In this document: positions 1 to 64,000 of the stretch, piece after piece
Numbering within the stretch: position 1 is the stretch's first letter
Layout of the letters: each line of letters opens with the position of its first letter
NCBI RefSeq assembly: GCF_003781945.1
Contig: NZ_RJJW01000005.1
Location: 240,102-304,101, forward strand
Length of the DNA stretch: 64,000 nt
Source: Halorubrum sp. CSM-61
Lineage (GTDB): Archaea > Halobacteriota > Halobacteria > Halobacteriales > Haloferacaceae
Direction of reading: 5' to 3'
Made by a program: the position numbers and the translations under genes
The notes under the pieces: generated by a model
What the model was told of the DNA's origin: nothing
Seen by the model: the letters and a program-made list of their open reading frames with translations, nothing else
Databases searched by the model: none

Positions 1-97
1 GCGCAACGAGACCGCCATCTGGGGCGCCGGCGAGACCAACAGCCTCGTGGTCGTGCTGAAGACGATGTTCTCGTGGCTCAACGGCGATCTCAGATGA
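1..97 (+). CDS. C-terminal fragment of an unidentified protein
   Basis: An open frame enters from the left edge (first full codon at base 2) and ends at TGA 95-97. It encodes 31 residues ending SWLNGDLR. The fragment is amphipathic with a hydrophobic patch (SLVVVLK). I do not recognise the family and the fragment is too short to assign one. Confidence 0.5.
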   Translation, partial: RNETAIWGAGETNSLVVVLKTMFSWLNGDLR

Positions 98-238
98 CGG
101 ACGACGATCTGTCACCCAGATGCTCAAAACATACTTCCCTTCAGCGGCGCAACGCGTGATACGGAGAATCACACGGGCCGAGGAGACCCGAGCCGAACGG
201 TGAGAGAGACCGGCTCGGACTCGACTCTGAGACTTTGG

Positions 239-559
239 ATGACAGTCAATAACACAGATCAGACGGAAGCGGCGGGAGAGGGAAAGACGTCGGAGAGCGT
301 TCGAGTCGCGTGGGACAAGGCGAAATCCGTGAGCACCGCCGTCGTGGAGGCGGTCGCGACCGCGAACGACCGGGACCCGTTGGAGATGCCCCCGCTGTAC
401 GACGCGCTCGACGTGGAGTCCCTGGAGCACATCATGGCCTCCGATCGCACCGCGGTACAACGGGACATCTCCGTCTCGTTCACGTACGACGGGGCGTTCG
501 TCTGGGTCACCAGCGGCGGTGCGATCGAAGTCGATCCGGGGGGAGCGCGGTCCGGGTGA
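239..559 (+). CDS. HalOD1 output-domain protein
   Basis: This small acidic protein (106 aa from ATG 239) matches the haloarchaeal HalOD1 output domain. The pattern is an N-terminal helix with the V-x-AVA region, a central PPLYDALDVESLEHI segment and a C-terminal beta strand pair around VSFTYDGAFVWV. HalOD1 domains occur alone or at the C-terminus of signalling proteins and are thought to act in signal output; the precise role is unknown. A GTG at 200 is in frame, but the family normally has only a short disordered lead, so ATG 239 is preferred. Two more HalOD1 genes lie in this window (23704-24030 and 27962-28261). Confidence 0.75.
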   Translation: MTVNNTDQTEAAGEGKTSESVRVAWDKAKSVSTAVVEAVATANDRDPLEMPPLYDALDVESLEHIMASDRTAVQRDISVSFTYDGAFVWVTSGGAIEVDPGGARSG

Positions 560-592
560 GGAGGGCGCCCGCGCGAGTCCGGAGCGGCGGTC

Positions 593-853
593 TCAAAAGA
601 CGTCCGTGACTCGAACGTAGACTACGTATCCGAACACGACGAAGCAGACGGCGACGAGCGCTCGGAGCGGGAGCGGCCAGTGTTCGCCGGGCTCCGGCGG
701 CGCGTACAGCTGCATGACCGACAGCAGGCCGACGAAGGAGACGACGAAGAAGTTCTGCGGGGTGAACGCGTCGAGCGCGACCAACGCGCCGAGCGACGCG
801 AGCAGCCACGCGATCAGCGTCACGAGGAACGGGTCGCGGAGTTCGGAGGCCAT
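593..853 (-). CDS. Small membrane protein (86 aa)
   Basis: This 86-residue protein has three hydrophobic stretches (about residues 9-29, 35-50 and 62-80), separated by a short polar turn containing APPEPGEHWP. It looks like an integral membrane protein with three short helices. The start is ATG at 851-853; the longer open frame upstream is Arg/Asp-rich antisense and not credible. No enzymatic motif is visible. Function unknown; such short membrane proteins are common conserved hypotheticals in haloarchaea. Confidence 0.6.
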   Translation of the reverse strand: MASELRDPFLVTLIAWLLASLGALVALDAFTPQNFFVVSFVGLLSVMQLYAPPEPGEHWPLPLRALVAVCFVVFGYVVYVRVTDVF

Positions 854-948
854 TGGGCGGGGTACCGCCTCGACACGCGTTGTTATATCAGCGCTAACCG
901 ACGGGTCATGACGGTCGGTTCGGAATCCGCACCGTTCGCGTTCGACCT

Positions 949-1010
949 CGCCTCGCTCGGAGCCGGAAACCGCCTCGCTCGGAGCCGGAAACCACCTCGC
1001 TCGGCGACAG
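949..1010. repeat. 22-bp tandem repeat, about 2.5 copies
   Basis: The unit CGCCTCGCTCGGAGCCGGAA(AC) is present twice perfectly and followed by a third diverged partial copy. It lies in the intergenic space between the small membrane gene (minus) and the large membrane gene (plus). It is probably a replication-slippage repeat; no regulatory role is evident. Confidence 0.7.
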
Positions 1011-1186
1011 AACCGGCGATCGCGGCGGCGACGCGGTGCGCGGCTCGGCCGCGATCGCCGGCCTGCGTCGAGAGGCCACGCGTTATCGCGGGTATTACTA
1101 CACGGAGTAGGCCACTGTGTCGGAACAGGTACCGCCCGCGGGGCACGCCGACCGTGACCCCGCGGGCCGCCGGATTTCGATACGAC

Positions 1187-3181
1187 ATGTACGACGACAC
1201 CGGGACGACGTGGACGAAGTGGCTGGCCGCCGTCGGGACCGCGTGCCTGTTGGGGGCGGTCTGGTTTCTCTACCGGATCCCGCCCGCGGCCGGCTACGAG
1301 GTCTCGATCTACCGCGCGTACCCGACGCCGTTCTGGGTGTTCCTGATAGCGGCGATGTTCGTCGGGGGGCTCGTCGTGCTGCTGGCCGGGGCCGCCGACG
1401 GGCGCGACGGGGCGGACGTGCTCCCCGGGGCGGCGCTCGTCGTCGTGCCCGGCTTCCTTCTGGTGTTGCTCCCGTACGTCCGCGGGTATCCCGTGTACGG
1501 TCGCGGCGACGTGTTGACCCACGTCGGGCTCTTGCGAGACCTCCCCGATCTGGGGATCACCCTGAACATCTACCCGCCGACTCACATCCTCACGCAGGCG
1601 CTGTCGGCCGCGACCGGCCTCCCCGAGATCGGCACGATCAACCTCCTGCCGGCGGTGTTCCTCGCCATCTATCTCGGCTCGATGGCGCTTCTGGTCGACC
1701 ACCTGTTCGACGACCCCCGGCGGCGGGCGTTCTCCCTCCCCCTCGTGTTGGTGCCGATCGGCGGCTCGGCTCACGTGACCGCCGTCCCGTTCATCCTGAG
1801 CGTCCTCCTCGTCCCGTTCCTCCTCTACCTCCTCGTCAAGGAGCGCGGGTCGCACGCGGTCCCCGTCCGCGCGCTGGTGTTGATAGCGATGGTCGGCGTC
1901 GTGGTGTATCACCCGCTGACGGCCGTTTTCGGACTGATCACACTCACCACCTACAGCGCCTTCAACCGACTGCCGCCGATACGGTCGCAGTGGAGCGGCC
2001 TCCCGAACCTCACCTCGCTTGCGACCGTGCTGTTCGTCGCCTGGTACCTGAAGTACACCGGGATCGTCGTCCGGTTTCGTAACATCGTCGACGACTTCTT
2101 GGGGCCGGCCGGGGGCCCCTCGCCCCTGCAGTCAACCACCGACACCGTCCAGCGGACCTCGCCCGACCTCGTCGACCTCCTGCAGGTCGCGCTCATCGAA
2201 CAGGGAATGGACGTGTTGGTCTTCGGGCTGGCGTCGGTGTTCCTCGCGGTCGCGTTCGCGCTGTGGTACTTCCGGGACGAGCGGCCCGGCGTCTTCACGC
2301 TCGCGTACGGGAGCACCACGATCCTGTTCGGCTTCATGGCGGCGCTGTTCCTGACGAACGACCTCATCGCCGGGTTCGGTCGGCCCCTCCTGTTCGGGAA
2401 GCTGTTCGGCGCGGCGTTCGTCGGGGCGCTGTTCCACCTCGTCTGGCAGCGGTCGGACCGAGTCGAGGTGCGGACCGTCGTCAGCGTCGCGTTCGCCGGG
2501 CTGTTGCTGGTGGCGATCCTGCTGTCCGTGTTCGGCATGTACACGTCTCCCATCGTGTTCGACAAGAACCACCAGGTCACGGAGATGGAGCTCGACGGGA
2601 CGGAGTGGCTGTTCGAGAACCGGGACCCGGAGCACTTCATCGACGAACAGGGGATCACCCACTACCGCTTTTACCACCGCTACTACGGGACGAACCAGCC
2701 GGACGAGACGATACGCTGGGAGGGGGCGTCACCGCCTGACCACTACAACTACACCGTCAACGAGCGGCTCGGACAGAGCTACGACGACGACAGGTACCTG
2801 CTGTTGCCGAGGGCGGGGCGGATCACCTATCCGGAGCGGTTCCCGGACTACCGCGAGCAGTGGCGGTTCGTGCCCGAGGACTTCGACCGGCTGGAAGTCG
2901 ATCGCTCGGTCAACCGCGTGTACGATAACGGAGAGGTGAACGTGTATCTGGTCGACGCCGAACCGGCGCCAGACGCGACCACCGGGACGGCCGGTGCCGA
3001 CGGGACGGATAGTGCCACGGACGGGGGTACCGAGACGAACGGTACCACTGGGACGGACGGAGGTACTGGGACCGACGTGACAGGGGGAACCAACGAATCC
3101 GGCGGAACCGACGAGCCAAACGGGACCGGCGGAGATACCCCCGGCCAGATCCGAGCGAAACGCGGAGTAATGCCTTATTAA
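1187..3181 (+). CDS. Large multi-pass membrane protein of the polysaccharide region
   Basis: The 664-aa protein begins at ATG 1187. About a dozen hydrophobic segments cover residues 9-450, followed by a soluble domain (about 455-590, Tyr/His/Arg-rich) and a low-complexity Gly/Thr/Asp/Asn tail (about 592-655) with several N-G-T and N-E-S sequons. The first large loop contains GDVLTH and YPPTH, a charged motif between early helices as in GT-C glycosyltransferases and polysaccharide polymerases. I infer a membrane enzyme or polymerase acting on surface glycans because of the neighbouring beta-helix and glycosyltransferase genes, but the family is not identified. The Thr-rich tail is probably outside the cell and may be glycosylated. 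Confidence 0.7.
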   Translation: MYDDTGTTWTKWLAAVGTACLLGAVWFLYRIPPAAGYEVSIYRAYPTPFWVFLIAAMFVGGLVVLLAGAADGRDGADVLPGAALVVVPGFLLVLLPYVRGYPVYGRGDVLTHVGLLRDLPDLGITLNIYPPTHILTQALSAATGLPEIGTINLLPAVFLAIYLGSMALLVDHLFDDPRRRAFSLPLVLVPIGGSAHVTAVPFILSVLLVPFLLYLLVKERGSHAVPVRALVLIAMVGVVVYHPLTAVFGLITLTTYSAFNRLPPIRSQWSGLPNLTSLATVLFVAWYLKYTGIVVRFRNIVDDFLGPAGGPSPLQSTTDTVQRTSPDLVDLLQVALIEQGMDVLVFGLASVFLAVAFALWYFRDERPGVFTLAYGSTTILFGFMAALFLTNDLIAGFGRPLLFGKLFGAAFVGALFHLVWQRSDRVEVRTVVSVAFAGLLLVAILLSVFGMYTSPIVFDKNHQVTEMELDGTEWLFENRDPEHFIDEQGITHYRFYHRYYGTNQPDETIRWEGASPPDHYNYTVNERLGQSYDDDRYLLLPRAGRITYPERFPDYREQWRFVPEDFDRLEVDRSVNRVYDNGEVNVYLVDAEPAPDATTGTAGADGTDSATDGGTETNGTTGTDGGTGTDVTGGTNESGGTDEPNGTGGDTPGQIRAKRGVMPY

Positions 3182-3305
3182 TAGCGCCTTAACGCCTCTA
3201 CGTCGTCTTCTCAGAAACAGGATTTCGACCGCGAGCCCGGTTCCTCTCGCCCGAAATCGCCATCGCCGATCGGGTTAGCTATTTGAACAGTCATCAGATG
3301 ATGAA

Positions 3306-3313
3306 CATATAAG
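3306..3313 (+). promoter_or_regulatory. TATA-like box upstream of the Tat-leader ORF
   Basis: ATATAAGT lies about 45 nt before ATG 3357 in a locally AT-rich stretch, so a transcript would start about 20 nt before the ATG. It would serve 3357-3575 and the overlapping beta-helix gene. Confidence 0.45.
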
Positions 3314-3356
3314 TAACGATACACTTATTGCGGTTACTCTTGGATTACCATTCGCA

Positions 3357-3575
3357 ATGGCACACAAGCTGGCACACAACGGCGGTAGCGACCGCTCTGC
3401 GGCCGACTCTGAGGACGGCGGGAAACGGCGGCTTTCCCGGCGGCAGTACGTCAAGCTCGGCACCGCGACCGCGGCGAGCCTCCTGGTCGGGGGGGCCTCG
3501 GTCGGCGGGTCGACGGGAGCAACCACGGACACCGGCGAACTCTACTTCACCGACTTCAGCGAGGGGTCGCTGTGA
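3357..3575 (+). CDS. Tat signal-peptide ORF, out of frame with the following beta-helix gene
   Basis: The 72-residue ORF encodes a textbook twin-arginine leader (SRRQYVKLG at residues 27-35, then TATAASLLVGGA). It continues into GELYFTDFSEGSL and stops at TGA 3573-3575. FTDFSE is how ConA/LamG-like domains of haloarchaeal secreted proteins often begin, and such a domain is present in the next ORF from about residue 410. The stop overlaps the GTG start of that ORF as GTGA. A free Tat leader makes little sense, so I infer either a frameshift between leader and mature protein, a rearranged gene, or a coupled pair in which the second protein is not exported. Confidence 0.6.
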   Translation: MAHKLAHNGGSDRSAADSEDGGKRRLSRRQYVKLGTATAASLLVGGASVGGSTGATTDTGELYFTDFSEGSL

Positions 3576-6058
3576 CGGTTCTGAACGTCCGGGACTTCGG
3601 TGCGGTCGGGGACGGCTCGACCGACGACACCGACGCGATCCAAGACGCGCTCGACGCCGCCGGCGACGGCGACGAGGTGTACGTCCCCACGACCGACCAG
3701 TCCTACGTCGTGACGGGATGGGACTCGGTCGTCGAGGTGGGACCGTCGATGGACGGCGTCAGGCTCTACGGCGACGGCGAGGGGAGCCGGATCGAGTACG
3801 GCGGCGGCAACGGCGGACGGAACGTGTTCATGATCAGCGTCGACCCCGGCGACGCGGGACTCGACGGCTTCGTGATGGAGCACTTGACGCTCGACGGCGG
3901 GCTCGGGAACGTCGAGGGCGACCCGAACGTCGCCTCGGCGGTCCAGGTGCGGAGCCCCGGCGGCGGCGCCGAGGGCGACGTGGACATCACGGTCCGCGAC
4001 GTGCGGGCGACGAACTGCTACGGCAACGGTATCGACGTCGGCGCCGCGGGAACGACCGTCACGAACTGCACGGCCGACAACAACCGACAGCACGGGTTCG
4101 GGATGGAGACGAGCGACGACGCGTTCCAGGACCCGCCCGTCCGGTTCGAGCGCTGTCTCGCCTACGGCAACGGCTTCGGCGGCGGGTACTACGGCATGGA
4201 CCTGTCGGGCGGGAAGGCCGTGGCCGAGGACTGCGTGCTCCGCGACAACGAGGGCGCGGGCGCGACCAAGTGCTCGGTCGGGAGCGACCACATGGTGTAC
4301 CGGCGCTGCCGGCTGGCGAGCAACGAGGGACACACCTTTCAGAACACGAGCGGAGAGGGCGCGACCGTCGTCTTCGACCGGATCGTCGCCGAGGACAACG
4401 TGGACTGCATGCGGCTGACGGAGGACGGCACCTACCGAGTCCCGGCGGACTCCGAACTGGTGTTCGTCGACAACGGCCCGGACGTCCGCGGCGGGCTCTA
4501 CCTCACCCACGAGTCGGTGTTGAAGGCCGGCGACGCGACGATCTGGATCAACGGTCAGACCGGCGGCGCGGGCCTCCGCGCCAGCTCCGACGGGAGCGGG
4601 AGCCGCGTCGGGACCTATTACCACGCGGACAACGAGGACGGGGCGGTCTCGAACGATCAGAACATCTCGTTCGGGACGATAGAATCCGACCTGAAGACCG
4701 ACCTCGACGGCGTCCCGACCGCCGATCAGGTCGGCGCGTGGACCGACGGCGAGCCCGACACTCAAGACGACGACGACGGGTCGACCGACGAGACGACCGA
4801 CGGCTCGGCGTTCGACGCGTGGACCCCGCGCTGGGACTCCGAGGCCAGCGACTGGGGCGTCGTCGCCGGCGACGAGTACGAGGGCGGGCACGCGCTCCGG
4901 TACGACCACGACGGCACGGGCCCGGCCCGGCGGGCGATCTCCTGGGACGCCGTCGGCACTCCCTCCGACGTCGAGGTCCTGGACAGGGTCCGCGTTCCGT
5001 CGTTCGACGCGGAGGGCGACCTCGGGTACCACGCCCGGGTGCACCTCCGGTCGTCGTACGGCGGCGGGGAAGAGCTCGGCTACTGGATCGAACTGGAGGA
5101 CGCCGCGGACGGGTTCAGGCTGGCGAAGTACTCCGCCGACGGGATGGAGACGATGGCCCGGTTCGGCGCGCCCGCCGAGGGGACGTTCTTCTACCGGCGG
5201 TTCCGCGCCGAGGGCGACAGCCTGCGAGTCAAGGTGTGGGAGGCGACCGAGTCCGAGCCCGACGGCTGGGACGTCGACGTCACCGACTCGGATCACGACG
5301 ACGGGTGGGTCGGGCTCGGCTCCTACGACCCGGGCGCGTTCCAGACCGACGTGCTCGGCGTCGCGACCGACGGCGGAACGGTCCAACTCGAGACCGACGA
5401 CGGCTCGGCCGACGACGACGGATCGGCCGACGACGACGAACCGAGCGACGACGCCGACCCCGAGGTCGTCTCGCTGGAGGCCCGGGAGCTGACGGCGGAC
5501 TCGGCGACGCTCGCCGGCGACCTCCGGGGTCTCGGCGGAACCGACGAGGTCCGCGTCCGCTTCGAGCTTCGCGCCGCGGGCGCGGACGCCTGGACGACCG
5601 CGGGCGGCGAGACGCTGAGCGAGCCGGCGGAGTTCACGTACGCCGTGTCGGGGCTCGGCGCGGACGCGGCGTACGAGTTCCGCGCCGTCGCCGACGGGGA
5701 CGACGCGACCGTCACCGGGGGGACCGTCTCGTTCGCGACCCTCGACGACGCGGACGAGAACGCGGCGGACGAGAACGCCGCGCCGACGGTCGAGCGGTTC
5801 GAGGTCACCGACCGGAGCAGCGAGAAGTGGACGCGGTTCGACATCGACTGGGAGGTGTCCGACGGTGACGGCGACCTCGACGCGGTCGTCTCGACGCTCG
5901 AACGCAACGGCCGAGTCGTCGCCGCGGACAGCACGACGGTGTCGGGCGACGGGGCGAGCTACACCCACATGCTCCGCGTCCGCGGGGCGATCGACACCGT
6001 CCGACTCTGCGTGAACGACACCTCGAACGCGACGGCGACGCGGGAGTACGAGGTCTGA
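3572..6058 (+). CDS. Multidomain parallel beta-helix (pectate-lyase-like) protein
   Basis: The 828-aa acidic protein opens with the pectate-lyase-superfamily signature NVRDFGAVGDG (residues 5-15) and TDAIQDAL, and runs as a right-handed beta-helix to about residue 385. It continues with an acidic linker, a ConA/LamG-like sandwich (about 410-607), a second Asp/Ser linker (608-630), a fibronectin-III-like domain (about 630-735) and a final beta domain (740-828). The family binds, cleaves or epimerises polysaccharides; catalytic residues cannot be assigned by eye. The start is GTG 3572, overlapping the preceding stop, and it has no signal peptide of its own. The paralogue at 6211 shares the beta-helix core, including the HGFG(M/I)(E/D)T motif. 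Confidence 0.8.
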   Translation: MTVLNVRDFGAVGDGSTDDTDAIQDALDAAGDGDEVYVPTTDQSYVVTGWDSVVEVGPSMDGVRLYGDGEGSRIEYGGGNGGRNVFMISVDPGDAGLDGFVMEHLTLDGGLGNVEGDPNVASAVQVRSPGGGAEGDVDITVRDVRATNCYGNGIDVGAAGTTVTNCTADNNRQHGFGMETSDDAFQDPPVRFERCLAYGNGFGGGYYGMDLSGGKAVAEDCVLRDNEGAGATKCSVGSDHMVYRRCRLASNEGHTFQNTSGEGATVVFDRIVAEDNVDCMRLTEDGTYRVPADSELVFVDNGPDVRGGLYLTHESVLKAGDATIWINGQTGGAGLRASSDGSGSRVGTYYHADNEDGAVSNDQNISFGTIESDLKTDLDGVPTADQVGAWTDGEPDTQDDDDGSTDETTDGSAFDAWTPRWDSEASDWGVVAGDEYEGGHALRYDHDGTGPARRAISWDAVGTPSDVEVLDRVRVPSFDAEGDLGYHARVHLRSSYGGGEELGYWIELEDAADGFRLAKYSADGMETMARFGAPAEGTFFYRRFRAEGDSLRVKVWEATESEPDGWDVDVTDSDHDDGWVGLGSYDPGAFQTDVLGVATDGGTVQLETDDGSADDDGSADDDEPSDDADPEVVSLEARELTADSATLAGDLRGLGGTDEVRVRFELRAAGADAWTTAGGETLSEPAEFTYAVSGLGADAAYEFRAVADGDDATVTGGTVSFATLDDADENAADENAAPTVERFEVTDRSSEKWTRFDIDWEVSDGDGDLDAVVSTLERNGRVVAADSTTVSGDGASYTHMLRVRGAIDTVRLCVNDTSNATATREYEV

Positions 6059-6210
6059 ATTCGCAGTTGACGCCGACGGTCGACGTTCGGTGAGCGAGCG
6101 CCCGGGGGCCGACGCCCGGTGAGCGAGCGTCCGCCGCCTCGCGGCGCCGAACCCGCGGTCCGGACGTTTGTCGCTCGCTAACTATGCCTCGGCGGCTCCA
6201 AAACGCGGTA

Positions 6211-7557
6211 ATGGTATTTCGCCGCCGCGTGCTCGCCCTCTGTTCCCTCTCGGCCGTAGCGCTGGCGGGGTGTAACGCGAGAGACGACGACTCCGACGAC
6301 GGGGACCCGGACGACTCGGACGGACCCGACCCGGACGACACGGACGACGACCTCGTGGACATCCGTGACTTCGGGGCCGCCGTCGACGGGACGACCGACG
6401 ACACGCAGGCGGTCCGGGACGCGATCGACGCGGTCGAAGCGGGCGGCACCGTCTACTTCCCGTCGGGAACGGCGCTCGTGTCCGCGGACGACAAGGCGGA
6501 GGAGGGAGCGAAGGCGATCGAGGTCCGGGGCAACGACCTGCCGGACGACGTGACCTTCCGCGGCGACGGCGAGGAGTCCGTGATTCGGCTCGACGGCGGG
6601 CACGAGGACAACCACGGCCTGTTCTCCTGGAAGCCGGAGAGCGGGATCTCCGGGCACGTCGTCCGCGACCTCACGGTCGACGGAAACCGGGACGAGCAGC
6701 CCGCCGACCCCGAGAACGACGACAACGGACTGAATCTCGGCGTGAGCGAGGCCGGCAGCGACGACGCGACCGTCGACATCGCGTTCCGCGACGTGCGGAG
6801 CGTGAACGCCAACACCGAGGGGTTCACCTTCCTGCAGGGCGGCTGCGTCGCCGAGCGGTGCACCGCCAGCGGCGCCGGGAAACACGGGTTCGGCATCGAC
6901 ACGTACGACAAGGTCGGCCCGGCCCTGCCGCCCGTGGTCGTCCGGAACTCCCACGCGTCCGACTGCGACATCTACGGGATCGACTGCTCCGGGGGGACGA
7001 CCGTCGTCGAGGACTGCGTCTTCGAGGAGAACGGATGGGGTGCCAAGACGACCGGGGACGTGGTCGAAGCCGCGTTCCGCCGGGTGCGACTGGCGAACAA
7101 CAAACACCTCGGGTACCAGCGGAACGACACGCCGACCAGGACGGGGGAGCCCGCCACGGTCGAGCTCGACCACGTCGTGGCCCAGTCGAACGGCGATCAG
7201 GGGTTCCGCTTCGGGCGCGACACCGAGTACACGGTCGGGACCGTCACCGCGCTCGGGAACAACAGCGGCGCGGACGGGAGCGGGAACATCGCGATCATGG
7301 ACAACGCGACCGTGACCGCCGACGAGGTCCGCTCGTTCAACGCCGAGGCGGGCGCCGGCATCCACTACTGGAGCACGGAACGGTCCACGATCTCGCGGTA
7401 CGTGAACTTCGGGAACCGGAACGGGCCGTTCGACGGGGAACTCGAGAAGCTCGTCGTGCAGGCCATCGACGTCGACGTGCCGAACGACATCGTCGACTCG
7501 ATCGCGACCGGGCCGGTGCCGAGCGCCGACGAGGTCGGCGTCGGAACCGGCGGCTGA
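6211..7557 (+). CDS. Beta-helix lipoprotein (pectate-lyase-like)
   Basis: The 448-aa protein begins with a lipoprotein leader (FRRRVLAL, lipobox ALAGC with Cys21), so it is probably exported by Tat and anchored by lipid. A low-complexity Asp linker (22-46) is followed by DIRDFGAAVDGTTDDTQAV and a beta-helix to about residue 430. Parallel motifs with the upstream gene (HGFGIDT, GIDCSGG versus GMDLSGG, ATNC-like turns) show they are paralogues with different domain tails. It probably binds or processes an extracellular polysaccharide. ATG 6184 is also in frame, but ATG 6211 puts the arginines at the usual distance from the hydrophobic core. Confidence 0.8.
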   Translation: MVFRRRVLALCSLSAVALAGCNARDDDSDDGDPDDSDGPDPDDTDDDLVDIRDFGAAVDGTTDDTQAVRDAIDAVEAGGTVYFPSGTALVSADDKAEEGAKAIEVRGNDLPDDVTFRGDGEESVIRLDGGHEDNHGLFSWKPESGISGHVVRDLTVDGNRDEQPADPENDDNGLNLGVSEAGSDDATVDIAFRDVRSVNANTEGFTFLQGGCVAERCTASGAGKHGFGIDTYDKVGPALPPVVVRNSHASDCDIYGIDCSGGTTVVEDCVFEENGWGAKTTGDVVEAAFRRVRLANNKHLGYQRNDTPTRTGEPATVELDHVVAQSNGDQGFRFGRDTEYTVGTVTALGNNSGADGSGNIAIMDNATVTADEVRSFNAEAGAGIHYWSTERSTISRYVNFGNRNGPFDGELEKLVVQAIDVDVPNDIVDSIATGPVPSADEVGVGTGG

Positions 7558-7715
7558 GAGGGCGCGTCCCGGATCGCTCCGAGCGAGGCCGCTCCGACCA
7601 GCGGCGCCGCCGGAGAGCGAGGACACCGACCAGCGGTGTCGCTTGAGAGCGGTGGCGAGAGCTCCGCCCGCGGAGTAATCACGGCCATACGGAGCGGTAC
7701 CCGCCTCTATGTTCT

Positions 7716-7726
7716 CTATATATATG
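7716..7726 (+). promoter_or_regulatory. TATA box for the ParB-like gene
   Basis: CTATATATATG is centred about 29 nt before ATG 7750, the usual distance for a leaderless haloarchaeal transcript. It supports ATG 7750 as the start and a new transcription unit after the beta-helix genes. Confidence 0.6.
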
Positions 7727-7749
7727 TGGATAGCAGCGGCACAGTCGGT

Positions 7750-8535
7750 ATGATCGGGCTCTTGGGAGAAGCGGCGCGAGTGCGGCGCTCGCAGGGCACG
7801 CTGACGATGGTCCAGCGGGGCGTGGACTACCTCGCGTGGCGCGGGTCTCCGGTGCTGTGGCCGCTGTTGAACCGCGGTCGGGCCGTCGCGCACCGGTTCC
7901 GGTACGACGTTCCGACGGGCCTGCACGAGCCGCTCTCCGTCCCGCCGTCGGAGATCGCTCGATACACGTGGGGCGTCTCCAAGACCCTCGGGCTCGGGGC
8001 GGTCCGCGGCGGCGACTGGGAGAGCGACTCGCTCCCCCTCTCCGAGAAGTGGGAGTGTCGGGGGCTCGAACAGCGGTTCGTCGACGGCCTCGACTGGGAG
8101 GAGACGGAGTACGTCCAGTATCCTCGCCGAGAGTACTTCGCGAAGGGCGAGGACATCTGGGGGTACGACTCCGAGGAAGAGTTCATCGAGCACCGCTGCG
8201 GCTACGTGGACGAGCTGTACGAGAGCATCCGGCGGGACGGATACGTCCGGTCCGAGAACGGGACGGACGGGTTCCCGGGAATGGACATCCGCCGGATCGG
8301 CTACCATCACAACTTCGACCCGCTGGTCTGTATCGGGGCCGACGGGACGATCTACCACCGAGACGGCTACCACCGGCTGATGATCGCCAAGGCCCTCGAC
8401 CTCGACGCGATCCCCGTGTTGGTGCTCGCCCGGCACCCGGAGTGGCAGGAGCTCCGCGAGCGCGCGTACGCCGGCGAGCTCGACGAGGCCGATCCCCACC
8501 GAGATCACCCCGACGTCGCGTCGCTCGTGGGTTAG
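7750..8535 (+). CDS. ParB/sulfiredoxin-like-fold protein
   Basis: The 261-aa protein has a C-terminal segment (IYHRDGYHRLMIAKALDL, about residues 199-216, then IPVLVLARH) resembling the G-x-H-R signature of ParB/Srx-fold proteins, which bind nucleotide or act as nuclease or kinase. There is no helix-turn-helix, so it is not a partition protein. The N-terminal half (YLAWRGSPVLWPLLNRGRAV) is basic and hydrophobic. In surface-glycan clusters such proteins are of unknown role; I infer an accessory or kinase-like role. Start chosen by the TATA box at 7716-7726. It is followed after 40 nt by the leader ORF of the next gene. Confidence 0.65.
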   Translation: MIGLLGEAARVRRSQGTLTMVQRGVDYLAWRGSPVLWPLLNRGRAVAHRFRYDVPTGLHEPLSVPPSEIARYTWGVSKTLGLGAVRGGDWESDSLPLSEKWECRGLEQRFVDGLDWEETEYVQYPRREYFAKGEDIWGYDSEEEFIEHRCGYVDELYESIRRDGYVRSENGTDGFPGMDIRRIGYHHNFDPLVCIGADGTIYHRDGYHRLMIAKALDLDAIPVLVLARHPEWQELRERAYAGELDEADPHRDHPDVASLVG

Positions 8536-8540
8536 CGGAC

Positions 8541-8550
8541 GTATATACAT
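8541..8550 (+). promoter_or_regulatory. TATA box before the repeat-containing leader ORF
   Basis: GTATATACAT lies about 31 nt before ATG 8576, which would give a leaderless or nearly leaderless transcript starting at the short leader ORF rather than at the larger gene. Confidence 0.5.
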
Positions 8551-8575
8551 AGCCGGCGGTCTCGACGGACACGAC

Positions 8576-8719
8576 ATGGAACCACCACAGCGGTGCGATC
8601 GAACCCGGACGGCGGACCGGACTCGGACGGCGGACCGGACTCGGACGGCGGACCGGACTCGGACGGCGGACCGGACTCGGACGGCGGACCGCGACTCCCC
8701 GCCCGTCCGGCCGGCGTGA
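8576..8719 (+). CDS. Possible 47-aa leader ORF with (RTRTAD)5 repeat
   Basis: ATG 8576 opens a 47-codon frame made largely of five RTRTAD repeats and ending at TGA 8717-8719. The stop overlaps the GTG (8716) of the toroid-formyltransferase gene as GTGA. Its ATG sits at the expected distance from the TATA box at 8541. It is either a translated coupling leader or a chance frame through the 18-bp repeat; nothing indicates a functional peptide. Confidence 0.3.
   Translation: MEPPQRCDRTRTADRTRTADRTRTADRTRTADRTRTADRDSPPVRPA
8611..8691. repeat. 18-bp tandem repeat, 4.5 copies
   Basis: The unit GGCGGACCGGACTCGGAC is repeated perfectly four times plus a half copy. The unit length is a multiple of three, so copy-number change would not shift any frame. 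It lies between a TATA box and the start of the fusion gene and encodes RTRTAD or GGPDSD depending on frame. Confidence 0.9.
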
Positions 8720-10779
8720 CCGACATGTTCGACGGCATCACGGGGCTCTCGCGCGGCCTCACCGTCGGGGCCTCGCGCGGTCGCGCGGTCGCCCACGCCG
8801 CGCGGCGACAGCTCCCGGCGCTGGCGGACACCGGAAGCGACGAGGAGCACCTGGAGGCGGCGGTCGACTGGCTGTTCCGCAGCCAGGACGCGACCGGCGG
8901 CGGCGGGTCGGCCGCCACGTACAACCTCCTGCTCGGGTGGGAGCCCCCGTACCCGGAGACGACCGGGTACATCGTCCCCACCCTCTACGCGTACGCCGAC
9001 GACCACCCCGAGAGCGACGCGTTCGAGCGCGCGACCGCGATGGCCGAGTGGCTCCTGTCGGTCCAGCGCGACGACGGGAGCTTCCCGGAGGGGACCGGCG
9101 AGACCGGCGACCCCAACGTGTTCAACACCGGTCAGGTCGTCTTCGGGCTCGTCGAGGCGTATCGCCGGACGGACGAGGAGGCGTACGCCGACGCGGTCCG
9201 CGCCGCCTGCGACTGGCTCGCCGTCGTACAGGACGACGACGGCGCGTGGCGACGGCACGACCACGAGGACGAGGTACACGCGTATTCCACCCGCATCGCG
9301 TGGGCGCTACTGGAGGGGGCGTCGATCCTCGACGACCGGGCGGAGACGTACCGCGATGCGGCGAGACGGAACTTGGAGTGGGCGCTGGAGAACCGCCGGC
9401 CGAACGGCTGGTTCGACCGCGCGGCCTTCGTCGACGGCGACGAGCCCGATCTCCACACGATCGCGTACACGATCCGCGGGCTCTTGGAGGGCGGCGTCCG
9501 GCTGGACGACGACGCGATGATCGACGCCGCGAGGGGGTCCGCAGACGTGCTCTTAGAGCTCCAGAAGCGGACCGGTCCCCTGACGGGGACCTACGACGAC
9601 GACTGGGACGGGACGTGGTACCACTGCCTCACCGGCAACGCGCAGATGGGGCTGGTGTGGCTCCGGCTCTACGAGCTGACGGGGGAGGCGGAGTACGCCA
9701 GGGCGGCCCGGACCGCCGCCGAGTTCCTCAAGCGGCACCAGTCGCTGGACGGCCCCGACCCCGTGCGCGGGGCGATCCCGGGGTCGTACCCGCACGTCGG
9801 CGACTACCTCTACCTGCGGTACCCGAACTGGGCGACGAAGTTCTTCGCCGACCTCCTCGCCGGGCTCGCGGCGGTCTCGCCCCCAGAAGCGACGGGCGAG
9901 GCGAGCGAGACCGACGAGGAGACCGGCGAGGCAGACGAGGAGGCCGGAGCGGCGGCCGAGGCGACCGCGATCAGCGAGACGACCGCGACCGACGGCGACG
10001 CTCCGCTCCGGGTCTGCCTGCTGTTCGACGGCGAACACACCGAACGATGGGTCGCGGACGCGATCGAGACGATGCTGGCGGAGACGGACACGGAAATTTC
10101 CCTCGTCGTGATCAACGAGGACGCCGGGCTACTCGGGAGCGGGAACGTGAAACGCGGGCTGAAGTACCCGGCGTACGCGGCCTACTGGATCGCGTCGGCG
10201 CTCCGGCCGCGGCGGTCCGACTCGGAGCGGTACGACGATTCCGTACATATCTCGGAGATCGCCGGCGTCGACGACGCCGAGCGGATCCGGACCTACCCGA
10301 CCGACGTCAGCGGGCTCTGGAACGAGCTCCCCGAGGAGGTGGTCTCGGAGATCGCCGCGCGGTCGGACGTGGTGTTCCGCCGCGGCTTCGGGCTGGTTCG
10401 CGGCTCGTTGCTCTCAGCGACCGAGTACGGCGTCTTGAGCTACCACCACGGCGACCCGCGGGCCTACCGCGGCGGCCCCGCCGGGTTCTGGGAGTACATG
10501 CACGGCGAGGAGACCGCCGGGACGATCGTCCAGTCGCTGACCGACGACCTCGACGCCGGGGTGGTCCGGTCGTACCGCGACGTCGACATCTCCGACTGCG
10601 ACACCCTCGACGAGGTCCGCCGCGCGCTGTACGAGGGGTCGACCGGCCAGCTGGCCGAGGCGATCGAGGCCGTGCGAGACGAGGATCGGGAACCGATGGT
10701 CGTCGACGATCTCGGGCCGGTGTACCACCCGCCGGACCTCGGCGAACTGGCCGCCTACGCGCGGAAGCGCTACCGATGA
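8716..10779 (+). CDS. Fusion of alpha/alpha-toroid domain and formyltransferase-like domain
   Basis: The 687-aa protein joins two folds. Residues about 43-385 are an alpha/alpha toroid with repeated helix pairs and W-L-x-x-x-Q-x-x-D-G-x-(F/W) turns (LLSVQRDDGSF, LAVVQDDDGAW), as in prenyltransferase/terpenoid-cyclase-type barrels and polysaccharide lyases or epimerases. An acidic Glu/Ala linker (390-430) leads to a formyltransferase-like domain (432-687) with YHHGDPRAYRGGPAGFWEY and DDLDAGVV. The latter match the His and Asp catalytic region of methionyl-tRNA and sugar formyltransferases, but the usual Asn appears replaced. I infer formylation or related acyl transfer on a sugar, with the toroid acting on the glycan. 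GTG 8716 is preferred over GTG 8593 because the latter would add only Gly-Pro-Asp repeats; ATG 8725 is also possible. Confidence 0.7.
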   Translation: MTDMFDGITGLSRGLTVGASRGRAVAHAARRQLPALADTGSDEEHLEAAVDWLFRSQDATGGGGSAATYNLLLGWEPPYPETTGYIVPTLYAYADDHPESDAFERATAMAEWLLSVQRDDGSFPEGTGETGDPNVFNTGQVVFGLVEAYRRTDEEAYADAVRAACDWLAVVQDDDGAWRRHDHEDEVHAYSTRIAWALLEGASILDDRAETYRDAARRNLEWALENRRPNGWFDRAAFVDGDEPDLHTIAYTIRGLLEGGVRLDDDAMIDAARGSADVLLELQKRTGPLTGTYDDDWDGTWYHCLTGNAQMGLVWLRLYELTGEAEYARAARTAAEFLKRHQSLDGPDPVRGAIPGSYPHVGDYLYLRYPNWATKFFADLLAGLAAVSPPEATGEASETDEETGEADEEAGAAAEATAISETTATDGDAPLRVCLLFDGEHTERWVADAIETMLAETDTEISLVVINEDAGLLGSGNVKRGLKYPAYAAYWIASALRPRRSDSERYDDSVHISEIAGVDDAERIRTYPTDVSGLWNELPEEVVSEIAARSDVVFRRGFGLVRGSLLSATEYGVLSYHHGDPRAYRGGPAGFWEYMHGEETAGTIVQSLTDDLDAGVVRSYRDVDISDCDTLDEVRRALYEGSTGQLAEAIEAVRDEDREPMVVDDLGPVYHPPDLGELAAYARKRYR

Positions 10780-10810
10780 GCTGTCCACCGGCTTCGTTGG
10801 AGGGACCAGC

Positions 10811-11890
10811 GTGAGCGATCGAGTAGAGACCCTGCGGCGGGTCCCGTTCGTCCTCTCCGCCGCTCGTTCGGCGGGGAAGCTGGTCAACCACACGCTCCCG
10901 GAGCTGCTGCGTCCCGACCTCGATCCCGACGCGGTCGATCGGTCCGCGGTCGATCCCGCGAGCGCCGCGCCGGCGGCCTGTTTCGGACCGGGGGCGCGCG
11001 ACGAGACGGATCTGCCCTTGCGTCCCACCGAGATCGCGGCCGCGCGAAATCCGGCGTTCACGGCGGAGGACGTGACGGACTTCGGGTCGGTGGACTTCGT
11101 CGCGGACCCGTTCATGCTCCCCGGACCGGAGCGCTGGCACCTCTTCTTCGAGGTGTGCAACTACGCACGCGACCCGGACGCCGTGATCGGCCACGCGACC
11201 AGCCCCGACGGGCTCCGCTGGGAGTACGACCGGGCCGTGTTGAACACCGGCGAGCACCTCTCTTTCCCCTACGTGTTCGAGTGGGAGGGAACGCGCTACA
11301 TGGTTCCCGAGGAGGGCGGATCGGCGGGCCGGTCGGTCCGGCTCTACGAGGCGACCGACTTCCCCCACGAGTGGGAGCCCCGCGCAACGCTCGTGTCGGC
11401 GGACCACCGCACCGACGACACGGTCGTGTTCAGGTGGGGCGACCGCTGGTGGCTGCTCGTCGGGGACAGCGACGTCGCGGGGCTCCGGGCCCACCACAGC
11501 GACTCGCTCGTCGCCGACGACTGGGAGCCCCACCGGGACAACCCGATCGTCACCGACCGCCCCGCCGCGTTCCGGCCCGGTGGCCGCCCGGTCGTCGGGT
11601 CCGACGGGATCGTCGTCTTCTTCCAAGACTGCGACCATCGGTACGGCGAGGCCGTCCGCGCGTTCGAGATCACGGATCTGGGGCCGGAGCGCTACGCGGA
11701 CGAGGAGCGGCCGGAGTCGCCGATACTCGAGGGCACCGGCGCCAGAGTGGGCTGGAACTCGGGTCGGATGCATCACGTCGACCCGTGGTACGTCGACGGT
11801 CGCTGGCTCTGCGTCGCCGACGGCAACGTCGCCAACAGCGCGGTGTTCACCGGCCGACACTGGGCGCTGGGGATGTACTCGGCCGACTGA
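10811..11890 (+). CDS. Beta-propeller glycan enzyme (GINT1_N/GH43-like)
   Basis: The 359-aa protein has the repeated pattern of a five-bladed propeller: VADPFMLPGPERWHLFFE, SPDGLRWEYD, HLSFPYVFEWEGTRYMVPE, W-G-D-RWWLL. This is the signature of GH32/GH43-like propellers and of the N-terminal domain of glucosamine inositolphosphorylceramide transferase-type proteins. From family knowledge, such domains occur beside or fused to formyltransferase-like domains in bacterial surface-polysaccharide loci, and here the formyltransferase gene is 31 nt upstream in the same direction. It likely binds or transfers a sugar. The start is GTG 10811. An N-terminal basic amphipathic segment could associate with the membrane. 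Confidence 0.7.
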   Translation: MSDRVETLRRVPFVLSAARSAGKLVNHTLPELLRPDLDPDAVDRSAVDPASAAPAACFGPGARDETDLPLRPTEIAAARNPAFTAEDVTDFGSVDFVADPFMLPGPERWHLFFEVCNYARDPDAVIGHATSPDGLRWEYDRAVLNTGEHLSFPYVFEWEGTRYMVPEEGGSAGRSVRLYEATDFPHEWEPRATLVSADHRTDDTVVFRWGDRWWLLVGDSDVAGLRAHHSDSLVADDWEPHRDNPIVTDRPAAFRPGGRPVVGSDGIVVFFQDCDHRYGEAVRAFEITDLGPERYADEERPESPILEGTGARVGWNSGRMHHVDPWYVDGRWLCVADGNVANSAVFTGRHWALGMYSAD

Positions 11891-11899
11891 TCACACTGG

Positions 11900-13102
11900 T
11901 TATCGACGGACCGCGTCGGCGACCCGCGACCCGAGCGTCGCGGCCATGCCGAACGCGTCGGCGACGAACGGCAGCGGGTCGTCGGCCGAGAGCAGGTCGA
12001 AGTTCGGGTTCCGGTACAGCGAGGTCCCCACCGCGAGGACCTCGCGACCGATCGGGGGCGGGTCGCCGTGGCTGTCGGCCCGAAGCACGTTGTAGAGGTA
12101 CGCGAACTCCCCGCTGAGCAGGTGCGAGCCGACACCGACCCGGTAGTCGGGCACGCCTCCCTCCGGGCGTCGCCCGTCGGCGAGGGCGGCGTGGTGACGG
12201 GGGAAGTCGACGCCGGCGTGCACCGGCAGCGCAAGCGACCCCCAGAATCGGGGGTTGATCTCCATGAGCCGGAAGGAGCCGTCGCGCGCGTCGCGCCGGA
12301 ACTCCACCATCGCCGGGCCGTGCCAGTCCAACGCCGACAGGAGCGCGGTGCCGTGCTCCCGCAGCGTCTCGACGTCGACCGCCTCCCGGTAGACGCTCGC
12401 GCCGCCGGAATACGTGAAGCTCCGGATCCGCTCGTGCTGGAACGTCGCGACCGGCTCGCCGCGGTCCATCAGCGCGAAGAACCCGAACTCGCCGCCGCTC
12501 GGCACGAACTCCTGAACGACGGGCACGTGGCCCATCTCGTCGACCACCGACTCGACCGGCGGTCGCTCGCCGGCGTCGAGGAGCCGGACGTCGGGCTCGT
12601 GAGACGCCTCTCCGTCCTCGTCCACGACGATTGTGTACCGCGGTTTGACGACCAGCGGCCCGTCGTCGTCGGCCGGCCAGTCGGTGAGCGGTCGGGTCCG
12701 CGGGACCGGGATACCGAGGCCCTCGGCGATCGAGAAGAGGGTCTTTCGGTCCTGCGCGCTCCGGAGCGTGTCGAAGTCGGGCCAGACGGGGTCGAGGTGT
12801 TCCGAGAGCTCCCCGCGCCGCGACGCGAGGACGTACGCGTCCGCCTCGCGCAGCGGGAGGACCGTCGTCACCTCGTCGCGCGCGGCGAGGCGGACCAGCG
12901 CGTCGGCGTATCCCCCCATCGACTCGGTCGGGTCCGGGACGTGAACGACCTCCGCGCAGTGCTTCGAGGAGAGCGCCGGGGACCGCTGGCCGTCGGACGC
13001 GAGGACGGGCGCGAATCCCGCGCGGGCGAGCGACCGCGTCGCGACGACGCTGCTCTGAGTGCCGATCGCCGGGACGACCGCCGCCGGTCGATCGGCGGTC
13101 AT
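11900..13102 (-). CDS. ATP-grasp domain protein
   Basis: The 400-aa protein has an N-terminal Rossmann-like pre-ATP-grasp domain (VVPAIGTQSSVVATRSLARAG), a lysine loop (GPLVVKPRY), the VVQEFVPSGGEFGFFAL strand and the Mg-binding MEINPRFWGSL motif. ATP-grasp enzymes ligate a carboxylate to an amine through an acyl-phosphate; members in polysaccharide loci add amino acids to uronic-acid sugars. The ATG overlaps the stop of the upstream phosphatase by 4 nt (ATGA), so the two are translationally coupled. Substrate unknown; transcribed convergently with the propeller gene. Confidence 0.8.
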   Translation of the reverse strand: MTADRPAAVVPAIGTQSSVVATRSLARAGFAPVLASDGQRSPALSSKHCAEVVHVPDPTESMGGYADALVRLAARDEVTTVLPLREADAYVLASRRGELSEHLDPVWPDFDTLRSAQDRKTLFSIAEGLGIPVPRTRPLTDWPADDDGPLVVKPRYTIVVDEDGEASHEPDVRLLDAGERPPVESVVDEMGHVPVVQEFVPSGGEFGFFALMDRGEPVATFQHERIRSFTYSGGASVYREAVDVETLREHGTALLSALDWHGPAMVEFRRDARDGSFRLMEINPRFWGSLALPVHAGVDFPRHHAALADGRRPEGGVPDYRVGVGSHLLSGEFAYLYNVLRADSHGDPPPIGREVLAVGTSLYRNPNFDLLSADDPLPFVADAFGMAATLGSRVADAVRR

Positions 13103-13680
13103 CGCTCCGACTCCAGCGCGTCCGCGAGCCCGTCCACGCCCCGGATCACGCCGTCGTAGAGGGCTCGAAACCCGTCGAGTCCGCCGCCGTACGGGTCGTC
13201 GATCTCGTATCCCTCGCCGCCGAAGACCCCGAGGAACCGCGTCTTGTCGTCGAGGTCGCCGAACTCCCGGCGGAGGTCGGAGTAGTTGAGGAGATCCATC
13301 ACCACCACCAGGTCGCTCCGTTCGATCAGCGCGTCGGTGGCCGGCTTCGAGCGGTGGTCCGAGAGGTCGACGCCGAGCTCGTCGGCCACCTGGATCGCGT
13401 CGTCCGGGCTGGAGCGGCCGGCCGTCGTCCGGAGCCCGGCGGAGTCGACGGAGAGCCCGTCGATCTCCCGGGCTTCGGCGACCGCTTCGAGGTACAGCTC
13501 CGCGAGGGGACTCCGGCAGATGTTCCCGTAACAGAGGAACAGCACCTCGGAGGTCCCGGACGCGGCGCCGTCGGGCAGCGACGCGTCGAGGACCGGGGGA
13601 TCGCGAGCGAGGCGCAGGCGCAGGCGCTGGGTTTCGATACCGGCGTGGTTCCGTGCGGCCGAGAGGTATGTGCGAATCAT
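13099..13680 (-). CDS. Low-molecular-weight protein tyrosine phosphatase
   Basis: The 193-aa protein carries the LMW-PTP P-loop CYGNICRS (C-x5-R, about residues 50-57), the SAGLRTTAGR segment and the catalytic general-acid loop DPYGG near residue 161. In bacterial capsule systems such phosphatases act with tyrosine kinases to control polymer export or length. No matching kinase is visible here. A 45-residue basic N-terminal extension precedes the catalytic domain and is unusual. It forms an overlapping pair with the ATP-grasp gene downstream, so a role in the same pathway is likely. Confidence 0.85.
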   Translation of the reverse strand: MIRTYLSAARNHAGIETQRLRLRLARDPPVLDASLPDGAASGTSEVLFLCYGNICRSPLAELYLEAVAEAREIDGLSVDSAGLRTTAGRSSPDDAIQVADELGVDLSDHRSKPATDALIERSDLVVVMDLLNYSDLRREFGDLDDKTRFLGVFGGEGYEIDDPYGGGLDGFRALYDGVIRGVDGLADALESER

Positions 13681-13906
13681 TGGGTTGTGCAGATCACTGG
13701 GTTGGGCGGTCGACGGCCGGTGTCTTCGGGTGCGACCGACCGGTCGCGACGATGAATATCGAAGGAGAGCGGCCCGAGAGGCTTCGTTACCGAGACGCTA
13801 ATCCGCGGGTTGAGGGTCGCGTCGGTCGACGGACGACCGCCGATCCGCCGGTATCCGGTGGATACCTTTACCGACCGCAGACGGAGGGGCGGTCGAGCCG
13901 TATCGA

Positions 13907-15088
13907 ATGTACTCCATCCTCGCGAGCGCCGTCAACCACCCGGACACGATCGAGCGCTACAACGGTCTGTTCAACCACCGCATCCTCCGATCGCTCGCGG
14001 AGGCCGGCGTCGGCCTGAACGCCGTGTCTCCCCGACCCTTCGCCCCGCCGGTCGGCCCGTACGCCGAGTACGCGTCGATCCCGACCGTCGAGGACTGGGG
14101 GGCGTACGACGTGCATCACCCCCGGTTCTGGTACCTGCTCCCCAAGCGGTTCTTCTACGGGCTGGCCGGAGACTCCTTCGCCCGCCGGGTCCCGCCGTAC
14201 GCGGATCGGGCGTTCGAGACGCCGGACGTGGTCCACGCCTGCCACATCTACCTCGACGGGTACGGCGTCCTCCCCTACGTCCGCGAGCACGACCTCCCGC
14301 TGTTCGTCGTCGCGCACGGGACGATCCTCAACACGTACGACGACCTCGCCCGCGGGGTCCGCGAGCGCGTCCGCGAGACGCTCGACGAGGCGACCGGGGT
14401 CCTCTGCGTGAGCGACGCGCTGGCCGAGCGGGCGCGCGAACTGACCGACCCCGAAGCGGTGTCGACGGTACCGCTCGGCGCCGACCCGGAGCGGTTCCCC
14501 GTCGACCGGCGCGAGGAGCTCCGGCGCGAGCTCGGCGTCGACCCCGACGCGACGGTCGTCCTCTTCGTCGGGCAGTTCCTGAAGCGCAAGGGCGTCGAGG
14601 AGGCGATCGAGGTCGTCCGGCGCGTCGACGACCCGGACGCGACGTTCGTCTTCGTCGGCCACGGCGGGAACCTCGGCGACGAGGTGCGCGACGCGCTCGC
14701 GGAGACCGGGCGGTCGCCGCGGCTCGTGTTCGACGGTCTCCCCCCGGTCGCGCTCCGCCGGTGGTTCGCGCTCGCCGACGCGCTGTGGCTGCCGAGCCAC
14801 ACGGAGGGGCGCCCCACCGTCGTCTACGAGGCGATGGCGAGCGAGACCGCCGTGTTGGCCTCGTCGGTCGGCGGGGTCCCCGAACAGGTGGTCGACGGCG
14901 AGACCGGTCTGCTGATCGAGCCGACCGACGTCGACGGGCTGGAGGCCGGGCTCCGGTCGCTGCTGGCGGACCGGGACCGCACCCGAGAGATGGGGCGGGC
15001 GGGCCGCGACCGGCTCTTGGAACAGGGGTGGACGTGGGAGGCGCACGCCGAGCGGGTCCAGCGACTCCACCGGGAGGCGATCGAATGA
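13907..15088 (+). CDS. GT4 family glycosyltransferase
   Basis: The 393-aa protein is a GT-B fold transferase. The N-terminal half has a short acceptor domain, and the C-terminal half contains VVLFVGQFLKRKGVEEAI, FVFVGHGG and the nucleotide-sugar E-x7-E motif region HTEGRPTVVYEAMASETAVLAS, followed by GGVPEQVVDGETGLL. These are hallmarks of retaining GT4 enzymes (nucleotide-sugar donor, polysaccharide acceptor, cytoplasmic face). It overlaps the next glycosyltransferase by 4 nt (ATGA), so the two probably act in sequence on one glycan. Confidence 0.88.
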   Translation: MYSILASAVNHPDTIERYNGLFNHRILRSLAEAGVGLNAVSPRPFAPPVGPYAEYASIPTVEDWGAYDVHHPRFWYLLPKRFFYGLAGDSFARRVPPYADRAFETPDVVHACHIYLDGYGVLPYVREHDLPLFVVAHGTILNTYDDLARGVRERVRETLDEATGVLCVSDALAERARELTDPEAVSTVPLGADPERFPVDRREELRRELGVDPDATVVLFVGQFLKRKGVEEAIEVVRRVDDPDATFVFVGHGGNLGDEVRDALAETGRSPRLVFDGLPPVALRRWFALADALWLPSHTEGRPTVVYEAMASETAVLASSVGGVPEQVVDGETGLLIEPTDVDGLEAGLRSLLADRDRTREMGRAGRDRLLEQGWTWEAHAERVQRLHREAIE

Positions 15089-16215
15089 CGGATGCAGAGG
15101 GGGAAGCGACCGATCGCTCCGTCCTCGTCTTCACCTCTCACCGACCCGAGGAGGTCGTCGAGCCGCTCCGCGAGACGGACCTCGACGTGGCCGTCGTCAG
15201 CGTCAGCGATGACGGCTCGCTCCCCTCGCGGGCCGTGACCACCGTCCGGCGGACGCGGCGCGCGCTCGCGGACCACGACCCCGACGCGGTCCTGCTCGAC
15301 TGCTACGAGGCGATGGGCGCGCTGGTCACGCTGCTGGCGGACCGCCGCGGCGTCCCCCTCGTCGACCGGCTCGTGGGCGACACGTGGCTGCGGTTCGAGA
15401 ACGGGATCCGAGAGGCGACGGCCGACGGGGAGTGGGGACGCGCCGCCTCCTACCGGGCGATCCTCGCGGTCGACGAGTTCGTCTTCTCCCGCGCGAGCGG
15501 GTTCCTCGTCGTGTCGGACCAGCTCGGCGAGGTCGTCCGCCGGCGGACCGGCTGTCCCCCGGAGCGGATCGGGACGGTCCCGGTGCCGGCGCCGGGAGTG
15601 AAAGGGGGGAGTCCGGCTGGCGACGCGGGCCGGTTCGGCATCGACGCGGGCCGCGTCCTGCTGACGGTGACGAACCTGAAGTACCGCGCGAAGCTCCGGG
15701 GGGTCGAGACGGCGCTGGAGGATCTCGTCCCCCTCCTCGACGCCGACCCGGACCTCGCGTACGTCATCGCCGGCGGCGGCGAGTACGTCTCGGAGCTCCG
15801 GGCGACCCTCGACGAGCGCGTCGACGACCCCGACGTCCGGCGGCGGATCCACGCGCTCGGGTTCGTCGACGGCGTCGCCGATCTGTACGCGCTGGCGGAC
15901 GCCTTCGTCTACGTCTCGTACCTCGACGGCTACCCGCGCGTCGTCCTGGAGGCGCAGGAGGCCGGCCTGCCGGTCGTCGCGAACGACGCGTTCGGAATGC
16001 GCGAACAGGTGACGGACGGCGAGAGCGGCTCCCTGATCGATCCGGAGGAAAGCGGGGCGCTTCGCGAGGCCGTTTCCGCGCTTCTGGAGGACCCGGAGCT
16101 TCGGCGGCGGTACGGAGAGCGCGGTCGGGACCGGGTCGCACGGGAGAATTCGCCCGCGGTCGTGGGGGGGCAGTTGGAGACGTTTCTTCGAAAATTCGTG
16201 GCGGAGATCGACTGA
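15085..16215 (+). CDS. GT4-like glycosyltransferase
   Basis: The 376-aa protein has a GT-B C-terminal domain: VLLTVTNLKYRAKLRGVETAL, YVIAGGGEYVSEL, ALGFVDGVADLYALADAF and YPRVVLEAQEAGLPVVANDA. The E-x7-E region is diverged (VLEAQEAG), but the order of motifs is that of GT4. The N-terminal half is a Rossmann-like domain starting at SVLVFTSHRPEEVV. ATG 15085 overlaps the stop of the preceding glycosyltransferase. Likely cytoplasmic, extending the same oligosaccharide. Confidence 0.85.
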   Translation: MTDAEGEATDRSVLVFTSHRPEEVVEPLRETDLDVAVVSVSDDGSLPSRAVTTVRRTRRALADHDPDAVLLDCYEAMGALVTLLADRRGVPLVDRLVGDTWLRFENGIREATADGEWGRAASYRAILAVDEFVFSRASGFLVVSDQLGEVVRRRTGCPPERIGTVPVPAPGVKGGSPAGDAGRFGIDAGRVLLTVTNLKYRAKLRGVETALEDLVPLLDADPDLAYVIAGGGEYVSELRATLDERVDDPDVRRRIHALGFVDGVADLYALADAFVYVSYLDGYPRVVLEAQEAGLPVVANDAFGMREQVTDGESGSLIDPEESGALREAVSALLEDPELRRRYGERGRDRVARENSPAVVGGQLETFLRKFVAEID

Positions 16216-16246
16216 TCGGCGTCTTTTCGGGTGAAAACGGCTGCTC

Positions 16247-16300
16247 GGCTCTGTTGGAATTCAATTGTCCAGGTATCTCCTCAAATGAAGCAATCGGTCG
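16247..16300 (-). mobile_element. Decayed insertion-sequence end (transposase C-terminal remnant)
   Basis: GGCTCTGTTGGAATTC and the following ~35 nt align with 45455-45510 (GGCTCTGTCGAAATCC). Read on the minus strand both give related C-terminal peptides, RRYLDN-stop-IPTEP here and ARTYLKNGISTEP there. I infer two independently decayed copies of one transposase gene end; the stop codon here shows it is dead. Confidence 0.4.
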
Positions 16301-16444
16301 ATAGGAACTGTGTGTTGACTGCCAGCAGTTCTACCGGTTCAGAGAGCCACTCCGATAGCCGCGTGAGATACAACGCGCGTATCGATCGCCGATCGTGTCG
16401 ACCGCCGAGTTCTCAGTCAGAAAGTACGGAAGTTGCAAACCGAC

Positions 16445-16951
16445 TTATCTGCGTCGTGCTTCTTTTCGCACTCTGTCAATGAATTTTCGCGTTTTGGGTG
16501 AATTGCGGGCGACGTTCAGCTCTATAGATACATCTGGATTCGGCGTGGTAATTACATATCCCGTTGATTTTTGTAAATATGAAGCTACAATAATAAATAA
16601 ACCACCGAGAATTGATAAGAGTCCAAGAAGTTCTGAACCAGTAACTACAAGAGACATGATAATCCCCCCTACTATGAAGGAACCGCCCGTTATGAGTTGC
16701 ACTATGATATTATCCGTCTTTTCATCGACACCAACTATCTGATCGAGCGAGATATCAGATAATTGGTTAGAAGACAAGTTCGACGTTGTTGCGATAACCC
16801 GCGAATCCGTCAGATAGTATTCCATATCAGTCGAATCAAAAACGCTCTTTGACTTAGTCGAAAGTTTTAATATAATATTCTCGTTTTCAAGCAAAAAGTT
16901 CGGCCTGTCGTTGAGTTGATTGTTTGATTCGGATTGCTGTTCTGTGGACAT
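16445..16951 (-). CDS. AT-rich membrane-anchored PH-domain-like protein
   Basis: The 168-aa protein resembles bacterial-PH-domain proteins: an N-terminal polar part (NENIILKLSTKSKS, YYLTDSRVIATTSN), then a helical hairpin of two membrane segments (about residues 108-147), then a C-terminal tail with VARNSPKTRKFIDRV. It is much richer in AT and in Asn/Ser/Ile/Lys than its neighbours, which points to horizontal transfer. A TATA box (minus-strand CTTTAAATATG, 16974-16985) lies about 28 nt before the ATG. Role unknown. Confidence 0.65.
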   Translation of the reverse strand: MSTEQQSESNNQLNDRPNFLLENENIILKLSTKSKSVFDSTDMEYYLTDSRVIATTSNLSSNQLSDISLDQIVGVDEKTDNIIVQLITGGSFIVGGIIMSLVVTGSELLGLLSILGGLFIIVASYLQKSTGYVITTPNPDVSIELNVARNSPKTRKFIDRVRKEARRR

Positions 16952-16973
16952 ATGGTTACCAACAATAAATTCT

Positions 16974-16985
16974 CATATTTAAAGG
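16974..16985 (-). promoter_or_regulatory. TATA box for the AT-rich PH-like gene
   Basis: On the minus strand CTTTAAATATG is centred about 28 nt before the ATG at 16951, consistent with leaderless transcription. Confidence 0.55.
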
Positions 16986-17207
16986 TTTTTGCTGTTACAT
17001 TTTCGACCTAATTGAGAGCTAAATCAGGCCTGTGCTGAATTCATCTCCTGTACTGACCGGAGGGGGAGGCGGACATTCTCTAAGGATTTTAACAGAACCG
17101 GCTGCTTGACGCTGACGGATGTACGTGACGCAGATCGATGGCGCGGCCGTTTATCGACGATTGGCTGCAATCCGGCGGTGGAAGCCTCCGAAGCGCCGAT
17201 TGATCGC

Positions 17208-17715
17208 TTATAAGCGGTTGCTGTCGACAGATCGACGGCGGACACCTCCAAACCCCAGTTGCTCGGTTATAAATGATTGACTGTCGATCGACGGCGAACA
17301 CTTCCAAAGCCCCAGCCGCGAGGCGGGCGCACGCTCGCTGCGGTCCTCTCTCGGTCGCTCACCGTGTTCGCTCCCTCGTTGCGGTCCTTGCTTCGCCTGC
17401 GCCCGCCTCGCGGCTGCCCCTTTGAATCCCACCCGCCCGCAACCGCACCGCCGGAAGACGGTCACGCGGTTTCACCGCGTGAGTAAGCGAGACCTTCGGT
17501 CTCGCCTTGGTCCTGCTCGCTCACTCCGTTCGTTGCGCGGGCTGCGACTTCTGTGCTCCCGTTCGCTCCCGTCGGTCGCTCACGGGACCGCAGCCTCACG
17601 CCTCCCCAGCCTCGTCGGCCGGCGCTTATAAGCGCCGGCCGACTCCCTCGCGCGTGCTCCTCGGCCGCGAAGCGGCCTCGCAGGCACGCGCCACCGCATA
17701 GTTACTTATAAGCAG
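17208..17715 (-). repeat. Dispersed stem-loop repeat, copy A
   Basis: This is one of three related elements (others at 45530 and 63107). A perfect 18-bp inverted repeat has arms at 17313-17330 and 17399-17416, flanked by CAAAG/CTTTG. A perfect 30-bp palindrome lies at 17614-17643 (GTCGGCCGGCGC-TTATAA-...). A third stem has outer arms GCGCGTGC (17650-17657) and GCACGCGC (17684-17691) around a GGCCGC/GCGGCC hairpin. The left side carries about three degenerate ~57-bp units (from ~17148), each starting near a TTATAA or TTTATC box. On the minus strand a CTTATAAG box lies just before GCGGTGGCGCG, the conserved right end. This copy has about 120 nt of extra sequence in the middle. The strand given is the one proposed for transcription. 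Confidence 0.8.
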
Positions 17716-17784
17716 TCGTTTGCAATCGAGGCGAAGCACAGATCGCTCAGTGCAACTCGTGTTCCGTAGAGCAAATTCCGACGA

Positions 17785-18147
17785 CTAGTCGCCGGTCTCC
17801 GCCCCGAAATTCATCCCCCACCAGAACAGGAAAAGACCGACGAGCGAGGCGATTCCGGTTGCCAGACACGCGAACACACCGATTCTGATCGCTCCGATGG
17901 CTTTTCGATATCGGTGCGGGAGCAGTTCTGACACGCTCCACAGCAAGGCGGATATCCCCGAAAAGACCAGTATATAGCGTTGCGCGCCGCCTGATTGGAT
18001 GGATTCGATGTTGAACAGCGAGTGGAGCGAGATGATCCCGCCAATCAGGAGGAGCGTCAGCGTGGTACGCTTCGAGAGGACGCTCCCGTATAAATACGTC
18101 TTCGACCGGGCAGCGATCGCTGATGTCATGTTCCGGAAACTGTTCAT
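17785..18147 (-). CDS. Small membrane protein (120 aa)
   Basis: The 120-aa protein has four predicted hydrophobic helices (about residues 26-45, 56-74, 84-100 and 97-115) and a short charged N-terminus. No known motif is seen. Base composition is lower in GC than most of the window. A TATA-like box on the minus strand (AGTATTTAC, about 18170-18178) is about 26 nt before ATG 18147 and supports that start over ATG 18129. Function unknown. Confidence 0.55.
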   Translation of the reverse strand: MNSFRNMTSAIAARSKTYLYGSVLSKRTTLTLLLIGGIISLHSLFNIESIQSGGAQRYILVFSGISALLWSVSELLPHRYRKAIGAIRIGVFACLATGIASLVGLFLFWWGMNFGAETGD

Positions 18148-18311
18148 TTAATCATCATACAGAATGCGAGAGTAAATACTTTGTACGCGTCTTTCAGCGA
18201 CTAACTGTGTCGAACACGAATGCGTCTGCAGAATCGGTTTCAACGGAGCCGATCGGTTAAATACCGTATCGACTGCGAACGCAGCCGGTTCTCGCCCTGC
18301 TTAGCGCCCGC

Positions 18312-20348
18312 CTATTCGTTTCCTGAGTCGACAGTCAGGAGCGTCCGCACCTTCTCGCCGGTGGGCTTCGTGACCGCGATCATCGGCCGAAGTCGCTCCT
18401 TCCCGTACTCGGGGAAGTAGGGGGACTCCGTGAGTCGCACGCGCTCCGTTCCGGGGAACCGGATCGACGCGATTCGGTCCCCGTCGGCGCGGATCGCGAG
18501 CCCCTCAGTCCCGGACCGAAGCTCGCTTTCGGGGTCCGGCTCGGCGTCCGGCGCCGCGTCGGCGGGGGGCACGGGCGACCCGCGCACGTCGACGCTCGGG
18601 TGGAAGTGGTAACGGACCGTGTACGTCGCGTCCGGAGCGCCGGTGACCCGGTCGATTATCCGCCAGCCCGTCGCCGTCTCTCCCTCGGACGCCGGTTCCG
18701 GTGCCGAGTCCGACGCCGCCCCCCTCGTCGCCACCGATCGGCGGTGTTCGTACGCGGGGCCGCCGAGCGAGTTCCGGGCGTGGCTGGCGGCGATCCGGTC
18801 GTGCTCGTCGGCCTCGACCGCGACGCTCGTGCGCTTGCCCAGCATGTAGCTGCCCGCGGTCGGGATCGGCTCGACCCCGTCGTACTGCGCGGTGTTGTGG
18901 GCCGCCGCGCTGCGGGCGTACTGCCGGCGGGCGTTCGCGCCGTAGTCGTACACGCCGGTGTCCGCGAGCACCTGTCGACCGTCGATCCACAGCAGGACGC
19001 CGAGCTGGTCGTTGTGCGAGTGCGCCGGGAGGTGCGGCGGTCCCACGTCGCCGACGTCGAAGAGGAGGGTCCCGTCGCCGGCGGAGATCGTCCGGTAGCC
19101 GGAGCCCTGGGGATGACGGCGCGACCGCGTCGTCGGCGTCAGCGAACAGGCCCGACAGTACGCCAGACAGGAGGCCGCGCGGATCGCTTCCCCGTGGACC
19201 GAGTCGTTCAGCAGGGGGATCTCCCCCGTGGGCTCGACGAGCGACGAGAGGAACCCCATCCCGTGTTCGGCGACCGTCTCGACGGCGGTCGTCGGGCGCC
19301 CGACCGCGGACAGGAGGTCGGCCGCGGTCGCGTACCGCCGGAGGACCGTGACGTGGTACATCGGGCTCCGCTCGAAGTGGCCGCCGTCGGCGAGAAACTG
19401 CTCGTTGCCGGCCCGCTTGAGGATCTCTCGGCCCGACCGTATCCACCCGGTGCCGTGGTCCCGGAAGAGCACGCCCGCCGCGATCAGCGCCGCGGCGTTC
19501 TCGATCAGGTGGTTGCCGCCGATCTCGTGTTCGACGTGGTTCGCGAGGAACAGGGCGTTCCGGTAGATCATCCGGACCAGCCGGTCGGGGACCTCGGTCC
19601 CGTCGTCGCCGTCGCACCAGGCGACGTAGCGGGACCAGGCGAGTATCCGGAGCGACACCGAGTGCGGCGTCCACGACCGGCGGAGGTACGCCGGCTCGCC
19701 GATCGGGTTCGACGCGTCGAAGTCGGACGCCTGCGCCTCGAGCCGCGACCGGACCCCGTCGAGCCCGGTCGGCGACTCGTGACCGAGCGCGAGCCGCTCG
19801 AACCCCTCGAACGAGGCGAGCTTCAGCCGCCAGAAGATCGGCTCCTCGTCGATCGCCGCGCGGTCCCAGTCGATGTCGTCGCCGAAGTCGATCGTGCGGT
19901 CGAGAAACGTGTACCGCCCGGCCGCCGCCTCGTCGGCCATCGTCCGGTAGTCGGCGCGCTCGGCCTCGGAGAGGCTCTCCCGGAGCCGGTCGAGGTTGGC
20001 GCGGATCGGGCCGGACGTGACGGAGAGGTCGTCCGGGACCCGCCGGTCGTACCGCTCGTCGAAGTCGACCGGGAGCCGCGGGACGACGGCGTGTCGGAGC
20101 CGGCGTTCGGCGATGCCGGCGAGCTGGATCGGTTGCATGTTGGCTATCGTGTGAAACGCGACCGACCAGTCCTCGGGGCGGCGGAGAAGTCCCCGACCGT
20201 CGTCGGACCCGTCCCGACTTCGGCCCGAATCGGTGCGTCTCCACGCGGGTTCGACCGTCGTGTCTCCGCGGGTCGGCGCATCTCCGCGGGCCGGCGCACC
20301 CCCCTCGGTCATCCGTCGCTCCGGGGATGTCCGGGACGGGTCGCTCAT
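18312..20348 (-). CDS. Heparinase II/III-like protein
   Basis: The 678-aa protein matches the heparinase II/III family: an alpha/alpha-toroid N-terminal domain with LYRNALFLANHVEHEI-type helices and GGNHLIENAA (about residues 276-285), then a beta-sandwich domain with AHSHNDQLGVLLWIDGRQVL (about 441-460) and DTGVYDYG. The family eliminates or binds uronic-acid polysaccharides, and members are frequent in bacterial capsule and exopolysaccharide loci. The first ~60 residues are low-complexity and hydrophilic, with no obvious signal peptide. ATG overlaps the stop of the upstream glycosyltransferase by 4 nt. It suggests that the polymer made by this cluster contains uronic acids. Confidence 0.85.
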   Translation of the reverse strand: MSDPSRTSPERRMTEGGAPARGDAPTRGDTTVEPAWRRTDSGRSRDGSDDGRGLLRRPEDWSVAFHTIANMQPIQLAGIAERRLRHAVVPRLPVDFDERYDRRVPDDLSVTSGPIRANLDRLRESLSEAERADYRTMADEAAAGRYTFLDRTIDFGDDIDWDRAAIDEEPIFWRLKLASFEGFERLALGHESPTGLDGVRSRLEAQASDFDASNPIGEPAYLRRSWTPHSVSLRILAWSRYVAWCDGDDGTEVPDRLVRMIYRNALFLANHVEHEIGGNHLIENAAALIAAGVLFRDHGTGWIRSGREILKRAGNEQFLADGGHFERSPMYHVTVLRRYATAADLLSAVGRPTTAVETVAEHGMGFLSSLVEPTGEIPLLNDSVHGEAIRAASCLAYCRACSLTPTTRSRRHPQGSGYRTISAGDGTLLFDVGDVGPPHLPAHSHNDQLGVLLWIDGRQVLADTGVYDYGANARRQYARSAAAHNTAQYDGVEPIPTAGSYMLGKRTSVAVEADEHDRIAASHARNSLGGPAYEHRRSVATRGAASDSAPEPASEGETATGWRIIDRVTGAPDATYTVRYHFHPSVDVRGSPVPPADAAPDAEPDPESELRSGTEGLAIRADGDRIASIRFPGTERVRLTESPYFPEYGKERLRPMIAVTKPTGEKVRTLLTVDSGNE

Positions 20349-21559
20349 CGGCCGGCCACCTCGTCGAGGATCCGGGCGAGCTCGCCGGCGACGACCCCGC
20401 GGTCGTACCGCTCTACCATGTGCGTTCGCCCGCTGGCGCCGAGCTCGTCCCGGCGCTCGACGTCCGACAGCAGGGAGTCGAAAGTGGTCGCCAGCCGCTC
20501 CGCGTCGTTGGCGACGAACACCCCGCCGCCCGACTCGTCGATCAGCGTCTCGATCTCGCCGACGCCGGTGGCGACGACGGGGAGCTCGCAGGCCATGTAC
20601 TCGTACGCCTTCGTCGGCACCGCGTACTCCAGCGTGTCGTCGCGCTTCAGCGGAGCGACCCCGATCATGGCCTCGCCGAATATCCCCGGGACCGTCTCTC
20701 GCGGCACGAGCCCGGTGAACTCGACCCGGTCGGTCACTCCGGCCTCGTCGGCCAGCCGTTCCAGCCGTTCTCTCGTGTCTCCGTCGCCGACGATCCGAAG
20801 GGTCGCGTCGTCGGACCCGACCGACGACATCGCCCGGATGCAGGCGTCCAAGTCCTGCGCGTGGCCGACGTTTCCGGCGTACACGATGGTCGGTTCGCGG
20901 TCAACGTCGGTCGGTCGGAACTCGTCGGTGTCGACCCCGTTGGGCAGGTGGCGGACGGAGTCCCCGTCGAGCCCGTACCGGTCGACGAGGTCCTCGCCGA
21001 GGACCCGCGTCGTGACGGTGACGCGGTCCGCAGTCCGGAGGACGGTCCCCTCGTACCACCTGCTCGCGCGCTCGATGACGCCCCCGCCGTCAATGAATCC
21101 GAGGCCGACGGCGGCGTCGATCCAGAGGTCCCGGACGTCGACGATCCACGGCGTGTCCGTCAACAGGCCGAACGGGAGCCCGGCCAGCCCGGTGAAGATC
21201 GGCGGGGAGGAGGTGACGATCGCGTCGTACTCGCGGTGGTTGACGAGCAGCCACAGAAGCGCGTGGAGCGGGAACAGGACGTAGTAGGCCATCCGAGCGA
21301 GGAAGCCCGGGTCTTCCGACGCCGGCTGCCATGCCCAGAGCCGGTGCGCGGTGACGCCGTCGACCGTCTCCGTCGTCTTGCGCTTCCAAGAGCGGTCGAA
21401 CTGACCGTGCGGGAACGCCGGCGGCGGGGCCACCACCGTGACGTCCCAGTCGCCCTCCGCGAGGTGCGAGCAGGTGTCGCTCACCCGTGAAGCGTTGCCG
21501 GACCGGTCCGGCGGATAGTGCTGGGAGACGACGACGACGCGGGGGGAATCGTCCGCCAT
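20345..21559 (-). CDS. GT4 glycosyltransferase (WbuB-like)
   Basis: The 404-aa protein begins VVVVSQHYPPDRSGNASR, the typical N-terminus of the WbuB/colanic-acid-type GT4 subgroup, and has membrane-associating hydrophobic segments around residues 85-130. The C-terminal domain contains NGVDTDEF, IVYAGNVGHAQDLD and the donor motif AVPTKAYEYMACELPVVAT. It is predicted to transfer a sugar from a nucleotide donor to a lipid-linked glycan at the membrane. It overlaps the heparinase-like gene and is probably cotranscribed with it. Confidence 0.88.
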   Translation of the reverse strand: MADDSPRVVVVSQHYPPDRSGNASRVSDTCSHLAEGDWDVTVVAPPPAFPHGQFDRSWKRKTTETVDGVTAHRLWAWQPASEDPGFLARMAYYVLFPLHALLWLLVNHREYDAIVTSSPPIFTGLAGLPFGLLTDTPWIVDVRDLWIDAAVGLGFIDGGGVIERASRWYEGTVLRTADRVTVTTRVLGEDLVDRYGLDGDSVRHLPNGVDTDEFRPTDVDREPTIVYAGNVGHAQDLDACIRAMSSVGSDDATLRIVGDGDTRERLERLADEAGVTDRVEFTGLVPRETVPGIFGEAMIGVAPLKRDDTLEYAVPTKAYEYMACELPVVATGVGEIETLIDESGGGVFVANDAERLATTFDSLLSDVERRDELGASGRTHMVERYDRGVVAGELARILDEVAGR

Positions 21560-21817
21560 CCGTTATCGCGTCCGCGAGGTCGGTCGGGTCGCCCCGGACC
21601 GCCGGGTCGGGGGGCGTTCGGCGAGCTGTCCGCGACCGATCGACGGGTCGGTCGGCCGCGCGGTCGGCTGATCGGTCGGCCGTCGACTGAGCGAGGCGAG
21701 CTGTGGGTTCATGATCGGAGCGATCGCGCGTCCCGATCGGACGCGGCGTGTCACTGTCCCGGGGTACTCCCCTCTGGGACATTGTTACGGACTCGATAAG
21801 CCGTCGCGGAAATCGTC

Positions 21818-22717
21818 CTACTCTCCACGGGTGAGCGTGTCGAGGCCCGTCTCGAGGTCGACGGTCGGCTCGTAGCCTAGTCGCGCGCGCGCTCGGGAGA
21901 CGTCCGCCCTGCTGTGTCGGACGTCGCCCTCGCGGGCGTCGGTGTGGACGATCTCCGAGTCGCTCCCGACGGCCTCCCGCACGCGCTCCGCGAGCTCGGC
22001 GATCGTCACCGACTCGCCCGTGCCGACGTTGTACCCGACCCCCACCGCGTCGGTCTCGGCCGCGAGGCGGTTCGCCCGGACCACGTCGTCGACGTGGACG
22101 AAGTCGCGGGTCTGCTGGCCGTCTCCGTGGACCGTCAGGGGGTCGCCGCCGCGAGCCTGTTCGAGGAACGCGTCGATGACGCCGGCGTAGTCGCCGCCGG
22201 TCTGACCGGGGCCGTACACGTTGAAATACCGGAGCGCGACCGTCTCCACGCCGTACAGCTCGTGGTACAGCCGGGCGTAGTGGTCGGACGCGAGCTTCTG
22301 GAGCCCGTACGGCGAGGTGGGCGCGAGCGTCGCCGTCTCCGGAACGGGGTCGCTCTCGGGGTCGCCGTAGATCGCGGCGCTCGACGCCAAGACGACGCGC
22401 GCGTCGTGCTCCCGTGCGGCCTCCAGCACGCGCAGCGTGCCGGTCGCGTTGACGGAGTGGCTCTCCAGGGGCCGTTCCACCGAGTCGGCGACGCTCACGA
22501 GGGCGGCCTGATGGAACACCACGTCGACCCCGGCGACCGCCTCGTCGAGGACCGCTCGGTCCCGGATGTCGCCTTCGATAACCCGGACGTCGTCCGGCAC
22601 GTCGGTCCCCGGGTTCACGTCGAGGACGCTGACCTCGACGTCACCGCGGAGCGAGTCGACGAGCGCGCCGCCGATGAATCCGTCGCCTCCCGTAACGAGC
22701 ACACGCTGTGCGTCCAT
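21818..22717 (-). CDS. galE: NAD-dependent sugar epimerase (UDP-glucose 4-epimerase-like)
   Basis: The 299-aa extended short-chain dehydrogenase/reductase has the NAD-binding GGDGFIGG motif (residues 10-17), the Ser-Tyr-Lys triad (ASSAAIYGD and SPYGLQKLASDHY), and RYFNVYGPGQ near residue 170. These define nucleotide-sugar 4-epimerases/dehydratases of the GalE type. It likely supplies UDP-galactose, UDP-GalNAc or a uronic-acid epimer for the neighbouring glycosyltransferases. The exact substrate cannot be told; galE is a family-level symbol. Confidence 0.85.
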   Translation of the reverse strand: MDAQRVLVTGGDGFIGGALVDSLRGDVEVSVLDVNPGTDVPDDVRVIEGDIRDRAVLDEAVAGVDVVFHQAALVSVADSVERPLESHSVNATGTLRVLEAAREHDARVVLASSAAIYGDPESDPVPETATLAPTSPYGLQKLASDHYARLYHELYGVETVALRYFNVYGPGQTGGDYAGVIDAFLEQARGGDPLTVHGDGQQTRDFVHVDDVVRANRLAAETDAVGVGYNVGTGESVTIAELAERVREAVGSDSEIVHTDAREGDVRHSRADVSRARARLGYEPTVDLETGLDTLTRGE

Positions 22718-23111
22718 GATGGGTCCCGGTTGGCCCGACGTCGGGTTTAGTAGGCGGTCCTTTCGAGGGGAGAAGCGGGGGGCGCGACACCAAAGCGAAG
22801 CGTGGGGCAGACCGGCGTCGGAGCGGCTCAGCGTCGACAGCGACGCGGCGTCGGCAGCGGCTCAGCGTTGGCGGGAACTCCGCGCCGGCAATGGCGCCGC
22901 GTGGCGGTCGCTCGGTGTTTAAAAGGGGGACCCGGTGGTTGCAATACACAGGTGCTGGCACACAAGCTGGTTTTGCGACCGGAGTCCCGTTTTCGACTAC
23001 GCGGGCTAGCGGTATTAACCTTGTTGGAAGTCCGCGATGTGTGTTCACTTGACATCCCACCGCGGCGGAAGTCGCGGTCCGTCGCCGCGCGGTTCCGAAG
23101 CGCCGGTAGTT
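22718..23111. other. Intergenic region without a gene
   Basis: No convincing ORF is seen. The left part has short GTCGGCAGCGGCTCAGCG-type repeats around 22815-22870. A TATA-like GTTTAAAAG at about 22917 and a TATTAACC at about 23012 could be promoters for the MOSC gene. Confidence 0.4.
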
Positions 23112-23639
23112 ATGTCGGCCCGCGACGGAGCCCGTTCCATGGGAACTCCAGGCGAGGGCGCACGCGAATCCGATCGCGTCGGATCGGTGGAACTGATCCA
23201 CGTCAGCCCGGAGACCGGCGGCGATCCCGAGTCGCGCGACTCGGTCGAAGCGGTCGCCGGTCGCGGACTCGAAGGCGATCGGTACTACCGGGGCGAGGGG
23301 ATCTACAACGAACGGGAGGACCTCGAACCGAGCGACGTGACGCTCATCGAGGCGGAGGCGCTCGCCGCGGCGCGCGAGGAGTACGGCGTCGAGTTCGAGC
23401 CGGGAGCGCACCGGCGGAACGTCACGACCCGGGGAGTGGCGCTCAACCACCTCGTCGGCGAGCGGTTCCGCGTCGGCGAGGCCGTCCTGGAGGGGCTCGA
23501 GCTGTGCGAGCCGTGCGGGTACATGCAGTCGCTCGCCGACCAGCCAGACGCCGCGGAGGCGCTGAAACACCGCGGCGGACTCGACGCTCGGATCGTCGAG
23601 TCGGGAGCGATCGGCGTCGGCGACGACGTGGTCTGGTGA
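23112..23639 (+). CDS. MOSC domain protein
   Basis: The 175-aa protein is a stand-alone MOSC domain: GSVELIHVSPETGGDPESRDSVEAVAGRGLEGDRY at the start, NVTTRGVALNHLVGERFRVG in the middle, and the single conserved Cys region LCEPCGYMQ (about residues 133-141). MOSC domains bind molybdenum cofactor or carry persulfide sulfur; stand-alone versions are linked to reduction of N-hydroxylated compounds or to sulfur delivery. ATG 23112 is chosen; ATG 23139 is equally close to the conserved core. It is not obviously connected to the polysaccharide genes. Confidence 0.8.
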   Translation: MSARDGARSMGTPGEGARESDRVGSVELIHVSPETGGDPESRDSVEAVAGRGLEGDRYYRGEGIYNEREDLEPSDVTLIEAEALAAAREEYGVEFEPGAHRRNVTTRGVALNHLVGERFRVGEAVLEGLELCEPCGYMQSLADQPDAAEALKHRGGLDARIVESGAIGVGDDVVW

Positions 23640-23703
23640 CCCGTCTCAGGTCGCGCTCCGCGAGGATCGATCCGCGGGTAACCGGAGCCGTCCGTCGACG
23701 CGG

Positions 23704-24030
23704 CTACGAGACTCGGACGAACTTCACGGTGCCGCTCTGTTCGACCGTGATGCGGTAGCCGTTGTACGTGAATTCGACCGACATCTGTGCCTCCGGTGCC
23801 GGCGGGTCCGAGTACAGGTTCAACAGCATCCCGTCGATGCAGTTGTACACCGCCGGCAGTTCGTTCACCGGCGTTCCCTCGAGGTCGGAGACCGCTTCCG
23901 CTATCGCGGCGGCCGGTTCCTCTCTGTCGGTGTCTATCTCTCGGTGAATAATCTCGTCGTCGTGGGGTTCCGTCACGTACAACTTCACCCGACCGACGGG
24001 AATCAAACTACCACTTTCGTGTACAACCAT
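23704..24030 (-). CDS. HalOD1 output-domain protein
   Basis: The 108-aa protein has an N-terminal charged strand (VKLYVTEPHDDEII), then the HalOD1 pattern: AAIAEAVSDLEGTPVNELPAVYN and terminal strands MSVEFTYNGYRITVEQSGTVKFV. It is probably a small signalling or output module of unknown partner. A minus-strand TATTAAATA box lies at 24042-24050, only about 16 nt before the annotated ATG, so the true start could be a little downstream (for example GTG at V14). Confidence 0.75.
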   Translation of the reverse strand: MVVHESGSLIPVGRVKLYVTEPHDDEIIHREIDTDREEPAAAIAEAVSDLEGTPVNELPAVYNCIDGMLLNLYSDPPAPEAQMSVEFTYNGYRITVEQSGTVKFVRVS

Positions 24031-24154
24031 TTTTTACACTCTATTTAATAGTAAATTGATAGATCAGATTGGACGAACAACCAAAAATCTGATTCGTAAG
24101 CGACGACCGCCGCTCGATGCAATGGCCTTTCCGTGTGGCACGTCTCGCGTTCGT

Positions 24155-24625
24155 ATGACGATAGAAACCGGCGACTCCGTGACGCTGGAGTACACGGGAC
24201 GACTCGACGACGAGACAGTGTTCGACACCTCTCGGCAGTCCGTCGCCGAGGAGACGGGCCTCGCCGAGGCCCAGCCCGAACGAGAGTACGCGCCGCTGAC
24301 GGTCGAGATCGGCGACGAACAGGTCATCGAGGGGATGGAAGAGGGGCTGATCGGACTCGAGGCCGGGGAGACCGAGACCCTGACGATCCCGCCGGAGAAG
24401 GCGTACGGCGAGCCCAGCGAGGACCAGATCCAGGAGTTCGAAACCGACGAGCTCCGAGAGATGCTCGGCGGCCAGACCCCCGAGGAGGGCGCCTACCTCG
24501 AGGCGCAGAACGGCAGTCAAGGCGAGGTCGTCCACGTCGACGAGGAGGTCGTCCGCGTGGACTTCAACCCCCGTCTCGCCGGCGAGACGCTGACGTTCGA
24601 CGTCGAGATCGTCGAGGTCAACTGA
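24155..24625 (+). CDS. FKBP-type peptidyl-prolyl isomerase (SlyD-like)
   Basis: The 156-aa protein has the FKBP core: GDSVTLEYTGRLDDETVFDTS (residues 6-26), VIEGMEEGLIGLEAGETETLTIPPEKAYGE and a terminal LTFDVEIVEV strand, interrupted by an insert-in-flap domain as in SlyD/archaeal long FKBPs. It catalyses cis-trans isomerisation at proline and acts as a folding chaperone in the cytoplasm. It lacks the His/Cys-rich metal tail of bacterial SlyD. ATG 24155 gives the canonical start MTIETGDSV. The stop codon lies in a perfect 17-bp tandem duplication (24616-24649). Confidence 0.9.
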   Translation: MTIETGDSVTLEYTGRLDDETVFDTSRQSVAEETGLAEAQPEREYAPLTVEIGDEQVIEGMEEGLIGLEAGETETLTIPPEKAYGEPSEDQIQEFETDELREMLGGQTPEEGAYLEAQNGSQGEVVHVDEEVVRVDFNPRLAGETLTFDVEIVEVN

Positions 24626-24649
24626 ACGCCGCGGTCAACTGAACGCCGC
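24616..24649. repeat. 17-bp tandem duplication across the FKBP stop codon
   Basis: GGTCAACTGAACGCCGC occurs twice head to tail; each copy contains the in-frame VN-TGA end of the coding region. The second copy is non-coding. It is a recent-looking microduplication. Confidence 0.85.
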
Positions 24650-24657
24650 GGACCGCG

Positions 24658-26469
24658 TCACTCGACGGTGACGCTCTTCGCGAGATTCCGCGGCTTGTCG
24701 ATCGGCCGAGAGAGCTCGTCCGCGGCGAGGTACGAGACGAGCTGGAGCTGGACGTTCGCGAGGACGCCCGCCACGTCGGGATGGGTGTCCGGAATTTCGA
24801 GGACGTGGTCGGCGTACTCCTCGATCCGGTCGGTGCCCTCGGCGGCCACCGCGACCACGGGCGCGCCGCGGGCGCGGATCTCCTTGACGTTGTGGAGCGT
24901 CTTGGTGTCGTCCCGGCCGGTGAACACGGCGAACACCGGCGTGTTCTCGGTGACGAGCGCCAGCGGCCCGTGTTTGAGCTCCGCCGCGGAGAACCCTTCG
25001 GCGTGGTCGTAGGTGATCTCCTTGAACTTCAGCGCCCCCTCCAGCGACACCGGGTGGCCGACCCCCCGACCGATGAAGAAGTACGAGTCGCTGTCGTGGT
25101 ACTCGGCGGCGACGTCCTTTGCCGCCGACTCGTCGAGGATGCGCTGGACGTCGTCCGGCAGCACCGAGAGCGCCTCTAAGAGCTCCGCGGTCGCCCGCGG
25201 GGTCCCGCCGGTGATGTCGTGGCTCAGCCGCTCGCTCAACAGGAGGAGTGTCGCCACCTGCGAGGAGAACGACTTCGTCGCGGCCACGCCGATCTCAGGG
25301 CCGGCGCGGATGTAGACGGTGTCCTCGCACTCGCGGGTGATCGTCGATCCGACGACGTTCGTCACCGCCAGCGTGCGCGCGCCGGTCCCCTGAATGCTCC
25401 GGACGGCCGACAGCGTGTCGGCGGTCTCCCCGCTCTGGGTGACCGCGATCACGAGCGTGCGGTCGTCGGTCGGCGGCGGGCTCGACCCGTACTCGCCCGA
25501 CAGGAACGTCTGCGCCGGAATCCCCCGGTCGGCGAGCAGCGTCTGCGCGTACAGCGCCGCGTGGTAGGAGGTGCCCATCGCGACGAGGTGGACCGACTCG
25601 ATCCCGTCGAACGCGTCGTCCGCGAGCTCCTCCAGTTCCACGCGTCCCTCCAGCGGGTCGCTTCGCCCCCGGATCGACTGTCGGAGGGCGGTCGGCTGCT
25701 CGTAGATCTCCTTGAGCATGTAGTGGTCGTAGCCGCCCTTCCCCGCGTCGTCGGGGTCCCAGTCGACGATCTCGACCTCGCGCTCGACGGCGACGCCGTC
25801 GGTGTCGGTGATCTCGTAGCCGTCCGGGTCCATGACGACCACGTCGCCGTCCTGCAGGTAGACGACCTCGTCGGTGTACTCTAGGAAGGCCGGCACGTCG
25901 CTCGCGAGGTAGCAGCCGTCGTCGGACCGGCCGAGCACCAGCGGGGATCCGGACCGGGTCCCGTACACGGCGTCGCTTCCCTCGAAGACCGCGGCGAGCG
26001 CGTAGCTCCCGGAGATCCGATCGACCGCCCGCCGGAACGCCTGCTCGGGGGAGTAGCCGGCCGAGAGGAGCTCCTCGATCAGGTGCGGCACGACCTCGGT
26101 GTCCGTCTCGCTCGTGAACTCGTGGGTCGAGAGCTCGTCTCTGAGCTCGGTGTAGTTGTCGATGATCCCGTTGTGGACGACCGCGACCTGTCCCAGGCAG
26201 TCGATGTGGGGGTGCGCGTTCGCGTCGGTCGGCGGGCCGTGAGTCGACCATCGGGTGTGACCGATTCCCGTCGCGCCTCGCAGCGTGCTCGACTCGACCG
26301 CCTCGCACAGCTCGTCGATCTCGCCGGAGCGCTTGATCACGTCGAGCCCGTCCGCCGTGACCGTGGCGATCCCGGCGGAGTCGTAGCCGCGGTACTCGAG
26401 GTTGCGGAGCCCCGAGAGGAGCTCGTCGACCGCGTCGTCCGTCCCGACGCGGGCGGTGATCCCGCACAT
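24658..26469 (-). CDS. glmS: Glutamine--fructose-6-phosphate aminotransferase (isomerizing)
   Basis: The 603-aa enzyme has the N-terminal glutamine amidotransferase (MCGITARVGTDDA, nucleophile Cys2; HTRWSTHGPPTDANAHPH; GIIDNY) and two SIS domains (AMGTSYHAALYAQTLL, VIAVTQSGETADTLSA, KHGPLALV), ending KSVTVE. It makes glucosamine-6-phosphate from fructose-6-phosphate and glutamine, the first committed step to UDP-GlcNAc. Its start overlaps the stop of the GlmU-like gene by 1 nt (TGATG), so both are coupled and together supply amino-sugar nucleotides to the adjoining glycan cluster. Confidence 0.97.
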   Translation of the reverse strand: MCGITARVGTDDAVDELLSGLRNLEYRGYDSAGIATVTADGLDVIKRSGEIDELCEAVESSTLRGATGIGHTRWSTHGPPTDANAHPHIDCLGQVAVVHNGIIDNYTELRDELSTHEFTSETDTEVVPHLIEELLSAGYSPEQAFRRAVDRISGSYALAAVFEGSDAVYGTRSGSPLVLGRSDDGCYLASDVPAFLEYTDEVVYLQDGDVVVMDPDGYEITDTDGVAVEREVEIVDWDPDDAGKGGYDHYMLKEIYEQPTALRQSIRGRSDPLEGRVELEELADDAFDGIESVHLVAMGTSYHAALYAQTLLADRGIPAQTFLSGEYGSSPPPTDDRTLVIAVTQSGETADTLSAVRSIQGTGARTLAVTNVVGSTITRECEDTVYIRAGPEIGVAATKSFSSQVATLLLLSERLSHDITGGTPRATAELLEALSVLPDDVQRILDESAAKDVAAEYHDSDSYFFIGRGVGHPVSLEGALKFKEITYDHAEGFSAAELKHGPLALVTENTPVFAVFTGRDDTKTLHNVKEIRARGAPVVAVAAEGTDRIEEYADHVLEIPDTHPDVAGVLANVQLQLVSYLAADELSRPIDKPRNLAKSVTVE

Positions 26470-27647
26470 CAGCCCATCACCTCCGCGCCCTCGGGAACGT
26501 CGTGTCTAAGCGCGACGCCGGACCCGACCCTCGCGCGCGGTCCGACCCGACAGCCGGGGGTGACCGTGACGTTCGACCCGACCGTCGCGCGGTCCGCGAC
26601 GATGCCGCCGAGCCGGCGGTCGGTGTACTCGACGCCGTCCAACACGAGCGTCGCGGACCGGCCGGGCGAGACCGTGCCGTCGCCGATCGTCGCGCCGCCG
26701 CCGACGATCGTGTCCCGGAGGACCGCGCCCGCGCCGATCCGGGCGTCCGGCCCGACGATGGAGCCCTCCACGACGGCGTTCTCGCCGACGGTGGTGCTCG
26801 CGTGAAGGCACGTCCCGCTCCGGACGACCGCGCCGGCGGAGACCTTACAGTCGGGGCCGACGAGGACGTGGTCGCCGATCACCGCCGACTCGTGGACCCG
26901 CGCGGAGTCGTCCACGGGCCGGTCCGCGGCGACGAGCTCCGGGTGGGAGTACAGGAGCGTCTCGTTGGTCTCCAGTAAGTCCCACGGGTACGAGGAGTCG
27001 AACCAGACGCCGTTCGGCGTGGCGGCGACCACGGGCCCCTCGAGCTCGGCTATCGCCCCCGTGAGCGGTCGCTCGCCGTTCTCGAACTCGGTCCGATCGA
27101 GCGCGCCGAAGATCGACTCGTCGAACGCGTAGACGCCGGTGTTGACTCGTCCGAACTCGTCGTGGCCGCCCTCGTCGATCCGCTCGACGAGGCCGTCGCG
27201 GACGCCGACCCCCCCGTACTCGGTCGCGTCGGTCGCCGAGGCCACCGCCAGCGCGGCGGTGGCGTCCGTTTCCGCGTACCGCTCCGCGGTTCCGCGCACC
27301 ATCGCCTCGTCGATGACGTTGTCCCCGTTCACCACGAGGAAGTCGTCTCCGACGCGGCCCGCGGCGACTTGGAGGGCATGGCCGCTACCCAGCTGGCTCT
27401 GTTGGGTAAGGTACGTGATATCGAGGTCGCGGTAGTCGTCGCCGAAGTGGTTCTGGATCCGCGTCTTCGCGTGGCCGACGACCATCGCGACCTCCTCGAC
27501 GCCGAACGCCGCGAGGGCGTCGAGCGGGTACTCCAGTATCGGCCGGCCCGCGACGCGGAGCATCGGCTTCGGCTGGTACCGGGTCAGCGGCCGGATGCGT
27601 TTCCCCTCGCCCGCGGCGAGGACGACCGCCTGATCGAAGGAACTCAT
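26469..27647 (-). CDS. glmU: Bifunctional sugar-1-phosphate nucleotidyltransferase/acetyltransferase (GlmU-like)
   Basis: The 392-aa protein has the nucleotidyltransferase signature VVLAAGEGKRIRPLT (residues 8-22) with QPKPML, and a C-terminal left-handed beta-helix of hexapeptide repeats (VIGDHVLVGPDCKVSAG, VVEGSIVGPDARIGAG). The family converts GlcN-1-P to GlcNAc-1-P and then to UDP-GlcNAc, or makes a related NDP-sugar. The archaeal type is shorter than bacterial GlmU. It lies upstream of glmS with a 1-nt overlap, which supports the amino-sugar role. The symbol denotes similarity in role. Confidence 0.88.
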   Translation of the reverse strand: MSSFDQAVVLAAGEGKRIRPLTRYQPKPMLRVAGRPILEYPLDALAAFGVEEVAMVVGHAKTRIQNHFGDDYRDLDITYLTQQSQLGSGHALQVAAGRVGDDFLVVNGDNVIDEAMVRGTAERYAETDATAALAVASATDATEYGGVGVRDGLVERIDEGGHDEFGRVNTGVYAFDESIFGALDRTEFENGERPLTGAIAELEGPVVAATPNGVWFDSSYPWDLLETNETLLYSHPELVAADRPVDDSARVHESAVIGDHVLVGPDCKVSAGAVVRSGTCLHASTTVGENAVVEGSIVGPDARIGAGAVLRDTIVGGGATIGDGTVSPGRSATLVLDGVEYTDRRLGGIVADRATVGSNVTVTPGCRVGPRARVGSGVALRHDVPEGAEVMG

Positions 27648-27961
27648 CGGCGCGTCGCACCCTCCCGAACCGTCTGCGAGCGATCGACGTCCGCGGTGCG
27701 AACGGCTGCCCGGCTACGGTTCCGGGCTCCGAAATAAGGTCGGACCATGCCCTGCCTGGAGTGCCGGCACTGATTGTAATGCGGAACCTTTCGGCCGACT
27801 CGCGGCGTCGCGGGTTACGCGCGGACCCAGCCAAACCGGTTAGGACCGTCCTACTGTTCGAGCGACAGGTATCCCTCCCGATCGATCGATGAGTACTCCT
27901 CACGATCGGGTACGAGAGCCGTCGAGCGCCCTCGATCCGCAGATCGAGCGCTACGCGGCCG
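27648..27961. other. Intergenic region without a gene
   Basis: About 310 nt between glmU and a HalOD1 gene. No convincing ORF, tRNA or strong hairpin is seen. It presumably holds the glmU-glmS promoter near its left end. Confidence 0.35.
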
Positions 27962-28261
27962 TCACTGAAGGTCTACCGTGACCGCGTCGTCGGTGACGGT
28001 CACGACGTAGCCGCAGTAGTCGAACGAGAAGGAGACGCCCGACCGTCCGGCGCGGTCGTCGTCGAACAGGGCGTCGAACGCTTCGGGGTCGATCACGTCG
28101 CTCAACATGGGGAGATCTCCGGGGGACGCTCCCTCCGCCTCGGCGACGGCTCGTACGACCGCGACGGTCGCGGAGGTCTCGCCTTCCATCGAAACTCGAG
28201 CGATCGGTGAACTAGGGTTCGAAGCCGACGTGCGCCGGCATATCGCGTCGGAAGAAGTCAT
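27962..28261 (-). CDS. HalOD1 output-domain protein
   Basis: The 99-aa protein contains the HalOD1 pattern: ATVAVVRAVAEAEGASPGDLPMLSDVIDPEAFDALF and strand SFSFDYCGYVVTVTDD. ATG 28261 has a TATA box (minus-strand TTTATAAA at about 28293-28300) about 35 nt upstream; ATG 28189 starts directly at the domain and is an alternative. Signalling output role by family; partner unknown. Confidence 0.75.
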   Translation of the reverse strand: MTSSDAICRRTSASNPSSPIARVSMEGETSATVAVVRAVAEAEGASPGDLPMLSDVIDPEAFDALFDDDRAGRSGVSFSFDYCGYVVTVTDDAVTVDLQ

Positions 28262-28292
28262 GGGTGGTGTGCCTCACTGGCAGTAACGACTC

Positions 28293-28300
28293 GTTTTTAT
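28293..28300 (-). promoter_or_regulatory. TATA box for HalOD1 gene
   Basis: On the minus strand GTTTATAAAAACG provides a canonical TATA box about 35 nt before ATG 28261, giving a short leader. Confidence 0.55.
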
Positions 28301-28725
28301 AAACACTATCGGTTCGCTCGTCGATCCGAACGCGATATCGCCTTCGTGAGGGCTCAAAACGTTGTTTATCGAATGTGTCGTTACCCGTGACTGTGGTGAC
28401 GATCGAGACCTTCGCGACACATCTGAGCGGCCGAGTACCGTCTGGCGTATGATAAGTGTACCATATCTATTTTAGACGTTATATAGCAAAGTCTACCCCT
28501 CCCTAATCAGGAGTCGTACCGCAGTCGGACGTGAACGTCCCTGACCCCGGGCGGCCCGCCTCCACTGTGGTACCGGTCCTCGCCTTTCCGTACTCCCCCG
28601 TCTCGTTTTTTTCGCTCCCCGCAGTCGGAACTACCGTTGCGATCGATCGAACGCCCCACTAGAGCGACTCGTCGGCCGTCTCCGCCGACGGAGTCCGTCA
28701 GCCTCTCTCCGCGACGGTCGGACGC
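28301..28725. other. Intergenic region without a gene
   Basis: It holds a locally AT-rich tract (TATTTTAGACGTTATATAGC, about 28466-28485) that could contain a promoter. No credible ORF or RNA gene is seen. Confidence 0.35.
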
Positions 28726-29904
28726 TCACGACCCCGCCGTCGGCGTTCGGCGGTCGACCGTCGCGGCGCGGTCGGCTCGAACGGCCTCCGTGCCGGCGAC
28801 GAACGCGCGGTCGACGGTCGGCGTTCCGTTCGGGTCGACGAGGATCAGGTCCGCGCGTGCGCCGACCTCGATCCGGCCTCTGTCCTCCAGCCCGGCGGCC
28901 TCCGCGGGGTTGCGAGTGACGCGGTTCACGCGCGTCGACAGCGACTCGCCGGTGTCGACGAACGGGGCCGCGAGCAGCGACGGCGGGTGGTAGTCGGCAC
29001 AGAGCACGTCGACGAGCCCGTCGTCGATCGCGTCGCGCGCGCTGAGGTTGTCCCAGAGGCTCCCGCCGCGGACCAGGTTCGGAGCGCCCATCACCGTGTC
29101 GAGGCCGAGGTCGGTCGCGCGCCGTGCGGCCTCGCGGGTGAGCGGGTACTCGCTGATGTCGGCGTCGTGGCCCGCCACCCGCTCCACGTCGCGCGGCGAC
29201 TCGTCGTCGTGAGACGCCAGCGACACCCCGGCGCGCCGCGCGAGGTCGGCGATCCGGCGGATGCGGGCGTCGCGGTCGTCGCGGTCCAGCGACCGCCGCG
29301 TCTCGATCACGTCGTCGACGGACTCCGCCGGCCAGTTGCGGTCCTCGACGTAGTGGCGCTCGAACTCCTCGTCGTCGTACTGCCCGTCGCCGGGGGCGTG
29401 GTGCATCACCGAGAGGAGGTCGACGCCGAACCGCTCGATGACGCCCTCGACGGCCTCGACGCTCGCGTCCGCCAGCTCGCACCTGGCGTGCAGCCGGTTG
29501 TCGCCGAGGGTGTACTCCTCCCGACTGATCTCGGCGGCGATCTCCTCGGCGGTCCGGAGCGTCCGGCCGTCGTCGGGCGACTCCTCGAACGCGACCGCGT
29601 GGAACTTTGTCGTGACCCCGTTGAGCAGGTTCGCGCGGTCGGCCGCCGTGAGCGCGGTCCGGACGTCGACGTCGGCGCCCGCCCGCGGGGCGCGGTGGTG
29701 CTCGATGTCGTCGCCGTGGAGGTCGATTATCCCGGGCATCACGACCCGGCCGTCGGCGTCGACGGTCGTCGGCCCGGACGAGCCGCTCGGTCCTCCCCGG
29801 TCGACGCGGGCGATCCGGTCGCCCGCGATCACGACGCGCCCGTCCTCGACGACTCCCGAGGGCGTGACGACGCGGCCGTTTCGGATCTCGACGAACTCGG
29901 TCAT
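28726..29904 (-). CDS. phnM: PhnM-like alpha-D-ribose 1-methylphosphonate 5-triphosphate diphosphatase
   Basis: The 392-aa amidohydrolase-superfamily protein has the PhnM-specific GIIDLHGDDIEHHRAPR (about residues 57-73), VTTKFHAVAFEE, the VMHHAPGDGQ segment, SLASHDDES and VDVLCADYHPPSLLAAPF. PhnM removes pyrophosphate from ribose-1-methylphosphonate triphosphate in the C-P lyase pathway. No other phn gene is in the window, so it may function with distant phn genes or on another triphosphate. Start ATG 29904 overlaps a 30-codon upstream frame. Confidence 0.88.
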   Translation of the reverse strand: MTEFVEIRNGRVVTPSGVVEDGRVVIAGDRIARVDRGGPSGSSGPTTVDADGRVVMPGIIDLHGDDIEHHRAPRAGADVDVRTALTAADRANLLNGVTTKFHAVAFEESPDDGRTLRTAEEIAAEISREEYTLGDNRLHARCELADASVEAVEGVIERFGVDLLSVMHHAPGDGQYDDEEFERHYVEDRNWPAESVDDVIETRRSLDRDDRDARIRRIADLARRAGVSLASHDDESPRDVERVAGHDADISEYPLTREAARRATDLGLDTVMGAPNLVRGGSLWDNLSARDAIDDGLVDVLCADYHPPSLLAAPFVDTGESLSTRVNRVTRNPAEAAGLEDRGRIEVGARADLILVDPNGTPTVDRAFVAGTEAVRADRAATVDRRTPTAGS

Positions 29905-29993
29905 CGCCGGGTCACCTCGTTCGTCTCGGTCGATCGGATCGTCCCGGTCGCCGGAGCGCCCGTCGCGTCCGTATCGGTGGAAGGGCTGTGCAT
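29901..29993 (-). CDS. Possible 30-aa leader ORF coupled to phnM
   Basis: ATG 29993 opens a 30-codon Thr/Ser-rich frame that ends at TGA 29901-29903, overlapping the phnM ATG as ATGA. It could be a translated leader for coupling or chance. No other evidence. Confidence 0.25.
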   Translation of the reverse strand: MHSPSTDTDATGAPATGTIRSTETNEVTRR

Positions 29994-30185
29994 GGCCCCA
30001 CCGTTATCACAGCCAAATCTTTGTTAAGCGGTGACAACTGGGACCCTCGACGCCAGACGGGCCGAGTAGGCGGGGACTACCGTCACCGATGTGGTGTGAT
30101 CACTTGAGTGAACGATCTAGGTTATACGTTCGGGAAGCGTGTCATTTCACACCCATGTTCCTGCGAGCGAATGTCCCGTCCAAAC

Positions 30186-30524
30186 ATGGTGGGACAACGA
30201 ATGCACTCAGAAACTCAGCCGACCTCGACCGAGACCTTACTCCGAACCGTTGCGAACCCCGAGCGGCGGGCGATACTCCGCCACCTGTGCGAGACCGATA
30301 GCCGCGCGGTCGACGTCGACGACCTCGCGGCGGCGATCGAATCGCGCGAGCGCTCGGCCGACTCCGGGACCGCTCGGACGGCCATCGAACTGCGCCACAC
30401 GCACCTGCCGATGCTGGCGGACGCAGACGCGATAACGTACGACCAGGGGAGCGAGGTCGTCACCTACCGCAGCGACGAGGAGACCGAAGCGCTTCTGGAG
30501 TTCATCTCCGAGCGGCTTGAGTGA
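30186..30524 (+). CDS. Short winged-helix regulator (DUF7344-like)
   Basis: The 112-aa protein matches small haloarchaeal wHTH proteins: LLRTVANPERRAILRHLCE (recognition of the N-terminal helix), a middle VDVDDLAAAI helix, then ELRHTHLPMLADADAITYD, the wing with DQGSEVVTYR, and a final amphipathic helix. It likely binds DNA as a dimer. In-frame starts exist at 30171, 30186 and 30201; the conserved core begins well after all of them. It is a single-gene unit beside the transposon remnant. Confidence 0.7.
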   Translation: MVGQRMHSETQPTSTETLLRTVANPERRAILRHLCETDSRAVDVDDLAAAIESRERSADSGTARTAIELRHTHLPMLADADAITYDQGSEVVTYRSDEETEALLEFISERLE

Positions 30525-30600
30525 GGTACCGGTCCGCCCACGTCGACGCCAGTTCGTCGGTTCGGCACCGGCGAGACCCTCGGGGAGCATCTTCTCGCGT

Positions 30601-30965
30601 TGACATCCTCTCCGCCCTGAAGGGCGAAGATTCCCACGGCCCCGAACCGCTGGTTTGGGGTGTTTACGGTTTGTAGCTGTCCCGGTGACCGCCACTGGCT
30701 GTGCCAATCAGCCGGTACTCCTATCCCGGCATGGGATTCAGAGGTACTTCTTACTGTACCCGAACACTACAACAGAAAGGGTGCTTTCTGTGTGTGGTCG
30801 GGAATCCCGATATTGTCCGATTAAGTGGGCGGATAGACCGCCTCGGATAACTATTAATACAACGATCACTCAGTTAAAACACCCGACCAGAAGTTCGTGG
30901 TTGCTGGAGAGAATTGTCGGATTCACCCCCGCGCTGAAGCGCGAGGCTTTCTCCTTGACTCTCAG
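30601..30965. mobile_element. Decayed IS200/IS605-type element without transposase (PATE-like)
   Basis: The left end has CATCCTCTCCGCCCTGAAGG with the hairpin CGCCCT-GA-AGGGCG (30613-30626) followed by GAAGATTCCCACGG. The right end has GGATTCACCCCCGCGCTGAA with hairpin CGCGCT-GA-AGCGCG (30930-30943) and GAGGCTTTCTCC. From memory, these match subterminal hairpins of haloarchaeal IS200/IS605 (IS1341-type) elements. No tnpA or tnpB frame lies between them, so I infer a palindrome-associated non-autonomous derivative or a decayed copy. Confidence 0.6.
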
Positions 30966-31392
30966 TAACCGACCCCACCCTACTTCGCTCGCCCTGAAGG
31001 GCTGGCTCGTTGAGGGTGTCGTCAGAACGCGTTGCGTTCTGACTGCTAACCAGAAATCGGAGATTTCTGGTGATGGGGCTTTGATGTGGTCCTCGCCGTC
31101 AGTTGACGCGACGGAGCGTTTTGTGCGCCCCGCCTACCGAACGCCCTTCGAGGTCGACGAACCCACCATTTGGGGCCGGGCTACTGCGGCCCGTACTGCG
31201 CGGGACTTGTGCCAGCACAGCACTAACTGGTAGTACGGGAGGCTGCAACTTAACGGCTGCTCAGTACCATGTCGGTTTCCTCTCCGGCCTACTCGCTCCC
31301 TCCGGTCGCTCCGTGACGCCGGAGGCTCCACCTCGAAGTATGCTGAAACGGGGTTTCGACGGGGCCGTCTCAGGCCGATCCATAGCGGATCG
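30966..31392. mobile_element. Further hairpin-rich transposon remnant
   Basis: A third CTGAAG-loop hairpin (GCCCT-GA-AGGGC, about 30991-31002), then two perfect hairpins: GTCAGAACGC-GTT-GCGTTCTGAC (31021-31043) and CCAGAAATC-GGA-GATTTCTGG (31050-31070). The rest up to the GGT gene is stop-riddled with no credible gene. It probably belongs to the same or a nested IS605-like remnant; the exact limits cannot be set. Confidence 0.45.
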
Positions 31393-33333
31393 TCACTCCC
31401 CTCCCGACGGCGACTGGGCCGACCCGTCTCTCCGGGTGTCGGCGACGCCGACGTAGCCGCCGTCGTCTCTGACCACGATGGACTGCGCGTTACCGATGGA
31501 CTCGACGATCGAGACGTCGTGACCGGCGGCGTTCAGTTCCTCGACGACGCCGTCCGGAACGCCGTCCTCGGCCTGCACCCACGTCCCGGTCGCGGAGTAC
31601 ACGCGCGGCTCCGCGACCGCCGCCTCGACGTCCATGCCGAACTCGGCGACGTTGAGGAGTATCTGGGAGACGGTGTGAATGATCGACCAGCCGCCGGGGG
31701 AGCCGACCGTCATGAAGGGGTCGCCGTCGCGCGTCACGATCGTCGGGCTCGTACTGCTGAGCGGGCGCTTCTCCGGCTGGACCTCGTTCGGACCGCCGGG
31801 GGTAGAGTCGAAGTCCGTGAGCTCGTTGTTCAGCACGAACCCGCGTCCGGGGACCATGATCCCCGATCCGAACAGCTGCTCGATGGTGCTGGTCCACGAG
31901 ACCAGGTTCCCCTCGTCGTCGGCGGTCGTGAAGTGGGTCGTCTGCCCGGGATGGCTCACTGCGCTGTGCGTGTGGGCGCCCGAGGCGTCGTGCGTGTGCG
32001 CGCCCGACGCGTTCTCTCCGGTACCCCCCTTGACGTCTCTCGGGCTCGTGTAGTACTGTTCGCCGGGCTGGTACGCGAAGGGGTCGCCGGGCTCTCGGGT
32101 CGCGTCGGTCGCCTCCTCCGGATCGATGATCTCCCGGCGTTCGTCGACGTACTCGTCGTCGAGCATCCCCTGCCACGGGAGGTCGACGAACTCCTCGTCG
32201 CCGAGGTACTCGTTGCGGTCGGCGAACGCGAGCTGGAACGCCTCGATCAGCCGGTGGTACACGTCGAACGACCGCCGGTCGTACTGCGCCAGATCGAACG
32301 GTTCGAGCAGCGCGAGGATCTGCGCGATGACGTAGCCGCCTGAGGTCGGCGACCGCATCGTCCGGACGGTGATCTCGTGGGCGTCGCCCTCGTAGGTGTG
32401 GTGGGTCGGCCGCGTGATCTCGACGTTGTATCGACCGAGGTCGTCGACGGTCATGCTCCCGCCGGTCCGACGGTAGCGCGACGCCCCCTGGACCGTTTCG
32501 GCGATGTCCGCCGCGATCTCGCCCTTGTAGAACGGGGCGATCCCCTCGTCGCGGATGGTGCGAAGGGTGTCGGCGAGATCCGGCTGGACCAGTTCGTCGC
32601 CCTCCTCTAGGGGCTCGCTGTACGGCGCGAACACCTGCTGGGCGGTCGGCGTGAGGGCCCCGTCGTCGACGTTGTCGGCGATCGAACTCGCCAGGAACTC
32701 GTCGACGGTGACCGATCGTCCGTCGGGCGCGGCCAGTTCGATCGCGGGCTGGATCAGCTCGCTGAGCTCCGTCCGACCGAACCGCTTGACGGCCACGTCG
32801 GCCGCCTTCAGCGTCCCGGGGACGCCGACCGCCTTACCGTTCGTGTGGCGCGCCAGGAACGGGACCTCCTCGCCCTGCTCGTCTAAGAACATGTCCGGTT
32901 CGGCGCCGATGGGCGCCCGCTCCCGGTTGTCGATCGCGGTGATCTCGTCCTCCTCGGCGCTGTAGACGAGCATGAACCCACCGCCACCGATCCCCGACGA
33001 GTGGGGCTGGACGACGTTGAGCGCGAACTGGACGGCGACCGCCGCGTCGACCGCGTTCCCCCCGTCCTCGAGGACCTCCACGCCGGCTTCCGTCGCCTGC
33101 GGATGGACGCTCGAGACCATCCCGCCGGTCGACTCCGCCACCGAAGCGTAATCGGTCGCGTTCGACGGCGTCACGGCCGCGCGACCGGCCCCGACCGGGA
33201 ACACCCCCGCACCCAGCGTGACGCCCGCACCCTGCAGGAACGTCCGTTTCGTCGCCGTAACGCCCTCCGTCGAGTCATCGGTCGAGTCGTCCGCCGAATC
33301 GTCCGATCTTGTAGGATTATTGTCTTGTCCCAT
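31393..33333 (-). CDS. ggt: Gamma-glutamyltransferase
   Basis: The 646-aa protein has a KR-type Tat-like leader (TKRTFLQGAGVTLGAG), the large-subunit motif GGNAVDAAVA and SSGIGGGGFMLVY, and the autocleavage site QTTHFTTADDEGN, whose first Thr (about residue 460) would become the catalytic N-terminal Thr of the small subunit. PLSSTSPTIV and GSPGGWSIIHTV match the substrate-binding loops. It transfers or hydrolyses gamma-glutamyl groups, probably outside the cell. An insert with GAHTHDASGAHTHS just before the cleavage site is unusual. A TATA-like box (minus-strand TTTTTATC, about 33357-33364) is about 27 nt upstream. Confidence 0.93.
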   Translation of the reverse strand: MGQDNNPTRSDDSADDSTDDSTEGVTATKRTFLQGAGVTLGAGVFPVGAGRAAVTPSNATDYASVAESTGGMVSSVHPQATEAGVEVLEDGGNAVDAAVAVQFALNVVQPHSSGIGGGGFMLVYSAEEDEITAIDNRERAPIGAEPDMFLDEQGEEVPFLARHTNGKAVGVPGTLKAADVAVKRFGRTELSELIQPAIELAAPDGRSVTVDEFLASSIADNVDDGALTPTAQQVFAPYSEPLEEGDELVQPDLADTLRTIRDEGIAPFYKGEIAADIAETVQGASRYRRTGGSMTVDDLGRYNVEITRPTHHTYEGDAHEITVRTMRSPTSGGYVIAQILALLEPFDLAQYDRRSFDVYHRLIEAFQLAFADRNEYLGDEEFVDLPWQGMLDDEYVDERREIIDPEEATDATREPGDPFAYQPGEQYYTSPRDVKGGTGENASGAHTHDASGAHTHSAVSHPGQTTHFTTADDEGNLVSWTSTIEQLFGSGIMVPGRGFVLNNELTDFDSTPGGPNEVQPEKRPLSSTSPTIVTRDGDPFMTVGSPGGWSIIHTVSQILLNVAEFGMDVEAAVAEPRVYSATGTWVQAEDGVPDGVVEELNAAGHDVSIVESIGNAQSIVVRDDGGYVGVADTRRDGSAQSPSGGE

Positions 33334-33356
33334 AAGCGATTATTTTGAGCCGTCGT

Positions 33357-33364
33357 GATAAAAA
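33357..33364 (-). promoter_or_regulatory. TATA-like box for ggt
   Basis: On the minus strand TTTTTATC is centred about 27 nt before the ggt ATG at 33333, consistent with leaderless transcription. Confidence 0.45.
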
Positions 33365-33571
33365 TTCACATTCGTCTACTTAAAAGAAAATCACGGAAGC
33401 CGAACTATCTTCGATCTCGAGGAGACCTCGAACGGAAACCCGTGTGTACGCGGAATCGCGTATCTCTGGGCAGGAACACTGCAGCGGGAACCGATCGCTA
33501 ATCCTCCGCAGATCGGTTTTTCGAATCACTAATCGGAGGGTAGAGCCCGTGAAATCGACCTGAGGTCGCTA

Positions 33572-33616
33572 CCGAGACTCCCGCTGCTCCACCTCGTTCA
33601 GGTAGCTGAAATCCAT
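33572..33616 (-). repeat. Duplicated 3' end of the chorismate mutase gene (att-like copy 1)
   Basis: Read on the minus strand the sequence encodes LNEVEQRESR-stop, against LNKVEQRESR-stop at the true end of the chorismate mutase gene (36316-36348). The adjacent CAGGTAGCTGAAATCCAT is shared with copy 2 at 34834 but not with the intact gene. This pattern is expected of attachment-site remnants left by integration. Confidence 0.7.
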
Positions 33617-33764
33617 ACTGGATTCTCTGGAATAGTGTCCAACAACACGTCCAATACGACAGAATTCAGGATACAAAGGGCGTGTATCGGTGGCGTATTT
33701 AAATAAGATGCCCTTGCACTACGGAGAGTCGTTCCGATCGGCTAGCGCGTGTCTAACGAGTCGA
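33617..33764. other. Intergenic part between att-like copy 1 and the toxin gene
   Basis: It contains GTATTTAAATAAG (about 33694), a strong TATA-like box with no obvious gene to serve. No credible ORF is seen. Confidence 0.4.
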
Positions 33765-34304
33765 TCACTTCGGATCGGGTTGCTCGTTATCGCGTTGCTG
33801 TCGAAGCGTGGACTGCGCCCGCTCGACGTAGGAGTTTGACGACCAACTGCGAGCGTCACTCATCTCGGCCAAAAACTCGTCGGCAGCGTCCGGCGAGATC
33901 GCGTCGTTGCGAACCAGTGCGGTGAGGAGGATGGGCGTCGTGACGAGGCGGGTCTCGGCCAGCGAGGCGTGGACGAGTGCAAGTCGATTGAACTCGTCAC
34001 AGAGCAATTGCACGGCGTCGATATCGTTCGCCAGCGTGACCGCCGCGTTCTCCCCGTCGTCCAGCGGGAAGGTCTCGTCCAGTTCGATGGAATGAGTCTC
34101 CAACGCAGAGCGACGGTCGAGAACCGCCTGTGCCGCCTCACCGGATGCGTCGTCGTAGGACGCCGTCTCGATGAGTTCGTCGACGACCTGCTCTGGGACG
34201 ACCACGGTGTGCGAATCGATGAGAAGGTCGAGTGGATTCGGTGAGGTGCCCACCACCGTCCCGAGGGTTACGAGAGCCGACGTGTCGGCGACTATCAGAA
34301 CCAT
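33765..34304 (-). CDS. PIN-domain toxin-like ribonuclease
   Basis: The 179-aa protein has the PIN acidic constellation: VADTSALVTLG (Asp near residue 6), VVDELIE, DDGENAAVTLA and LLCDEFNRL, with spacing like archaeal DUF3368-type PIN proteins. PIN toxins are Mg-dependent ribonucleases. Its ATG abuts the stop of the upstream RHH gene with no gap, a toxin-antitoxin arrangement. It lies inside the region bounded by duplicated chorismate-mutase ends. Confidence 0.85.
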   Translation of the reverse strand: MVLIVADTSALVTLGTVVGTSPNPLDLLIDSHTVVVPEQVVDELIETASYDDASGEAAQAVLDRRSALETHSIELDETFPLDDGENAAVTLANDIDAVQLLCDEFNRLALVHASLAETRLVTTPILLTALVRNDAISPDAADEFLAEMSDARSWSSNSYVERAQSTLRQQRDNEQPDPK

Positions 34305-34625
34305 CTACGAGTCGGCCAGCTCCTCCGCGACCTCGTCCACGAATTCGTCGGCCAGTTGCTCTTTCAGCAGTCGGAAGTTGGCGGCCTCCTCGTGCCCGAC
34401 GAGGTCTTTCAGTTCCTCGAACGTGATGTCGTCGTCGTAGAAGGCCTCCGCGATCTCCTGTTTCACCTCGTCGGAGTGCGCGGCGTTCCGCAGGTAGTCC
34501 CGAAGCGCGGAGATGAGGATGTCCGTCCGATCCGTCTCGAACACCGCAGCGAGCGCGTCGGCCCGGTTTACCAGCCCCCTCGGTGCACGGAACTGGACGC
34601 GCTTCTTTTTGGACTCGGAGCTCAT
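34305..34625 (-). CDS. Ribbon-helix-helix antitoxin-like protein
   Basis: The 106-aa protein starts MSSESKKKRVQFRAPRGLVNRADALAAVF, a beta strand and helix of a ribbon-helix-helix DNA-binding domain, followed by TDRTDILISALRDYL. The acidic C-terminus (FVDEVAEELADS) probably wraps the PIN toxin. An inverted repeat GGGGCAA-N5-TTGCCCC (34646-34664) just upstream is a likely autoregulatory operator. ATG 34625 is preferred to ATG 34652, which would place the inverted repeat inside the coding region. Confidence 0.8.
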   Translation of the reverse strand: MSSESKKKRVQFRAPRGLVNRADALAAVFETDRTDILISALRDYLRNAAHSDEVKQEIAEAFYDDDITFEELKDLVGHEEAANFRLLKEQLADEFVDEVAEELADS

Positions 34626-34645
34626 ATGTGTACATTGTGAGTGTA

Positions 34646-34664
34646 GGGGCAAAACGCTTGCCCC
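34646..34664. promoter_or_regulatory. Inverted-repeat operator of the RHH/PIN module
   Basis: GGGGCAA-AACGC-TTGCCCC is a perfect 7-5-7 inverted repeat about 20 nt upstream of the antitoxin start. RHH antitoxins typically bind such sites and repress their own operon. Confidence 0.55.
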
Positions 34665-34804
34665 CTTACCACTATCACATCGTTCGGAGCCACCGAACCC
34701 GGGCAGGTTTTTTTAATCGAGCCTGAATCGAAAACGCAGCTATCGGAAGAAATTTCGAGGACTAACTGGGCTCAATGCGGCTTGTATCGTCGAATGTCGA
34801 GCTA

Positions 34805-34850
34805 TCGACTCTCTCTTTGCTCCACTTTGTTCAGGTATCTGAAATCCATG
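34805..34850 (-). repeat. Duplicated 3' end of the chorismate mutase gene (att-like copy 2)
   Basis: A 29-nt stretch (34806-34834) matches 36320-36348 at 27 of 29 positions and encodes LNKVEQRESR on the minus strand, like the real gene. The flank GTATCTGAAATCCATG continues similarity to copy 1 but not to the intact gene. Confidence 0.75.
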
Positions 34851-34874
34851 ATATATTCGAGAGAAAATAATTCT

Positions 34875-34921
34875 GTGGGTAATAGTGGGTAAGGCTTATC
34901 CAGAAGTGGGTCGTAGTGGGT
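34875..34921. promoter_or_regulatory. Four GTGGGT repeats upstream of the MazEF-like pair
   Basis: GTGGGT occurs at 34875, 34885, 34906 and 34916: two pairs each spaced 10 bp, one helical turn, around AAGGCTTATC. They end 3 nt before the antitoxin ATG. This is a likely operator for autoregulation. Confidence 0.6.
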
Positions 34922-34924
34922 AAC

Positions 34925-35164
34925 ATGACGAAAGTGGATGCTCACGACCTGCGAACTAACGAGACCGACGACCGAGGTCGAATCTACCTCGGGACGGAGT
35001 ACGCGAACAAGCGCGTGACCGTCGCCGTCGTCGAAGTCGAGTCTAACCGGCCCGACGAGGACGAATTAGCCGCCGCGTACCGCAGTGCTTCCGAGAGCGC
35101 CGACCATCTCGCTGAGGAGTGGGAGGGGGCATCTGACGAGGCGTGGAACGGACTCGATGAATGA
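34925..35164 (+). CDS. MazE/AbrB-like antitoxin
   Basis: The 79-aa protein has a short swapped-hairpin-like region (DDRGRIYLGTEYANKRVTVAVVEV) and an acidic C-terminal helix (LAEEWEGASDEAWNGLDE). This fits a MazE-type antitoxin that binds DNA with its N-terminus and the toxin with its tail. ATG 34925 is chosen since the alternative GTG 34916 lies inside the operator repeats. The stop overlaps the toxin ATG (ATGA). Confidence 0.75.
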   Translation: MTKVDAHDLRTNETDDRGRIYLGTEYANKRVTVAVVEVESNRPDEDELAAAYRSASESADHLAEEWEGASDEAWNGLDE

Positions 35165-35514
35165 GCGATGATACCGAGGTTCGGCGTGGCGATGTCGTAA
35201 TCGTTCGTCTCGACTCTGCCGAAGGCCGTGAGATGAAAAAGACTCGACCTGCGGTGGTTGTGCAAAACGATATTGGAAATCGCAACTCCAGTACGACCAT
35301 CGTTGCTCCGGCGACGGGTACGCATCGAGGCTACCCGTTCGAGGTGTTGGTCGAAGAGGACGGGTCACCGTTCGAGAAGGACTCCTCAGTTCGCCTCGAC
35401 CAGATTCGCGTCGTCGCTATCGAAAAGCGGATTCACTCGGTTGTCGGGAGTCTGAGCGAGTCGACCATGGCCGAGGTGGACGAAGCGCTGAAACTGAGTC
35501 TCGGGCTGGATTGA
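35161..35514 (+). CDS. MazF/PemK-family toxin
   Basis: The 117-aa protein starts RRGDVVIVRLDSAEGREMKKTRPAVVVQND, the MazF/PemK signature including the conserved Arg of the active loop and K-x-RPAVVV. The second half has SSTTIVAPATGT and DQIRVVAIEKRI, also typical. MazF toxins are sequence-specific endoribonucleases that cleave mRNA. It is coupled to its antitoxin by a 4-nt overlap. Confidence 0.9.
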   Translation: MSDDTEVRRGDVVIVRLDSAEGREMKKTRPAVVVQNDIGNRNSSTTIVAPATGTHRGYPFEVLVEEDGSPFEKDSSVRLDQIRVVAIEKRIHSVVGSLSESTMAEVDEALKLSLGLD

Positions 35515-35686
35515 GTCACCGATTTCCGGGGTAACTACGCCTTCGACCGCCGTCTATCAGTCTTCGCGTGATTCCCTTTGGGAAGCCTTGTTCAGGTCAC
35601 AAACTGACGTTACAGATTTCGTCTAAATCGCCGGTTTGTCTGTCGCCATCGGTGAGAGACTGGCTGGCGAGGCGATTTAAAAACCT

Positions 35687-36220
35687 CTACGCGCCCGTCC
35701 GCCACTCGTTTTCCAAAACGCTCATCTGAACCAGCGTCCAGTACTCGTCCTCATGCCGTCGTGCCTCCCTGAGTGTGCCCTCACGGGTAAAACCAACCTT
35801 CTCATAACACGTAATCGCAGACTCGTTGAAGTCGAAGACACGTAGTTCGATACGGTGGAGACCAAGTTCCTCGAAACCAATTTCGAGGAGACGGTGGAGC
35901 ATCGATGTTCCGTGACCGCGCCCGCGTTCGTCTGGACTCACGATGACCCGAGAGACGCTCGCTGAGAGATTTCGTCGGTCGATGGTGTTCAGTTCGACGT
36001 ACCCGACCATCTGTTCCGTCGAATCGACGGCCTTGAACGCCAGACGACTCGGTTCAGGGTCGTTCGTAGCTTCGAGATGCTCTCGGAGTTGCGACTCGTC
36101 GAGCGGGTACGAAAATATCGGGCCCGCCCACTGGAGGAGAAACGACGGAGAGTCCACCCACCCGATTAGCTTGTCGAAGTCGTCCTCAGTGAAGGGACGA
36201 AGAGTGATGTCGGCAGTCAC
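35687..36220 (-). CDS. GNAT-family N-acetyltransferase (RimJ/RimL-like)
   Basis: The 177-aa protein has the GNAT architecture: ITLRPFTEDDFDKLIGWV at the start, VGYVELNTIDRRN, VIVSPDERGRGHGTSMLHRLL containing the acetyl-CoA pyrophosphate-binding R-G-x-G-x loop (about residues 99-103), and ITCYEKVGFTREGTLRE. RimJ/RimL-like proteins acetylate N-terminal amines of proteins or small molecules. Its substrate is unknown. It sits between the MazEF-like pair and the intact chorismate mutase gene, so it may be part of the inserted DNA. Confidence 0.85.
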   Translation of the reverse strand: MTADITLRPFTEDDFDKLIGWVDSPSFLLQWAGPIFSYPLDESQLREHLEATNDPEPSRLAFKAVDSTEQMVGYVELNTIDRRNLSASVSRVIVSPDERGRGHGTSMLHRLLEIGFEELGLHRIELRVFDFNESAITCYEKVGFTREGTLREARRHEDEYWTLVQMSVLENEWRTGA

Positions 36221-36315
36221 GTCCGAAGGAAAAAGCGTCGGAGAATAGCTCTTCTGAAGTTCCTTCCAAGAACGGTTCGCTCACCTTTTGTTTGAAACGC
36301 GACCGAATGCCAGTT

Positions 36316-36609
36316 TCACCGACTCTCTCGTTGCTCCACCTTGTTCAGCTCGATGAGCAGCCGGAAGATCGCCTTCACGAGGTTGGCGTCGACGTCGAAG
36401 CGCTCGGCGTTCTCGCCGGCGCGCTCCATCACGCGCTCCTCTTGGCCCTCGTCGGTCGTCGGGAGGTCGCGCTCGTCTTTCACGGCCGCGACCGTGTCGG
36501 CGACGTAGGTGCGGCGGGCGATCAGTTCGACGATCTCGCGGTCGATGTCCTCGATCTCGCGTCGCAGATCGTCGAGGCTTCGGTCCTCGGTGTTGGGTGT
36601 GTCACTCAT
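36316..36609 (-). CDS. Chorismate mutase (AroQ type)
   Basis: The 97-aa all-helical protein matches AroQ chorismate mutase: LDDLRREIEDIDREIVELIARRTYVADTVAAVK (helix 1 with Arg and Lys catalytic residues), EERVMERA and LIELNKVEQRESR. It converts chorismate to prephenate for phenylalanine and tyrosine. It lies 23 nt after the shikimate kinase gene in the same direction, a common haloarchaeal pairing. Its last 30 nt are duplicated at 33572 and 34805, which marks its 3' end as an integration site. Confidence 0.93.
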   Translation of the reverse strand: MSDTPNTEDRSLDDLRREIEDIDREIVELIARRTYVADTVAAVKDERDLPTTDEGQEERVMERAGENAERFDVDANLVKAIFRLLIELNKVEQRESR

Positions 36610-36632
36610 TGGTATATGGGTCGGCGGTGTGC

Positions 36633-37550
36633 TCACTCGACGGCTGCGCCGTCGTTTCTGGTGGTCGTTCGCCGCAGGGTTCCGGGCCGCTCGCTCCACG
36701 CGTCTTCGACCGCGCCGAGGTCGGTCTCGGGGTCGTCGGGGTCCGCGACGGCGACGACGCTCGGACCGGTCCCCGACAGCGACACCCCGGTCGCGTGGGG
36801 CATCGCCTCCACTGCGGGATCGGCGTCGAAGCCGAGCGCGGCGGAGAACGCGAGCCCGTTGACGGTCATCGCCTCGGCGTACCGCCCGTCGAGCGCGAGG
36901 TCGGCGACGAGGTCCGCCATCGGCGCGACGGCCTCGCAGCGGGCCACGTCCGCGTCCGCGCTGTAGGCGCGCTCGGGCGGGGTCCACACGAGGACGTTCC
37001 AGTCGACCGCCTCGCGGGAGCGCAGCTCGTCGGCGCCGTTGTCGGTGACGGTGACGCCGCCGAGCATCGAGGCGGTGGCGTCGTCGAACGCGCCCGTGAC
37101 GGTGACCCCCGCCTCGCGGGCCGCGCGGACGCCGAGCCGACAGGCCTCCAGCCGGGTCACGTCGGCGGTTGAGTCGGAGCCGCCGCCGGCGTCGGTGCCG
37201 TCCGTCCCGTCTCCCACCGTCAGCCCGAGCGCGTCGCAGGTCGCGAGCACGGTCGCGTTGGCGGCCGCACTGGAGCTTTTGAGCCCCGCCGCGAGGGGTA
37301 CGTCGCTGTCGGTGCGGACGGCGCCGCCCTCGCCGTCGCCCCAGCGTTCGGTCGCGAGCGCGACACAGCGCTCGATCAGGGCGGTGTCCGCGTCTGGGTC
37401 CTCGGCGATCTCTCCGCGCACGCCGTCGGCGTCGGGATCGAGCGTCACAGTCGCGCGCGTCTCGACGTCGATACCGAAGGCCGCGCCGGTGCCCGTCGCG
37501 AGCGCGTTCAACACGGTGCCGGCGCCGAGCGCCGCTGCCCGTCCCTCCAT
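36633..37550 (-). CDS. aroK: Archaeal shikimate kinase (GHMP family)
   Basis: The 305-aa GHMP kinase has PLAAGLKSSSAAANAT (ATP-binding motif 2, about residues 88-103), the N-terminal GAGTVLNALATGTGAAFGID and the C-terminal SLSGTGPSVVAV (motif 3). Archaeal shikimate kinases belong to this family rather than the bacterial P-loop type. It phosphorylates shikimate. ATG 37550 (MEGRAAALGAGT) is chosen over the longer frame starting at 37592. It is immediately upstream of chorismate mutase. Confidence 0.92.
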   Translation of the reverse strand: MEGRAAALGAGTVLNALATGTGAAFGIDVETRATVTLDPDADGVRGEIAEDPDADTALIERCVALATERWGDGEGGAVRTDSDVPLAAGLKSSSAAANATVLATCDALGLTVGDGTDGTDAGGGSDSTADVTRLEACRLGVRAAREAGVTVTGAFDDATASMLGGVTVTDNGADELRSREAVDWNVLVWTPPERAYSADADVARCEAVAPMADLVADLALDGRYAEAMTVNGLAFSAALGFDADPAVEAMPHATGVSLSGTGPSVVAVADPDDPETDLGAVEDAWSERPGTLRRTTTRNDGAAVE

Positions 37551-37661
37551 GCACTCACGGCTCGCGAGCGCGGACAAAGAGGTAGCGATCACGGCGAGTC
37601 TCTCAGGGCGGTCGGGGGACCGGGCGGCGCGGATCGTCGGACTGCCGGAGTGTCCTCGCCC

Positions 37662-38267
37662 TCAAACCGGTTCCGCGCGTCGGAGCGCGGCGTCGACCTC
37701 GTACCAGTCCGGGTCGGCTCGCACTCGGGTCTCCCGGCTTCGAAAGGTGATCCGGACCGTGAACTGTCGGGTACCGTCGGCGAATCGGTCGCCCGAGGAG
37801 TACTCTCGCTTTTCGTACGCGTAGCCGACCGCCTCGCGCTCGACGGAGTTCGGCCGGGTCGCGTACGCGTCGGCGCGGAGCTCAAATGTGCCGTAGGTGA
37901 ATCGCCCGGCGTTCTCGACAATGAGTCGCGCCTCGACCGTCGTCTCGTACCCGCCGTCGGTCACGCTGAGCACCTCGACGTTCGTGACCACGAGGCCGGC
38001 GCCGTCTGGGCCGACCTCCTCCGGGGGATCCTCGTCGTCCGTCTGCTCGGCCGCGGACCCGTCGTCGCTCCCGGAGAGGGATTCGCGGTCGCCCCCGTCG
38101 TCTCCCCCGCTCTCGGCGTCGGTCGCGTCGTCCCCGGACCCGGCGTCTCCGGAGTCCCCGGCGTCTCCGGAGTCCCCCGCGTCTCCGCTCGACTCCACGA
38201 GACAGCCGGCGAGCAGGCCGGGAACCGCGGCGGCCAGCAGCCGGCGGCGGGTGAGCGTTCCCGCCAT
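37662..38267 (-). CDS. Tat lipoprotein, FxLD/DUF-type secreted protein
   Basis: The 201-aa protein has a Tat lipoprotein leader (TRRRLLAAAVPGLLAGC, lipobox LLAGC, Cys22), an Asp/Ser/Gly linker with three GDAGDS repeats, and a beta-rich C-terminal domain starting GLVVTNVEVLSVTDGGYETTVEARLIVENAG. Such domains resemble secreted protein-protein or S-layer-associated folds; function unknown. It is the last gene of a three-gene unit, 2 nt after the membrane-protein gene. Confidence 0.75.
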   Translation of the reverse strand: MAGTLTRRRLLAAAVPGLLAGCLVESSGDAGDSGDAGDSGDAGSGDDATDAESGGDDGGDRESLSGSDDGSAAEQTDDEDPPEEVGPDGAGLVVTNVEVLSVTDGGYETTVEARLIVENAGRFTYGTFELRADAYATRPNSVEREAVGYAYEKREYSSGDRFADGTRQFTVRITFRSRETRVRADPDWYEVDAALRRAEPV

Positions 38268-38269
38268 GG

Positions 38270-38731
38270 TCACCCCGTCACCGACCCGAGCACGCCGGTC
38301 ACCGCGCCGACGACGGCGGCGACGGCCGCGGTCGTGAGCACCGATCCGAACGCGTCCGCGATCCCGTGGGCCTGCGTCGCCGCCTCCCCCTGTGACGCGA
38401 CGACGAGGACGACGACGACGAGCCCGTACGCCAGCGCGCCGAGCCCGCCGCCGAGCCCGCAGGTCGCGGCCGCCTCCCGTGCATCGTACGCCCGGGACCC
38501 GACGAGGACGCCGAGCACGCCCGCCAGCAGGGGCGCGAAGGCCAGCGCGGCGGCGGTGACGGCGAGGTACGACTGCGCGACGAACACCGGCCCGAACCGC
38601 GCGGTCTCGCCGGTGGCCGCCGTGGCGAGCGCCGCCTCCGCCCACCCGGTGGTCGCGGCGGCGACGAGCCCGACGCCGGCGCCGACGACCGCGAACACCG
38701 CCGCCGTGAGACCGACTCCGTTCCCGTTCAT
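38270..38731 (-). CDS. Four-helix membrane protein
   Basis: The 153-aa protein is almost entirely hydrophobic: segments at about residues 5-25, 52-76, 84-111 and 125-150, with Ala/Gly/Val richness. No enzymatic motif is seen. Its ATG overlaps the stop of the upstream lipoprotein gene by 1 nt (TGATG). It probably works with the two lipoproteins in the membrane. Confidence 0.65.
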   Translation of the reverse strand: MNGNGVGLTAAVFAVVGAGVGLVAAATTGWAEAALATAATGETARFGPVFVAQSYLAVTAAALAFAPLLAGVLGVLVGSRAYDAREAAATCGLGGGLGALAYGLVVVVLVVASQGEAATQAHGIADAFGSVLTTAAVAAVVGAVTGVLGSVTG

Positions 38732-40089
38732 CAGACCACCGCCCACCCGTCCGCCAACTGTCCCTGCCAGGCCGTGCGCTCCTCCCACGCGTCGCCCGAG
38801 AACCCGGCCGCGAGCACGAACTCACCGGCCCGCACGACATAGCCGTACTGGACGCCGGCGTGCTCGTCGAACCCGTACCGCTCGCCCTCGGCCTCGTGGT
38901 GGTAGAGACGGTGCCAGCGGGTGGGTCCCCGAGAGGCCTGCTCGTCGCCGTCGGTGCCGTCGGCGCCCTCGCCCGCCGTCGAACTCCCGGAGAACTCGGA
39001 GCCGGCCGCGGTCGCGTCGGGATCGATCGGCGCGCGCCCCTCGGTTCCGGCGGCGGCCAGCGCCGCGTCGAGCCGGTCGCTCGCGGTCGCCGCGTCCGGG
39101 TACCGCTGGACGTACAGGGGGACGCCGTCGAGTTCGCGGGCCCACCCCTCGAACGTTCGGCTCGGGCGGTTGCCGGCTTCGGGACGGGTCGCGAACGCGA
39201 CGAACAGCTCCTCGGTCCGGTCCTCGGACCGCGGTATCGGCCCGAGGCGCGCGCGAAGCTCCTCGCGGCGGGCCGCCTCGAACGCGGTCCCGTAGATCCG
39301 CGGGATCCGGTCGCGGTCGTGCTCGTCGTCGTACGGCTCGTGGGCGAACGCGGAGAACCCGCGGCTCGCGAGCCCGAGCTCCACGAACGCTTCGCCGCGG
39401 GCCCGCCGTCGCTCGCTCGGGTCCTCCGGGAGGGGATACAGCAGCCGGTTCAACAGGCGGTCGTGGATCGGTTCGCGCGAGAACGCCTCGTCGACGTAGG
39501 TGGCGGTGCCGACGGCGGCGAAGCCGCGGCGCATCCGCGAGAGCTCCTCTAAGAACCGGTCGACGTCGTCGCGCGGGGCGAACTCCCGGAGCACCTCGAC
39601 GTGGCGCTCGGTCCGCGAGACGATCCGGGAGCGGGGGTGAAAGTGCGGTTCCAGCGCGCCGGCGGCGGTGTCGGCGGCCGCGCGCCCGGCCTCGTCGAGC
39701 CGGTCGGCCATCTCGACGGTCACCGCGTCGGCGCCGTCCGCCGCGTCCCGAACGTCGTCGATCTCGGCGACGAGCTCGCGGATCGCCGTCCGATACGTCT
39801 CGATCGCCGACGGATACTCGGTCGCGAACCACACCGCGTCGTCGACGACGTTCCGGGTCGCCGCCGCGAGCGCCTCGTTCGCGACCGGTTCGGGGTCGTC
39901 GACCTGCTCGTCGCCGTCGCTCTCGCCATCGCCGCCACCGCCGTCCTCGCCATCCTCACCGTCGCCCGCGTTCGGCGGCTCCTCGGCGGCCGCGTCGGGG
40001 TACTCGACGCCCTCGACGCCGAGACACCCGGAGACCCCGACGACCGCGGCGGCGCCGACGTCCAACAGGCCCCGTCGCGTCCGTTGCAT
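38731..40089 (-). CDS. Lipoprotein of unknown function (452 aa)
   Basis: The 452-aa protein has a TRRGLLDVGAAAVVGVSGC leader (Tat lipoprotein, lipobox VSGC), an acidic low-complexity linker and a mostly helical Glu/Arg/Ala-rich body. The C-terminal half contains WHRLYHHEAEGERYGFDEHAGVQYGYVVRAGEFVLAAGFSG. Family not recognised. It heads a three-gene operon of two lipoproteins and a membrane protein; start ATG 40089 is supported by the signal peptide. Confidence 0.7.
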   Translation of the reverse strand: MQRTRRGLLDVGAAAVVGVSGCLGVEGVEYPDAAAEEPPNAGDGEDGEDGGGGDGESDGDEQVDDPEPVANEALAAATRNVVDDAVWFATEYPSAIETYRTAIRELVAEIDDVRDAADGADAVTVEMADRLDEAGRAAADTAAGALEPHFHPRSRIVSRTERHVEVLREFAPRDDVDRFLEELSRMRRGFAAVGTATYVDEAFSREPIHDRLLNRLLYPLPEDPSERRRARGEAFVELGLASRGFSAFAHEPYDDEHDRDRIPRIYGTAFEAARREELRARLGPIPRSEDRTEELFVAFATRPEAGNRPSRTFEGWARELDGVPLYVQRYPDAATASDRLDAALAAAGTEGRAPIDPDATAAGSEFSGSSTAGEGADGTDGDEQASRGPTRWHRLYHHEAEGERYGFDEHAGVQYGYVVRAGEFVLAAGFSGDAWEERTAWQGQLADGWAVV

Positions 40090-40247
40090 GAAACACCCTC
40101 CCGGCGGAGGGCCCTTAAAGGTGCCATCCCCGATTCTCGCGACTGAGGTCGGGCGATCGGACGGGCGTCGCCAGCGGCGCTGACCGCGGTGGTCCCCGCC
40201 GACCGCCGAGCGCGCCCCTTTTGAGGGGCGCGTCCCGAACGACGCGT

Positions 40248-40706
40248 ATGTCAGCACCTTCACGCAGCGACGTTCCCCCCACGTCGATCGGGATCGACCT
40301 CCGCGAGGAGGGCGTCGTCGTCGAGTACCTCGACGGGCGGACCACCCTCTACCGCGGCGTCCCCGACGCCGTCGAGGGGTCGGTGACCGCCGGCCCGGGC
40401 AAGGAGACGCACGTGCTCGTCACGGACCCGACGGAGACGGAGGGCGTGATGACGTACGTCAACGACTACAACACCGACGACGAGATCCTGGAGGACTCCG
40501 GGGTCGGTCGCGTCCTCGTCGAGGACGGCGAGCGCGACGAGGTGTTCCCCGGCGTGATCGTCGGGCGGACGGGCCAGCGCAACGAGGTGATCGCCGACCC
40601 CGAGGTCGCCGGCGGCCGCGTGTTCGTCTTCGTCGAGGACGGCTGGACGGAGGGGAGCTACGAGATCGTCGAGGCGCCGGAAGCGGGGCTCGACGCGCAT
40701 CGGTAA
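40248..40706 (+). CDS. DUF5796 family protein
   Basis: The 152-aa protein matches the conserved haloarchaeal family DUF5796: IGIDLREEGVVVEYLDGRTTLYRGVP, HVLVTDPTETEGVMTYVNDYNTDDEILED and FPGVIVGRTGQRNEV. Its function is not known. It is beta-rich and acidic, without signal peptide, and starts at ATG 40248. Confidence 0.88.
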   Translation: MSAPSRSDVPPTSIGIDLREEGVVVEYLDGRTTLYRGVPDAVEGSVTAGPGKETHVLVTDPTETEGVMTYVNDYNTDDEILEDSGVGRVLVEDGERDEVFPGVIVGRTGQRNEVIADPEVAGGRVFVFVEDGWTEGSYEIVEAPEAGLDAHR

Positions 40707-40762
40707 CTGCTCTCGATGAGAACGACCGACAGACGAAAGGCCGGTCGGCGTCGATCACGGGT

Positions 40763-41113
40763 ATGAGCGACGAGGCGGACGCCGAGAGCGAGGTGCTGCG
40801 CGCGAGCGACATCGGCGGCGAGGGGCCCCCGATCGAGGAGAAGCCCTACAAGATCGTCTTCGAGGCGAACAAGTGCTTCGGCGCGGGCAAGTGCGCCGAG
40901 GTCGCCGACAACTGGGTGATGGACGTCCAAAGCGGGATGGCGAAGCCGCAGTCGTACTACATCGGCGAGGACGAACTGGAGGAGAACGTCCGGGCCGCCG
41001 AGGTGTGTCCCGCGAAGAAGGAGCAGGGCGTGATCCACGTCGTCGACCGCCGGACCGACGAGGAGATCGCGCCGGACCCCCACGGCGACGGGACGCTCTC
41101 GGTGGACTGGTAG
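40763..41113 (+). CDS. Ferredoxin-like iron-sulfur protein
   Basis: The 116-aa protein has EANKCFGAGKCAEVADNWVM and AAEVCPAKKEQGV. Cys at C-x5-C plus a distal Cys-Pro match the cluster-binding pattern of ferredoxins of the 3Fe-4S type (three cysteines only). The acidic surface suits a halophile. It likely carries electrons for a redox enzyme not encoded here. Confidence 0.8.
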   Translation: MSDEADAESEVLRASDIGGEGPPIEEKPYKIVFEANKCFGAGKCAEVADNWVMDVQSGMAKPQSYYIGEDELEENVRAAEVCPAKKEQGVIHVVDRRTDEEIAPDPHGDGTLSVDW

Positions 41114-41211
41114 GAGGTGAGAGCGCGGGGCGCGCGGGCGCTCCAGTCACTCCGGGGCGCCGCCGCGGCATCCGAAAGGGGTTTGACCCCGCCGCCGGTA
41201 TCGGAATCCGC

Positions 41212-41296
41212 GCGGGGGTGGCTGAGCCTGGCCAAAAGCGGCGGACTTAAGATCCGCTCCTGTAGAGGTTCGAGGGTTCGAATCCCTTCCCCCGCA
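41212..41296 (+). tRNA. tRNA-Leu (anticodon UAA)
   Basis: Acceptor arms GCGGGGG (41212-41218) and CCCCCGC (41289-41295) pair, discriminator A at 41296. The anticodon stem GCGGA/TCCGC encloses loop CTTAAGA, anticodon TAA. A long variable arm and T arm GAGGG-TTCGAAT-CCCTT complete a class II tRNA. Its last ~21 bases are repeated at 41392-41412. Confidence 0.95.
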
Positions 41297-41331
41297 TACC
41301 TGTGGCGAGCAACTCGCGAGCCACAGGTATC
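41297..41331. terminator. Stem-loop directly after tRNA-Leu
   Basis: TACCTGTGGC and GCCACAGGTA form a perfect stem around GAGCAACTCGCGA. It may help termination or processing. A similar hairpin follows the duplicated tRNA end. Confidence 0.5.
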
Positions 41332-41388
41332 TGACTAGAAGGGATTCGAAGCAGGGAGGTCGCGCGCAGCGCAGCGAGCACGTCCGAC

Positions 41389-41446
41389 TGAGGTTCGAAT
41401 CCCTTCCCCCGCTTGCTGTCGCGAAGAATACGTGAGCGACAGCGAT
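41389..41446. repeat. Duplicated tRNA-Leu 3' end plus hairpin (att-like)
   Basis: GGTTCGAATCCCTTCCCCCG repeats the T arm and acceptor 3' strand of the tRNA-Leu, and is followed by a hairpin GCTGTCGC/GCGACAGC in the same relative place as that after the true tRNA. Integrases often use tRNA 3' ends, so I infer an attachment-site remnant. The 5' half of a tRNA is missing, so it is not a second tRNA gene. Confidence 0.65.
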
Positions 41447-41526
41447 CGGCTTGAAGCTCCTGTCTGAACCCGGTACGAGCACTCCCGGCGCCGTCGAGGG
41501 CGGAGGATGTCAAGCCGACAACGACG

Positions 41527-42537
41527 TCACTTGTACCCGTCGCTCGCGAGGTGGTGGTTCATCACGGTCTCCATCCCGTTCACGAACGCTTCCGCGTCCA
41601 CGCTGTCGAGTTCGGCGGTTCGTTTGCGAACTGCCCGACTGCGGATCTCCCAGTCGCGCGTGAACTCGGACTCGATCCCGTGTGACTTGATGCGCTCGAT
41701 CAACCGCTCTGCGGTCGCCTCGTCGGGCTCCGCGATCTCCGCCTGCGTGATCACGTTCCGGCGGAGCGCGCAGACGAGTATCCCGGAGCTGACGTCCCCT
41801 TCCACGAGTTCGCGCTCCCAGGTGGTGATCCAGTTCCCGATCCGCGCCATCTGCTGAAGCTCGCAGAGCAGGCTCCGCAGCGCGCCCAGTTCCGCCCCTT
41901 CGAAGGAGGGCGAGTGCATCAGGTCGATACACGCGTAGGGGAACATCGCCATGTTGTACGCGTCGAACCGCTCCGCTTCGGCCCGGTTTGCCCCCTTCGG
42001 GTTGTCGTTCAACACGCGAGAGTAATCCATCGCGTTGATCGTCTGTCGGACGTCGTACTCGAAGAGGTCCTCGAACTCGGCGTACCGGGGCGCGTCCTCG
42101 AGCCTGCCTTCGATCTCCGACCAGAGGTCCGCGAGGAACTCGACGGACTCCCGATCGACGTCGTCCGGGATGTCGGCCGTCGGGTCGGTCGAGTCGAACG
42201 GGATCCGGCGCGCCCGGTCGAAGGTCGCGCTGTCACCTTTCATCTCCGCCAAGTCGTCCATCGTCGTGACGAAGATCGTCAGGAGCGTCTTCTGTTCCCG
42301 GACCGCGTCCGCCGCGTCGAGCGCGACCGACGACAGGGTGAACTCGTCGAAGAGGTTGTGGATCCACTTCCAGAGGAACCGGTCTCGGTCGCCGATCGCC
42401 CGGTCGTACCCGTCCGCGGCGTCTCGAATCGCCGCCGGCAGCTCGACGAGATCGATCGTCCGTGCGTACTCGACGCCGGAATCCAGCATCCCTCCCTCTC
42501 GGGCCGGGTTGGTCGCGGTCTTCAACTTGTGTGCCAT
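41527..42537 (-). CDS. Divergent class I terpenoid-synthase-like protein
   Basis: The 336-aa all-helical protein carries motifs of class I terpenoid synthases in the right order and spacing: Asp-rich DDLAE (residues 94-98), Arg190 at the place of the pyrophosphate-sensor Arg, and NWITTWERE (235-243), matching the NSE/DTE consensus N-x3-(S/T)-x2-(K/R)-E apart from Trp at position 2. Such enzymes ionise prenyl diphosphates with three Mg ions. The overall sequence is otherwise unfamiliar, so prenyl-diphosphate chemistry is inference. ATG 42537 is chosen; a TATATAAAAC box lies upstream. No partner isoprenoid gene adjoins. Confidence 0.55.
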   Translation of the reverse strand: MAHKLKTATNPAREGGMLDSGVEYARTIDLVELPAAIRDAADGYDRAIGDRDRFLWKWIHNLFDEFTLSSVALDAADAVREQKTLLTIFVTTMDDLAEMKGDSATFDRARRIPFDSTDPTADIPDDVDRESVEFLADLWSEIEGRLEDAPRYAEFEDLFEYDVRQTINAMDYSRVLNDNPKGANRAEAERFDAYNMAMFPYACIDLMHSPSFEGAELGALRSLLCELQQMARIGNWITTWERELVEGDVSSGILVCALRRNVITQAEIAEPDEATAERLIERIKSHGIESEFTRDWEIRSRAVRKRTAELDSVDAEAFVNGMETVMNHHLASDGYK

Positions 42538-42552
42538 ACCGGTTAACACGCA

Positions 42553-42567
42553 CTTAATTATATAAAA
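42553..42567 (-). promoter_or_regulatory. TATA box for the terpenoid-synthase-like gene
   Basis: The minus-strand TTTTATATAATTAAG is centred about 22 nt before ATG 42537 in AT-rich DNA. Confidence 0.5.
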
Positions 42568-42881
42568 CCAGCGGTTAGAATATCATTTCTGCTCATAAAT
42601 AGTACGAATTCATGAATATATTCAAATTTCTGGTTTTGTACGGATAATTGATTTCTTCCGGTAGCTCGCGTCTCTACGTACGATTAATAGCGCCTTACCA
42701 CACCGGAATGCCGTGTCGTCCAGGCGATCGGTCGAGTTTTCCGTGACAGCAACCAGTGTTAATACTCTGCTACCGCCCGTTTCAGTCGATACCTATCAGT
42801 CAGAAATATAGTGTTCCGCGACAGTCACCACTTTATTTAATTAAGGTGATACTTATTACGCTGTAGCCGATACCCCCCACA
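42568..42881. other. AT-rich intergenic region
   Basis: This stretch is far richer in AT than the genes around it and has no credible ORF. It ends with TTTATTTAATTAAGG (about 42833-42847), a TATA-like box about 40 nt upstream of the Bat-type regulator start. Confidence 0.5.
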
Positions 42882-45398
42882 GTGAGCGAGAACGAATGCG
42901 AGACCAGTCCGTCGGACGCGGAGCGCGATTCGGCCTGGTCGACCCTCCCGGAGCGGGACGGCCAGTTCGAGGCCGGGTTCGACCGCGAGACCGCCGGATT
43001 CCTGGTCGCGGACGAGTCACTCACGGTAGTCGGCTCCGGGGGGATCGACGGCCGACTGGCCGAACTCCTCCCGGACCCCGACGGTGAGAGGTTGGACGCC
43101 CGTTTCGACGACAGGGGCGTCGAAGCCGTTCGAAGGGCCTTCGAGACCGGCGAAACCGTCGAATTCGGAATCGATCTCGGAGACGAGGGGCGACTCGCCG
43201 TTCGCGCGCTCCCGGTCGCAGAGCTGATCTTCGTCCAGCTGCGGGACGCCACCGATCGGGTCCGGCTCTCGCGCGAGGTGAAGCGGTCGCGGCGCATCCT
43301 CGACACGCTCGACGACGGGGTGTACACGCTCGACGAGGCGTTCGTCATCACCTCCGTCAACGAGGCGGTCACGGAGATAACCGGCTACAGTCGCGAGGAG
43401 CTCGTCGGCTCGCACTCCTCGATGCTCGCGGGTGACGAGACGCTGTCGATGGCCGCCGAAATCCTCGAACAGCTCCGCGACGAGGGCTCCGACGTGGGAC
43501 TGATCGAGTCGTCCATCCGGACGGCAGACGGCGAGTCGATCCCGATCGAGACGCGGTTCTCGACCGTGGAGTTCGCGAACGGGGACAAGCGCCGGGTCGG
43601 CGTCCTCAGGGACGTGGCGGACCGCCGGCACCACGAGCGCGTCCTCCGCGAGCTGAACCGATCGACCCGCGAGCTGCTCCGCGCCGACGACAAGCGGGCG
43701 GTCTGCGAGACGATCGTCGACGCGGCGACGACCGTCTGGCCGGACGCCGCGGTCGCCGCGTACCGGTTCGACAAGAGCGCGTCCCGGCTCGTTCCGATCG
43801 ACGCCTCGGAACCGGACGCGGACCCCCGATCCCCGGGGTCCCCCGAGTGGGAGGCGTTCGCGACCGGGCGTCGGTCGGTCAGCCGGAGCGATTCCGGCTC
43901 GTCGACCGGAGCGTCGGAGTCGGATTCGGAGTCAACAAGCGACGGCGCGAAACGACGACCCACCGGTCGGGTCATCGAGGGCGAGGCCGAGTCGATGGGG
44001 AGCGACAACGCCCTGTTCGCGTCGCTGGAGGAGCACGGGCTGTTGACCGTCGAGTTCGGGTCCGGCGTGACGCCGGACGACGCGGTCGAGGCCGTCGAGC
44101 TCCTGGCGGCCAACGCGGTGGTCGCGCTCGGTCGCGTCGAGCGCGGGGAGGAGCTGTCCCGCCGCCGGGAGAAGCTGGCCGCGCGGAACGACCGGCTCGA
44201 ACGGCTTCACGAGTTCAACGACCTGCTCCGGCAGATAAACGGGGCGCTCGTCGACGCGGACACCCTCGGAGACGTCGCGACGGCCGTCTGTACCCACCTC
44301 GTCGGTGCCGAGCAGGTCGCGTTCGCCTGGTTCGGCGAGACGTACCGCAGCGGAGAGGGGTTACGGCCGGTGGCCCGCGCCGGCGACGGCGACGCCTACC
44401 TCGACGACCTCGACGTTCTGGGAACCGACCAGACGCGCCTGTCGCCGGAGGGGGACACCGAGCCGTCCGGCCGGGTGCTCGCCTCGCGGACGCCGGTCGT
44501 GATCCCGGACGTCTCGACGGACATGCGCGGGTCCCAGTGGCGAACGGACGCCCTCGTCCGGGGGTTTCAGTCGATCGCGAGCGTTCCGATCGAGTACAAC
44601 GACCTCGCGTACGGCGTGCTGTCGGTGTACGCGACGCAGCCGGGGGCGTTCGACGGCGACCTCGGCGACCTGCTCGAGAGCCTCGGCGGCACCATCGGCA
44701 ACGCGATCAACGGGCTGGAGACGAAGCGGTCGCTCCACGGCGAGTCCTCGATCGAACTGGAGCTGCGGATCGAAGATTCGAGCGTCCTCTCGTCCCGGCT
44801 GGCGGGCGCTCTCGGCGAGCCCGTCCGCGTCGAGGGCGCGGTTCCGGGCGACGACGACCGAGCGGTGCTGTCCCTGCGATCCCAGGTGGACCCGACGCCG
44901 CTCTCCTCGTCGGTTCTCGCCGTCGAGTCGGTCCGCTCGGTCGGAGGGGACGGCGATCCGCGGTTCGCCGTGACGGTGACCGCCCCGACGCTCTCCGGTC
45001 GGCTGGCCGACTACGGGGCGGACGTCACGGACCTCCGCGCGGACGCCGACGGCGTCGACGTGACGCTCACGCTTCCGCGGTCGGCGGACGTGCGCCAGCT
45101 GATCGAGGCGCTCGAGAAGCGGTACCGGGAGGTCGAACTCCGCGCGCGCCGCGAACGGGCGTCCCCCGAAGAGGAGTCCGAGCCGCTCTCCGCGTCGGTC
45201 ACCGACCGGCTCACGGACCGCCAGCGAGAGGTCGTGCGCACGGCCTACCTGTCCGGCTACTTCGAGTGGCCGCGCGCCAGCACCGGCGAGGAGGTCGCCG
45301 AGACGCTGGACATCGCGCAGCCGACGTTCAACCGCCACCTCCGCACGACCGAGAGCACGCTCTTCTCGCTCCTCTTCGGCGATATCGGGGAGAACTGA
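42882..45398 (+). CDS. Bat-type PAS/GAF/HTH-10 regulator
   Basis: The 838-aa protein has a HalX-like N-terminal region, a PAS domain (RRILDTLDDGVYTLDEAFVITSVN..., about residues 137-250), one or two GAF-like domains (about 260-600), a BAT-associated domain (SSIELELRIEDSSVLSS..., about 625-760) and a C-terminal HTH-10 (LTDRQREVVRTAYLSGYFEWPR and IAQPTFNRHLRTTE, about 770-830). Bat proteins activate bacteriorhodopsin or other stress- and light-related genes in haloarchaea by sensing oxygen or light. The start is GTG 42882; no target gene is adjacent. Confidence 0.88.
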   Translation: MSENECETSPSDAERDSAWSTLPERDGQFEAGFDRETAGFLVADESLTVVGSGGIDGRLAELLPDPDGERLDARFDDRGVEAVRRAFETGETVEFGIDLGDEGRLAVRALPVAELIFVQLRDATDRVRLSREVKRSRRILDTLDDGVYTLDEAFVITSVNEAVTEITGYSREELVGSHSSMLAGDETLSMAAEILEQLRDEGSDVGLIESSIRTADGESIPIETRFSTVEFANGDKRRVGVLRDVADRRHHERVLRELNRSTRELLRADDKRAVCETIVDAATTVWPDAAVAAYRFDKSASRLVPIDASEPDADPRSPGSPEWEAFATGRRSVSRSDSGSSTGASESDSESTSDGAKRRPTGRVIEGEAESMGSDNALFASLEEHGLLTVEFGSGVTPDDAVEAVELLAANAVVALGRVERGEELSRRREKLAARNDRLERLHEFNDLLRQINGALVDADTLGDVATAVCTHLVGAEQVAFAWFGETYRSGEGLRPVARAGDGDAYLDDLDVLGTDQTRLSPEGDTEPSGRVLASRTPVVIPDVSTDMRGSQWRTDALVRGFQSIASVPIEYNDLAYGVLSVYATQPGAFDGDLGDLLESLGGTIGNAINGLETKRSLHGESSIELELRIEDSSVLSSRLAGALGEPVRVEGAVPGDDDRAVLSLRSQVDPTPLSSSVLAVESVRSVGGDGDPRFAVTVTAPTLSGRLADYGADVTDLRADADGVDVTLTLPRSADVRQLIEALEKRYREVELRARRERASPEEESEPLSASVTDRLTDRQREVVRTAYLSGYFEWPRASTGEEVAETLDIAQPTFNRHLRTTESTLFSLLFGDIGEN

Positions 45399-45454
45399 CT
45401 CCACAGAGTCGTTTCTCCGACGAACCGATACCACCGTCGTGATACGGGTTCGTC

Positions 45455-45510
45455 GGCTCTGTCGAAATCCCGTTCTTCAGATACGTTCTCGCCTGAAACG
45501 GCTGGTCGCT
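45455..45510 (-). mobile_element. Decayed transposase C-terminal remnant
   Basis: Homologous to 16247-16300. On the minus strand it encodes QARTYLKNGISTEP, in frame but with no upstream transposase. It adjoins repeat copy B. Confidence 0.4.
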
Positions 45511-45529
45511 GAAGAGTGCTTCTTGATTG

Positions 45530-45970
45530 AGTGCGGGAGTGGATATATCGATATGGTGGAGTGGTTGTTTATAAGCGATCGAGTGGCGTTGCTGTCGGCT
45601 GTTTATAAGTCGTCGACGGCGTTGCGATGAAGACCTCCAAAGCCCCAGCCGCTGTGGGCGGCGCACGCTCGTTGCGCTCCTCACTCAGTCGCTTCGCTCC
45701 CTCGTTGCGGTGCTTACGTCGCCTGCGCCGCCCACAGCGGCTGCCCCTTTGAGTCCCACCCGACCGCACAGCCTCCCGCCTCCCCAGCCTCGTCGCTGGC
45801 GGCTGTCGCCGCCAGCGACTCCCTCGCACCGTCGGTTCGCGGCCCTACGGGCCGCTCACTGGGGCGCGCCACCGCGTTGTTCTTTATAAGCGATCGTCGC
45901 CGCCGCTCACGGATCCTTTAAATACTGATTCGCCACCACCGATCTGCAATACCTACTCCCGGCATCGCTC
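45530..45970 (-). repeat. Dispersed stem-loop repeat, copy B
   Basis: Related to 17208-17715 and 63107-63640. A perfect 20-bp inverted repeat has arms at 45646-45665 and 45724-45743, the palindrome GTCGCTGGCGGC-TGTC-GCCGCCAGCGAC lies at 45792-45819, and a hairpin GCGGCCC-TAC-GGGCCGC at 45839-45855. The arms differ in sequence from copies A and C but keep pairing. The left border (45540-45625) has two TTTATAAG boxes and is about 90% identical to copy C; the right border (TTTAAATACTGATTCGCCAC) is also conserved. The strand given is the proposed RNA strand, with a CTTATAAAG box just before GCGGTGGCGCG. Confidence 0.85.
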
Positions 45971-46029
45971 ACAGGCTCTCTTTCGATGGCCGACCGTTTC
46001 GAACGAGACGACATCCGGCGGGTGAGATA

Positions 46030-46776
46030 TCAGCGGACCGATCGGATCCGGTCCGCGGTCACCTCGATGGGATCCGCGTAGTGGACGATCGGGTCCCCGT
46101 GGGGTCGGTCGAACCCGTTCGCCTCGAACAGCGTGTTCGCTCGGAAGTCGACGGTCGCCGCCCGAAGCGTCCACGGATCGTGTTCGATCTCGCCGCGGTA
46201 GAGCCGGTTGCCCCGGGCGTAGAACCGGTAGTTCTCGACGAGGAACGCGTCGAGCGACCCCGGCTCGGCGGCGAACCCCGCGCCGGTCGGCTCGTAGATC
46301 GCGTCGAACCGCGCGTGCGGGGCGCCGCGGTGGGTCCGGCGGCTGGTGAACCGGACGGGGCCTCGCCCGCTCTCCGAGCGGTCGGCGCCCTCGGGACGGG
46401 ACACCCTCGTCTCCGCGCGGTAGTACGGGAGCGCGAACAGCCGCCGCGCGACCGCGACGCCGATCGGGTCGTCCGCGTCGAGGTTGTAGAAGTACACGCC
46501 CGGGCCGTCGGGGCCCTCGACGTAGGTCCGGAGGTTGAGCTCCGGAAAGGAGAGCCCGACGGGCGCGCCGCGCGGACGGATGTCGTCCATCACGAAGGCG
46601 ACGACGCCCAGGTACGCGTCGCCCTCGTGGGTGGCGACCGAGAGCCGGTCGGGCAGCGTTTCGGCCACGACGGCCGGCTCGACCGGCCAGTGGCAGAACA
46701 GCCCGTCGCGCCACGTCATCTCCAACCAGCGTCGCTCGAGCATACGAACGGGAGGGGCGCCGACGGGGTAAGCCAC
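46030..46776 (-). CDS. DUF2071 (YqjF-like) family protein
   Basis: The 248-aa protein matches the DUF2071 family: WRDGLFCHWPVEPAVVAETLPDRL, YLGVVAFVMDDIRPRGAPVGLSFPELNLRTYV, GVYFYNLDADDPIGVAVAR and the C-terminal ARGNRLYRGEIEHDPW. The fold resembles acetoacetate decarboxylase, but the role of DUF2071 is unknown. ATG 46743 (MLERRW) and ATG 46776 are both possible starts. Confidence 0.85.
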   Translation of the reverse strand: MAYPVGAPPVRMLERRWLEMTWRDGLFCHWPVEPAVVAETLPDRLSVATHEGDAYLGVVAFVMDDIRPRGAPVGLSFPELNLRTYVEGPDGPGVYFYNLDADDPIGVAVARRLFALPYYRAETRVSRPEGADRSESGRGPVRFTSRRTHRGAPHARFDAIYEPTGAGFAAEPGSLDAFLVENYRFYARGNRLYRGEIEHDPWTLRAATVDFRANTLFEANGFDRPHGDPIVHYADPIEVTADRIRSVR

Positions 46777-46812
46777 ACGCCGGGGCGAGCCCGGACGGAG
46801 GCGGGCGAGACC

Positions 46813-47745
46813 CTAGGCTTCGTCGCCCCCGTCGCCGCCCGCGTCCGCGGCGTCCTTCCACTCGCCGACGCCCGACGGATCGAGGTGGACGTGGACGTCG
46901 CCCACGTCCTCGAGGTTTCGGAGGCTCGTGACCAGTTCCGTCTCGACGTCGTGGGCCTCCCGCAGCGTCATCTCGCCGTCGACCTCGACGTGGACCTCGA
47001 CCTCGAGGTCGGTGCCGTCGTAGAACACCGTCAGGTCGTGGACGCCCTCGACGGCGGGGTTCTCGCGGAGCGCGGCGGTGACGCGCTCGCGGTCGGCCGC
47101 GGGCGGGGCCGCGCCCACGAGGTACGTGACGTTCTCGCGGGCGATCTCCACTCCCTGATACACGACGAGGACGCTGACGAGCGCCCCCGCCACCGGGTCG
47201 AGGATCGGGAACCCCAACAGGAGGCCGAACACGCCGACCAGCGCGGCGATCGTCGTGTAGATGTCGTTGAGACAATCGGCCGCGAGCGCGGTCAGCGCGG
47301 TCGATCCCAACGTCGCGTTCACCCGCTCGGTGTACCAGTAGAGGAGGTACATGTCGCCCACCGCGAACAGCAGCGCGGCGACGAGGACGGGGCTCGCAGT
47401 GACCTCGATCGGTCCCACCAGCCCCCGTACCGACTCCTGGAGGAGCAACAGCCCGAGCAGCACGATCGTCGCGCCCACGAACAGCGCGGTCAGGGGTTCG
47501 ATCCGCTGGTGGCCGTGCGGGTGGGTCTCGTCGGCGCCGTCGTACCGTGAGCCCCCCCAGACGAACACGACCGCGCTGGCGACGAGGTCGGCGACGGAGT
47601 GGGCCGCGTCGGCGAGCAGGGCGACGCTGCCGAACGTCAGTCCGGCCGCCCCCTCGACCGCGATCTTCACCGCGTTGCCGACGACGTTCACTCCCGCGGC
47701 CCGCTGGAACCGCGCCTTCTCGCCGCTCCCCCAGGGACCCCACAT
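46813..47745 (-). CDS. Cation diffusion facilitator (CDF) metal transporter
   Basis: The 310-aa protein has six membrane helices (residues about 18-200) with LLADAAHSVADL and HPHGHQRIEPL of the CDF family, and ADCLNDIYTTI in the fifth helix, where a His usually precedes the Asp. A cytoplasmic C-terminal domain follows (VHDLTVFYDGTDLEVEVHVEVD). CDF proteins export divalent metals such as zinc or manganese in exchange for protons. The Cys-x-x-Asn-Asp in helix 5 instead of His-x3-Asp hints at manganese or iron, by analogy only. Confidence 0.88.
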   Translation of the reverse strand: MWGPWGSGEKARFQRAAGVNVVGNAVKIAVEGAAGLTFGSVALLADAAHSVADLVASAVVFVWGGSRYDGADETHPHGHQRIEPLTALFVGATIVLLGLLLLQESVRGLVGPIEVTASPVLVAALLFAVGDMYLLYWYTERVNATLGSTALTALAADCLNDIYTTIAALVGVFGLLLGFPILDPVAGALVSVLVVYQGVEIARENVTYLVGAAPPAADRERVTAALRENPAVEGVHDLTVFYDGTDLEVEVHVEVDGEMTLREAHDVETELVTSLRNLEDVGDVHVHLDPSGVGEWKDAADAGGDGGDEA

Positions 47746-47852
47746 ACGTGTCGGTGGTCGCCGCCCGACCTTAAGAGCCCCGTCGTCCGGGTCACCGCAG
47801 GTCGGACTCGCGTCGCCTCGCGGGTATCAGAACTGATTGTCGACGGTCGGCG

Positions 47853-47860
47853 TTTAAATA
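47853..47860 (+). promoter_or_regulatory. TATA box of the pilin-like gene
   Basis: TTTAAATA lies about 26 nt before ATG 47883, a textbook position for a leaderless haloarchaeal gene. Confidence 0.65.
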
Positions 47861-47882
47861 TCTCGACGACGGATCGCTCAGT

Positions 47883-49322
47883 ATGCAACGCAGCGAGCGC
47901 GGCCAAAGCGAGGTGATCGGGGTCGTGCTCCTGTTGGGGATCACGATCGCCGCCGTGACGGTGACGGTGGCGACCGGGAGCGCGGCGCTCGGGCTGGTCA
48001 CCGACGACGCCCGCTCAGCGAGCGTGGAGAACGGGATGTCGCAGCTCAGCTCGCAGTCGAGTCTCGTCGCGCTCGGCGAGACGGACGCGCGCCGGTTCGA
48101 CCTCGGCTCCGTCGACGGCGGGCAGCTCCGTCTCGACGAGAACGCGGGGCGCGTCGAGGTGCGCATCGAAAACGGTTCCGACACCACCACCACGTACGAC
48201 GGATCGATCGGGACGTTGGAGTACGTCGGCGACCGGCGAACCGTCGCGATGCAGGGCGGCGGCGTCTGGGCGATGGAGGGCGACCGCGGGCGGATGATCT
48301 CGCCGCCGGAGTACCACTACCGCGGTGAGACCCTCACCTTCCCGATCGTTCGAGTAACCGGAGACGAGTCGTCGCCCGCGAGCGGGACCGGGGTCGTGCG
48401 CCGGAACGCGAGTGCTTCCAACGTCACCGGGACCCCGAACCCGCTCCGGAACGGGACCGTCGTCGTCGAGGTCGAGAGCGAGTACTACGAGGGATGGTAC
48501 GACTTCTTCGTCCGGCGCGCCGACGGCACCGTGACGAAGGACGACGCGAACCAGACGGCGACTGCCCGGCTGGTCGTGCCGGAGGAGGTGTCGTTCGAGC
48601 GGACGCTCACGGTGGGGCAGTCCGACGGGTACTCACATCAGGGGAACCCGAACGGTGAACTGAACGAGTCGGAGTACGTATCGGGCGTCTCAAGTCCCTC
48701 GCCCGGGCCACTCATCGAGAGCTCGATAGAGTCGGCGGCCGGAAACAACGACAACACGTCGTGCGTAACGTCATCGGGGTTCGACGACTGCGACACCCTC
48801 CGTACGGGAACCTACTACATCGACGGAGACGCGACGGTCGACGGCAATCTGGACTTCAACACGACCGACGGAAACATCACGATCGTCGTCGACGGCGATT
48901 TCGACGTCGGTAACAGCGAACTCACTGTAGTCGACGACAGCGACAACGGCGTCAAATACTACGTCAACGGGTCACTGAACTTCCAGGGAGACGGATACGT
49001 TGGAACGGCGAACGACGATATCGAAGCCGAGCGGAACCAGTTCTACGTCAACGAAGGATTCCTCGATAACAGCGACGGGGACGGGAATCCGACGATCGAG
49101 GCGATCGTATACGCGCCGAACGCCGACGTCGTTACGAAGGGGAACCCCACGCTTCGGGGGGCGTTCGTGACCAGATCGCTGGAGACGGGCGGAAATGCGA
49201 ACGTCGAGTACGATCCGGACCTCGCCGGACTGGAAATACGGGTCACCGGCGGCTCCGGACAAAACGCCATCACCTACCTCCACGTGAGCGAGAACGTGAT
49301 CGAGATCGACTTCGATCGGTGA
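47883..49322 (+). CDS. Secreted protein with archaeal type IV pilin-like N-terminus (DUF7289-like)
   Basis: The 479-aa protein begins MQRSERGQSEVIGVVLLLGITIAAVTVTVAT. The G-Q-S-E-V-I-G motif followed by a hydrophobic helix is typical of type III (pilin-like) signal peptides cleaved by PibD. The rest is an exported beta-rich domain with several N-x-(S/T) sequons. The C-terminal third has a repetitive beta-solenoid character (DGNLDFNTTDGNITIVVDGDFDVG). This third has more AT-rich codons than the N-terminal part. Probably a cell-surface protein of unknown role. Confidence 0.75.
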   Translation: MQRSERGQSEVIGVVLLLGITIAAVTVTVATGSAALGLVTDDARSASVENGMSQLSSQSSLVALGETDARRFDLGSVDGGQLRLDENAGRVEVRIENGSDTTTTYDGSIGTLEYVGDRRTVAMQGGGVWAMEGDRGRMISPPEYHYRGETLTFPIVRVTGDESSPASGTGVVRRNASASNVTGTPNPLRNGTVVVEVESEYYEGWYDFFVRRADGTVTKDDANQTATARLVVPEEVSFERTLTVGQSDGYSHQGNPNGELNESEYVSGVSSPSPGPLIESSIESAAGNNDNTSCVTSSGFDDCDTLRTGTYYIDGDATVDGNLDFNTTDGNITIVVDGDFDVGNSELTVVDDSDNGVKYYVNGSLNFQGDGYVGTANDDIEAERNQFYVNEGFLDNSDGDGNPTIEAIVYAPNADVVTKGNPTLRGAFVTRSLETGGNANVEYDPDLAGLEIRVTGGSGQNAITYLHVSENVIEIDFDR

Positions 49323-49482
49323 GTTCGGTTTGCCCAACGAGGCCGACTTCGCTCGGCTATCCGCGAGATCGACGGAATTGGCGATCGATTCGGGCGATCG
49401 CCACCCCCGTCGTAACGACTAAGAACGAAACGCTCCTCGGTTACGGTAATGAACGACGAGTTTTTCGCCCGAGGTGGTTCCC

Positions 49483-50175
49483 GTGGGCGTCGAAATTAAG
49501 GAAACGGAGGTGAGCGACGAGGACTTCGAGGAGATGAAGGGGTTTGTGAGGGATTACCTCGCGGCCAGCGTCGAGAGCGAGGAGGACGGCGGTCGGATGC
49601 GGTGGTACCCGTGGCACTCCGCGGACTACCGGTTCAACCACATCCTCAACGTCGTCGATCTGGCGGTCGACATCGCCGAGGCCGAGGGCGCGGACGTCGA
49701 CGTGGTCCGCGTGGCCGCGGTGTTCCACGACGTGGCGAAGCTGGAGGCCGAACAGGACGTGCACGCCGAGGCCGGCGCACGCGTCGCCCGCGAGTACCTG
49801 CAGAGCCGCGGCAACTACCCGGAGTCGTTCATCGAGGAGGTGTGCGGCGCGGTCGTCGACCACTCTTACACGGGCGATCTGACCGACGTGCCCTTGGAGA
49901 GCCGGTGTCTGATGGAAGCGGACCTGCTGGATAAAGTCGGCGCCAACGGCGCGGTGTTGATGATCCTCCGGATGGGGTACGAGTCGCGCACGCACATGGA
50001 CTCCGCGAAGATGGTCGATCGAGTGCTCCAGCGCGCCCGCGACCACACCGATCGCGTCGTCTCCGACACCGCCGAGAGCATCGCGCACCAGCGCATCAAG
50101 CGCGTGAAGTGGCTCCGCGAGTGGCTCGAAGAGGAGGTCGCACGGATGGACGCCGAGGGCGTCACCGACCGCTAG
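49483..50175 (+). CDS. HD-domain phosphohydrolase
   Basis: The 230-aa protein has the HD signature: HSADYRFNHILNVVDLA (first His), AAVFHDVAKLEAEQDVHAEAGA (His-Asp), DHSYTG and LLDKVGANGA (last Asp). HD proteins hydrolyse phosphomonoesters or nucleotides using a metal pair. The start is GTG 49483, giving VEIKETEVSDEDFEEMK, with GTG 49474 as an alternative. The stop codon falls in a 23-bp tandem duplication. Confidence 0.87.
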   Translation: MGVEIKETEVSDEDFEEMKGFVRDYLAASVESEEDGGRMRWYPWHSADYRFNHILNVVDLAVDIAEAEGADVDVVRVAAVFHDVAKLEAEQDVHAEAGARVAREYLQSRGNYPESFIEEVCGAVVDHSYTGDLTDVPLESRCLMEADLLDKVGANGAVLMILRMGYESRTHMDSAKMVDRVLQRARDHTDRVVSDTAESIAHQRIKRVKWLREWLEEEVARMDAEGVTDR

Positions 50176-50197
50176 CCGAGGGCGTCACCGACCGCTA
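50152..50197. repeat. 23-bp tandem duplication across the HD gene stop codon
   Basis: GCCGAGGGCGTCACCGACCG(CTA) occurs twice in tandem; the first copy ends the coding region at TAG. The second is non-coding and followed by a further partial copy. Confidence 0.85.
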
Positions 50198-50223
50198 GCC
50201 GAGCCCGACACGACCGCTCCTTC

Positions 50224-50886
50224 TTAGGCGTCGGGATCGACCCTCGGAAGCACAGTCTCCAGGTACCGACGGATCCCGTTACGGGTGTCGTCGGTCCACT
50301 CGCGGTCGCTGGTCGTCGCCCAGCGTAGCATGCCGCCGGTCGCGAGCGTCTGGAGCGTCGACGCGACCTCCGAAGGGGGGACTGGGTCGTCGATCGCGCC
50401 TGCTCGTTCTCCGTCTCCCGTCTCTCCTTGTACCTCGACCGCCGCCTCCCGGACCGCGCGCTCGAGGAACGAGCCGAACACCCGGTCGCTGCGGTCGAAG
50501 TGGTCGCGGTAGGCGTCGTCGGTCGCGGCCTGCGCACGGAGTTCGACGATGGCGGTCATGAACGGGCCGTCGGGACCGTACTCTCCGGGGATCGAGTCCG
50601 GGTCGGTGGTCGCCGCGACGTAGGCGTCGAGCCGCTCTCGGGGCGTCATGTCGAACGCCCCCTCCGAGACCGACGCCTCGAAGTCGTCGAGCAGGAAGCC
50701 GAGCAGATCGACCAACAGCTCGTCTTTCCCGTCGTAGTGGTGGTAGACGAGCGAGGGGCTCTTGTCGAACTCCTCGCCGATCCGCTTGATCGTGAGGTCG
50801 GCGTACCCGTGCTCACAGAGCGCGCGGAACGCCGCGCCGAGGATGGCCTGCCGGGTGTCGGCCGGCTCCGCGAACGGGTCCTTCAT
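50224..50886 (-). CDS. TetR/AcrR family transcriptional regulator
   Basis: The 220-aa protein has a TetR helix-turn-helix (TRQAILGAAFRALCEHGYADLTIKRIGEEFDKSPSLVYHHYDGKDELL, residues 11-58) and a C-terminal ligand domain with TFGSFLERAVRE-type helices. It is divergent to the S-layer-like and RND genes, and the intergenic region has inverted repeats at 50925-50954. It likely represses both itself and that export module, with a small hydrophobic ligand as inducer. Confidence 0.9.
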   Translation of the reverse strand: MKDPFAEPADTRQAILGAAFRALCEHGYADLTIKRIGEEFDKSPSLVYHHYDGKDELLVDLLGFLLDDFEASVSEGAFDMTPRERLDAYVAATTDPDSIPGEYGPDGPFMTAIVELRAQAATDDAYRDHFDRSDRVFGSFLERAVREAAVEVQGETGDGERAGAIDDPVPPSEVASTLQTLATGGMLRWATTSDREWTDDTRNGIRRYLETVLPRVDPDA

Positions 50887-50924
50887 ACGCGACCTACCTC
50901 ACCCGTGGTTATAGCTCCCTTGAT

Positions 50925-50954
50925 TGAACGTTCATTCAACACGCTTATGTTGAA
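50925..50954. promoter_or_regulatory. Inverted-repeat operators between tetR and the export module
   Basis: TGAACGTTCA (50925-50934) is a perfect palindrome and TTCAAC-N8-GTTGAA (50935-50954) follows it directly. Two adjacent sites suit binding of a TetR dimer pair in the divergent promoter. Confidence 0.6.
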
Positions 50955-50972
50955 AGCGTCCGACACGAACGT

Positions 50973-51059
50973 ATGACTCGATACGACGCGGTCGGCGGAC
51001 GGTCCCCGAAACCCCGCGGCGCCGCGGGCGGCAAGCCCGGTGCCGGAGGGGGGAGATGA
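50973..51059 (+). CDS. Possible 28-aa leader ORF
   Basis: ATG 50973 opens a 28-codon basic Gly-rich frame ending at TGA 51057-51059, overlapping the next ATG (ATGA). A GGAGGGGGG Shine-Dalgarno-like stretch for the next gene lies within it. Leader or chance ORF. Confidence 0.3.
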   Translation: MTRYDAVGGRSPKPRGAAGGKPGAGGGR

Positions 51060-52750
51060 GCCGGTCCGCGCGGGTCGCCACGCTGACGCTGGCGGTCGTC
51101 GCTGCCGGGGCGCTCGTCGCCGGCGTCGCGCTCTCCGGCGCGGCCGCGTCCGGGTCGGGCGACGCCCTCGACCGCGGGGAGGCGGCGTTGGTCGGAAGCG
51201 GCGCGGTCGGCGGCGACGTGCCCGCACAGACGACCGAGAGACAGATCCGCGGCTCGCCCGACCTCGACCTGTACCTCTCACAACGGACCGTTCCGAGCGG
51301 CGCCGACTCGCAGGTAACGGTCGACATCCTCAACACGGGACAGATGGAGATGGGCAACGACCTCGACCCGCGCGTGACGACCGCCCGCGGGCTCACGCTG
51401 GAGGTCGACGACGGCGACGTACCCATCGAGGTGGGCGACGGCACGACGGTGGTCGGCGACGTGCGGACCGACGCGAGCCCCGTCTCCGTCCCGCTCGACG
51501 TCACGGTCCCGGACGACGTGTCGGACGGGCGGTACGAGGTCGAGGTGACCGCCCGCTACCGGTACACCTTCGAGGTGGTCCCGGAGTTCAACAACCACAA
51601 GGACCGCCGCGGGATCGACGACTTCGATCTGACGGTCGTCGTCGACGACGGCGCGCGGTTCGCGATCCTCGACACCGAGACCGACGCGCAGGTCGGCGGG
51701 AGCGGCGACGTGACCGCGACGCTCCGAAACGTCGGCGACGAGGTCGCGCGCGACGCGGTCGTCACCGGGAGCACGACCGGCAGCGGCGCCGTGATCGGAA
51801 GCGACGGCAGCGGCGAGGCGTTCGTCGGAGACTGGGAGCCCGGCGAGAACCGGACCGTGACGTTCGACTCGACGATCTCGCCGGACTTCGGCGGCGGGGC
51901 GTACGCGTTCGTCTCGACGGTCGACTACCGCGACCGCGACGGGATCGAAGAGACCGCGCCCGCCTCGCGGGCGGGCGTCGTCCCGGCCCCCGAGCAGTCG
52001 TTCTCGGTCGAGGACGTGGAGGGCACCCTCGAGGTCGGCTACTCGGGGACCGTCTCCGGGACGCTCACGAACGAGGGCCCGCTCGACGTCGACGACGCGG
52101 TGCTGATCGCCGACCCGCAGAGCCAGCGGGTGAGCCTCGGCGAGAGCCGGTACGCGCTCCCGGAGATCCCGGCCGGCGAGTCGGTCGAGTTCTCCTTCGA
52201 CGCGGACGTGAACGGCAACGCCGACCCCGGACCCCGGCAGTTCCGGTTCACGACCGAGTACGAGAGCGGCGACTCGACGATCGCGGTCGACGAGACCCGG
52301 CGGATCGAGGTCGCGCCGCGCCAGCCCGAGTTCGACCTCGTCGCCGACAACACGACGGTGCCGGCGGGTGAGACCCGGCGGGTCTCCTTCGAGATCACGA
52401 ACCAGCGGCCGGAGACGCTGTCGTCGATCAACGCCGGCTTATACGCCGACAGCCCGCTCTCGGCCCCCAACGACGAGGCGTTCGTCGACGAGCTCGAACC
52501 CGGCGACTCGACGGAGATCTGGTTCGAGGTGTCGGCCGCGCCCGGCGCCAGCGTGGAGACCCACCCGGTCGAGCTCGACTTCCGGTACGACGACGAGCGC
52601 GGCAACGACCGCATCTCGGACGTGAGCCAGTACCCGATCGAGGTGACCGAGCCCACCGACGACGGCGGCTTCCCGATCGGCCCGCTCGTCGTCGGCCTGC
52701 TCGTCGTGGTCGCCGGCGCGGGTGCAGTCGTCTGGTACCGGCGGCGGTGA
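51056..52750 (+). CDS. S-layer-like (COG1361-type) exported protein, putative RND partner
   Basis: The 564-aa protein has an N-terminal signal/anchor (ARVATLTLAVVAAGALVAGV), several Ig/CARDB-like repeats with GEN-RTVTFD and GESVEFSFD turns, and a C-terminal membrane anchor (IGPLVVGLLVVVAGAGAVV) followed by YRRR. These COG1361-type proteins often accompany RND exporters in archaea and may bridge or bind extracellular substrates. It lies 90 nt before the RND gene and has a strong Shine-Dalgarno-like GGAGGGGGG 5 nt before ATG 51056. Confidence 0.85.
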   Translation: MSRSARVATLTLAVVAAGALVAGVALSGAAASGSGDALDRGEAALVGSGAVGGDVPAQTTERQIRGSPDLDLYLSQRTVPSGADSQVTVDILNTGQMEMGNDLDPRVTTARGLTLEVDDGDVPIEVGDGTTVVGDVRTDASPVSVPLDVTVPDDVSDGRYEVEVTARYRYTFEVVPEFNNHKDRRGIDDFDLTVVVDDGARFAILDTETDAQVGGSGDVTATLRNVGDEVARDAVVTGSTTGSGAVIGSDGSGEAFVGDWEPGENRTVTFDSTISPDFGGGAYAFVSTVDYRDRDGIEETAPASRAGVVPAPEQSFSVEDVEGTLEVGYSGTVSGTLTNEGPLDVDDAVLIADPQSQRVSLGESRYALPEIPAGESVEFSFDADVNGNADPGPRQFRFTTEYESGDSTIAVDETRRIEVAPRQPEFDLVADNTTVPAGETRRVSFEITNQRPETLSSINAGLYADSPLSAPNDEAFVDELEPGDSTEIWFEVSAAPGASVETHPVELDFRYDDERGNDRISDVSQYPIEVTEPTDDGGFPIGPLVVGLLVVVAGAGAVVWYRRR

Positions 52751-52840
52751 CCGGATGACGGACCGCACATCCGAGCGCCCTCGCGAGCGCCCCCCGCCGC
52801 TCGGCGACCGATCGCGGTCTGACGGCCGCCGGAGGCGACC

Positions 52841-55339
52841 GTGACCGCCGCCGACCGGCTCGTCGAGCGCGTCGACGAGTTCGTCACCGAGCGGCCGGGC
52901 GCGGTGATCGCCGTCTTCCTCCTCGTGAGCGTCGTCGCCGTCGGCGGGATCGGCGGGATCGAGACGAGCGCGGGCGCCGACCAGTTCACGCAGGACATCC
53001 CCGCCCAGCAGGCGTTAGACGACATCGACGAGGAGTTCGAGACCTCTATCGGCGGGTCGGCCACCGCCGCACAGGTGATCGTCACCGACGACAACGTGCT
53101 CTCGCGGTCGACGCTGTTACGGATCTTGGAGACCCAAGACCGGCTGGAGTCGCGGTCGACGCTCCGGGTGGGATCGACGTCGAGCCACGCCGACGCGATC
53201 GCGCGTCAGCTCGACCCGACCGCGGAGACCGCGGCTCAGCGACGCGACGCTGTCGCTGACGCGACGCCGCGGGAGCTGCGGGCGGCCATCGACGACGCAG
53301 ACGCGTCCGGTGCGATCGAGGCGCAGGTGTCGGTCGACTACAACCCGACCGCCCAGACCGCGGACGCCGCCATCGTCGGGATCACCTACGACGTGCCCGA
53401 CGCGGCGACGACGGCCCGGGTGACGGAGCTGCAGACGCGCAGCGTCGAGGTCGTCGACTCGGTGCCCGGCAACGAGGCCGGCGAGAACGCGATCCTCTTC
53501 GGCGACGGAGTGCTCCAGTCGGAGATCACCGCGCTGCTCGGAGACACCGCGATCATCGTGTTCCCCGCGGCGCTGCTGTTGATCCTGGGCTTCCTCGTGT
53601 TCGCCTACCGCGACCCGATCGACATGTCGATCGGGCTCGCGGCGCTGCTGTTGTCGCTGTTGTGGACCTTCGGGTTCATGGGGTACGCGGGAATTCCGTT
53701 CTCCGACTCGCTGGTCACCGTCTTCCCGCTGTTGCTCGCGGTCGGGATCGACTTCGGGATCCACATCGTCAACCGCTACCGCGAGGAGCGGGGCGAGGGG
53801 CTCGGAATCGCGGCCGCGATGCGGACGACGACCGACCAGCTGCTCATCGCGTTCCTGCTCGTGACGATCACCACCGTGTTCGGGCTCGTCTCGAACGTGG
53901 CCAGCCCCTTCGAGCCCAACCGCGACTTCGGGATCGTCGCCGCCGCCGGGATCGTGTTCACGCTCGTCGTCTTCGGGATCTTCCTGCCCGCCGCGAAGGT
54001 GCTCGCGGACCGCTGGCGCGAGCGGCTCCCGATCCCCGCGTTCGGCACGACCGCGCTCGGCGCGGACGACTCGCGGCTCGGCCGCGTGCTGCGCGTCGGC
54101 GTCGACCTCTCGGAGGTCGCGCCCGTCGTCGTCGTCGCCGTGCTCCTCGTCGGCGGCGCTGTCGGGGGCGCGTACGGAACCGGGGTGAACACGGAGTTCT
54201 CCGAGGAGGCGTTCTTCCCCGACGAGGACCGGCTGGAGACGTACTCGAACCTCCCGGAGCCGTTCGCGCCGACCGACTACACGTTCCTGCGCGTCCTCAC
54301 GCTGTTCGAGGAGGAGTTCGAGCAGGACTTCGTCGGGAGCGTGACGCTGTACGTCGACCAGTCGGTGAGAGACGACGACGCCTTGGAGCTGATCGACCGG
54401 ACCACGCGCAACCCGCCCGACACCTTCGAGACGACTGACGAGCGCCGGGCGGCCTCGACCAGCGTCGTCACCGTCATCGAGGACCAGGCGGCGCGGGACC
54501 CCGAGTTCGCGGCCGTCGTCGAACGCAACGACCGGCTGGGCACGGGGGTGCCCGACCGCGACGTCGACGAGGTGTACGACGCCCTGCTCGACTCCCCGGC
54601 CGAGGGACAGGCCCGCGGCTACCTCGCCGACGACCGCGGGAGCGCGCGGATCGACTACACGATCCGGCCGGGGGTCGACAACTCCGAGGCGGTCGCGGAC
54701 GTGCGCGAGCTCGCCGAGCGCACCCCGCTGGAAGCGGTGCCGACCGGGAGCCTCGTCGTCAACGAGGCCGTGATCGACCGGCTCACCGAGTCCGCGATCC
54801 GGAGCCTGTTCGCGGCGTTCGCGCTCACGGCGATCTTCCTCGCGCTGTCGTACGCGTACCTGGAGGGGAAGGCCGTCTACGGACTCCTCAACCTCGTTCC
54901 CGTGCTGGTCACGGTGGGGCTGCTGGCGGGGTCGATGCGGCTGTTCGACATTCCGCTGACGCCGATCAACGCTCCGATCCTCTCGGTGTCGATCGGGCTC
55001 GGGGTCGACTACACCGTCCACTTCGTCCACCGGTTCGTCGACGAGTACAAGGCGGGCCACCCGATCGACGAGGCGCTGGACATCACCATCGCCGGCACCG
55101 GGGGCGCGCTCACCGGAAGTATGCTCACGACCGTCTGCGGGCTCGGCGTCCTGTGGCTCGCCGTGATCCCCCTCCTGCGGGACTTCGGCGTGCTGCTCGC
55201 GCTGGGCGTGCTGTACGCGTACCTCTGCTCGATCCTGCTCGTCCCCTCGCTCGTCGTCGTCTGGGACCGGTACGGGGACCGAGTCGGGCTGGGGCTCGAC
55301 GGCGGGCTCCGCGAGTCGCCCGGCGAGCGCGCGGACTAG
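52841..55339 (+). CDS. RND superfamily exporter (MMPL-like)
   Basis: The 832-aa protein has 12 membrane helices in two halves, each with a large extracytoplasmic loop and a sterol-sensing-like cluster (FPAALLLILGFLVFAYRDPIDMSIG; FALTAIFLALSYAYLEGKAVYG). The GIDFGIHIVNRYREERGEG and GVDYTVHFVHRFVDEY segments are the helix-4/10 proton-relay regions of MMPL/HAE3 transporters. It exports lipids or hydrophobic compounds by proton coupling. With TetR and the S-layer-like partner it forms a regulated export module. Start is GTG 52841. Confidence 0.92.
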   Translation: MTAADRLVERVDEFVTERPGAVIAVFLLVSVVAVGGIGGIETSAGADQFTQDIPAQQALDDIDEEFETSIGGSATAAQVIVTDDNVLSRSTLLRILETQDRLESRSTLRVGSTSSHADAIARQLDPTAETAAQRRDAVADATPRELRAAIDDADASGAIEAQVSVDYNPTAQTADAAIVGITYDVPDAATTARVTELQTRSVEVVDSVPGNEAGENAILFGDGVLQSEITALLGDTAIIVFPAALLLILGFLVFAYRDPIDMSIGLAALLLSLLWTFGFMGYAGIPFSDSLVTVFPLLLAVGIDFGIHIVNRYREERGEGLGIAAAMRTTTDQLLIAFLLVTITTVFGLVSNVASPFEPNRDFGIVAAAGIVFTLVVFGIFLPAAKVLADRWRERLPIPAFGTTALGADDSRLGRVLRVGVDLSEVAPVVVVAVLLVGGAVGGAYGTGVNTEFSEEAFFPDEDRLETYSNLPEPFAPTDYTFLRVLTLFEEEFEQDFVGSVTLYVDQSVRDDDALELIDRTTRNPPDTFETTDERRAASTSVVTVIEDQAARDPEFAAVVERNDRLGTGVPDRDVDEVYDALLDSPAEGQARGYLADDRGSARIDYTIRPGVDNSEAVADVRELAERTPLEAVPTGSLVVNEAVIDRLTESAIRSLFAAFALTAIFLALSYAYLEGKAVYGLLNLVPVLVTVGLLAGSMRLFDIPLTPINAPILSVSIGLGVDYTVHFVHRFVDEYKAGHPIDEALDITIAGTGGALTGSMLTTVCGLGVLWLAVIPLLRDFGVLLALGVLYAYLCSILLVPSLVVVWDRYGDRVGLGLDGGLRESPGERAD

Positions 55340-56364
55340 TCGCTCGTCGGTTCCTCGGCCCCGTCGACGCGCTCGGGTTCCTTGACGCGTTCGGGGACCT
55401 CGTCCCGCGCGCGCCGCGACTGCGCCTTCCCAGCGAGCACCGCCGCGACGTAGACCGCGACGGCGACGAGGACGATGGTGCCGCCGGCGGTCGTGTTGTA
55501 CCGGAACGACAGCGTGATCCCGACGAGCACGGCGATCTGTGCGAGCACGACGGACGCGAGCAACGCCTCGCGGAACCCGCGCGCGAGCTGGGCGGCGGCC
55601 GCGACGGGGACGACTAACATTGCGGCGACGAGGATGACGCCCATGATCTGCATCGCGCCGACGACGACGAGGGCGGTCAGCGTCGTCATCAGGCGGTTGT
55701 ACCAGGGGACGTTGACGCCGGCGACGCGGGCCGCGGTCTCGTCGAAGGTCACGTACAGCAGCTGTTTGTACGTCACCGCGACGACCAGCGCGACGACCGC
55801 GAAGAGGACGACCAGCAGGACGGCGTTCTCCCGCGAGACCGTCGAGAGGTTCCCGAACAGGTACTGGTTGATGCCGACCGCGAGCCCGCCGGTGTTCAGG
55901 CTGATGAGGACCGCGCCGAGGGCGAACCCGGTCGAGAGCACGATCGCCATCGACACGTCGTTGTACGCGTCGGTGGTCTCGGAGATCAGCTCGATCGCCA
56001 AGGCGGCGATCACGGCGACGACGATCGCCGTGACGTACGGGGAGATCCCGGTGCCGAGAAGCGAGTTGACGAACAGCCCGATCGCGACGCCCGCGAACGC
56101 GGTGTGTGCGAGCGCGTCGCCGATCAGTGCGAGCTGGCGGTGGACGAGGAACGTGCCGATGAGCGGCGCCATCACCGCGATGAGCGCGCCCACGAGGAAC
56201 GCGTGATGCATGAACACGTACTCCAACATCGCGATCCCCAGCTTCTCCCCGAGCCAGCCGAGCCCGTCGCTCCACAGCCCGACGAGGCGAGCGAGGAGGT
56301 CGTAGGGGGCCGAGAGGAGAGGGACGGAGGCGACCGCTGCGGGCGGGAGGGGAGCGGCGATCAC
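55336..56364 (-). CDS. znuB: Zinc/manganese ABC transporter permease
   Basis: The 342-aa protein is a family 9 (ZnuB/MntB) ABC permease: about eight helices with FMHHAFLVGALIAVMAPLIGTFLVHRQLALIGDALAHTAFAG in the front, the LARGFREALL coupling region and a terminal charged tail. It forms the membrane channel with the ATPase (overlap 4 nt) and the lipoprotein receptor. A preference for zinc versus manganese cannot be told from this protein. Confidence 0.92.
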   Translation of the reverse strand: MIAAPLPPAAVASVPLLSAPYDLLARLVGLWSDGLGWLGEKLGIAMLEYVFMHHAFLVGALIAVMAPLIGTFLVHRQLALIGDALAHTAFAGVAIGLFVNSLLGTGISPYVTAIVVAVIAALAIELISETTDAYNDVSMAIVLSTGFALGAVLISLNTGGLAVGINQYLFGNLSTVSRENAVLLVVLFAVVALVVAVTYKQLLYVTFDETAARVAGVNVPWYNRLMTTLTALVVVGAMQIMGVILVAAMLVVPVAAAAQLARGFREALLASVVLAQIAVLVGITLSFRYNTTAGGTIVLVAVAVYVAAVLAGKAQSRRARDEVPERVKEPERVDGAEEPTSD

Positions 56365-57140
56365 GTGACGATCCCCCCTTCCTCGCGCCGCACGTTCGTC
56401 CCGTACGCGCGGCCGAGCGCGTCGCTCTCGGCGAACGCGACCGGGTCGCCGTCGAAGTACACCTCGCGGTTGAGACAGACGACCCGTGAGGCGTGTTCGA
56501 CGACGGCGCCGATGTCGTGTTCGACGAGGAGCACGGTCATCCCGTCGGCGACGAGCCCGTCGAGGAGCTCGAAGAACGCCTCGACCGACTCGGCGTCGAC
56601 GCCGACCGTCGGCTCGTCCAAGACGAGCAGCTCCGCCTCGCCGGCGAGCGCGCGGGCGATGTAGGTCCGCTGGCGCTGGCCGCCGGAGAGCGCGGTGATC
56701 TTGCGGTCGGCGAGGTGCTCGATCCCGACCGTCCGGAGCGCCTCGCGGGCGTGTTCGCGGTCCTCGGCGGTCACCCGACCGAACCCGGCGCGCGGGAACC
56801 GCCCCATCAGGACGACCTCGCTCACCGTGATCGGCATCCGCTTCTCGTCTTCCGTCACGTCCTGCGCGACGTAGCCGACGCGCTCGCGCTCCGCGAACGC
56901 CCGGGCCGGGTGTCCGAGCAGCTCCGCGGACCCAGAGTCGGGCTCGTGGAGCCCCAAGAGGAGTCGGAGCAGCGTGCTCTTGCCCGAGCCGTTGGGGCCG
57001 ACGATCCCGACGTACTCGCCGCGCTCGACGCGGATATCGACGCCCTCGACGACCGGGGCCGCGGCGTAGCCGAAGGTCAGGCCTCGGGCCTCGACGAGCG
57101 GACCGTCGTCGGCGTCGGTCGGTACCGATTCCCCGTTCAT
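56361..57140 (-). CDS. znuC: Zinc/manganese ABC transporter ATP-binding protein
   Basis: The 259-aa ATPase has Walker A GPNGSGKST (about residues 49-57), the signature LSGGQRQRTYIAR, Walker B LLVLDEPTVGVD and the H-loop LLVEHDIG. It belongs to the metal-uptake ABC family and powers the adjacent permease. It overlaps znuA by 4 nt and znuB by 4 nt, so the three genes form a tight operon. Confidence 0.95.
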   Translation of the reverse strand: MNGESVPTDADDGPLVEARGLTFGYAAAPVVEGVDIRVERGEYVGIVGPNGSGKSTLLRLLLGLHEPDSGSAELLGHPARAFAERERVGYVAQDVTEDEKRMPITVSEVVLMGRFPRAGFGRVTAEDREHAREALRTVGIEHLADRKITALSGGQRQRTYIARALAGEAELLVLDEPTVGVDAESVEAFFELLDGLVADGMTVLLVEHDIGAVVEHASRVVCLNREVYFDGDPVAFAESDALGRAYGTNVRREEGGIVT

Positions 57141-58216
57141 GGCTCGAAGTTACGCCCGTGGTCGGCGAACGTCACGTCCTCCGGGTCGTCGACGCCGAGC
57201 AGGATCCGGAACGTGGGGAGGTTCACCTCTCGGGCGATGTCGAAGTACCCCCACCCGCGCTCGACCCACGACTCCGCGGTTCCCGCGTACGGCGTCACGG
57301 GGTAGTACGCCTCCACGTCGGTCTGTTCGAGCAGCTGGCGCGCCGGGCGGATCGGCTCGAACACGGCGGCGCCGATGTGCTCGATGCCGTGCTCGGCGAT
57401 CGCGTCCTGCGCTCGCTGCATGTCCGCCGGCCGCACGTCGTCGTTCGCCGCGAGGTTCACCACCAGCGGTTCGATCGTCGCGTCGTACCGCTCGGCGAGG
57501 TACGCGAACGCGTTGTGCGCGGCCAGGAACGCCACGTCGCGCTCGGCCGCGTCGAAGGCCGCCTGCCACTCCTCGTCGAGCGCGTCGAGCTCCTCGGCAA
57601 GGGCGGCGGCGTTCTCCCGGATCGTCGCCTCGTGGTCCTGATCGACCGCGGTCAGCCCGTCGGCGATGTTCTCGACGGCGCCCTTCGCGCGCTGCGGGTC
57701 GAGCCAGAAGTGCGGGTCCTTCGCCCCCTCGACGGCCTCCTCCTCCTCGTCGAGCGAGTCGGCCAGCGGGATCAGGTCGACTCCAGCCCGGGCGTTGATG
57801 AGTTCGGTCTCGGTCGATTCGGCCGCGAGCGCGTCGATCGCCCGGTCGACCCACGGCTGGAAGTCGGGGCCGACGTGGACGAGGGCGTCGGCGTCGGTGA
57901 TCCGGCGCTGGATCGACGGGTCCGGCTCCCAGCCGTGGCCGTGGAGCCCGGTCGGAACGAGGTTCTCGACCGCGACGTCCGTCCCCTCCGCGAGCGAGTC
58001 GGCGAAGTCGTAGAACGTGAAAAACGAGGCGACGACGGTGTGTTCGGCGTCGTCGCTGTCGCCGGTCCCGTCGCCGGTGTCGTCGCTGTCGTCGGCCGAG
58101 CCCGCGTCGGCCGCGTTCCCGGTGCAACCGGCGAGCCCTCCCGCGAGAGCCCCCGCGCCGATCGCGGCGAACCGACGCCGGGAGACGTTCGAGGAACTGT
58201 TCGCGTCCGTGTACAT
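57137..58216 (-). CDS. znuA: Zinc/manganese ABC transporter substrate-binding lipoprotein
   Basis: The 359-aa cluster A-I binding protein has a Tat lipoprotein leader (VSRRRFAAIGAG, lipobox LAGC) and the metal-site regions TGLHGHGWEPDPS, KDPHFWLDPQRA and FLAAHNAFAYLAERY. A flexible acidic loop DEEEEAVEGA takes the place of the His-rich loop of bacterial ZnuA. It captures Zn or Mn outside the membrane and docks on ZnuB. The promoter has a TATA-like GTATAATATAC and an upstream DtxR-type palindrome. Confidence 0.93.
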   Translation of the reverse strand: MYTDANSSSNVSRRRFAAIGAGALAGGLAGCTGNAADAGSADDSDDTGDGTGDSDDAEHTVVASFFTFYDFADSLAEGTDVAVENLVPTGLHGHGWEPDPSIQRRITDADALVHVGPDFQPWVDRAIDALAAESTETELINARAGVDLIPLADSLDEEEEAVEGAKDPHFWLDPQRAKGAVENIADGLTAVDQDHEATIRENAAALAEELDALDEEWQAAFDAAERDVAFLAAHNAFAYLAERYDATIEPLVVNLAANDDVRPADMQRAQDAIAEHGIEHIGAAVFEPIRPARQLLEQTDVEAYYPVTPYAGTAESWVERGWGYFDIAREVNLPTFRILLGVDDPEDVTFADHGRNFEP

Positions 58217-58237
58217 ACCACTGTTTAGCGAAGGAGC

Positions 58238-58248
58238 GTATATTATAC
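58238..58248 (-). promoter_or_regulatory. TATA box of znuABC
   Basis: GTATATTATAC on the plus strand (GTATAATATAC on the minus strand) is centred about 27 nt before the znuA ATG, consistent with a leaderless transcript. Confidence 0.55.
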
Positions 58249-58266
58249 TTCTGGTCGAATAAAAAG

Positions 58267-58282
58267 ATTAGATGAGTCTAAT
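58267..58282. promoter_or_regulatory. DtxR/SirR-type palindrome upstream of znuABC
   Basis: ATTAGA-TGAG-TCTAAT is a perfect inverted repeat (TTAG...CTAA). DtxR-family metalloregulators bind TTAG-N6-CTAA-like sites. It lies about 20 bp behind the TATA box of znuA, in the spacer shared with the divergent SHOCT gene. I infer metal-dependent control of uptake. Confidence 0.6.
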
Positions 58283-58351
58283 TCTCTCGCAGTCGGGTCC
58301 CGTTCTGAACCGCCGACACGACTTTGTCTCCCGGCGTGGACCGGTACGTCG

Positions 58352-58816
58352 ATGGCGGACTCCTCCACGCGCGAGCGGTTCAGGCGGAACGCGAGCGAGA
58401 TCGCCTCCACCGTGGTGACGGGGACGTGGCTCGCGGCGCTCTTCCTCGGCGTCGAGTGGTGGCTCCCGCTGATGCTGTTCGGCTACATCGTCGTCGTGCC
58501 GGTGGTCGCGATGCTGTTCGGCGAGGACGAGGAGTCGGAGCGGATCGACGGCGACCCGGCGACGGGGTGGGAAGCGGACGGGGAGAGGGAACGCGAGAGC
58601 AGACGAGAGACGGACCGGATCGCGGACGGCGACACCGCCGACGCGCTCGACCGGCTTCGGGCCCGGTACGCCGAGGGCGACCTCACCGACGAGCAGTTCG
58701 AGCGGAAGCTCGACCGGCTGCTGGAGACGGAGACGCCGGAAGACGCCGCGGAGTACGTCGAACGGGGCCGCAGAGTCGAATCGGACCCGGAGCGCGACGT
58801 CGAGCGCGACCGCTGA
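58352..58816 (+). CDS. SHOCT-domain membrane protein
   Basis: The 154-aa protein has two membrane helices (about residues 14-36 and 38-56), an acidic linker and a C-terminal SHOCT motif (DALDRLRARYAEGDLTDEQFERKLDRLL, about 94-122). SHOCT domains mediate oligomerisation. Function otherwise unknown. It is transcribed away from znuABC. Confidence 0.8.
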   Translation: MADSSTRERFRRNASEIASTVVTGTWLAALFLGVEWWLPLMLFGYIVVVPVVAMLFGEDEESERIDGDPATGWEADGERERESRRETDRIADGDTADALDRLRARYAEGDLTDEQFERKLDRLLETETPEDAAEYVERGRRVESDPERDVERDR

Positions 58817-58905
58817 GCCGGACGGACGGATCCGGGCCGGCGGCGATCTCGGTCGGCCGAAGCGCGAACCTCAAGCTTCAATGCGCGCGGTCGATTTCAC
58901 GGTGT

Positions 58906-59151
58906 ATGAGCGACCAACAGCTTCGCAAGGAGGCGCACGACCTCGACGTCACCGTCTGGGTCGGGAAACACGGTGTCGACGCGGTCGTCGACGAGACGGC
59001 CGACCAGCTCGACGACGCCAAGCTCGTGAAGGTGAAGTTCCTCCGAGCCGCGCGCGGCGGAACCACGACCGAGGAGCTCGCCGCGGAACTCGCCGAGGCG
59101 GTCGACGCGGACCTGATAGAGACGCGCGGGAACACGGCGGTGCTGCACTGA
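58906..59151 (+). CDS. CRM-domain (YhbY-like) RNA-binding protein
   Basis: The 81-aa protein is a single CRM domain: LRKEAHDLDVTVWVGKHGVDAVVDE, with the G-x-x-G loop GKHG, then KLVKVKFLRAARGG. YhbY-like proteins bind pre-50S ribosomes or structured RNA. Start ATG 58906. The stop TGA overlaps the ATG of the MscS gene (TGATG). Confidence 0.88.
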   Translation: MSDQQLRKEAHDLDVTVWVGKHGVDAVVDETADQLDDAKLVKVKFLRAARGGTTTEELAAELAEAVDADLIETRGNTAVLH

Positions 59152-60044
59152 TGGGCGCGCCCGCGGGGGTGCTCGGCACCGTCGCGGTCGCGGGCACGCT
59201 GGAGCCGTACCTCGGCCCGCTGACCGGGCTCATCGTCGACGCGGCGATCTTCCTCGCCGTCGTCGTCGCGACGTACGTCCTTTATAAGTCGGTCATCGCG
59301 TCGCTGATGGGGCGCCTGTTCGACAGACAGGGGCTCGACGAACACGCACGACGCCCGCTCCAGAAGGTCGTGGCGTTCCTCGTGCTGTTCGCGGGCGTCA
59401 CCGTCGCGTTCGGCGCGGCGGGGTATCAGGGGTTCCTGCGCTCGCTGGCGACGATCGCGGCCGCGGCGACGCTCGCGATCGGCTTCGCGCTCCAGGACGT
59501 GATCAAGAACTTCGTCGCGGGCGTGTTCATCTACACGGACAAGCCGTTCCGCATCGGCGACTGGATCGAGTGGCAGGGGAACTCGGGGGTCGTCGAGGAC
59601 ATCTCGCTCCGAGTCACCCGCGTGCGCACGTTCGACAACGAACTGCTCACGGTGCCGAACCACGCCCTGACGAGCGACGTGGTGAAGAACCCGGTCGCGA
59701 AGAAGACCCTGCGGCTGAAGTTCGTCTTCGGGATCGACTACGAGGACGACGTTGAGACGGCGACCGAGATCATCGTCGAGGAGGCCGAGAAGAGCGACGC
59801 GATCTTGGAGGACCCCGCGCCCTCGGTGCGGCTGACCGAGCTGGCCGACTCGTACGTCGGCCTGCAGTCGCGGATCTGGATCGACGACCCCTCGCGGGCC
59901 GACTTCGTGAAGGCGCGAGCCGACTACGTGAAGGCCGTCAAAGAGCGGTTCGACGAGGAGGACATCACGATCCCGTTCCCGCAGCGCACCGTTTCGGGGC
60001 GGGACGCGTGGTCGGAGCCCGCCTCGTTCGGCGGGGAGCCGTAG
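59151..60044 (+). CDS. MscS-family mechanosensitive channel
   Basis: The 297-aa protein has two N-terminal helices, then the pore helix TM3 (ATIAAAATLAIGFALQDVIKNFVAGVFI, about residues 103-130), followed by the beta-domain motif FRIGDWIEWQGNSGVVEDISLRVTRVRTFDNELLTVPNHAL. MscS channels release solutes when membrane tension rises. It overlaps the CRM gene by 1 nt and ends in a short direct duplication containing the stop. Confidence 0.93.
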   Translation: MGAPAGVLGTVAVAGTLEPYLGPLTGLIVDAAIFLAVVVATYVLYKSVIASLMGRLFDRQGLDEHARRPLQKVVAFLVLFAGVTVAFGAAGYQGFLRSLATIAAAATLAIGFALQDVIKNFVAGVFIYTDKPFRIGDWIEWQGNSGVVEDISLRVTRVRTFDNELLTVPNHALTSDVVKNPVAKKTLRLKFVFGIDYEDDVETATEIIVEEAEKSDAILEDPAPSVRLTELADSYVGLQSRIWIDDPSRADFVKARADYVKAVKERFDEEDITIPFPQRTVSGRDAWSEPASFGGEP

Positions 60045-60165
60045 GCGCTCGGTGAGGCGGTAGGCGCTCGCCGTCGCCGAAGCCGCTCAACGACGGGGCG
60101 CGGCGGGGCGATCCGTCCGACTCCCGATAGTAACGAACTTGAGGGTCGGGTCTCTCGTTGCGCCC

Positions 60166-61503
60166 ATGCATGTGGTCGTCATCGGGGCCGGCGAGGTCGG
60201 CACGAGCATCGCTGCGAGCCTCGCATCGGACCACGAGGTCGTCGTCATCGACGTCGACCCGGACCGCGCGGAGCAGCTCAAGTACGAGCTCGACGTGCTC
60301 ACGATCGCCGGCGACGGGACCACCTCGGGGATCCAGACGGCGGCCGACGTCGGACGGGCCGACATGGTCATCGCCTGCACCGACAACGACCAGACGAACC
60401 TCGTCGCCTGCGGCACCGCGAAGACCCTCGGCGAGGGGTTCACGATCGCCCGCGTGAAGAGCACGGACTTCCTCCGCACGTGGGAGGGCAACGAGGGCGC
60501 GTTCGGCGTCGACTTCATGGTGTGTACGGATCTCTTGACCGCCGAGAACATCGTCCGCGTCATCGGGCTCCCGGCCGCGATCGACGTCGACCCCTTCGCG
60601 AGCGGGCTCGTCCAGATGGCCGAGTTCGAGATCGCGGAGGGGAGCCCGGTGGCCGGCCAGACCGTCTCGCAGGCCGACCGCTTCGAGTCGCTCACGTTCG
60701 TCGGTCTGTTCCGCGACGGGGAGATGACGATCCCCCGCGGCGACACCGGCATCGCGGTCGGGGACCGCGCGGTCGTGATCGGGAGCCCGGAGAGCGTCCA
60801 GTCGTTCGCGACCGACGTGGCGCCGGAGACGACCCCCGACCGCGCAGACGAGATCGTCGTCGTCGGGGGCAGCGAGATCGGGTACCAGACCGCCCGGCTG
60901 TTAGAGGAGCGCGACTTCAAGCCGCGGCTGATAGAGCGCGACGCCGACCGCGCGCGATGGCTCGCGGAGAATCTCCCGAACACGGTGGTGATGGAGCACG
61001 ACGCCACCGACACCGAGTTCCTCTCTCGAGAGCACGTCGACGACGCGGACATCCTCGTCACCGCGCTCCGCTCCGACGAGAAGAACCTGCTCGTCTCCGT
61101 GCTCGCCAAGCGGCTGGGCGTCAATCGGGTGATCGCCGTCGTCGACAGCGCGGATTACGTCACCGTCTTCGAGGAGATCGGCATCGACATCGCGATCAAC
61201 CCCCGCACGGTGACCGCCGAGGAGATCACGCGGTTCACCTACGAGAGCGTCGCCGAGAACATCGCCGTCCTGGAGAACGATCAGGCCGAGGTGCTCGAAC
61301 TCGAACTCACCGAGGGGTGCGGGCTCACCGGGCGCCCGATCTCGGAGATCGTCGCGGAGAGCGACGCGCGGTTCGTCATCGGGGCGATCACCCGCGACCA
61401 CAGGCTGGTCACCCCCCGCGGGGACACCGTGCTTCAGGCCGGCGACCACGTGATCTTGCTCGTGGAGTCCGACTCGGTGAGCGACATCGCCTCGATGGCG
61501 TAA
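60166..61503 (+). CDS. trkA: TrkA potassium uptake regulator
   Basis: The 445-aa protein has two RCK modules. Each has an N-terminal Rossmann domain (VVIGAGEVGTSIAASLA at residues 4-20; VVVGGSEIGYQTARLLEERDF) with acidic NAD-binding end (VIDVDPDRAEQL), and a C-terminal TrkA_C domain. TrkA binds NAD(H)/ATP and gates TrkH. The following trkH gene starts 8 nt later, so the two form an operon. ATG 60166 gives the canonical N-terminus MHVVVIGAGEVG. Confidence 0.95.
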   Translation: MHVVVIGAGEVGTSIAASLASDHEVVVIDVDPDRAEQLKYELDVLTIAGDGTTSGIQTAADVGRADMVIACTDNDQTNLVACGTAKTLGEGFTIARVKSTDFLRTWEGNEGAFGVDFMVCTDLLTAENIVRVIGLPAAIDVDPFASGLVQMAEFEIAEGSPVAGQTVSQADRFESLTFVGLFRDGEMTIPRGDTGIAVGDRAVVIGSPESVQSFATDVAPETTPDRADEIVVVGGSEIGYQTARLLEERDFKPRLIERDADRARWLAENLPNTVVMEHDATDTEFLSREHVDDADILVTALRSDEKNLLVSVLAKRLGVNRVIAVVDSADYVTVFEEIGIDIAINPRTVTAEEITRFTYESVAENIAVLENDQAEVLELELTEGCGLTGRPISEIVAESDARFVIGAITRDHRLVTPRGDTVLQAGDHVILLVESDSVSDIASMA

Positions 61504-61510
61504 CCCGTCC

Positions 61511-63013
61511 GTGACCACCACCATCCGAGTCGGCTGGCGAGCGAGCGTGGGACTCACCGGAGACGTCCTTACGGCTCTCCCCGTTCCCCTGGCCTTTCCG
61601 CTCCTCGTCGCGCTCTACTACGGCGAATCGACGCTGCCCTTTGTCGCCGCGATCGCGGTCTCGCTCGCGCTCGGGGCGGCGTTCCGGTCGATGCAGGACC
61701 CCGAGGTAAACCTCGGCCCCCGCGAGGCGTTCCTCGCGGTCGCGATGATCTGGTTCCTCGTCGCCGCGGTCGGCGCGATCCCGTTCGTCGTCGCCGGCGT
61801 CGGGACGATCGCCCACCCCGTTAACGCGATGTTCGAGGCGATGAGCGGGTTGACGACGACGGGCGCGACCGTCTTGCGCGACTTCTCGCTCCACTCTCGG
61901 TCCGTGCTCATGTGGCGGCAGGTGATCCAGTGGCTCGGCGGGCTCGGCATCCTCATCCTGGCGACCGCGGTCCTCTCCGAGCTCGGCGTCGGTGGCGCAC
62001 AGCTCATGGAGACGGAGTCGCAGACGAAAGACGTCAACAAGCTCACGCCGAAGATCTCACGGACCGCACAGCTGATCTGGGGGATCTACTTCGGGCTCAC
62101 CGGGCTCGCGGTCGTCGTCTACTTCCTGCTCGGGCTCGCCGTCGACCCGCGGATGGACCTGTACAACGCGATCGCCCACGCGTTCACCTCGGTCGCGACG
62201 GCCGGGTTCTCCCCCCAGCCGCTCTCCGTCGGCGCGTTCCACCCGCTCATCCAGTGGGCGGTCGTCCCGTTCATGGTGATCGGCTCGACCAGCTTCGTCC
62301 TCATCTACTTCGCCATCAACGGGGAGCCGATGCGCCTTCTGAAGAACGAGGAGTTCCACTTCTATCTGGGCGCGATGGGGACGCTCGCGTCGATCGTCGC
62401 CCTCGGTCTGTTCCTCGATCCGAGTTCCACCTTCGGCGCCGAGGAGACGATCCGGCACGCCGTCTTCAACGTCGCGTCGATCGTGACGACGACCGGGTAC
62501 GCCAGCACCGACTACGTGCTGTGGGCGCCCGCGGCGAAGCACATGCTGTTCATGGGGATGTTCATCGGCGGGATGGTCGGGTCGACCACCTGTTCGATCA
62601 AGTCGCTGCGGTGGCTGGTCGCGCTGAAGTCGTTCAAGCGGAACCTCTACACCGCGATCCACCCGGAGTCCGTTCGGCCGGTCCGGATCTCGGGGCGGCC
62701 CATCGACGAGGGCGCGGTTCGCGACATCTACGCGTACCTCCTGTTGAGCATCGCGATATTCTTCCTGCTCGCCGTGGTCATCGTCGTCGACGCCGAGCGG
62801 GCGAACCTCCGAGTAGACGAGTTCGAGGCGCTCGGCGCGGCGGCGACGACGTTCCTCAACATCGGCCCCGCGTTCGGCGACGCGGGCCCGTACGGGACGT
62901 TCGCGTCGTTCCCGATGAGCACCCGGGCCGTGATGATCGTCCTGATGTGGATCGGCCGGATCGAGATCATCCCGGTGCTCGTGCTGTTCACGAAGGCGTT
63001 TTGGACCTCGTAG
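61511..63013 (+). CDS. trkH: TrkH-type potassium channel/transporter
   Basis: The 500-aa membrane protein has four pore-like repeats: AMSGLTTTGATVL, TSVATAGFSPQP, SIVTTTGYAST and LNIGPAFGDAGPY, which form the selectivity filter, plus QWLGGLGILILA and GMVGSTTCSIKSLRW. It imports K+, the main compatible cation in haloarchaea that salt-in. It starts GTG 61511, 8 nt after trkA. Confidence 0.95.
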   Translation: MTTTIRVGWRASVGLTGDVLTALPVPLAFPLLVALYYGESTLPFVAAIAVSLALGAAFRSMQDPEVNLGPREAFLAVAMIWFLVAAVGAIPFVVAGVGTIAHPVNAMFEAMSGLTTTGATVLRDFSLHSRSVLMWRQVIQWLGGLGILILATAVLSELGVGGAQLMETESQTKDVNKLTPKISRTAQLIWGIYFGLTGLAVVVYFLLGLAVDPRMDLYNAIAHAFTSVATAGFSPQPLSVGAFHPLIQWAVVPFMVIGSTSFVLIYFAINGEPMRLLKNEEFHFYLGAMGTLASIVALGLFLDPSSTFGAEETIRHAVFNVASIVTTTGYASTDYVLWAPAAKHMLFMGMFIGGMVGSTTCSIKSLRWLVALKSFKRNLYTAIHPESVRPVRISGRPIDEGAVRDIYAYLLLSIAIFFLLAVVIVVDAERANLRVDEFEALGAAATTFLNIGPAFGDAGPYGTFASFPMSTRAVMIVLMWIGRIEIIPVLVLFTKAFWTS

Positions 63014-63106
63014 CGACTCTCGACGGTCGAGGGTCGAGCGACGGGCCGGCGTCGTTGTAACTTCGTTTCCAAGCCGGAGCTCGGAGTGGACGCCCTCTCG
63101 TAGACG

Positions 63107-63640
63107 ATTGATACCGGGAGTACGTATATCGATATGGTGGAGTGGTTGTCTATACGGGATCGAGTGGCGTTGCTGTCGGTTGTTTATAAGTGGTCGACGG
63201 CGTTGCGGTGAAGACCTCTCGGGGATCGACGGTGAACACCTCCAAAGCCCCAGCCACTGCGGGCGGCGCACGCTCGCTGCGCGCCTCACTCGGTCGCTCA
63301 CGGCGTTCGCTCCCTCGTTGCGGTGCTTGCGTCCCCTGCGCCGCCCGCAGCGACTGCCCCTTTGAGTCCCACCCCACCCCGCACCGCAACCGCACCTCAC
63401 GCCTCCCCAGCCTCGTCGGCTCGGCGCTTATAAGCGCCGAGCCGACTCCCTCGCGCGTGCTCTCGCCGGCGGCGTTGCCGCCGGCTGTCAGAGGCGCTTC
63501 GCGCCTCGCTACTCGCGCCCGATGAGCCCTCGGAGGCACGCGCCACCGCCGTTTATTTATATGTGGTCGTCGTCGCTCGCGACTGTTTAAATACTCACTC
63601 GCCACCACCGATCTGCGATACCCACTCCTGCTATCGCTCG
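63107..63640 (-). repeat. Dispersed stem-loop repeat, copy C
   Basis: Related to copies A and B. The main stem has arms at 63251-63270 and 63337-63356; the two mismatches become G-U pairs if the minus strand is transcribed. A perfect 32-bp palindrome (63415-63446, centre TTATAA), hairpins GCCGGCGGC-GTT-GCCGCCGGC (63465-63485) and GAGGCGC-TTC-GCGCCTC (63491-63507), and outer arms GCGCGTGC/GCACGCGC (63453-63460, 63536-63543) follow. The left border (GTATATCGATATGGTGGAGT) and right border (GTTTAAATACTCACTCGCCA) match copy B. Confidence 0.85.
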
Positions 63641-63726
63641 CTCGTCGAGTTGGGACCGGCGGACGGGCGGTGCGGGGAAATGCGGGACTCGTGAGAGTCC
63701 GACCCTGAGCGAAACGGTCTCGCCGA

Positions 63727-64000
63727 TCAGAAGAACAGCCAGATGACCAGCAGCGCGTACAGCACCGCGAGCGAGATGATCGTCAGTCGGATCAGGATGT
63801 TGACGCTGAAGACGAGCCCGTTGTAGTCGTTTTTCAGCAGCTTGAGCGGGCGGGTCTTTCGGCTCGCAAGCCCGATCGTCGCGGGGGCCACGTCGGCGGC
63901 GGCCCGTTCCACCGCCTCGCGCAGGGCGTCGGTGTCGGACCGCGTCGCGTTGGCGAGCTCGTGGACGGAGGCGTGGGTGTCCGTCGAGAAGACGAGGACC
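63727..64000 (-). CDS. C-terminal part of a DUF2070 family membrane protein
   Basis: The frame is open through the right edge of the window (first whole codon on the minus strand at 63999). The 90 visible residues read VLVFSTDTHASVHELANATR, a helix with RAAADVAPATIGLASRKT, PLKLLKNDYNGLV and a final hydrophobic helix ending WLFF. This agrees with the C-terminus of the archaeal DUF2070 membrane family, whose function is unknown. The start lies beyond the window. Confidence 0.8.
   Translation of the reverse strand, partial: VLVFSTDTHASVHELANATRSDTDALREAVERAAADVAPATIGLASRKTRPLKLLKNDYNGLVFSVNILIRLTIISLAVLYALLVIWLFF

Follow-up and report, generated by a model that had tools for sequence, protein, structure and literature searches.

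Architecture of the Element and Its Copies in the Window

The window, a stretch of 64,000 nucleotides from Halorubrum sp. CSM-61, contains at about 17.2 kb a palindromic element that recurs at about 45.5 and 63.1 kb with its stems changed and still paired. The question raised by this locus was whether such copies are held together by selection on a structure and, if so, on which strand and in which molecule. The three copies (A, B, and C) were found where the original prediction had placed them, and all of them matched a single covariance model on the minus strand, at 45638-45791 (155 bits, copy B), 63243-63414 (144 bits, copy C), and 17305-17465 (129 bits, copy A). A fourth full copy was absent from the window when the covariance model of the main hairpin (H1) and the linker was used, which gave one weak extra match inside copy A.

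On the plus strand, a copy is generally made up of tandem ~57-bp units carrying TTATAA (one to five of them), followed by H1, a linker, a second palindrome (H3) and a terminal hairpin (H4), often with a second TTATAA beyond it. H1 reads CAAAG-CCC-stem-...-stem-CCC-CTTTG on this strand, and the linker between H1 and H3 reads AGTCCCACCC...CTCCCCAGCCTC.

In copy A, the tandem left units (17208-17304, plus strand) carry TTATAA at 17208-17213 and 17267-17272 and end with ...GGCGAACACTTC before CAAAG, with the TATA spacing of the family (35/38 nt). H1 occupies 17305-17424 on the minus strand, where it reads CAAAG-GGG-stem-apical G.A rod-stem-GGG-CTTTG. Between H1 and H3 lies an extra, optional hairpin module, H2 (about 17440-17600), which was also observed in the sequences of loci L002, L003, L004, L006, and L009; this module and the tandem units make copy A the longest of the three. 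H3 (GTCGGCCGGCGCTTATAAGCGCCGGCCGAC, one of several variants listed) lies at 17614-17643 and H4 at 17650-17697, both on the minus strand, the latter ending with GCGCCACCGC (GCGGTGGCGC on the minus strand), and the right-hand TTATAA follows at 17706-17711 at the conserved distance of 7-8 nt. No terminal repeats were recognisable in this copy.

Copies B and C carry an additional outer layer of inverted repeats, GATCGATAGCGGGAGTGGGTAT, about 450-530 bp apart. In copy B, the left outer end GGCTCTGTCGAAATCC of an IS5-type MITE layer (45455-45470, plus strand; pattern match at G000:C7:285556-285571) and the left inner inverted repeat GATTGAGTGCGGGAGTGGATAT (45525-45547, plus strand) precede H1 (45638-45751), H3 (GTCGCTGGCGGCTGTCGCCGCCAGCGAC, 45792-45819) and H4 (45827-45875, with the same end as in copy A), all three on the minus strand; the right-hand TTATAA, placed by sequence and spacing, follows at 45884-45889, and the right inner inverted repeat ATACCTACTCCCGGCATCGCTC at 45949-45971 (minus strand). 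Copy C is bounded by the inner inverted repeats GATTGATACCGGGAGTACGTAT (63106-63127, plus strand) and ATACCCACTCCTGCTATCGCTC (63618-63639, minus strand), which enclose H1 (63243-63364), H3 (GTCGGCTCGGCGCTTATAAGCGCCGAGCCGAC, 63415-63446) and an H4 region with extra hairpins and the same end (63452-63549), again on the minus strand.

Just to the left of copy A, 853 bp (16247-17099) are flanked by degenerate GGCTCTGTTGGAATT / AACAGAACC ends and probably represent an IS5-type MITE insertion that has decayed; the interior of this stretch was not seen at the same gap in the relatives examined.

Copy Number and Distribution

The original prediction had described a three-copy family, a count that proved far too low. 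The signature GGCNGCCCCTTTGAGTCC (18 nt, searched with two mismatches allowed) gave 181 matches in the 3.7-Mb genome versus 1 for the reversed control, that is, about 180 copies. An independent estimate, from 17 copies in the 340 kb of contig 7, scaled to about 186 per genome. The family was present in every congeneric genome sampled, and the covariance model matched 221 of the 292 Halobacteria genomes sampled and 62 of 77 genera. Outside Halobacteria the model gave no match: all 30 matching genomes among 247 sampled across the phylum, roughly 200 of them from outside the class, were haloarchaeal.

Exact matches to the signature came mostly from Halorubrum, with others from Haloarcula, Haladaptatus, Halobaculum, Haloparvum, Natrinema, Halorussus, Halopiger, and further genera. 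Strong model matches numbered from 4 to 72 per genome in 20 genomes of other genera, a count that is not exhaustive. Inverted pairs of copies were observed in several other genera; at loci L281, L297, L298, and L299 it is the main hairpin that forms such pairs, those of L297 and L298 having a short AGTCCCACC...GGTGGGACT centre and outer GAACAGC-like inverted motifs. An exact signature match was also found in a contig labelled as the Bacteroidales MAG UBA1714 (L322), for which contamination, mis-binning or chance are possible. Behind the plasmid copies of Natrinema and Natrononativus (L127, 2026-2907; L128, 2074-3015) comes a gene that weakly matches an Ssb-like OB fold; this match, which fell below Pfam's cut-off, was the only sign of a protein partner near these copies. 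A viral origin was rejected, the phage collection containing no match to the core element and the viral contigs no exact signature.

Covariation and the Invariant Internal Loop

The covariation of H1 was well above that of both column-shuffle and slid-partner controls. In an alignment of 46 diverse copies, standard pairs filled 95.6% of the cells versus 81.7 ± 0.5 after shuffling, 28 of 35 pairs were changed on both sides (13.7 when shuffled), and the covariation score was 0.374 versus 0.123; the covariation was destroyed when the partner was slid by 1-3 columns. In these figures the shuffle leaves relatedness in, the structure is taken from the same alignment, and the exchange of whole hairpins inflates the cell counts; therefore, the spread over many genera weighs more. 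Across the class, the base helix of H1 also changes on both sides, as CAAAG/CTTTG, CGAAG/CTTCG, GAAAG/CTTTC, and GGAAG/CTTCC.

The symmetric GGG/GGG loop that had been noticed inside CAAAG/CTTTG was invariant in all 46 aligned copies. Two GGG tracts thus face each other in the H1 loop, and two more lie in the adjacent linker in 43 of the 46 aligned Halorubrum copies. The difference between the main stems of copies A and B (CAGCCGCGAGGCGGGCGC versus CAGCCGCTGTGGGCGGCGCA) is likewise real and compensated. The compensating changes from which selection on structure had been argued are therefore genuine, but the copies are also mobile and recombining, a point that the earlier argument had left out of consideration, and part of the compensated variation has been spread by the exchange of whole hairpins. 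A case in point is the H3 palindrome of the copy at C7:197139, which is wholly different in the genome under study and in a relative (G003) and near-perfect in both, and which points to exchange between copies. With this correction, selection on structure is supported by the covariation, by the double changes of the base helix and by the strand asymmetry described below.

These results indicate that the conserved feature is the fold of the purine-rich (minus) strand and not one sequence. In this fold, an invariant GGG/GGG internal loop sits close to the base of a long hairpin, the stem varies freely but with compensation, and tandem G.A pairs form a rod at the apex; in Halorubrum, a G-rich linker and two further hairpins come after it.

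Strand Asymmetry and the Probable Folding Strand

A fold that is made by one strand should tolerate G.U pairs on that strand, and not the A.C mismatches that the same change produces on the other. In the stem arms of Halorubrum, G.U was found on the minus versus the plus strand in a ratio of 57:12 (164 distinct stems, p = 3.7e-8), and in those of other genera in a ratio of 58:12 (120 stems, p = 2.2e-8). Both p-values assume independent stems, which is not fully true, and more weight falls on the agreement between two separate sets. An earlier test with 36 stems from other genera had given 9:6, the result becoming clear with 120, and the aligned subset A1 alone was weak (28:14 in all). In the apical part, C>T (5.2%) and G>A (6.4%) were about equal; therefore, a simple mutation bias does not explain the asymmetry. 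In the linker, where the C-rich strand is strongly conserved, the corresponding values were 0.9% and 6.1%.

Furthermore, the apical helix of the minus strand is built of tandem G.A/A.G steps that alternate with Watson-Crick doublets varying in register, and these doublets covary (GC/GC, GG/CC, AC/GT, GT/AC, AG/CT). At least two in-register G.A modules were present in 135 of 162 Halorubrum hairpins (0.3% of dinucleotide shuffles) and in 48 of 119 hairpins from other genera (0.13% of shuffles). The G.A columns, which would be C.T mismatches on the plus strand, are near-invariant (45/46, 44/46, 46/46, and 43/46), and the pairs that flank them covary. Thermodynamic folding does not choose between the strands (z of -6.9 for minus and -7.3 for plus). 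The choice of the minus strand in the original prediction is nevertheless borne out by the G.U asymmetry together with the in-register G.A modules, and it is very probably the strand that folds. A kink-turn reading of the G.A motifs was not adopted: a kink-turn requires a G-A step following the three-nucleotide bulge, and the bulged strand has none.

TATA Boxes and Direction of Transcription

A TATA box had been proposed to precede the conserved end GCGGTGGCGCG on the minus strand in all copies. It was observed beside this end in the three copies of the window, but across the family it was present in 87 of 140 copies rather than in all, versus 2 of 382 background windows. The right-hand TTATAA lies 7-8 nt beyond the end of H4, at a conserved spacing. 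TTATAA is palindromic; therefore, the direction cannot be read from the box itself. The spacing from the start of the TATA box to the start of transcription in haloarchaea is about 26 nt (PMC8707807). The argument for a minus-strand promoter at the right-hand box is weak on this measure and was set aside, for its start would fall about 13 nt inside H4, within the element, and would not neatly account for a full-length minus-strand RNA. The left boxes precede CAAAG by 35 or 38 nt and, with a spacing of 26 nt, would produce a plus-strand RNA starting in the GGTGAACACC motif.

Genomic Placement, Gain and Loss

All of the copies examined lie outside predicted genes. In contig 7 and 600 kb of a relative (G012), with gene orientations taken from codon-usage gene predictions made in this analysis, copies were present in 16 of 73 convergent gaps versus 17 of 470 other gaps (odds ratio 7.5, p = 4e-7), and in only 1 of the 167 divergent ones. 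A smaller sample from other Halorubrum contigs gave 9 of 14 convergent (p = 1e-4).

The presence of a copy differed between relatives at several sites. Where the genome under study has the copy at C7:12821, the gap measures 86-96 bp in four relatives; G003 shares the copy at C7:188513, whose core is deleted in G005; G003 also shares the copy at C7:197139, which G012 lacks; and at the site of copy A, the element was found in G005, a trace of it in G040, and none in G012. The synteny between contig 7 and the 600 kb of G012 was too poor for many sites to be compared. In contig C98 of G003 (L123, L124), a rearrangement relative to the window has a copy of the element at each of its breakpoints, which suggests recombination between copies.

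Association With IS5-Type MITEs

The ends GGCTCTGTTGAAATCC were found in the core-bearing loci L051, L111, and L268 and also in L195, which encodes an IS5-family transposase. Target duplications of exactly 8 bp were observed in L195 and in related MITEs without the core (L007, L046, and L143), whereas those of the three core-bearing loci match at 7 of 8 positions; two other candidates gave 2/8 and 4/8. A subset of the copies thus rides in IS5-type MITEs. Neither the inner nor the outer repeats were recognisable in 88 of the 130 Halorubrum copies that had enough flank, and therefore this vehicle explains only a subset. We hold with high confidence that a subset of the family is a non-autonomous mobile repeat, and consider this probable for the family as a whole. 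An IS6-type outer end, first guessed from the 8-bp duplication, was abandoned on account of the transposase encoded by L195.

The related MITEs without the core carry other cargo between the same ends: L007 (878-1475) and L143 (16131-16728) share a common cargo of 598 bp, which differs from that of L046 (1951-2691), where a 133-aa ORF has a membrane-like look. Additionally, at L472/L002 (G000, C23, near 316400-317100), a TnpB gene adjoins a family copy with a broken main hairpin, apparently an IS605-type insertion into the repeat.

Discussion

The existence of a class-wide, high-copy, covarying fold is shown by these results, and our confidence in it is very high. On its best explanation, which we place at about an even chance, the family is a haloarchaea-wide, intergenic, non-coding mobile structured repeat, with selection for folding acting on its minus strand, probably in the form of RNA. 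The minus strand would be transcribed, and the RNA fold would be recognised by a protein, either of the host or a transposition factor; only copies able to fold would persist and spread, each being a unit of a selfish, non-autonomous repeat with a constraint at the RNA level, and the repeat would be tolerated mainly where genes converge. We judge RNA somewhat more likely than DNA as the selected molecule. Caution is advisable here: judged from their spacing, the best-placed TATA boxes would drive the plus strand, wobble pairs make up about 2-4% of the stem pairs, a share below expectation for RNA helices, and the likeness of the arms could come partly from copying between copies or arms. Within the RNA reading, a new class of structured RNAs of Halobacteria, made from many loci per genome, with a long rod in which tandem G.A pairs recur at regular intervals and an invariant G-tract loop, and serving a so far unrecognised protein, is advanced tentatively; its G tracts could fold as a quadruplex at the molar potassium levels inside the cells.

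A serious rival, less likely in our estimation, is that the selected fold is one of single-stranded DNA, the minus strand folding when it is exposed in replication or transposition and being recognised by a transposase or a single-strand-binding protein, in the manner of palindrome-associated elements that IS200/IS605 transposases mobilise. GNA-type loops and tandem G.A pairs are very stable in DNA, triloops such as GCGAAGC exceptionally so, and apical loops of this type (GCGAAGC, GCGGAGC) are present here. The stems come close to perfect inverted repeats, wobble pairs being few, and the strand-specific tolerance of G.U, which fits RNA, fits single-stranded DNA as well, G.T being among the milder mismatches. 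Most copies have no terminal inverted repeats, the genome contains one Y1 transposase gene, and the PATEs of Haloquadratum reach similar numbers (177-194 copies; PMC3119063). Nevertheless, no IS605-type end or target motif was identified. In a comparison made with the H1 model, clear matches lay near only 2 of the 15 TnpB/TnpA loci of the genome (L464 and L472), the second of which overlaps a disrupted copy of the family, and the idea that the family forms part of IS605 elements is not supported.

We think it unlikely that the element is useful to the host, for instance as a bidirectional terminator, a 3'-end stabiliser or a chromosome-organising site between convergent genes. Its ancient, class-wide conservation and the strong preference for convergent gaps in Halorubrum, with hardly a divergent gap occupied, would suit such a role, but the same would be expected of a selfish repeat that avoids promoters. 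Among the other genera sampled, moreover, the preference was not significant (7/22 versus 22/105, p = 0.27), the orientation relative to the upstream gene was inconsistent among copies, and at the loci compared, closely related species differ in whether a copy is present. Least of all do we favour a neutral reading, in which the palindromes are remnants that mutation or gene conversion keeps symmetrical and no fold is selected, and which is very improbable: GC-rich palindromes are common in haloarchaea and whole hairpins are exchanged between copies, as at C7:197139, but symmetric copying would not be expected to give invariant unpaired bases (GGG/GGG, tandem G.A) surrounded by covarying pairs, nor a strand-specific wobble asymmetry in two separate sets, and the near-equal C>T and G>A of the apical part likewise speak against it.

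The family is an abundant and apparently unnamed non-coding feature of many haloarchaeal genomes, in which high copy number and mobility are coupled with strand-specific selection on a fold. It makes testable the idea that archaeal mobile repeats spread or persist by means of RNA or single-stranded DNA structure, and its hundreds of natural compensatory variants offer material for structural work in a high-potassium cytoplasm. That no described family fits, as the original prediction had it, agreed with Rfam 15, where the window yielded only a tRNA at the gathering threshold and six related loci had no match up to E=1, and with the open-access literature, in which searches by keyword and by sequence found no description of the family.

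The REP/BIME, ERIC, BOX, and RUP elements of bacteria are also intergenic, high-copy hairpin repeats, often near gene ends. Compared with them, the haloarchaeal family is larger, multi-hairpin, restricted to Halobacteria and unrelated in sequence, and, unlike the case of REP/BIME, no RAYT-type partner was identified for it; the one Y1_Tnp gene of the genome has no H1 match at its locus. If the RNA reading is right, it resembles the IS605-associated omega RNAs and HEARO in having a conserved fold that travels with transposable elements, although the family has neither tnpB nor any other gene attached to it. The intergenic repeats of the halovirus HF2 in Halorubrum hosts consist of ~57-58 bp units with a TATA motif and have been shown to be promoters (PMC8707807); the left units of the family resemble them by length and motif. 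The closest parallel is with the MITEs, PATEs and small mobile repeats of Haloquadratum walsbyi. In the accessible part of PMC3119063, these are not reported with a strand-specific covarying fold, nor with the invariant GGG/GGG loop and tandem G.A rod that are shared across the class here. They are nonetheless like the present family in being non-coding and palindromic, in their dispersal at 100-200 copies, and in their strain- or species-specific insertions, to which the copies found here inside IS5-type MITEs may be compared.
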